From Aerococcus sp. UBA6277 (lineage in GTDB: Bacteria > Bacillota > Bacilli > Lactobacillales > Aerococcaceae): a stretch of DNA of 11,242 bases. The DNA lies in contig NZ_DJUR01000022.1 of the NCBI RefSeq assembly GCF_002440555.1, positions 1 to 11,242 of the forward strand, in the 5' to 3' direction. The position numbers and the translations under genes were made by a program. The notes beneath the pieces were generated by a model. That model did no database searches. It saw only the letters and a list, made by a program, of their open reading frames with translations, and was not told the DNA's origin. The first letter of the stretch is position 1; each line of letters starts with the position of its first letter. Below, piece by piece: positions 1 through 11,242 of the stretch.

Positions 1-937
1 GTTTTAACAGAGAGTAGTTGATAACAGAAATATAGTCAGCACCTTCATCCATAGCTTCTTGAAAAAGGCTTTCTAACGGATTTAGGACAGCCATTTCAAC
101 CCCTGCTTCATCAGCCAGTGTTTTGGCCATGCTGTCTGATCCTGCTTCTTCGTAGTAGATATATTGAATATCATTTTCTTTTACGTAGTCAGCTAATTCG
201 GCTAGACGGGCTGCTGATGGTTCCTCTTCAGGTGTTAGACCAGCAATCCCGATTTGATTTAAACCGTAATCAACGGCTAGATAGGTGAAGGCAGTATGAG
301 AAGTAACGAAGTCTTGGCGACTAGCATTCTCAAAGGCTTCTGCATATAAGGCATCTAACTCATTTAATTCTTCCATATAAGCATCCGCATTGCCTTGGAA
401 TTCTTCGGCCATATCTGGATATAATTCGCTTAATTGGGCTGTAATAGATGCCACTTCCATGATGGCACGATATGGTGACACCCAAGTGTGTGGGTCGTAG
501 GCGTGTGAGTGACCTTTGTGTCCTTCTTCATCAGAGTGATCGTGGTCATAGTCGTCTTCAGAACCTGGCAGTAGGACCATGTTTTCAGTTCCTTTAATCA
601 CATTTACATCTTCGTTGATGCTGGATTCTGCAGAAGGCACCCAAGTTTCCATATTTTCATTGTGGTAAATTAGGGCATCTGATTCGTTTAGGGCCGCAAT
701 TTGTTTTGCAGAAGGTTCATAGTCATGGGCTTCTGTGCCCGCTGGTACCATTAAACTCACGTCAGCTTGGTCGCCAACAATTTCTTTTGTGAAGGCATAA
801 ACAGGGTATATCGTTGTTGCAATTTCTAATTTGTCCCCATCATTTCCCACATCTGCCTCAGTATTTGCTTGTCCACATGCACCCACAAGGGCAGCTCCCA
901 TTAAGGTCAATAAAGCGAATGTCAAACTCTTATTCAT
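1..937 (-). CDS. adcA: Zinc ABC transporter substrate-binding lipoprotein (AdcA/ZnuA type), 3' end outside window
   Basis: Surface lipoprotein of a cluster A-I ABC importer that captures Zn2+ and delivers it to the membrane permease. The frame is open from ATG at 937 to the left edge (312 codons visible). It has a signal peptide with lipobox VGAC (lipidated Cys21). The solute-binding fold follows from IYPVYAF (43-49), then AHDYEPS with His71, a His/Asp-rich loop about 127-147 (DYDHDHSDEEGHKGHSH), DPHTW with His150, and SHTAFTYL with His214. By family alignment the fourth ligand is probably Glu289. The His-rich loop is typical of zinc rather than manganese binders. The visible part reaches about the end of the binding domain, so whether a C-terminal ZinT domain follows (full AdcA) cannot be seen. 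A GAGAGGA ribosome binding site precedes the start, and a Zur-like box lies about 90 bp upstream, so zinc repression is likely. Permease and ATPase genes are not in the window. Confidence 0.93.
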   Translation of the reverse strand, partial: MNKSLTFALLTLMGAALVGACGQANTEADVGNDGDKLEIATTIYPVYAFTKEIVGDQADVSLMVPAGTEAHDYEPSAKQIAALNESDALIYHNENMETWVPSAESSINEDVNVIKGTENMVLLPGSEDDYDHDHSDEEGHKGHSHAYDPHTWVSPYRAIMEVASITAQLSELYPDMAEEFQGNADAYMEELNELDALYAEAFENASRQDFVTSHTAFTYLAVDYGLNQIGIAGLTPEEEPSAARLAELADYVKENDIQYIYYEEAGSDSMAKTLADEAGVEMAVLNPLESLFQEAMDEGADYISVINYSLLK

Positions 938-989
938 CAATGTATCCTCTCTTCCAAAATAATATTCAATCACATGTATTTGGGTACCC

Positions 990-1019
990 AATATATTTTT
1001 TTGCCTTAGCTAGGGGCAA
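990..1019 (-). promoter_or_regulatory. Candidate promoter of the zinc-binding lipoprotein gene
   Basis: On the minus strand TTGCCC (1014-1019) and TATATT (990-995) are separated by 18 bases, directly downstream of the Zur-like box. The spacing is acceptable but the -35 match is moderate. The spacer carries a TTTGCC/GGCAAA inverted repeat (1000-1020). Confidence 0.35.
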
Positions 1020-1026
1020 AGTTAGT

Positions 1027-1047
1027 AAATCGTAATCGTTACGATTT
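1027..1047. promoter_or_regulatory. Zur-type zinc operator
   Basis: A perfect inverted repeat has 9-bp arms (AAATCGTAA / TTACGATTT) around a 3-base centre. Its core TCGTAATCGTTACGA differs at one position from the Bacillus Zur consensus TCGTAATNATTACGA. It sits upstream of the zinc-binding lipoprotein gene, the expected target. It does not resemble the streptococcal AdcR site (TTAACNNGTTAA), which argues for a Fur-family Zur regulator. The nitrilase-family gene diverges about 170 bp away and is probably unaffected. Confidence 0.82.
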
Positions 1048-1158
1048 GATATCGGCTAATTTATCACATGGCGGATCAAGTAGTCAACTAAAATTTACAG
1101 GAAATGTCCGTCATATAGACCGCGAAGGCTCTTTTTCCAAGGAAATAAGCCCTTTAAA

Positions 1159-1186
1159 TTACTTTTGGAAGGGACTCCTATATAAT
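1159..1186 (+). promoter_or_regulatory. Candidate promoter of the nitrilase-family gene
   Basis: A perfect TATAAT (1181-1186) lies 16 bases after a weak -35 (TTACTT, 1159-1164). Transcription would begin near 1193, downstream of the in-frame ATG at 1185. This supports translation from 1212/1215 instead. Confidence 0.55.
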
Positions 1187-1214
1187 GGAGAAAAGGGTTA
1201 TTAGGAGGAATATG

Positions 1215-2006
1215 ATGAAAATTGCGATTGTACAAGCATCCTTACAACAAAGCCAGGTGGCAGAGAATTTTCAAACGATCCAAGCGTTGATGGAAGAAGC
1301 GACGGCCAATCAACCGGATGTGATTGTGCTGCCAGAATTATGGAATACATCCTTCTTACCGGAAGACGTGAAAGAGCGAGCGGACGAGGATGGCAAGGTG
1401 AGTCGTCAATTTTTAAGCCAGTTCGCTAAAAACTACCAAGTCAATGTGGTTGGGGGTTCGGTGGCTAATAGGCGTGGTGACAAGCTATTTAATACGGCCT
1501 ATATCTATAACCGAAAAGGGCAAGAGATTGCAGCTTATGATAAGGCCCATTTATTCTCACCGGCCAAGGAAAATGGTTATTTTGAAGCGGGTGAAGCGAG
1601 TGTGACCTTTGAATTGGACGGGGTCAAATGTGGTATTGTCACTTGTTATGACTTGCGTTTCCCTGAGTGGGTGCGGGCCTTAGCCTTGGCAGATGCACAG
1701 ATTGTATTTGCGCCGGCTGCCTGGCCTGAAGTCCGGAATCTACATTGGGATACTTTGGGTCGGGCACGGGCAATCGAAAACCAGTTGTTTGTCGTATCGG
1801 CTAATTCAAGAGGACCGGTTAATGGGGACGAAGAGACTTTATATGGCGGTCATTCAGCCATCATTGATCCTTGGGGCGAGTATGTTGTTTCTCCTGATTT
1901 ACAAGTAGGCGTAAAATACGGTGAGATAGACCTTTCTGTTATTGAAGGCATTCGTTCATCGATTAACGTCTTTAATGACCGGAGACCAGACATCTATAAT
2001 ATATAA
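1215..2006 (+). CDS. Carbon-nitrogen hydrolase (nitrilase superfamily, omega-amidase-like)
   Basis: Cytosolic amidase of the nitrilase superfamily, 263 aa, the normal length for the single-domain branch. The Glu-Lys-Cys triad is visible: Glu41 in LPELW, Lys110 in YDKAHLF and Cys144 in TCYDLRFPEW. The family tail RRPDIY is also present. This sequence style is closest to the YafV/MtnU/Nit2 branch, whose members hydrolyse 2-oxoglutaramate, 2-oxosuccinamate or alpha-keto-gamma-methylthiobutyramate; the actual substrate cannot be read from sequence. Start choice: AGGAGG at 1203-1208 gives 6 bases of spacing to ATG 1215 and 3 to ATG 1212. An in-frame ATG at 1185 overlaps the -10 box and is unlikely. 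No methionine-salvage genes are adjacent, so the pathway role stays open. Confidence 0.92.
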   Translation: MKIAIVQASLQQSQVAENFQTIQALMEEATANQPDVIVLPELWNTSFLPEDVKERADEDGKVSRQFLSQFAKNYQVNVVGGSVANRRGDKLFNTAYIYNRKGQEIAAYDKAHLFSPAKENGYFEAGEASVTFELDGVKCGIVTCYDLRFPEWVRALALADAQIVFAPAAWPEVRNLHWDTLGRARAIENQLFVVSANSRGPVNGDEETLYGGHSAIIDPWGEYVVSPDLQVGVKYGEIDLSVIEGIRSSINVFNDRRPDIYNI

Positions 2007-2017
2007 GTGATAAAAAA

Positions 2018-2045
2018 TTGAAGCTGTTTTTCTATATGTTATAAT
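2018..2045 (+). promoter_or_regulatory. Promoter of the PepSY lipoprotein gene
   Basis: TTGAAG (2018-2023), a 16-base spacer, and an extended -10 TGTTATAAT (2037-2045). This is one of the strongest promoter matches in the window. Start of transcription is expected around 2052, just before the leader hairpin. Confidence 0.7.
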
Positions 2046-2054
2046 TTATAAAAG

Positions 2055-2072
2055 GTTAGCCATCGGGCTAAC
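2055..2072 (+). repeat. Leader hairpin upstream of the PepSY lipoprotein
   Basis: GTTAGCC and GGCTAAC form a perfect 7-bp stem around the tetraloop ATCG. No T-run follows, so it is not an intrinsic terminator for the gene before it. It falls within a few bases of the predicted transcription start, so it would either cap the mRNA 5' end (stability) or act as a DNA operator. Confidence 0.6.
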
Positions 2073-2111
2073 TATAGTAGTCGACACTATGCTTAACGAA
2101 AGGGAGATTCC

Positions 2112-2594
2112 ATGAAATTAAAAACAGGTGCGCTAACATTATTCGCTTCAGTATTCTTACTTGCGGCATGCGGTAACAGTGGCAATGAAGATACGACTAC
2201 AAGCGAAACAGCTGAAACAACCAGCCAAGAAGCTTCTTCAACAGAAACAAGCTTTGAAACGGTACCTAGTTCAGAAGACACGTCAGGTGACGACGCGGAT
2301 GACAATGTCAATGATAGCAACGAGAGCGCAAGCTCAAGTGAAGCCAACCAAGCTGCTTCAGGAGAATTCATTTCTGAAGATGAAGCGTGGCAAATTGCTC
2401 TAGACGACGCTGGTCTAACTGAAGATGCCTTAACAGCACGTGAAATTGAATTAGATGATGTGGATGACGACGATGATGATTACGATGACGTTGCCCATTA
2501 TGAAATTGAATTTACTGTAGAGGGCGACCGTGAATTTGAATATGATATCGACGCAACAACAGGTAATATCTTAAATGCTGAAAAAGACAACTAA
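2112..2594 (+). CDS. Lipoprotein with C-terminal PepSY domain
   Basis: 160-aa secreted lipoprotein. A signal peptide (MKLKTG then a hydrophobic stretch) ends in lipobox LAAC with Cys20. Residues about 21-88 are a low-complexity Ser/Thr/Glu/Asp linker that would hold the domain off the membrane. The C-terminal 70 residues form one PepSY unit: ISEDEAWQIALDDAGL, an aspartate run (DDVDDDDDDYDD, about 115-126), YEIEFTVEG and YDIDATTGNIL. PepSY domains are proposed to modulate proteases or bind ligands at the cell surface; no specific partner is indicated here. It is monocistronic: its own promoter and a terminator flank it. A GGGAG ribosome binding site precedes ATG 2112. The linker is extremely acidic, giving a strongly negative protein. 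Confidence 0.9.
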   Translation: MKLKTGALTLFASVFLLAACGNSGNEDTTTSETAETTSQEASSTETSFETVPSSEDTSGDDADDNVNDSNESASSSEANQAASGEFISEDEAWQIALDDAGLTEDALTAREIELDDVDDDDDDYDDVAHYEIEFTVEGDREFEYDIDATTGNILNAEKDN

Positions 2595-2612
2595 TTAAAA
2601 TTTGAATTTAGT

Positions 2613-2646
2613 AAGGGTGGTACTGAAAGTGTCACCTTTTTATTTT
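2613..2646 (+). terminator. Intrinsic terminator after the PepSY lipoprotein
   Basis: A 12-bp stem (with three G-T wobbles) closes on the triloop GAA: AAGGGTGGTACT against AGTGTCACCTTT. A T-rich run to 2646 follows. It lies 18 bases after the stop codon. Confidence 0.85.
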
Positions 2647-2736
2647 AGCTAAAGATAATAGACACTTAAATGCTTATTTTCTTTCGGTCTGAGCGAGTCC
2701 GAGTCCTGTTTGCTAGTATTTTTCTGATTTCTTTTC

Positions 2737-2742
2737 TATAAT
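2737..2742 (+). promoter_or_regulatory. Candidate -10 element for the OsmC/AKR unit
   Basis: A perfect TATAAT lies 61 bases before the OsmC-like start, after a terminator, so a promoter is needed here. No convincing -35 is present at 16-18 bases; TTGCTA at 2710-2715 is 21 bases away. The leader contains a GGACT/AGTCC inverted repeat around 2762-2780. Confidence 0.4.
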
Positions 2743-2802
2743 AAAGTATCAAGAAGTTAGTGGACTTGTAATGCAGTCCCTATATGGGTGAGGAGTGAAT
2801 AG

Positions 2803-3186
2803 ATGACCTTACATTTAAATATGGCTGAGTTAGGTCCTGAGGCGGTCAACGACAATGGGAACAACTGGCCTTTGAATAAGGAAATTGGTTTTTCTCCTTT
2901 GAATACATTTGTCTTGGCGGTTGCGGCCTGTTCAGCGAGTGTATATCGGAATATTTTGAATAATTCAAAAATCGACCATACTTTCCATGACGTAGCCATT
3001 GATTTCGACCGTTCTGAGGAAAGTGCCAAACCAGTCACAGCAATCACAATTACCATGTACGTGAGTGTGGCTGAGGAAAATCAGGGACGTGCTGAGCGGG
3101 CAACCAAGATGATACACAAGTATTGTCCAGTGGTGCAAAGTATTGACCCAAATATTCAAGTGAATGAGATAGTTGTTTTTCAATAG
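2803..3186 (+). CDS. OsmC-like peroxiredoxin/stress protein
   Basis: 127-aa cytosolic protein of the OsmC/Ohr superfamily, whose members reduce organic or other hydroperoxides with a pair of cysteines. Both are visible: Cys43 in the helix after GFSPLNTFVLAVAAC and Cys108 in KYCPVVQSI, the usual spacing and context. The N-terminus is short compared with full OsmC (about 140 aa), placing it in the YhfA/OsmC-like group rather than Ohr proper, so the peroxide substrate is not assured. GAGGAG with a 7-base spacer precedes ATG 2803. The next gene, an aldo/keto reductase, starts 21 bases downstream, so the two are probably cotranscribed and may act together on oxidised lipids or carbonyl products (inference). 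Confidence 0.85.
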   Translation: MTLHLNMAELGPEAVNDNGNNWPLNKEIGFSPLNTFVLAVAACSASVYRNILNNSKIDHTFHDVAIDFDRSEESAKPVTAITITMYVSVAEENQGRAERATKMIHKYCPVVQSIDPNIQVNEIVVFQ

Positions 3187-3207
3187 AGAGCATATAAGGA
3201 GCGTGTA

Positions 3208-4020
3208 ATGATGGAATTTGTAACATTAAATAATGGGGTAGAAATGCCAATTTTAGGTACTGGTACCAATACTTTCGGTAAGGTTGACGGTGATTACTTG
3301 GGTGAAGTGACTGATGATACAACGGAATTAAAATCAGCGATTGCGGCAGGTTACCGTGCCATTGATACGGCGGTTGCATACCGCAATGAGTCGACTGTTG
3401 GTAAAGCAATCAAGGAATCTGGTTTACCGCGTGAGGACTTCTTTATCACCTCTAAGATCCCTGGTGATTTGGACCATGCGGGTTCAGCTGAAAAAGTGGA
3501 AGCGACTTTAAATGCATCACTTGAAGCATTACAAACAGACTACATTGACTTATACTTGATCCACCATCCTTGGGACAATGAAAATGAAATGTTACAAACT
3601 TGGTATGCTTTAGAAAATGCCTATAATGAAGGCAAAATTAGAGCTATCGGTGTATCTAACTTCGACCAAGACCAATTAGATATCATCATCGATAACGCGC
3701 GTATTCAACCAATGGTCAACCAAATTAAATCGAATGTTGAAGTATGGAACGATGACATTATTGAATATTCTGCTGAAAACGATGTGGTTGTCACAGCTTG
3801 GGCGCCAATGAAGGGAACTGACGAAAGTTCTCGTGCTATCTTAGATGAGATTGGTGCTCAATACGGCAAAACTTGGGGCCAAGTTTTACTTCGCTACCAA
3901 ATTGAACGTGGTGTGGTCGTGATTCCTAAGTCACATAACGCAGACCACCAAGCAGACAACTTGAATGTATTCGACTTTAACTTGAGCGACGCTGACAAAG
4001 AGAAAATCGCTAACTTATAA
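3208..4020 (+). CDS. Aldo/keto reductase
   Basis: 270-aa NAD(P)H-dependent carbonyl reductase with an (alpha/beta)8 barrel, usual length for bacterial AKR5-like enzymes (2,5-diketogluconate reductase / YvgN group). The catalytic tetrad is intact: Asp53 and Tyr58 (AIDTAVAYRNE), Lys83 (ITSKI) and His119 (LIHHPW). Cofactor and barrel motifs follow: GVSNF (148-152), VNQIKSN (170-176) and IPKSH (239-243). In the usual KSxxxxRIxEN cofactor motif the Arg is His247 and the Glu is Asp250, so binding of the NADPH 2'-phosphate may be altered. AAGGAG precedes ATG 3208 (6 bases); ATG 3211 is an equally possible start. It is the second gene of a unit with the OsmC-like protein and is closed by a strong terminator. 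Confidence 0.93.
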   Translation: MMEFVTLNNGVEMPILGTGTNTFGKVDGDYLGEVTDDTTELKSAIAAGYRAIDTAVAYRNESTVGKAIKESGLPREDFFITSKIPGDLDHAGSAEKVEATLNASLEALQTDYIDLYLIHHPWDNENEMLQTWYALENAYNEGKIRAIGVSNFDQDQLDIIIDNARIQPMVNQIKSNVEVWNDDIIEYSAENDVVVTAWAPMKGTDESSRAILDEIGAQYGKTWGQVLLRYQIERGVVVIPKSHNADHQADNLNVFDFNLSDADKEKIANL

Positions 4021-4039
4021 TATGACGATATTTTCTGGC

Positions 4040-4073
4040 AAAAGGTTATGACGGGAATGTTGTAGCCTTTTTT
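4040..4073 (+). terminator. Intrinsic terminator after the aldo/keto reductase
   Basis: A 13-bp stem (AAAAGGTTATGAC against GTTGTAGCCTTTT, with G-T wobbles), loop GGGAAT and a T6 run. It starts 19 bases after the stop codon. Confidence 0.9.
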
Positions 4074-4116
4074 ATATGGGAAAAATTTCTAAGGGGTATG
4101 GGATAATTGTGAATTT

Positions 4117-4125
4117 TGTTATAAT
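4117..4125 (+). promoter_or_regulatory. Extended -10 promoter of the MBL/YczE/AlkD unit
   Basis: TGTTATAAT is an extended -10 identical to that of the PepSY lipoprotein gene, 29 bases before the metallo-hydrolase start. The -35 region is poor, as is common when the extended -10 is present. Confidence 0.6.
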
Positions 4126-4154
4126 GAATTGATTGAAAAGGAGACACTGAAACG

Positions 4155-4865
4155 ATGAGACAATTAAAGCAATTAACAGAACGTGTGTATTATATGCCGG
4201 CGGATGGGGATTTGGACCGCCCGGTTTTAGGTTATATTAGAGGAGACAAGTTTTCCTTGCGGATCGATGCGGGGAATTCTGCTAGTCATGTAGCAAATTT
4301 TGACCAGGAAGTTGAACGTTTAGGATTGCCTAAAGAAGCTATGACTTTAATTACCCATTGGCATTGGGACCATACTTATGGCATTCATGCGGTGGATACG
4401 CCGGTCCTTGCTAATAAGAAAACTAATACCCAATTAGGCGTGATGGCTGAGTGGAAGTGGAATGAGGAGGCTATGCAAGAACGCCTTGAAACAGGCGAAG
4501 AGTGTGCTTTTTGTGACCAATATCTACGTGTTGAGTATGACAATCCAGTAAGCCAAATTAAAGTGAATCAGGCTGATTTAGAATTTGAGGGTAAGCTGAA
4601 TATTGATTTGGGTAACCTTGAAGTGGAAGTTTTCCCAGTGGTGAATCCGCATTCTGAAGATGGGATGATTATCTATATTCCGTCTGAAAAAGTTGCTTTT
4701 ATCGGGGATACAATTACGGAAGATTTCTACAACAATTCTTATTTGGATCCTGAGAAAATGGCTGTTTTACGTCAAAGTTTGAGTGAATTGGACGCTGATT
4801 TCTACTTACATGGGCACATTGACCCAGTTTCATTTGAGGAATTAGACGCGTTTATGCAAGTTTAG
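4155..4865 (+). CDS. Metallo-beta-lactamase-fold hydrolase
   Basis: 236-aa cytosolic MBL-fold protein. The dinuclear metal signature is HWHWDH (68-73), followed by metal-ligand candidates His166 (NPHSEDG), Asp185 (FIGDT) and His219/His221 (YLHGHID). No signal peptide, and no extra RNA-processing domain that would make it an RNase J or Z. Substrate is unknown; many such proteins are thioesterases or lactonases. An ECAFC motif (Cys117, Cys120) sits in the variable insert and could bind a further metal or form a disulfide. AAGGAG lies 11 bases before ATG 4155, a little long. It is first in a rightward run with the membrane protein (39-base gap) and the alkylation-repair-like gene. Confidence 0.88.
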   Translation: MRQLKQLTERVYYMPADGDLDRPVLGYIRGDKFSLRIDAGNSASHVANFDQEVERLGLPKEAMTLITHWHWDHTYGIHAVDTPVLANKKTNTQLGVMAEWKWNEEAMQERLETGEECAFCDQYLRVEYDNPVSQIKVNQADLEFEGKLNIDLGNLEVEVFPVVNPHSEDGMIIYIPSEKVAFIGDTITEDFYNNSYLDPEKMAVLRQSLSELDADFYLHGHIDPVSFEELDAFMQV

Positions 4866-4904
4866 TAATGGCAAAAAGAAGATTATTATAAAGGAGATTA
4901 TTAT

Positions 4905-5552
4905 ATGAAAGATTATTTGAATAAAGATTTACTGATCCGAGCCATTGTGGCTTTTATTGGCTGTGTGGCGATTGCATTTGGCATCTCATTATCTGGGACT
5001 ATCGATATGGGGATGGATCCGTATAGTGCCATGAATATGGGGATTTCGGCCTTAACTGGCATTCGATTTGGTACTGTAGTTGTTATTTTTAATGTATTTA
5101 TATTTTTAGCCGTAGTCTTCGTTGACCGTAGTCAATTTGGCCTGGGGACTATTATTAACTGGTTGTTTGTTGGTTATATTGTGGAATTCTTTGATTTCCT
5201 TTTAAACCAAGCAGGTTTGGGTGATGGTGATATGAATTTATTGATCCGTGTTGTATTTACCGTTATTGCCGGAACGGTATTCTTATTCGGTGCAGCCTTA
5301 TACATTTCGGCCGGAATCGGTACGGCACCCCTAGATGCAATTGCACCTACAGTTGAAGAGAGATCGAGATTTTCTTTTGCACAGATCCGATTTGCCCATG
5401 AAATTTTATGCTTACTGATAGCCCTATTATTAGGTGGTCCAGTTGGGTTGATGACTGTTTATTTAGGTTTCTTCGCAGGACCGATGATTTCAACATTTAG
5501 AACTAAATTGGCGGAACCTATTGTCAATAAATTAACTGGAAGCAAAGTTTAG
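4905..5552 (+). CDS. YczE/YitT-type integral membrane protein
   Basis: 215-aa protein with about five hydrophobic membrane segments (roughly 10-30, 52-73, 80-100, 112-135, 163-195) and a basic C-terminus. Two related glycine-rich turns, MGMDPYSAMNMG (35-46) and GIGTAPLDAI (137-146), are diagnostic of the YczE/YyaS membrane protein family and suggest an internal duplication. Members are of unproven function; Bacillus YczE has been linked to post-translational steps in antibiotic synthesis, which does not predict a role here. AAGGAG with an 8-base spacer precedes ATG 4905, lying between two copies of GATTATTATA (4881-4890 and 4896-4905). It is probably cotranscribed with its neighbours on both sides. 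Confidence 0.85.
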   Translation: MKDYLNKDLLIRAIVAFIGCVAIAFGISLSGTIDMGMDPYSAMNMGISALTGIRFGTVVVIFNVFIFLAVVFVDRSQFGLGTIINWLFVGYIVEFFDFLLNQAGLGDGDMNLLIRVVFTVIAGTVFLFGAALYISAGIGTAPLDAIAPTVEERSRFSFAQIRFAHEILCLLIALLLGGPVGLMTVYLGFFAGPMISTFRTKLAEPIVNKLTGSKV

Positions 5553-5610
5553 AAAGCTAGAAACGGCGAAGACTAAAAGTTGAGAGCGACTTGAAGGGAA
5601 GGGTGAGGGC

Positions 5611-6318
5611 ATGGAATACGCTGAAGTGATGACTGAATTGGAAGCTTTGGGAAAAGACCGGACCAAGAAAATATACCTTTCAAATGGGGCGGTTGAACCA
5701 TTATTTGGTGTAACAACGGAGTCAATGAAACCCATGCGGAAGGCCATTAAGATTGACCAAGACTTGGCTGAAGAATTATATGCATCCGGAAACTATGACG
5801 CTATGTACTTTGCGGGTGTAATTGCGGACGCCAACGCCATGACGGAATCGGATTATGACCGGTGGATGGACCAAGCATACTGCTTCATGTTGGCTGACTG
5901 GGTGGTTGCTGTGACCTTATCTGAAGCGGATATCGCCCAAGAAGTGGCGGACAAGTGGATTGCCTCTGGCGAAGAGTTGAGGATGTCAGCTGGCTGGTCG
6001 ACTTATTGCTGGTTGTTAGGCCGGTTGAAAGACGATAATTTTAGTGAGGATAAGTTGTCAGCTATGCTTGACCAGGTTAAGGAAACGATTCATGACCAGC
6101 CTGAACGGTCCAAACATTCTATGAACAACTTCGTGTATACGGTTGGCTTATCCTATATTCCCTTATCTGAAAAAGCCTTAGCGGTGGCTGAAGAAATTGG
6201 TGAAGTGGTGATTGAACGTGAACATAAGAAACCACAAACTTTGAATGCTTATGCGTCGATTCAAAAGGAAATTAAAAGAGACCGGATAGGTTTTAAACGT
6301 AAATACGTTAGATGTTAA
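5611..6318 (+). CDS. AlkD-like DNA alkylation repair protein
   Basis: 235-aa all-helical protein of the AlkD (HEAT-like repeat) superfamily, whose characterised members are glycosylases removing alkylated bases from DNA. Recognised from EALGKDRTKKIYLSNGAVEP, PLFGVTTESMKPMRKAIK, the helix pattern LAEELYASGNYDAMYFAGVIAD and the family-typical tail RIGFKRKYVRC. This branch differs from true AlkD in the active-site helix (here ADWVVAVTL, 96-104), so glycosylase activity is not assured. The C-terminal stretch about 203-217, where relatives known to me carry a CKVP motif, reads HKKPQTLNAY. Its start is fixed by ATG 5611 after a modest GAGGG; no better in-frame start lies upstream. A gap of 58 bases follows the YczE-type gene with no terminator between. 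Confidence 0.8.
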   Translation: MEYAEVMTELEALGKDRTKKIYLSNGAVEPLFGVTTESMKPMRKAIKIDQDLAEELYASGNYDAMYFAGVIADANAMTESDYDRWMDQAYCFMLADWVVAVTLSEADIAQEVADKWIASGEELRMSAGWSTYCWLLGRLKDDNFSEDKLSAMLDQVKETIHDQPERSKHSMNNFVYTVGLSYIPLSEKALAVAEEIGEVVIEREHKKPQTLNAYASIQKEIKRDRIGFKRKYVRC

Positions 6319-6325
6319 TTTAGAT

Positions 6326-6365
6326 AAAAAAGGTGCCTGCGATTTTGTTCGCGGGCACCTTTTTA
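6326..6365. terminator. Strong, probably bidirectional terminator
   Basis: A 16-bp stem, 6327-6342 against 6349-6364, with one T-G wobble and loop TTTTGT. It is flanked by A-run and T-run, so it works for the rightward AlkD-like gene and for the leftward SDR gene ending at 6381. This is the only convergent junction in the window. Confidence 0.93.
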
Positions 6366-6380
6366 CTTTATAATACAGGC

Positions 6381-7034
6381 TTATAGATTTTGAACGGCTG
6401 TTGTGACATCTGTATCTCCGTCAACTACTTCGAATTCTTTACCAATGGTATTGTCGTTTTCTAGAACCGCTAGTAAGGTTTGGGCTACGTTTTGACGGGC
6501 AACGTCTATGACTTCACCTTGGGGTTTAGTAGTGATTTTCCCAGAACCTGGTTTATCACGTAAGACACCTGGATGAACGATGGTCCAATCTAGGTTGGTA
6601 CGTGATTTCAACCATTCATCTGCATAAGTTTTCGCAGTGGTATAAACGCGTAAGGCACCTTTCTCTATTTGCTCGCGACCGGTTCTAAAGGTAGATACGA
6701 TCACGAAACGCTTGATACCAACTGCCTCAGCTGCTTGCATCGATTTAATAGCGCCATCAAGGTCAACCATCATAACAATGTCGTCGCCTGAACCGCCGGC
6801 ACCAGCTGAGAAAATCACTGAATCAATATGATTGTCGGTCAGAATTTTTTCAATGTCTGCTTGTGTGTGTTTGGTTAAGTCTAAGTAAACTGATTCAATC
6901 CCGCGTTCTTCAAAGAAGGGGGCTTGGTCTAAGTTACGGATGGCTGCAACTTCTTCTACTGTTTCTGAATCCTTTACAAAATCTGCGAAGTGACGGGATA
7001 CGCCACCATGGGCACCAATTACAAGTACTCTCAT
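6381..7034 (-). CDS. Atypical SDR, NAD(P)-binding oxidoreductase
   Basis: 217-aa Rossmann-fold protein of the extended/atypical SDR_a5 type (B. subtilis YhfK-like), usually a flavin- or NAD(P)-dependent reductase-like protein of unknown substrate. The nucleotide-binding loop is VLVIGAHGGVSRH (3-15), IFSAGAGGSGDD follows strand 4, and VSTFRTG and VYTTAKTYAD hold the Tyr-x3-Lys pair. VHPGVLRD and the tail VAQTLLAVLEN...EFEVVDG are family-typical. In the loop the third glycine of GxxGxxG is Ser13. Start: ATG 7034 has AAAGGAG 10 bases upstream and begins the first beta strand; upstream in-frame ATGs at 7136 and 7094 would add a sequence without homology-like features. Confidence 0.88.
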   Translation of the reverse strand: MRVLVIGAHGGVSRHFADFVKDSETVEEVAAIRNLDQAPFFEERGIESVYLDLTKHTQADIEKILTDNHIDSVIFSAGAGGSGDDIVMMVDLDGAIKSMQAAEAVGIKRFVIVSTFRTGREQIEKGALRVYTTAKTYADEWLKSRTNLDWTIVHPGVLRDKPGSGKITTKPQGEVIDVARQNVAQTLLAVLENDNTIGKEFEVVDGDTDVTTAVQNL

Positions 7035-7148
7035 GTTTGAAAAGCTCCTTTCAAATGACCTTAATATTTCTGTATCAAATTTTTTTATGTTCATTTGTCT
7101 ACTACTCAGTATAAAGGTCAAAAAAGGGCAATTCAAAGAATCCGCTTA

Positions 7149-7697
7149 TTAGCGGTCGAAATCAATCCGCTTACTTAAAGGGTACATGATAAACATACCA
7201 AGGGTCATGGCCGCAAATTCAGATAGGGCAAGTGATAAGTAAATTGGTAAGAAGGCAGCGTCTGCACCGACTAATACGATTGTTGTAGTGGTTGTGAACA
7301 TGGATAGGGCGAAAACAACTGTCAAAGTGATATAGCGAATCCATTGGTCAGACAATAAGTCAAATTGGGCTTGCTTGGCCATTTTGACAAGATAATCGCC
7401 TAACCAGCGACCAATGTGTAGGAAGATAAAGGTTGAAACAGAGCCAACGATCATGTCCATTGGGCCATATGTCAGGAAGTTGGCGATGAAAACACCGATA
7501 GAAACAGCCCAGATATAGCGTTTATTATGAAGCGCTAGGAAGTTTAGAGATTCAGAAATCCGGAATTGAACGGGGCCGTAAGAAATCGGCGCGATGACTA
7601 GGGTGATGACCACGTATAAGGCTGCCACGACGGCAATTTTGGTCATATCTAGAGTGGTAAAGCGTGAAGGGGTGATTGTATCATTTGCGTTATTCAT
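7149..7697 (-). CDS. queT: Queuosine-precursor ECF transporter substrate-binding subunit QueT
   Basis: 182-aa integral membrane S component that confers preQ1/queuine-type substrate specificity on the shared energy-coupling (EcfA/A'/T) module. It has about six membrane segments. The family hallmark is ALYVVITLVIAPISYGPVQF then RISESLNFLALHNKRYIWA (about 26-64), after which comes SIGVFIANFLTYGPMDMIVGS. A long N-terminal hydrophilic extension (about 18 residues) precedes the first helix. No ECF ATPase or T-component gene is present, as usual for group II S components. The start at 7697 has AAAGGAG 6 bases away, and that ribosome binding site is the regulated element of a preQ1-II riboswitch (7704-7788). 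This independently supports the substrate assignment. Confidence 0.95.
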   Translation of the reverse strand: MNNANDTITPSRFTTLDMTKIAVVAALYVVITLVIAPISYGPVQFRISESLNFLALHNKRYIWAVSIGVFIANFLTYGPMDMIVGSVSTFIFLHIGRWLGDYLVKMAKQAQFDLLSDQWIRYITLTVVFALSMFTTTTTIVLVGADAAFLPIYLSLALSEFAAMTLGMFIMYPLSKRIDFDR

Positions 7698-7703
7698 TTT
7701 AGT

Positions 7704-7788
7704 CTCCTTTGTAGGCTGGGCCTAGTGTGCAATTGCGACCAAAGGACACTGAAAACAGTGAGTAGTACTCTACCGAAGTGTCGCAATT
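7704..7788 (-). ncRNA. preQ1-II riboswitch controlling queT translation
   Basis: Reading the minus strand: P2 is a perfect 9-bp stem, AATTGCGAC (7780-7788) with GTCGCAATT (7731-7739). The loop ends in TCCTTTG (7740-7746), which can pair base for base with CAAAGGA at the ribosome binding site (7705-7711), giving pseudoknot P3. ACAC (7725-7728), then hairpin P4 TAGGC-CCA-GCCTA (7712-7724), then CAAAGGAG follow, the same order as in the Streptococcus preQ1-II (COG4708) RNA. Ligand binding should stabilise P3 and hide the ribosome binding site. The segment between the P2 5' strand and P3 is 33 bases long and holds extra hairpin-forming sequence (CACTG-TTTT-CAGTG). Linker bases just before ACAC differ from the pneumococcal form. 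Confidence 0.88.
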
Positions 7789-7828
7789 ATAGTGTGTTTT
7801 TTGATGTTGAGTTGATATATGTAGAAAG

Positions 7829-8608
7829 TTATCGGATCAGCCAACCGCCGTCGACAGGAATAGTATTGCCCTGCATGTAAGCTGCCTGGTCGCTGGCTAG
7901 AAATAGGGTTAGGGCCGCTACTTCATCAGGACTTGCCCACCGTTTAGCGGGTGTTTGAGCCATCACTTGATCGGCCATGGGATTATCACCCATAAAATCA
8001 GCTTGGTTCATTGGCGTCAGGATAGCACCAGGCGCAATGGCGTTCGCCACTAAACCTTGCCCCGCGTAATCGTAGGCCATCTGTTTAGTAAACCCGACGA
8101 TAGCATGCTTAGCTGTTGTATAAGCAATCCCGCCGCCACCAGCCGTTAACCCAGCAATCGATGTCATATTGATCAAGCGAGAAGTAGGATTGGCTAGTAG
8201 CATAGGTAAAGCTTTGTAGGTCATATTATAAACCACTTGTAAATTACTAGAAATAATCGTTTGCCAGGTTGTCGGGTCCGTTTGATCTAAGGCTTTATAA
8301 TCGTCAAGGACACCGGCTGTATTACATAGTACATCAATAGTATTCCAAGAAGTTTTTAATTCTTGAAAAAGGATAGTTACTGCCATTAAATCGCTACAAT
8401 CCACTTTGCGAAAGCTAAAGTTTTTCGGGTAGCTAGTAGTCCATTTATTAACCAAACCTGCATCTTGCTTAAGATCGACAGCCAAAACGCGATGGCCCTT
8501 TTCTAAAAAGTGTTGTACCTGACTGCTGCCAATACCAGACATGCCTCCTGTAACGATAACATTTAATTGGGCAGGGAGTTTAGGATAATCAGTGTAGGAT
8601 GTATCCAT
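7829..8608 (-). CDS. Classical short-chain dehydrogenase/reductase (FabG-like)
   Basis: 259-aa cytosolic NAD(P)-dependent oxidoreductase. Motifs in order: TGGMSGIG (20-27), Asp45 at the end of beta strand 2 (AVDLK, predicting preference for NAD(H)), NTAG (96-99, usual NNAG), Asn122, Ser150, Tyr163 and Lys167 (YTTAK) as catalytic tetrad, APGAILTPM (192-200), and the C-terminal GNTIPVDGGW typical of FabG relatives. Substrate cannot be predicted; no fatty-acid synthesis genes are nearby. Start: AAAGGAAG lies 7 bases before ATG 8608. It follows the DUF2829 gene by 41 bases in the same direction, so cotranscription is likely. No terminator is visible between it and queT, so read-through into the riboswitch region is possible. 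Confidence 0.93.
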   Translation of the reverse strand: MDTSYTDYPKLPAQLNVIVTGGMSGIGSSQVQHFLEKGHRVLAVDLKQDAGLVNKWTTSYPKNFSFRKVDCSDLMAVTILFQELKTSWNTIDVLCNTAGVLDDYKALDQTDPTTWQTIISSNLQVVYNMTYKALPMLLANPTSRLINMTSIAGLTAGGGGIAYTTAKHAIVGFTKQMAYDYAGQGLVANAIAPGAILTPMNQADFMGDNPMADQVMAQTPAKRWASPDEVAALTLFLASDQAAYMQGNTIPVDGGWLIR

Positions 8609-8649
8609 GTATCTGCTTCCTTTCTATTGTGTAAGTGATGTCTGCGTTA

Positions 8650-8874
8650 CTAGTCAGAAACGATAGACCAGTCGTCAGCTAGGATATCGCAAACGGTTGG
8701 TTGGAACATTGAGAAGCCCTCTCCTGCTACTGAAATCAAAAAGTAGGGGGTAATGGCTTGGCCTTCAAATTCTTTCGGGTCAACTAGTTTTACGTACTCT
8801 TCTGCGCCACCCCAACCATCGCGGATAATGTGTGCGCCTTGGCGTAATTTAGGTAAGATTTCTTCAAATGTCAT
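8650..8874 (-). CDS. DUF2829 protein, Tad2-like (possible anti-Thoeris protein)
   Basis: 74-aa soluble protein. It matches the DUF2829 pattern I recognise: MTFEEILPKLRQG, then RDGWGG (18-23; GW conserved), a strand TPYFLISV (42-49) and the closing DILADDW (63-69). DUF2829 includes phage Tad2, which sequesters the cyclic ADP-ribose signal made by Thoeris defence systems. Many chromosomal members are uncharacterised, so anti-defence function is inference only. Residue GG replaces the common NG after GW. It has an exceptionally strong ribosome binding site (AGGAGGTGA, 8 bases before ATG 8874) and an extended -10 promoter. No phage genes surround it; neighbours are an SDR gene (same direction) and the divergent metal ATPase. 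Confidence 0.78.
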   Translation of the reverse strand: MTFEEILPKLRQGAHIIRDGWGGAEEYVKLVDPKEFEGQAITPYFLISVAGEGFSMFQPTVCDILADDWSIVSD

Positions 8875-8907
8875 TTATTTCACCTCCTCAAAATTGCGTC
8901 AACAATT

Positions 8908-8916
8908 ATTATAACA
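8908..8916 (-). promoter_or_regulatory. Extended -10 promoter of the Tad2-like gene
   Basis: On the minus strand TGTTATAAT, followed by AATTG/CAATT arms (8892-8907) close to the expected transcription start. The -35 match is poor. It is divergent from the ATPase promoter, with about 45 bases between them. Confidence 0.6.
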
Positions 8917-8958
8917 AATTTCAATTCTCCTATAGTATATATTTTTTATGGAATATGA

Positions 8959-8986
8959 TTGTTTTTTCATATAGGTGTGGTATAAT
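8959..8986 (+). promoter_or_regulatory. Promoter of the metal ATPase gene
   Basis: TTGTTT (8959-8964), 16 bases, TATAAT (8981-8986) with TGG directly upstream (extended -10). Transcription should start near 8993, at the left edge of the inverted-repeat operator. Confidence 0.75.
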
Positions 8987-8991
8987 GATAC

Positions 8992-9023
8992 CAAGTTATA
9001 TGAATGGTCATTCATATAACTTG
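8992..9023. promoter_or_regulatory. ArsR/SmtB-type operator, perfect 15-2-15 inverted repeat
   Basis: Arms CAAGTTATATGAATG and CATTCATATAACTTG flank GT. The core TGAA-N6-TTCA inside ATATGAATGGTCATTCATAT matches the 12-2-12 operators of ArsR/SmtB metal sensors such as CzrA and SmtB. Its position over the predicted start of transcription fits a repressor released by metal. It does not match PerR (TTATAATNATTATAA) or Zur sites. No regulator gene is in the window. Confidence 0.82.
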
Positions 9024-9057
9024 TATATAGTAAGTGAAATGATTAAAAGGAGTGGAC

Positions 9058-11007
9058 ATGATGACTGAAAATAGAGATCGTCATACGGAAGAGAAAACTC
9101 ATGACCACCATGGACACAACCATGGTGAACATGATACCAAACTAGCTGCGAGACTATATATACTAGGACTGATTGCCTTTGTACTTGGATTAATTATTGG
9201 TAACTGGCAAAGTTTAATTGGGAATATATTGATGGTAGGGGCTGTTATCCTTTCTGGCTACCATGTTTTAGAAGAAGGATTTGGAGATACTATCCGAGAT
9301 AGTTTATCAGCTGGTAAGTTTAAACCCAATATTCACCTCTTGATGGGGTTAGCGGCAGTTGGAGCCATATCCATTGGTTCATTCTATGAAGCGGCCTTAT
9401 TGATATTAATTTTTGCGGGTGCGCATTTCTTAGAGGATTATGCAGAAGGTCGATCACGTCGAGAGATTACTAATCTGATGAATTTAAATCCAACAGAGGC
9501 ATTCTTGTTAAAAGCAGACGGTACTAGTCATAAGGTAGCGGTTGACCAATTGCAAATCGGGGACCGGGTAAAGGTATTAAATGGTGGACAAATCCCAACG
9601 GATGGTAGAATTGTTCAAGGCGCGACAGTGATCAATGAGGCTTCCATTAATGGGGAGTCCATGCCAAAAGAAAAGTCAGTTGGAGATGAGGTTTTTGGTG
9701 CTACCATTAACGGAGACCATGCGATAGTCGTTGAAGTGACTAAAAATCCAGATGAAACAGTGTTTGCTAAAATTCTACAAATGGTTGAATCATCACAAGC
9801 AAATCTAACGCCAGCAGCCTCTAAAATTAAAAAATTGGAACCTATTTATGTTACAGCGGTCCTAGCGATGTTCCCATTTGTGATTCTTCTTGGACCATGG
9901 CTTTTTGGCTGGGATTGGGCAGATGCTTGGTATCGTGGTCTAGTATTCCTCATTTCAGCATCACCATGTGCTCTAGCAGCTTCAGCAGTTCCTGCAACCT
10001 TGTCGGCCATTTCTAGTTTGGCCCGTCATGGTGTTTTATTCAAAGGTGGCGTTTACTTATCTAATTTGAAGGATTTAAAGGCCATTGCCTTTGATAAGAC
10101 GGGTACCTTGACAAAAGGTGAACCTGAGGTGACTGACTACTATTTCATTGAAAGTATTGAAGGAAAAGATATATTACCAGTGATTGTTGAGATGGAAAGC
10201 CAATCTAACCATCCTTTGGCCCAAGCCATTTTACAAGAATTTAAAGACTATACGAACAGTTTAGCTGGGGAAATTGAAGTGATCAACGAATTAGGAAAAG
10301 GGCTTAGTGGTCATTACGATGGGCATCACTATCAAATTGGTAAACCATCAATATTTACGTCTGTTCCAGATAAAATCAAAGCGCATTCGGATGCATTGTC
10401 AAAAGCTGGTAAAACGGTAGTGTATGTCGCAAAAGATGATGCCGTGATTGGTTATATTGCCATGATGGATACCCCAAATCAAGCGGCTCAAACAGCCATT
10501 AGCTACTTAAACCAAGCTGGTGTGCATACCGTGATGATCACTGGTGACAATCAAGCAACTGGACAAGCAGTGGCCAAGCAAGTTGGGATAGATCAAGTTG
10601 TGGCCAATGTTCTACCTGAAGAAAAAGCGCAAATTGTAAAAGATTTGCAAGCTGAATATGGCCAAGTTGCGATGACAGGCGATGGGGTGAACGATGCACC
10701 AGCACTTGTTCAAGCAGATATTGGTTTTGCCATGGGCGATGGTACTGATGTAGCGATTGATGTGGCAGATGTTGTAGTCATGGACAACGATTTGGAAAAA
10801 TTAACCTATGCCCATCAACTTTCTAAGGATTTAAACCGCATTACTTGGCAAAATATTGCTTTTTCTATGTTTGTCGTTTTGGTTCTAGTTGTCCTTAATT
10901 TTATGGGAGTTTCAGATATCGCTTTAGGTGTACTTTTTCATGAGGGATCAACTATTCTAGTTATTCTTAATGGCTTACGACTCCTAAGAGGAAAAAGAGG
11001 TAAGTAG
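9058..11007 (+). CDS. P1B-4-type heavy-metal-exporting P-type ATPase
   Basis: 649-aa membrane ATPase that pumps a transition metal out of the cell. The N-terminus has no CxxC metal-binding domain; it carries a His-rich stretch (His9, 15, 17, 18, 20, 22, 25). The translocation motif SPC (302-304) in a membrane helix and HEGST (628-632) in the last helix define the P1B-4 group (CoaT, CtpD, PfeT/ZosA), which export Co2+, Fe2+ or Zn2+; the exact metal is not readable. Catalytic motifs are NGES (198-201, usual TGES), phosphorylated Asp346 in DKTGT, HP (385-386) and GDGVND (541-546). AAGGAG precedes ATG 9058 by 5 bases (ATG 9061 by 8); the in-frame GTG 9052 overlaps the ribosome binding site. An ArsR/SmtB-type operator upstream suggests Zn/Cd/Co induction. 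Confidence 0.95.
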   Translation: MMTENRDRHTEEKTHDHHGHNHGEHDTKLAARLYILGLIAFVLGLIIGNWQSLIGNILMVGAVILSGYHVLEEGFGDTIRDSLSAGKFKPNIHLLMGLAAVGAISIGSFYEAALLILIFAGAHFLEDYAEGRSRREITNLMNLNPTEAFLLKADGTSHKVAVDQLQIGDRVKVLNGGQIPTDGRIVQGATVINEASINGESMPKEKSVGDEVFGATINGDHAIVVEVTKNPDETVFAKILQMVESSQANLTPAASKIKKLEPIYVTAVLAMFPFVILLGPWLFGWDWADAWYRGLVFLISASPCALAASAVPATLSAISSLARHGVLFKGGVYLSNLKDLKAIAFDKTGTLTKGEPEVTDYYFIESIEGKDILPVIVEMESQSNHPLAQAILQEFKDYTNSLAGEIEVINELGKGLSGHYDGHHYQIGKPSIFTSVPDKIKAHSDALSKAGKTVVYVAKDDAVIGYIAMMDTPNQAAQTAISYLNQAGVHTVMITGDNQATGQAVAKQVGIDQVVANVLPEEKAQIVKDLQAEYGQVAMTGDGVNDAPALVQADIGFAMGDGTDVAIDVADVVVMDNDLEKLTYAHQLSKDLNRITWQNIAFSMFVVLVLVVLNFMGVSDIALGVLFHEGSTILVILNGLRLLRGKRGK

Positions 11008-11193
11008 CCAAGCGTATGGATTGTTGAATTCCGTGCTGGAGAAAATGAGGCCTTTAAATTAGGTAAAGATGAATTATTATATTCAGATAATGGTGAGTCC
11101 GCAACAGATTCTCGTGCCTTAGCCATTACAGTCCTAGATAAAATAGAAGACCCGCAATATCAAAATAAACGTTGCCATGTTGTTAATGCATAA
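11008..11193 (+). pseudogene. 3' remnant of an NAD(P)-binding oxidoreductase gene
   Basis: Directly after the ATPase stop, in the same frame, 61 sense codons run to TAA 11191-11193 with no ATG, GTG or TTG that could start them. The peptide (VEFRAGENEAFKLGK, DELLYSDNGES, ALAITVLDKIEDPQY, NKRCHVVNA) resembles the C-terminal end of atypical SDR proteins of the COG2910/YwnB kind, which end in GeS-is-DfAiavLDeIEnPqh--qRFtV. The 5' part with the nucleotide-binding loop is missing from the window. The residues usually reading SRIS and RFTV are ATDS and RCHV, consistent with decay. A structured C-terminal extension read through from the ATPase is less likely, since the pump ends where its relatives end. 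Confidence 0.65.
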
Positions 11194-11202
11194 TATTATA
11201 AA

Positions 11203-11210
11203 AAAGGAGG
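11203..11210 (+). promoter_or_regulatory. Orphan ribosome binding site
   Basis: AAAGGAGG is a near-perfect Shine-Dalgarno sequence, but the nearby starts fail: ATG 11211 is followed at once by TGA, and GTG 11213 gives three codons. ATG 11226 is 15 bases away and open to the window edge. It may be the leader of a gene interrupted at about 11222. Confidence 0.4.
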
Positions 11211-11221
11211 ATGTGACGGTT

Positions 11222-11242
11222 TGATATGCTCCCTCTAAAGTA
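11222..11242. mobile_element. Possible terminal inverted repeat of an IS3-family element (cut by window edge)
   Basis: The last 21 bases begin TGATATGCTCCC and continue to AAAGTA, in the style of IS3-group ends (TGATnnnnnCCC...GTA). It follows an orphan ribosome binding site and a gene remnant. Only one end is visible and no transposase can be read, so this is a suggestion. Confidence 0.25.

Follow-up and report, generated by a model that had tools for sequence, protein, structure and literature searches.

Analyses of the leader preceding queT on the minus strand (7788-7704) of an 11,242-nucleotide stretch of DNA from Aerococcus sp. UBA6277, referred to here in its entirety as the window, indicated that this RNA is very probably a preQ1-II (class II) riboswitch which controls queT translation and represents a subtype with a hairpin in the J2-3 linker. 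A sequence-only reading of the window had proposed a structural variant of preQ1-II with an enlarged J2-3, and this was supported by the match of a covariance model built without the window's leader, by covariation in P2 and the inserted hairpin, and by the presence of queT downstream.

The pairing elements of preQ1-II were correctly listed in that reading, with P2, the P3 pseudoknot to the Shine-Dalgarno sequence (identified by complementarity only) and P4 present in that order (Table 1). P2 consists of nine perfect pairs between AAUUGCGAC and GUCGCAAUU. The P3 strand UCCUUUG is complementary to CAAAGGA (7711-7705) at the ribosome binding site, and the queT AUG follows at 7697-7695. Both hairpins that had been described in the J2-3, CACTG-TTTT-CAGTG and GTAG-AGTA-CTAC, are present, and the J2-3 is not compact, as it has 33 nt versus the 12-nt P2 loop of the Rfam model. 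The linker before ACAC (7728-7725) differs as reported, the J2-4 having drifted from the usual UAUUAC. No P1 hairpin was seen by eye before 7788. P1 is an optional part of class II. By eye, CAGUGU (7751-7746) might also form a competing structure by pairing with either ACACU (7728-7724) or the ACU after the Shine-Dalgarno sequence.

Table 1. Coordinates of the queT leader elements and flanking genes in the window.
Feature	Coordinates	Strand	Basis
Short-chain dehydrogenase gene, 5' of the leader, same strand as queT	7829..8608	-	PF13561/PF00106; open reading frame
P2 5' strand, AAUUGCGAC	7780..7788	-	Read from sequence
A29-C30-U31-U32 equivalents, ceiling base and pocket strand	7776..7779	-	xCUU in 109/109 parsed leaders; roles from passages of PMC11625349
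J2-3, 33 nt	7747..7779	-	Sequence
J2-3 first hairpin, GGUAG-AGUA-CUACU, 5 pairs, conserved insert	7761..7774	-	Covariation in family
J2-3 second hairpin, CACUG-UUUU-CAGUG	7747..7760	-	Sequence; in the window, G015 and G017 but no other of the 36 family leaders
P3 5' strand, UCCUUU (anti-Shine-Dalgarno, U36-U41), and G42	7740..7746	-	Sequence; TCCTTTG in 108/109 parsed leaders
P2 3' strand, GUCGCAAUU	7731..7739	-	Read from sequence; P2 covariation
J2-4 linker, GCACAC	7725..7730	-	Drifted from usual UAUUAC; last A-C kept
P4 hairpin, UAGGC-CCA-GCCUA	7712..7724	-	Sequence
AAAGGAG: A70-A71 pocket bases, Shine-Dalgarno, P3 3' strand	7704..7710	-	In 109/109 parsed leaders
queT, 182 aa, gene behind the leader	7149..7697	-	PF06177, 116.2 bits (cut-off 33.7)

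The leader lies directly before queT (COG4708; PF06177), and the stop codon of the dehydrogenase gene is approximately 40 nt 5' of P2. Based on a consensus scan that found no promoter-like or terminator-like site in 7600-8700, the leader possibly lies inside one transcript with the dehydrogenase gene. The TATAAT at 7791-7786 was rejected as a promoter, as no promoter-like pair was found and the start would fall inside P2, and a terminator reading of the leader was likewise dropped, as there was no terminator-like site within 7600-8700. The dehydrogenase gene is a conserved neighbour of queT: a gene of this type ending in DGGW[LI]I(R/K) stands 5' of 10 of the 36 family leaders, that of the window among them, and the same dehydrogenase was seen by eye 5' of several leaders in families f3 and f9.

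Searches of plasmid records with 6300-8700 of the window produced no match. Elsewhere in the window, a 74-residue protein encoded at 8650-8874 on the minus strand matches PF11195 (Tad2-like, Thoeris anti-defence 2-like domain) and adjoins ordinary metabolic genes. A near-perfect palindrome found by eye, AAGTTATATGAATGGTCATTCATATAACTT at 8993-9022, lies immediately 5' of a P-type ATPase gene (9052-11007) and is possibly an operator.

Within the window's family, 72 of 76 genomes had a QueT match, and the leaders of 97 QueT matches, including that of the window, were inspected. Thirty-six of these leaders carry TCCTTTGG with AAAGGAG after it and can be divided into P2, J2-3, P3, J2-4 and P4, with the exception of three that have no P4. 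These three (L153, L148 and L146, from G022-G024 of genus g5) have P2, the J2-3 hairpin and P3, with only 7-8 nt joining P2 to AAAGGAG. Four leaders (G001, G002, G028 and G035) have a J2-3 of 6-8 nt and are, in favor of the class II reading, the same RNA with a short J2-3. The J2-3 of the other 32 is 21-33 nt long, and a stem of at least four pairs can be formed in every one of them. Five pairs starting from the sixth J2-3 base, directly after xCUUC, were found in 22 of these 32, and other stems in 10. The hairpin originally described as weak, GTAG-AGTA-CTAC, is therefore the conserved hairpin of the family, and the CACTG-TTTT-CAGTG hairpin that had been taken as the main one is a local addition, present in three of the 36 leaders.

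P2 and the first J2-3 hairpin covary. Both-sided changes were found at seven of eight aligned P2 pairs, with 97.6% of cells paired across the 36 leaders, and at four of five pairs of the J2-3 hairpin, with approximately 93% of cells paired and gaps in 6 to 11 of the 36 rows at a given pair. Compensatory changes were thus found in P2 and in one of the two extra hairpins (7774-7761). The stem of the second hairpin is identical in the three leaders that have it and only its loop varies (UUUU or GUAU), so it has no covariation support. P3 also showed no compensatory changes; it is invariant in the 36 leaders except for G-C/G-U at one end, and so is without covariation support of its own.

None of 500 shuffles of the 36-leader alignment reached its covariation score, its percentage of paired cells or its number of double-change cells. 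The remaining two of the five measures were within the range of the shuffles, with 35 of 500 having as high a number of pairs with a double change and 65 of 500 as many further pair types. Sliding the structure along the alignment reduced pairing to 31-52%. The outer pairs of P4 were poorly aligned in the 36-leader alignment (57.6% paired) and were 92.2% paired in alignment A2, in which the alignment of the J2-3 hairpin was poorer (68.2% and 90.9%); for four of the five measures no shuffle came as high there. Taken alone, the window's leader had an unremarkable folding energy (z -1.64; 10 of 200 shuffles as low), and the case therefore rests on comparison.

The match to the Rfam preQ1-II covariance model that had been proposed as a check was not obtained, an outcome that the sequence-only reading had named as refuting. 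There was no match to the window in the Rfam library at gathering scores, the leader not reaching the 47 bits of preQ1-II (RF01054), and none at 7550-7950 up to E 10, including RF01054, RF00522 (preQ1-I) and RF02680 (preQ1-III). RF01054 gave matches at E up to 10 in 42 of the 76 family genomes, some before queT and others elsewhere, none of the 76 being over the cut-off. We consider that RF01054 likely misses these leaders because a P1 hairpin and a P2 loop of 12 nt are built into the model.

A covariance model, R1, was built from 30 related leaders, omitting the window's leader, both of its near-twins (G015 and G017) and the three genus g5 leaders, and keeping four other leaders of the window's genus. 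In the window's genome (G000, 1.83 Mb) the best R1 match was at 7787-7702, with 51.3 bits and an E-value of 4e-7; the second match had an E-value of 5.85 (R1 E-values are rough). This first-rank match, with the window held out, indicated that the stretch is more than chance. R1 also matched all three of the omitted g5 leaders without a P4 (E 1.7e-8 to 4.6e-8).

Searches with R1 in a sample of the order identified matches in 108 of 395 genomes, from 35 of 80 genera and seven family codes, none of them f4. In the class sample there were matches in 16 of 398 genomes, of which nine lie beyond the order; of the 398 genomes of the phylum sample, R1 matched that of the window alone. When RF01054 was run on an order sample equal in size and handles, 66 genomes were over its cut-off, 65 in f4 and one in f9 (G350), and 107 of the 108 R1-matched genomes are absent from these 66. 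The exception, G350 (locus L188, genus g53), ties the two models together, as it is matched by both RF01054 (51.7 bits, cut-off 47) and R1 (52.6 bits). Fifteen loci from the class search were run against Rfam, and two matched RF01054 (40.8 and 37.3 bits), both below the cut-off. A QueT frame was present in all 44 of the R1 loci L210-L253, with the leader pattern within 200 nt before the frame in 40; it was unseen in L212, L224, L233 and L235, owing either to a different start for the called frame or to a divergent pattern. One distant locus from a QueT search of named genome contigs was left out.

The J2-3 was compared in 109 parsed leaders, comprising the 36 of the family and 73 of the 82 R1 matches outside it; eight unparsed matches (L190, L199, L288, L293 and L296-L299) and the misparsed G321 were left out, as was a repeated copy from G051. 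The parsers required TCCTTTGG and AAAGGAG or near patterns: AAAGGAG for the family, and [AG]AAGGAG with C[TC]T near the pocket strand for the 73 other leaders, so the constancy of TCCTTTG, AAAGGAG and the pocket-strand bases is partly by construction. A P4-type stem of at least three pairs, a lax criterion, occurs between P2 and AAAGGAG in 106 of the 109. J2-3 lengths are two-peaked, with 6-9 nt in 22 leaders, 20-35 nt in 87 and none of 10 to 19 nt. An enlarged J2-3 is consequently not peculiar to the window's RNA, being the form of most parsed leaders. Long J2-3 were found in f1, f2, f3, f7, f8, f9 and f11, and short ones in f1, f3, f5, f9 and f47; the 30 f4 loci inspected have a compact J2-3. 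On the QueT tree described below, three changes between long and short are needed.

It might be argued that the long J2-3 is a tolerated, structureless spacer whose hairpins are those of any 20-30 nt insert, since shuffled inserts reach a stem of four pairs in 71% of cases and of five pairs in 32%, and a few real inserts fold poorly (e.g., L287, -0.7 kcal/mol). We consider this unlikely, as stems of at least four pairs can be formed in 85 of the 87 long inserts and of at least five in 61 (70%), in addition to the double changes at four of five pairs of the family hairpin. Inserts of other families have differing sequences, with pairs swapped between A-U, C-G and U-A. As a joint alignment of unrelated inserts mixes hairpin registers, these pairs were counted per lineage in 27 of 28 inserts (L256 omitted) hand-picked from the 55 long inserts outside the family; the mismatches were T-T in one row at one pair and C-T in two of three rows at another. 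Single inserts fold only moderately better than their shuffles: p was below 0.05 in 45 of 79 distinct inserts, with a median of 0.046 and a value of 0.032 for the window. Combined over 29 genera, taken as independent, p was 7e-13.

To place the pocket residues we numbered the window by our own mapping through L188, which reads ACUUAUUUCCUUUG-AUCGUCGU-UAUUAC and fits the class II crystal numbering; this numbering puts C37-C38 where the double mutant described in part of PMC11625349 has them. The residues with pocket or other roles in class II given there are C30, U31, U40, U41, A55, A70 and A71. By the L188 mapping C30, U31, U40, U41, A70 and A71 are all present in the window, and A55 has an equivalent only when the alignment of GCACAC is anchored at P4. 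The mapping also leads to a revision of P3. Its complementarity to the ribosome binding site stands, and the seven pairs first counted are more likely five (U36-A75 to U40-A71), with U41 predicted to read the ligand and G42 to face A29 at the pocket ceiling.

The J2-4 of the window has lost the UAUU of UAUUAC. This loss counts against the class II reading, together with the lack of an Rfam match to E 10, the lack of a visible P1, the invariance of P3, the two covariation measures that lie within the shuffle range and the modest folding advantage of single inserts. One could suppose from the absent P1, the drifted J2-4 and the missing Rfam match that the structure is the remnant of a decayed riboswitch, with queT expressed without control, and G018, of the same genus, has a partial second queT match (L157, G018:C1:465571-466251; PF06177 positions 35-141) whose upstream stretch contains no leader of this kind. 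We find decay hardly credible, given the nine perfect P2 pairs, the intact P3, P4 and pocket strand, and a complete queT reading frame scoring 116 bits against PF06177.

The J2-4 change also bears on the choice of ligand, as TGCACAC is confined to the window, G015 and G017 (three of 109 leaders), with TATTACT or TATTACC in 45 of 109. The genome has a second queT on contig C31 (G000:C31:4486-4932, L062) behind a preQ1-I-like leader (35.4 bits; RF00522 cut-off 39). Many of the 61 family leaders outside the 36 look like preQ1-I by eye; of 16 run against Rfam, two passed RF00522, six were below the cut-off at 31-36 bits and eight gave nothing at gathering scores. A tree of 71 QueT rows was made by a quick method that gave long-branch warnings; a single branch (SH-aLRT 91) separates the 46 rows that have class-II-type leaders from the 24 that have class-I leaders. 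The class-I labels were assigned by hand from the leader, and eight of the 24 were also matched by RF00522 (two over the cut-off, six below). Copies (L208, L251) and short frames (L057, L212) were left out of the tree, and L061 had no QueT frame.

From these data it could be proposed that in the window's clade the class II fold senses a ligand other than preQ1, such as another queuosine precursor or a purine, in parallel with its own QueT paralogue, the J2-4 change and second hairpin marking the shift: the class-II copy could have specialised, and the QueT rows are split by leader class with one change. We regard such a shift as very unlikely, because the equivalents of C30, U31, U41, A70 and A71 are unchanged and family members with the usual J2-4 precede QueT proteins of the same branch.

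Other QueT loci had features of their own. The class-II queT of the family member G051 (L043/L073) groups with f11 and f47 QueT and not with its own family (support 80, quick tree), and queT with its leader occurs twice in that genome; together these suggest possible horizontal transfer. A RAGATH-18 RNA match (L131 259-324, 62.7 bits, cut-off 44.9) lies upstream of a queT with another leader type.

Returning to the preQ1-II reading of the window's leader, repression of translation by preQ1 is likely in view of the conserved pocket, the burial of the Shine-Dalgarno sequence in P3 and the downstream queT, and by analogy with the solved class II RNAs, for which this mechanism is described in part of PMC11625349. 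When abundant, preQ1 would bind between P2 and P3, where the C30, U31 and U41 equivalents would hold it, and would lock P3, in which UCCUU would pair with the Shine-Dalgarno AAGGA; ribosome loading would then be blocked and the importer turned off. When preQ1 is scarce, P3 would open and QueT would be made. In the subtype, a hairpin-bearing linker projecting from the P3 end of the stack would replace the compact 6-9 nt J2-3, and the window's clade would have gained a second hairpin beside the first. As the hairpin lies between the pocket strand and P3, it is probably at the far end of P3, and our guess is that it affects the folding or stability of the pseudoknot, not the choice of ligand. We can also imagine, more tentatively and as a doubtful extension, that the J2-3-hairpin subtype is a separate one, widespread in Bacilli and at least one further order, whose hairpin stacks on the open P3 end and sets the folding speed or switching threshold; that the second hairpin and rewritten J2-4 retune it in the window's clade; and that one cell thus has two QueT paralogues answering preQ1 at different levels via two riboswitch classes.

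Section 6 of the 2024 review PMC11625349 limits class II to Bacillota, primarily Streptococcaceae and Lactococcus, and a passage of PMC9495176 places preQ1-II in Lactobacillales only. The 107 of 108 R1-matched genomes outside the set passing RF01054 suggest that class II is larger than reviewed. Among the literature titles and abstract openings searched we found no earlier report of the J2-3 hairpin, and an older printed description may exist. Natural J2-3 hairpins, the second hairpin and leaders without a P4 offer test cases for separating the parts involved in pseudoknot folding from those that read the ligand.

Of the known systems, preQ1-III (RF02680) shares with class II an HLout pseudoknot with ten identical pocket nucleotides and is also found upstream of queT; it has a separate P5 docking the Shine-Dalgarno sequence (passages of PMC11625349), and the window had no Rfam match to it. 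Within the same family, the leaders of G007, G008, G016, G033 and kin share CUUC, the 5-bp J2-3 hairpin, UCCUUUG, P4 and queT with the window; they differ in having a single hairpin and, in most, a J2-4 nearer UAUUAC, and in several of them a further hairpin was seen by eye immediately 5' of P2. With the preQ1-II RNAs of RF01054, from Streptococcus and, according to part of PMC11625349, L. rhamnosus (4JF2), the window's leader has in common P2, P3 to the Shine-Dalgarno sequence, P4, their order, the pocket bases, AAAGGAG and queT downstream. It differs from them in its 33-nt J2-3 with two hairpins, where theirs is compact (6-9 nt), in having no P1 that could be seen, in a J2-4 of GCACAC that is not UAUUAC-like, and in being missed by the Rfam model.
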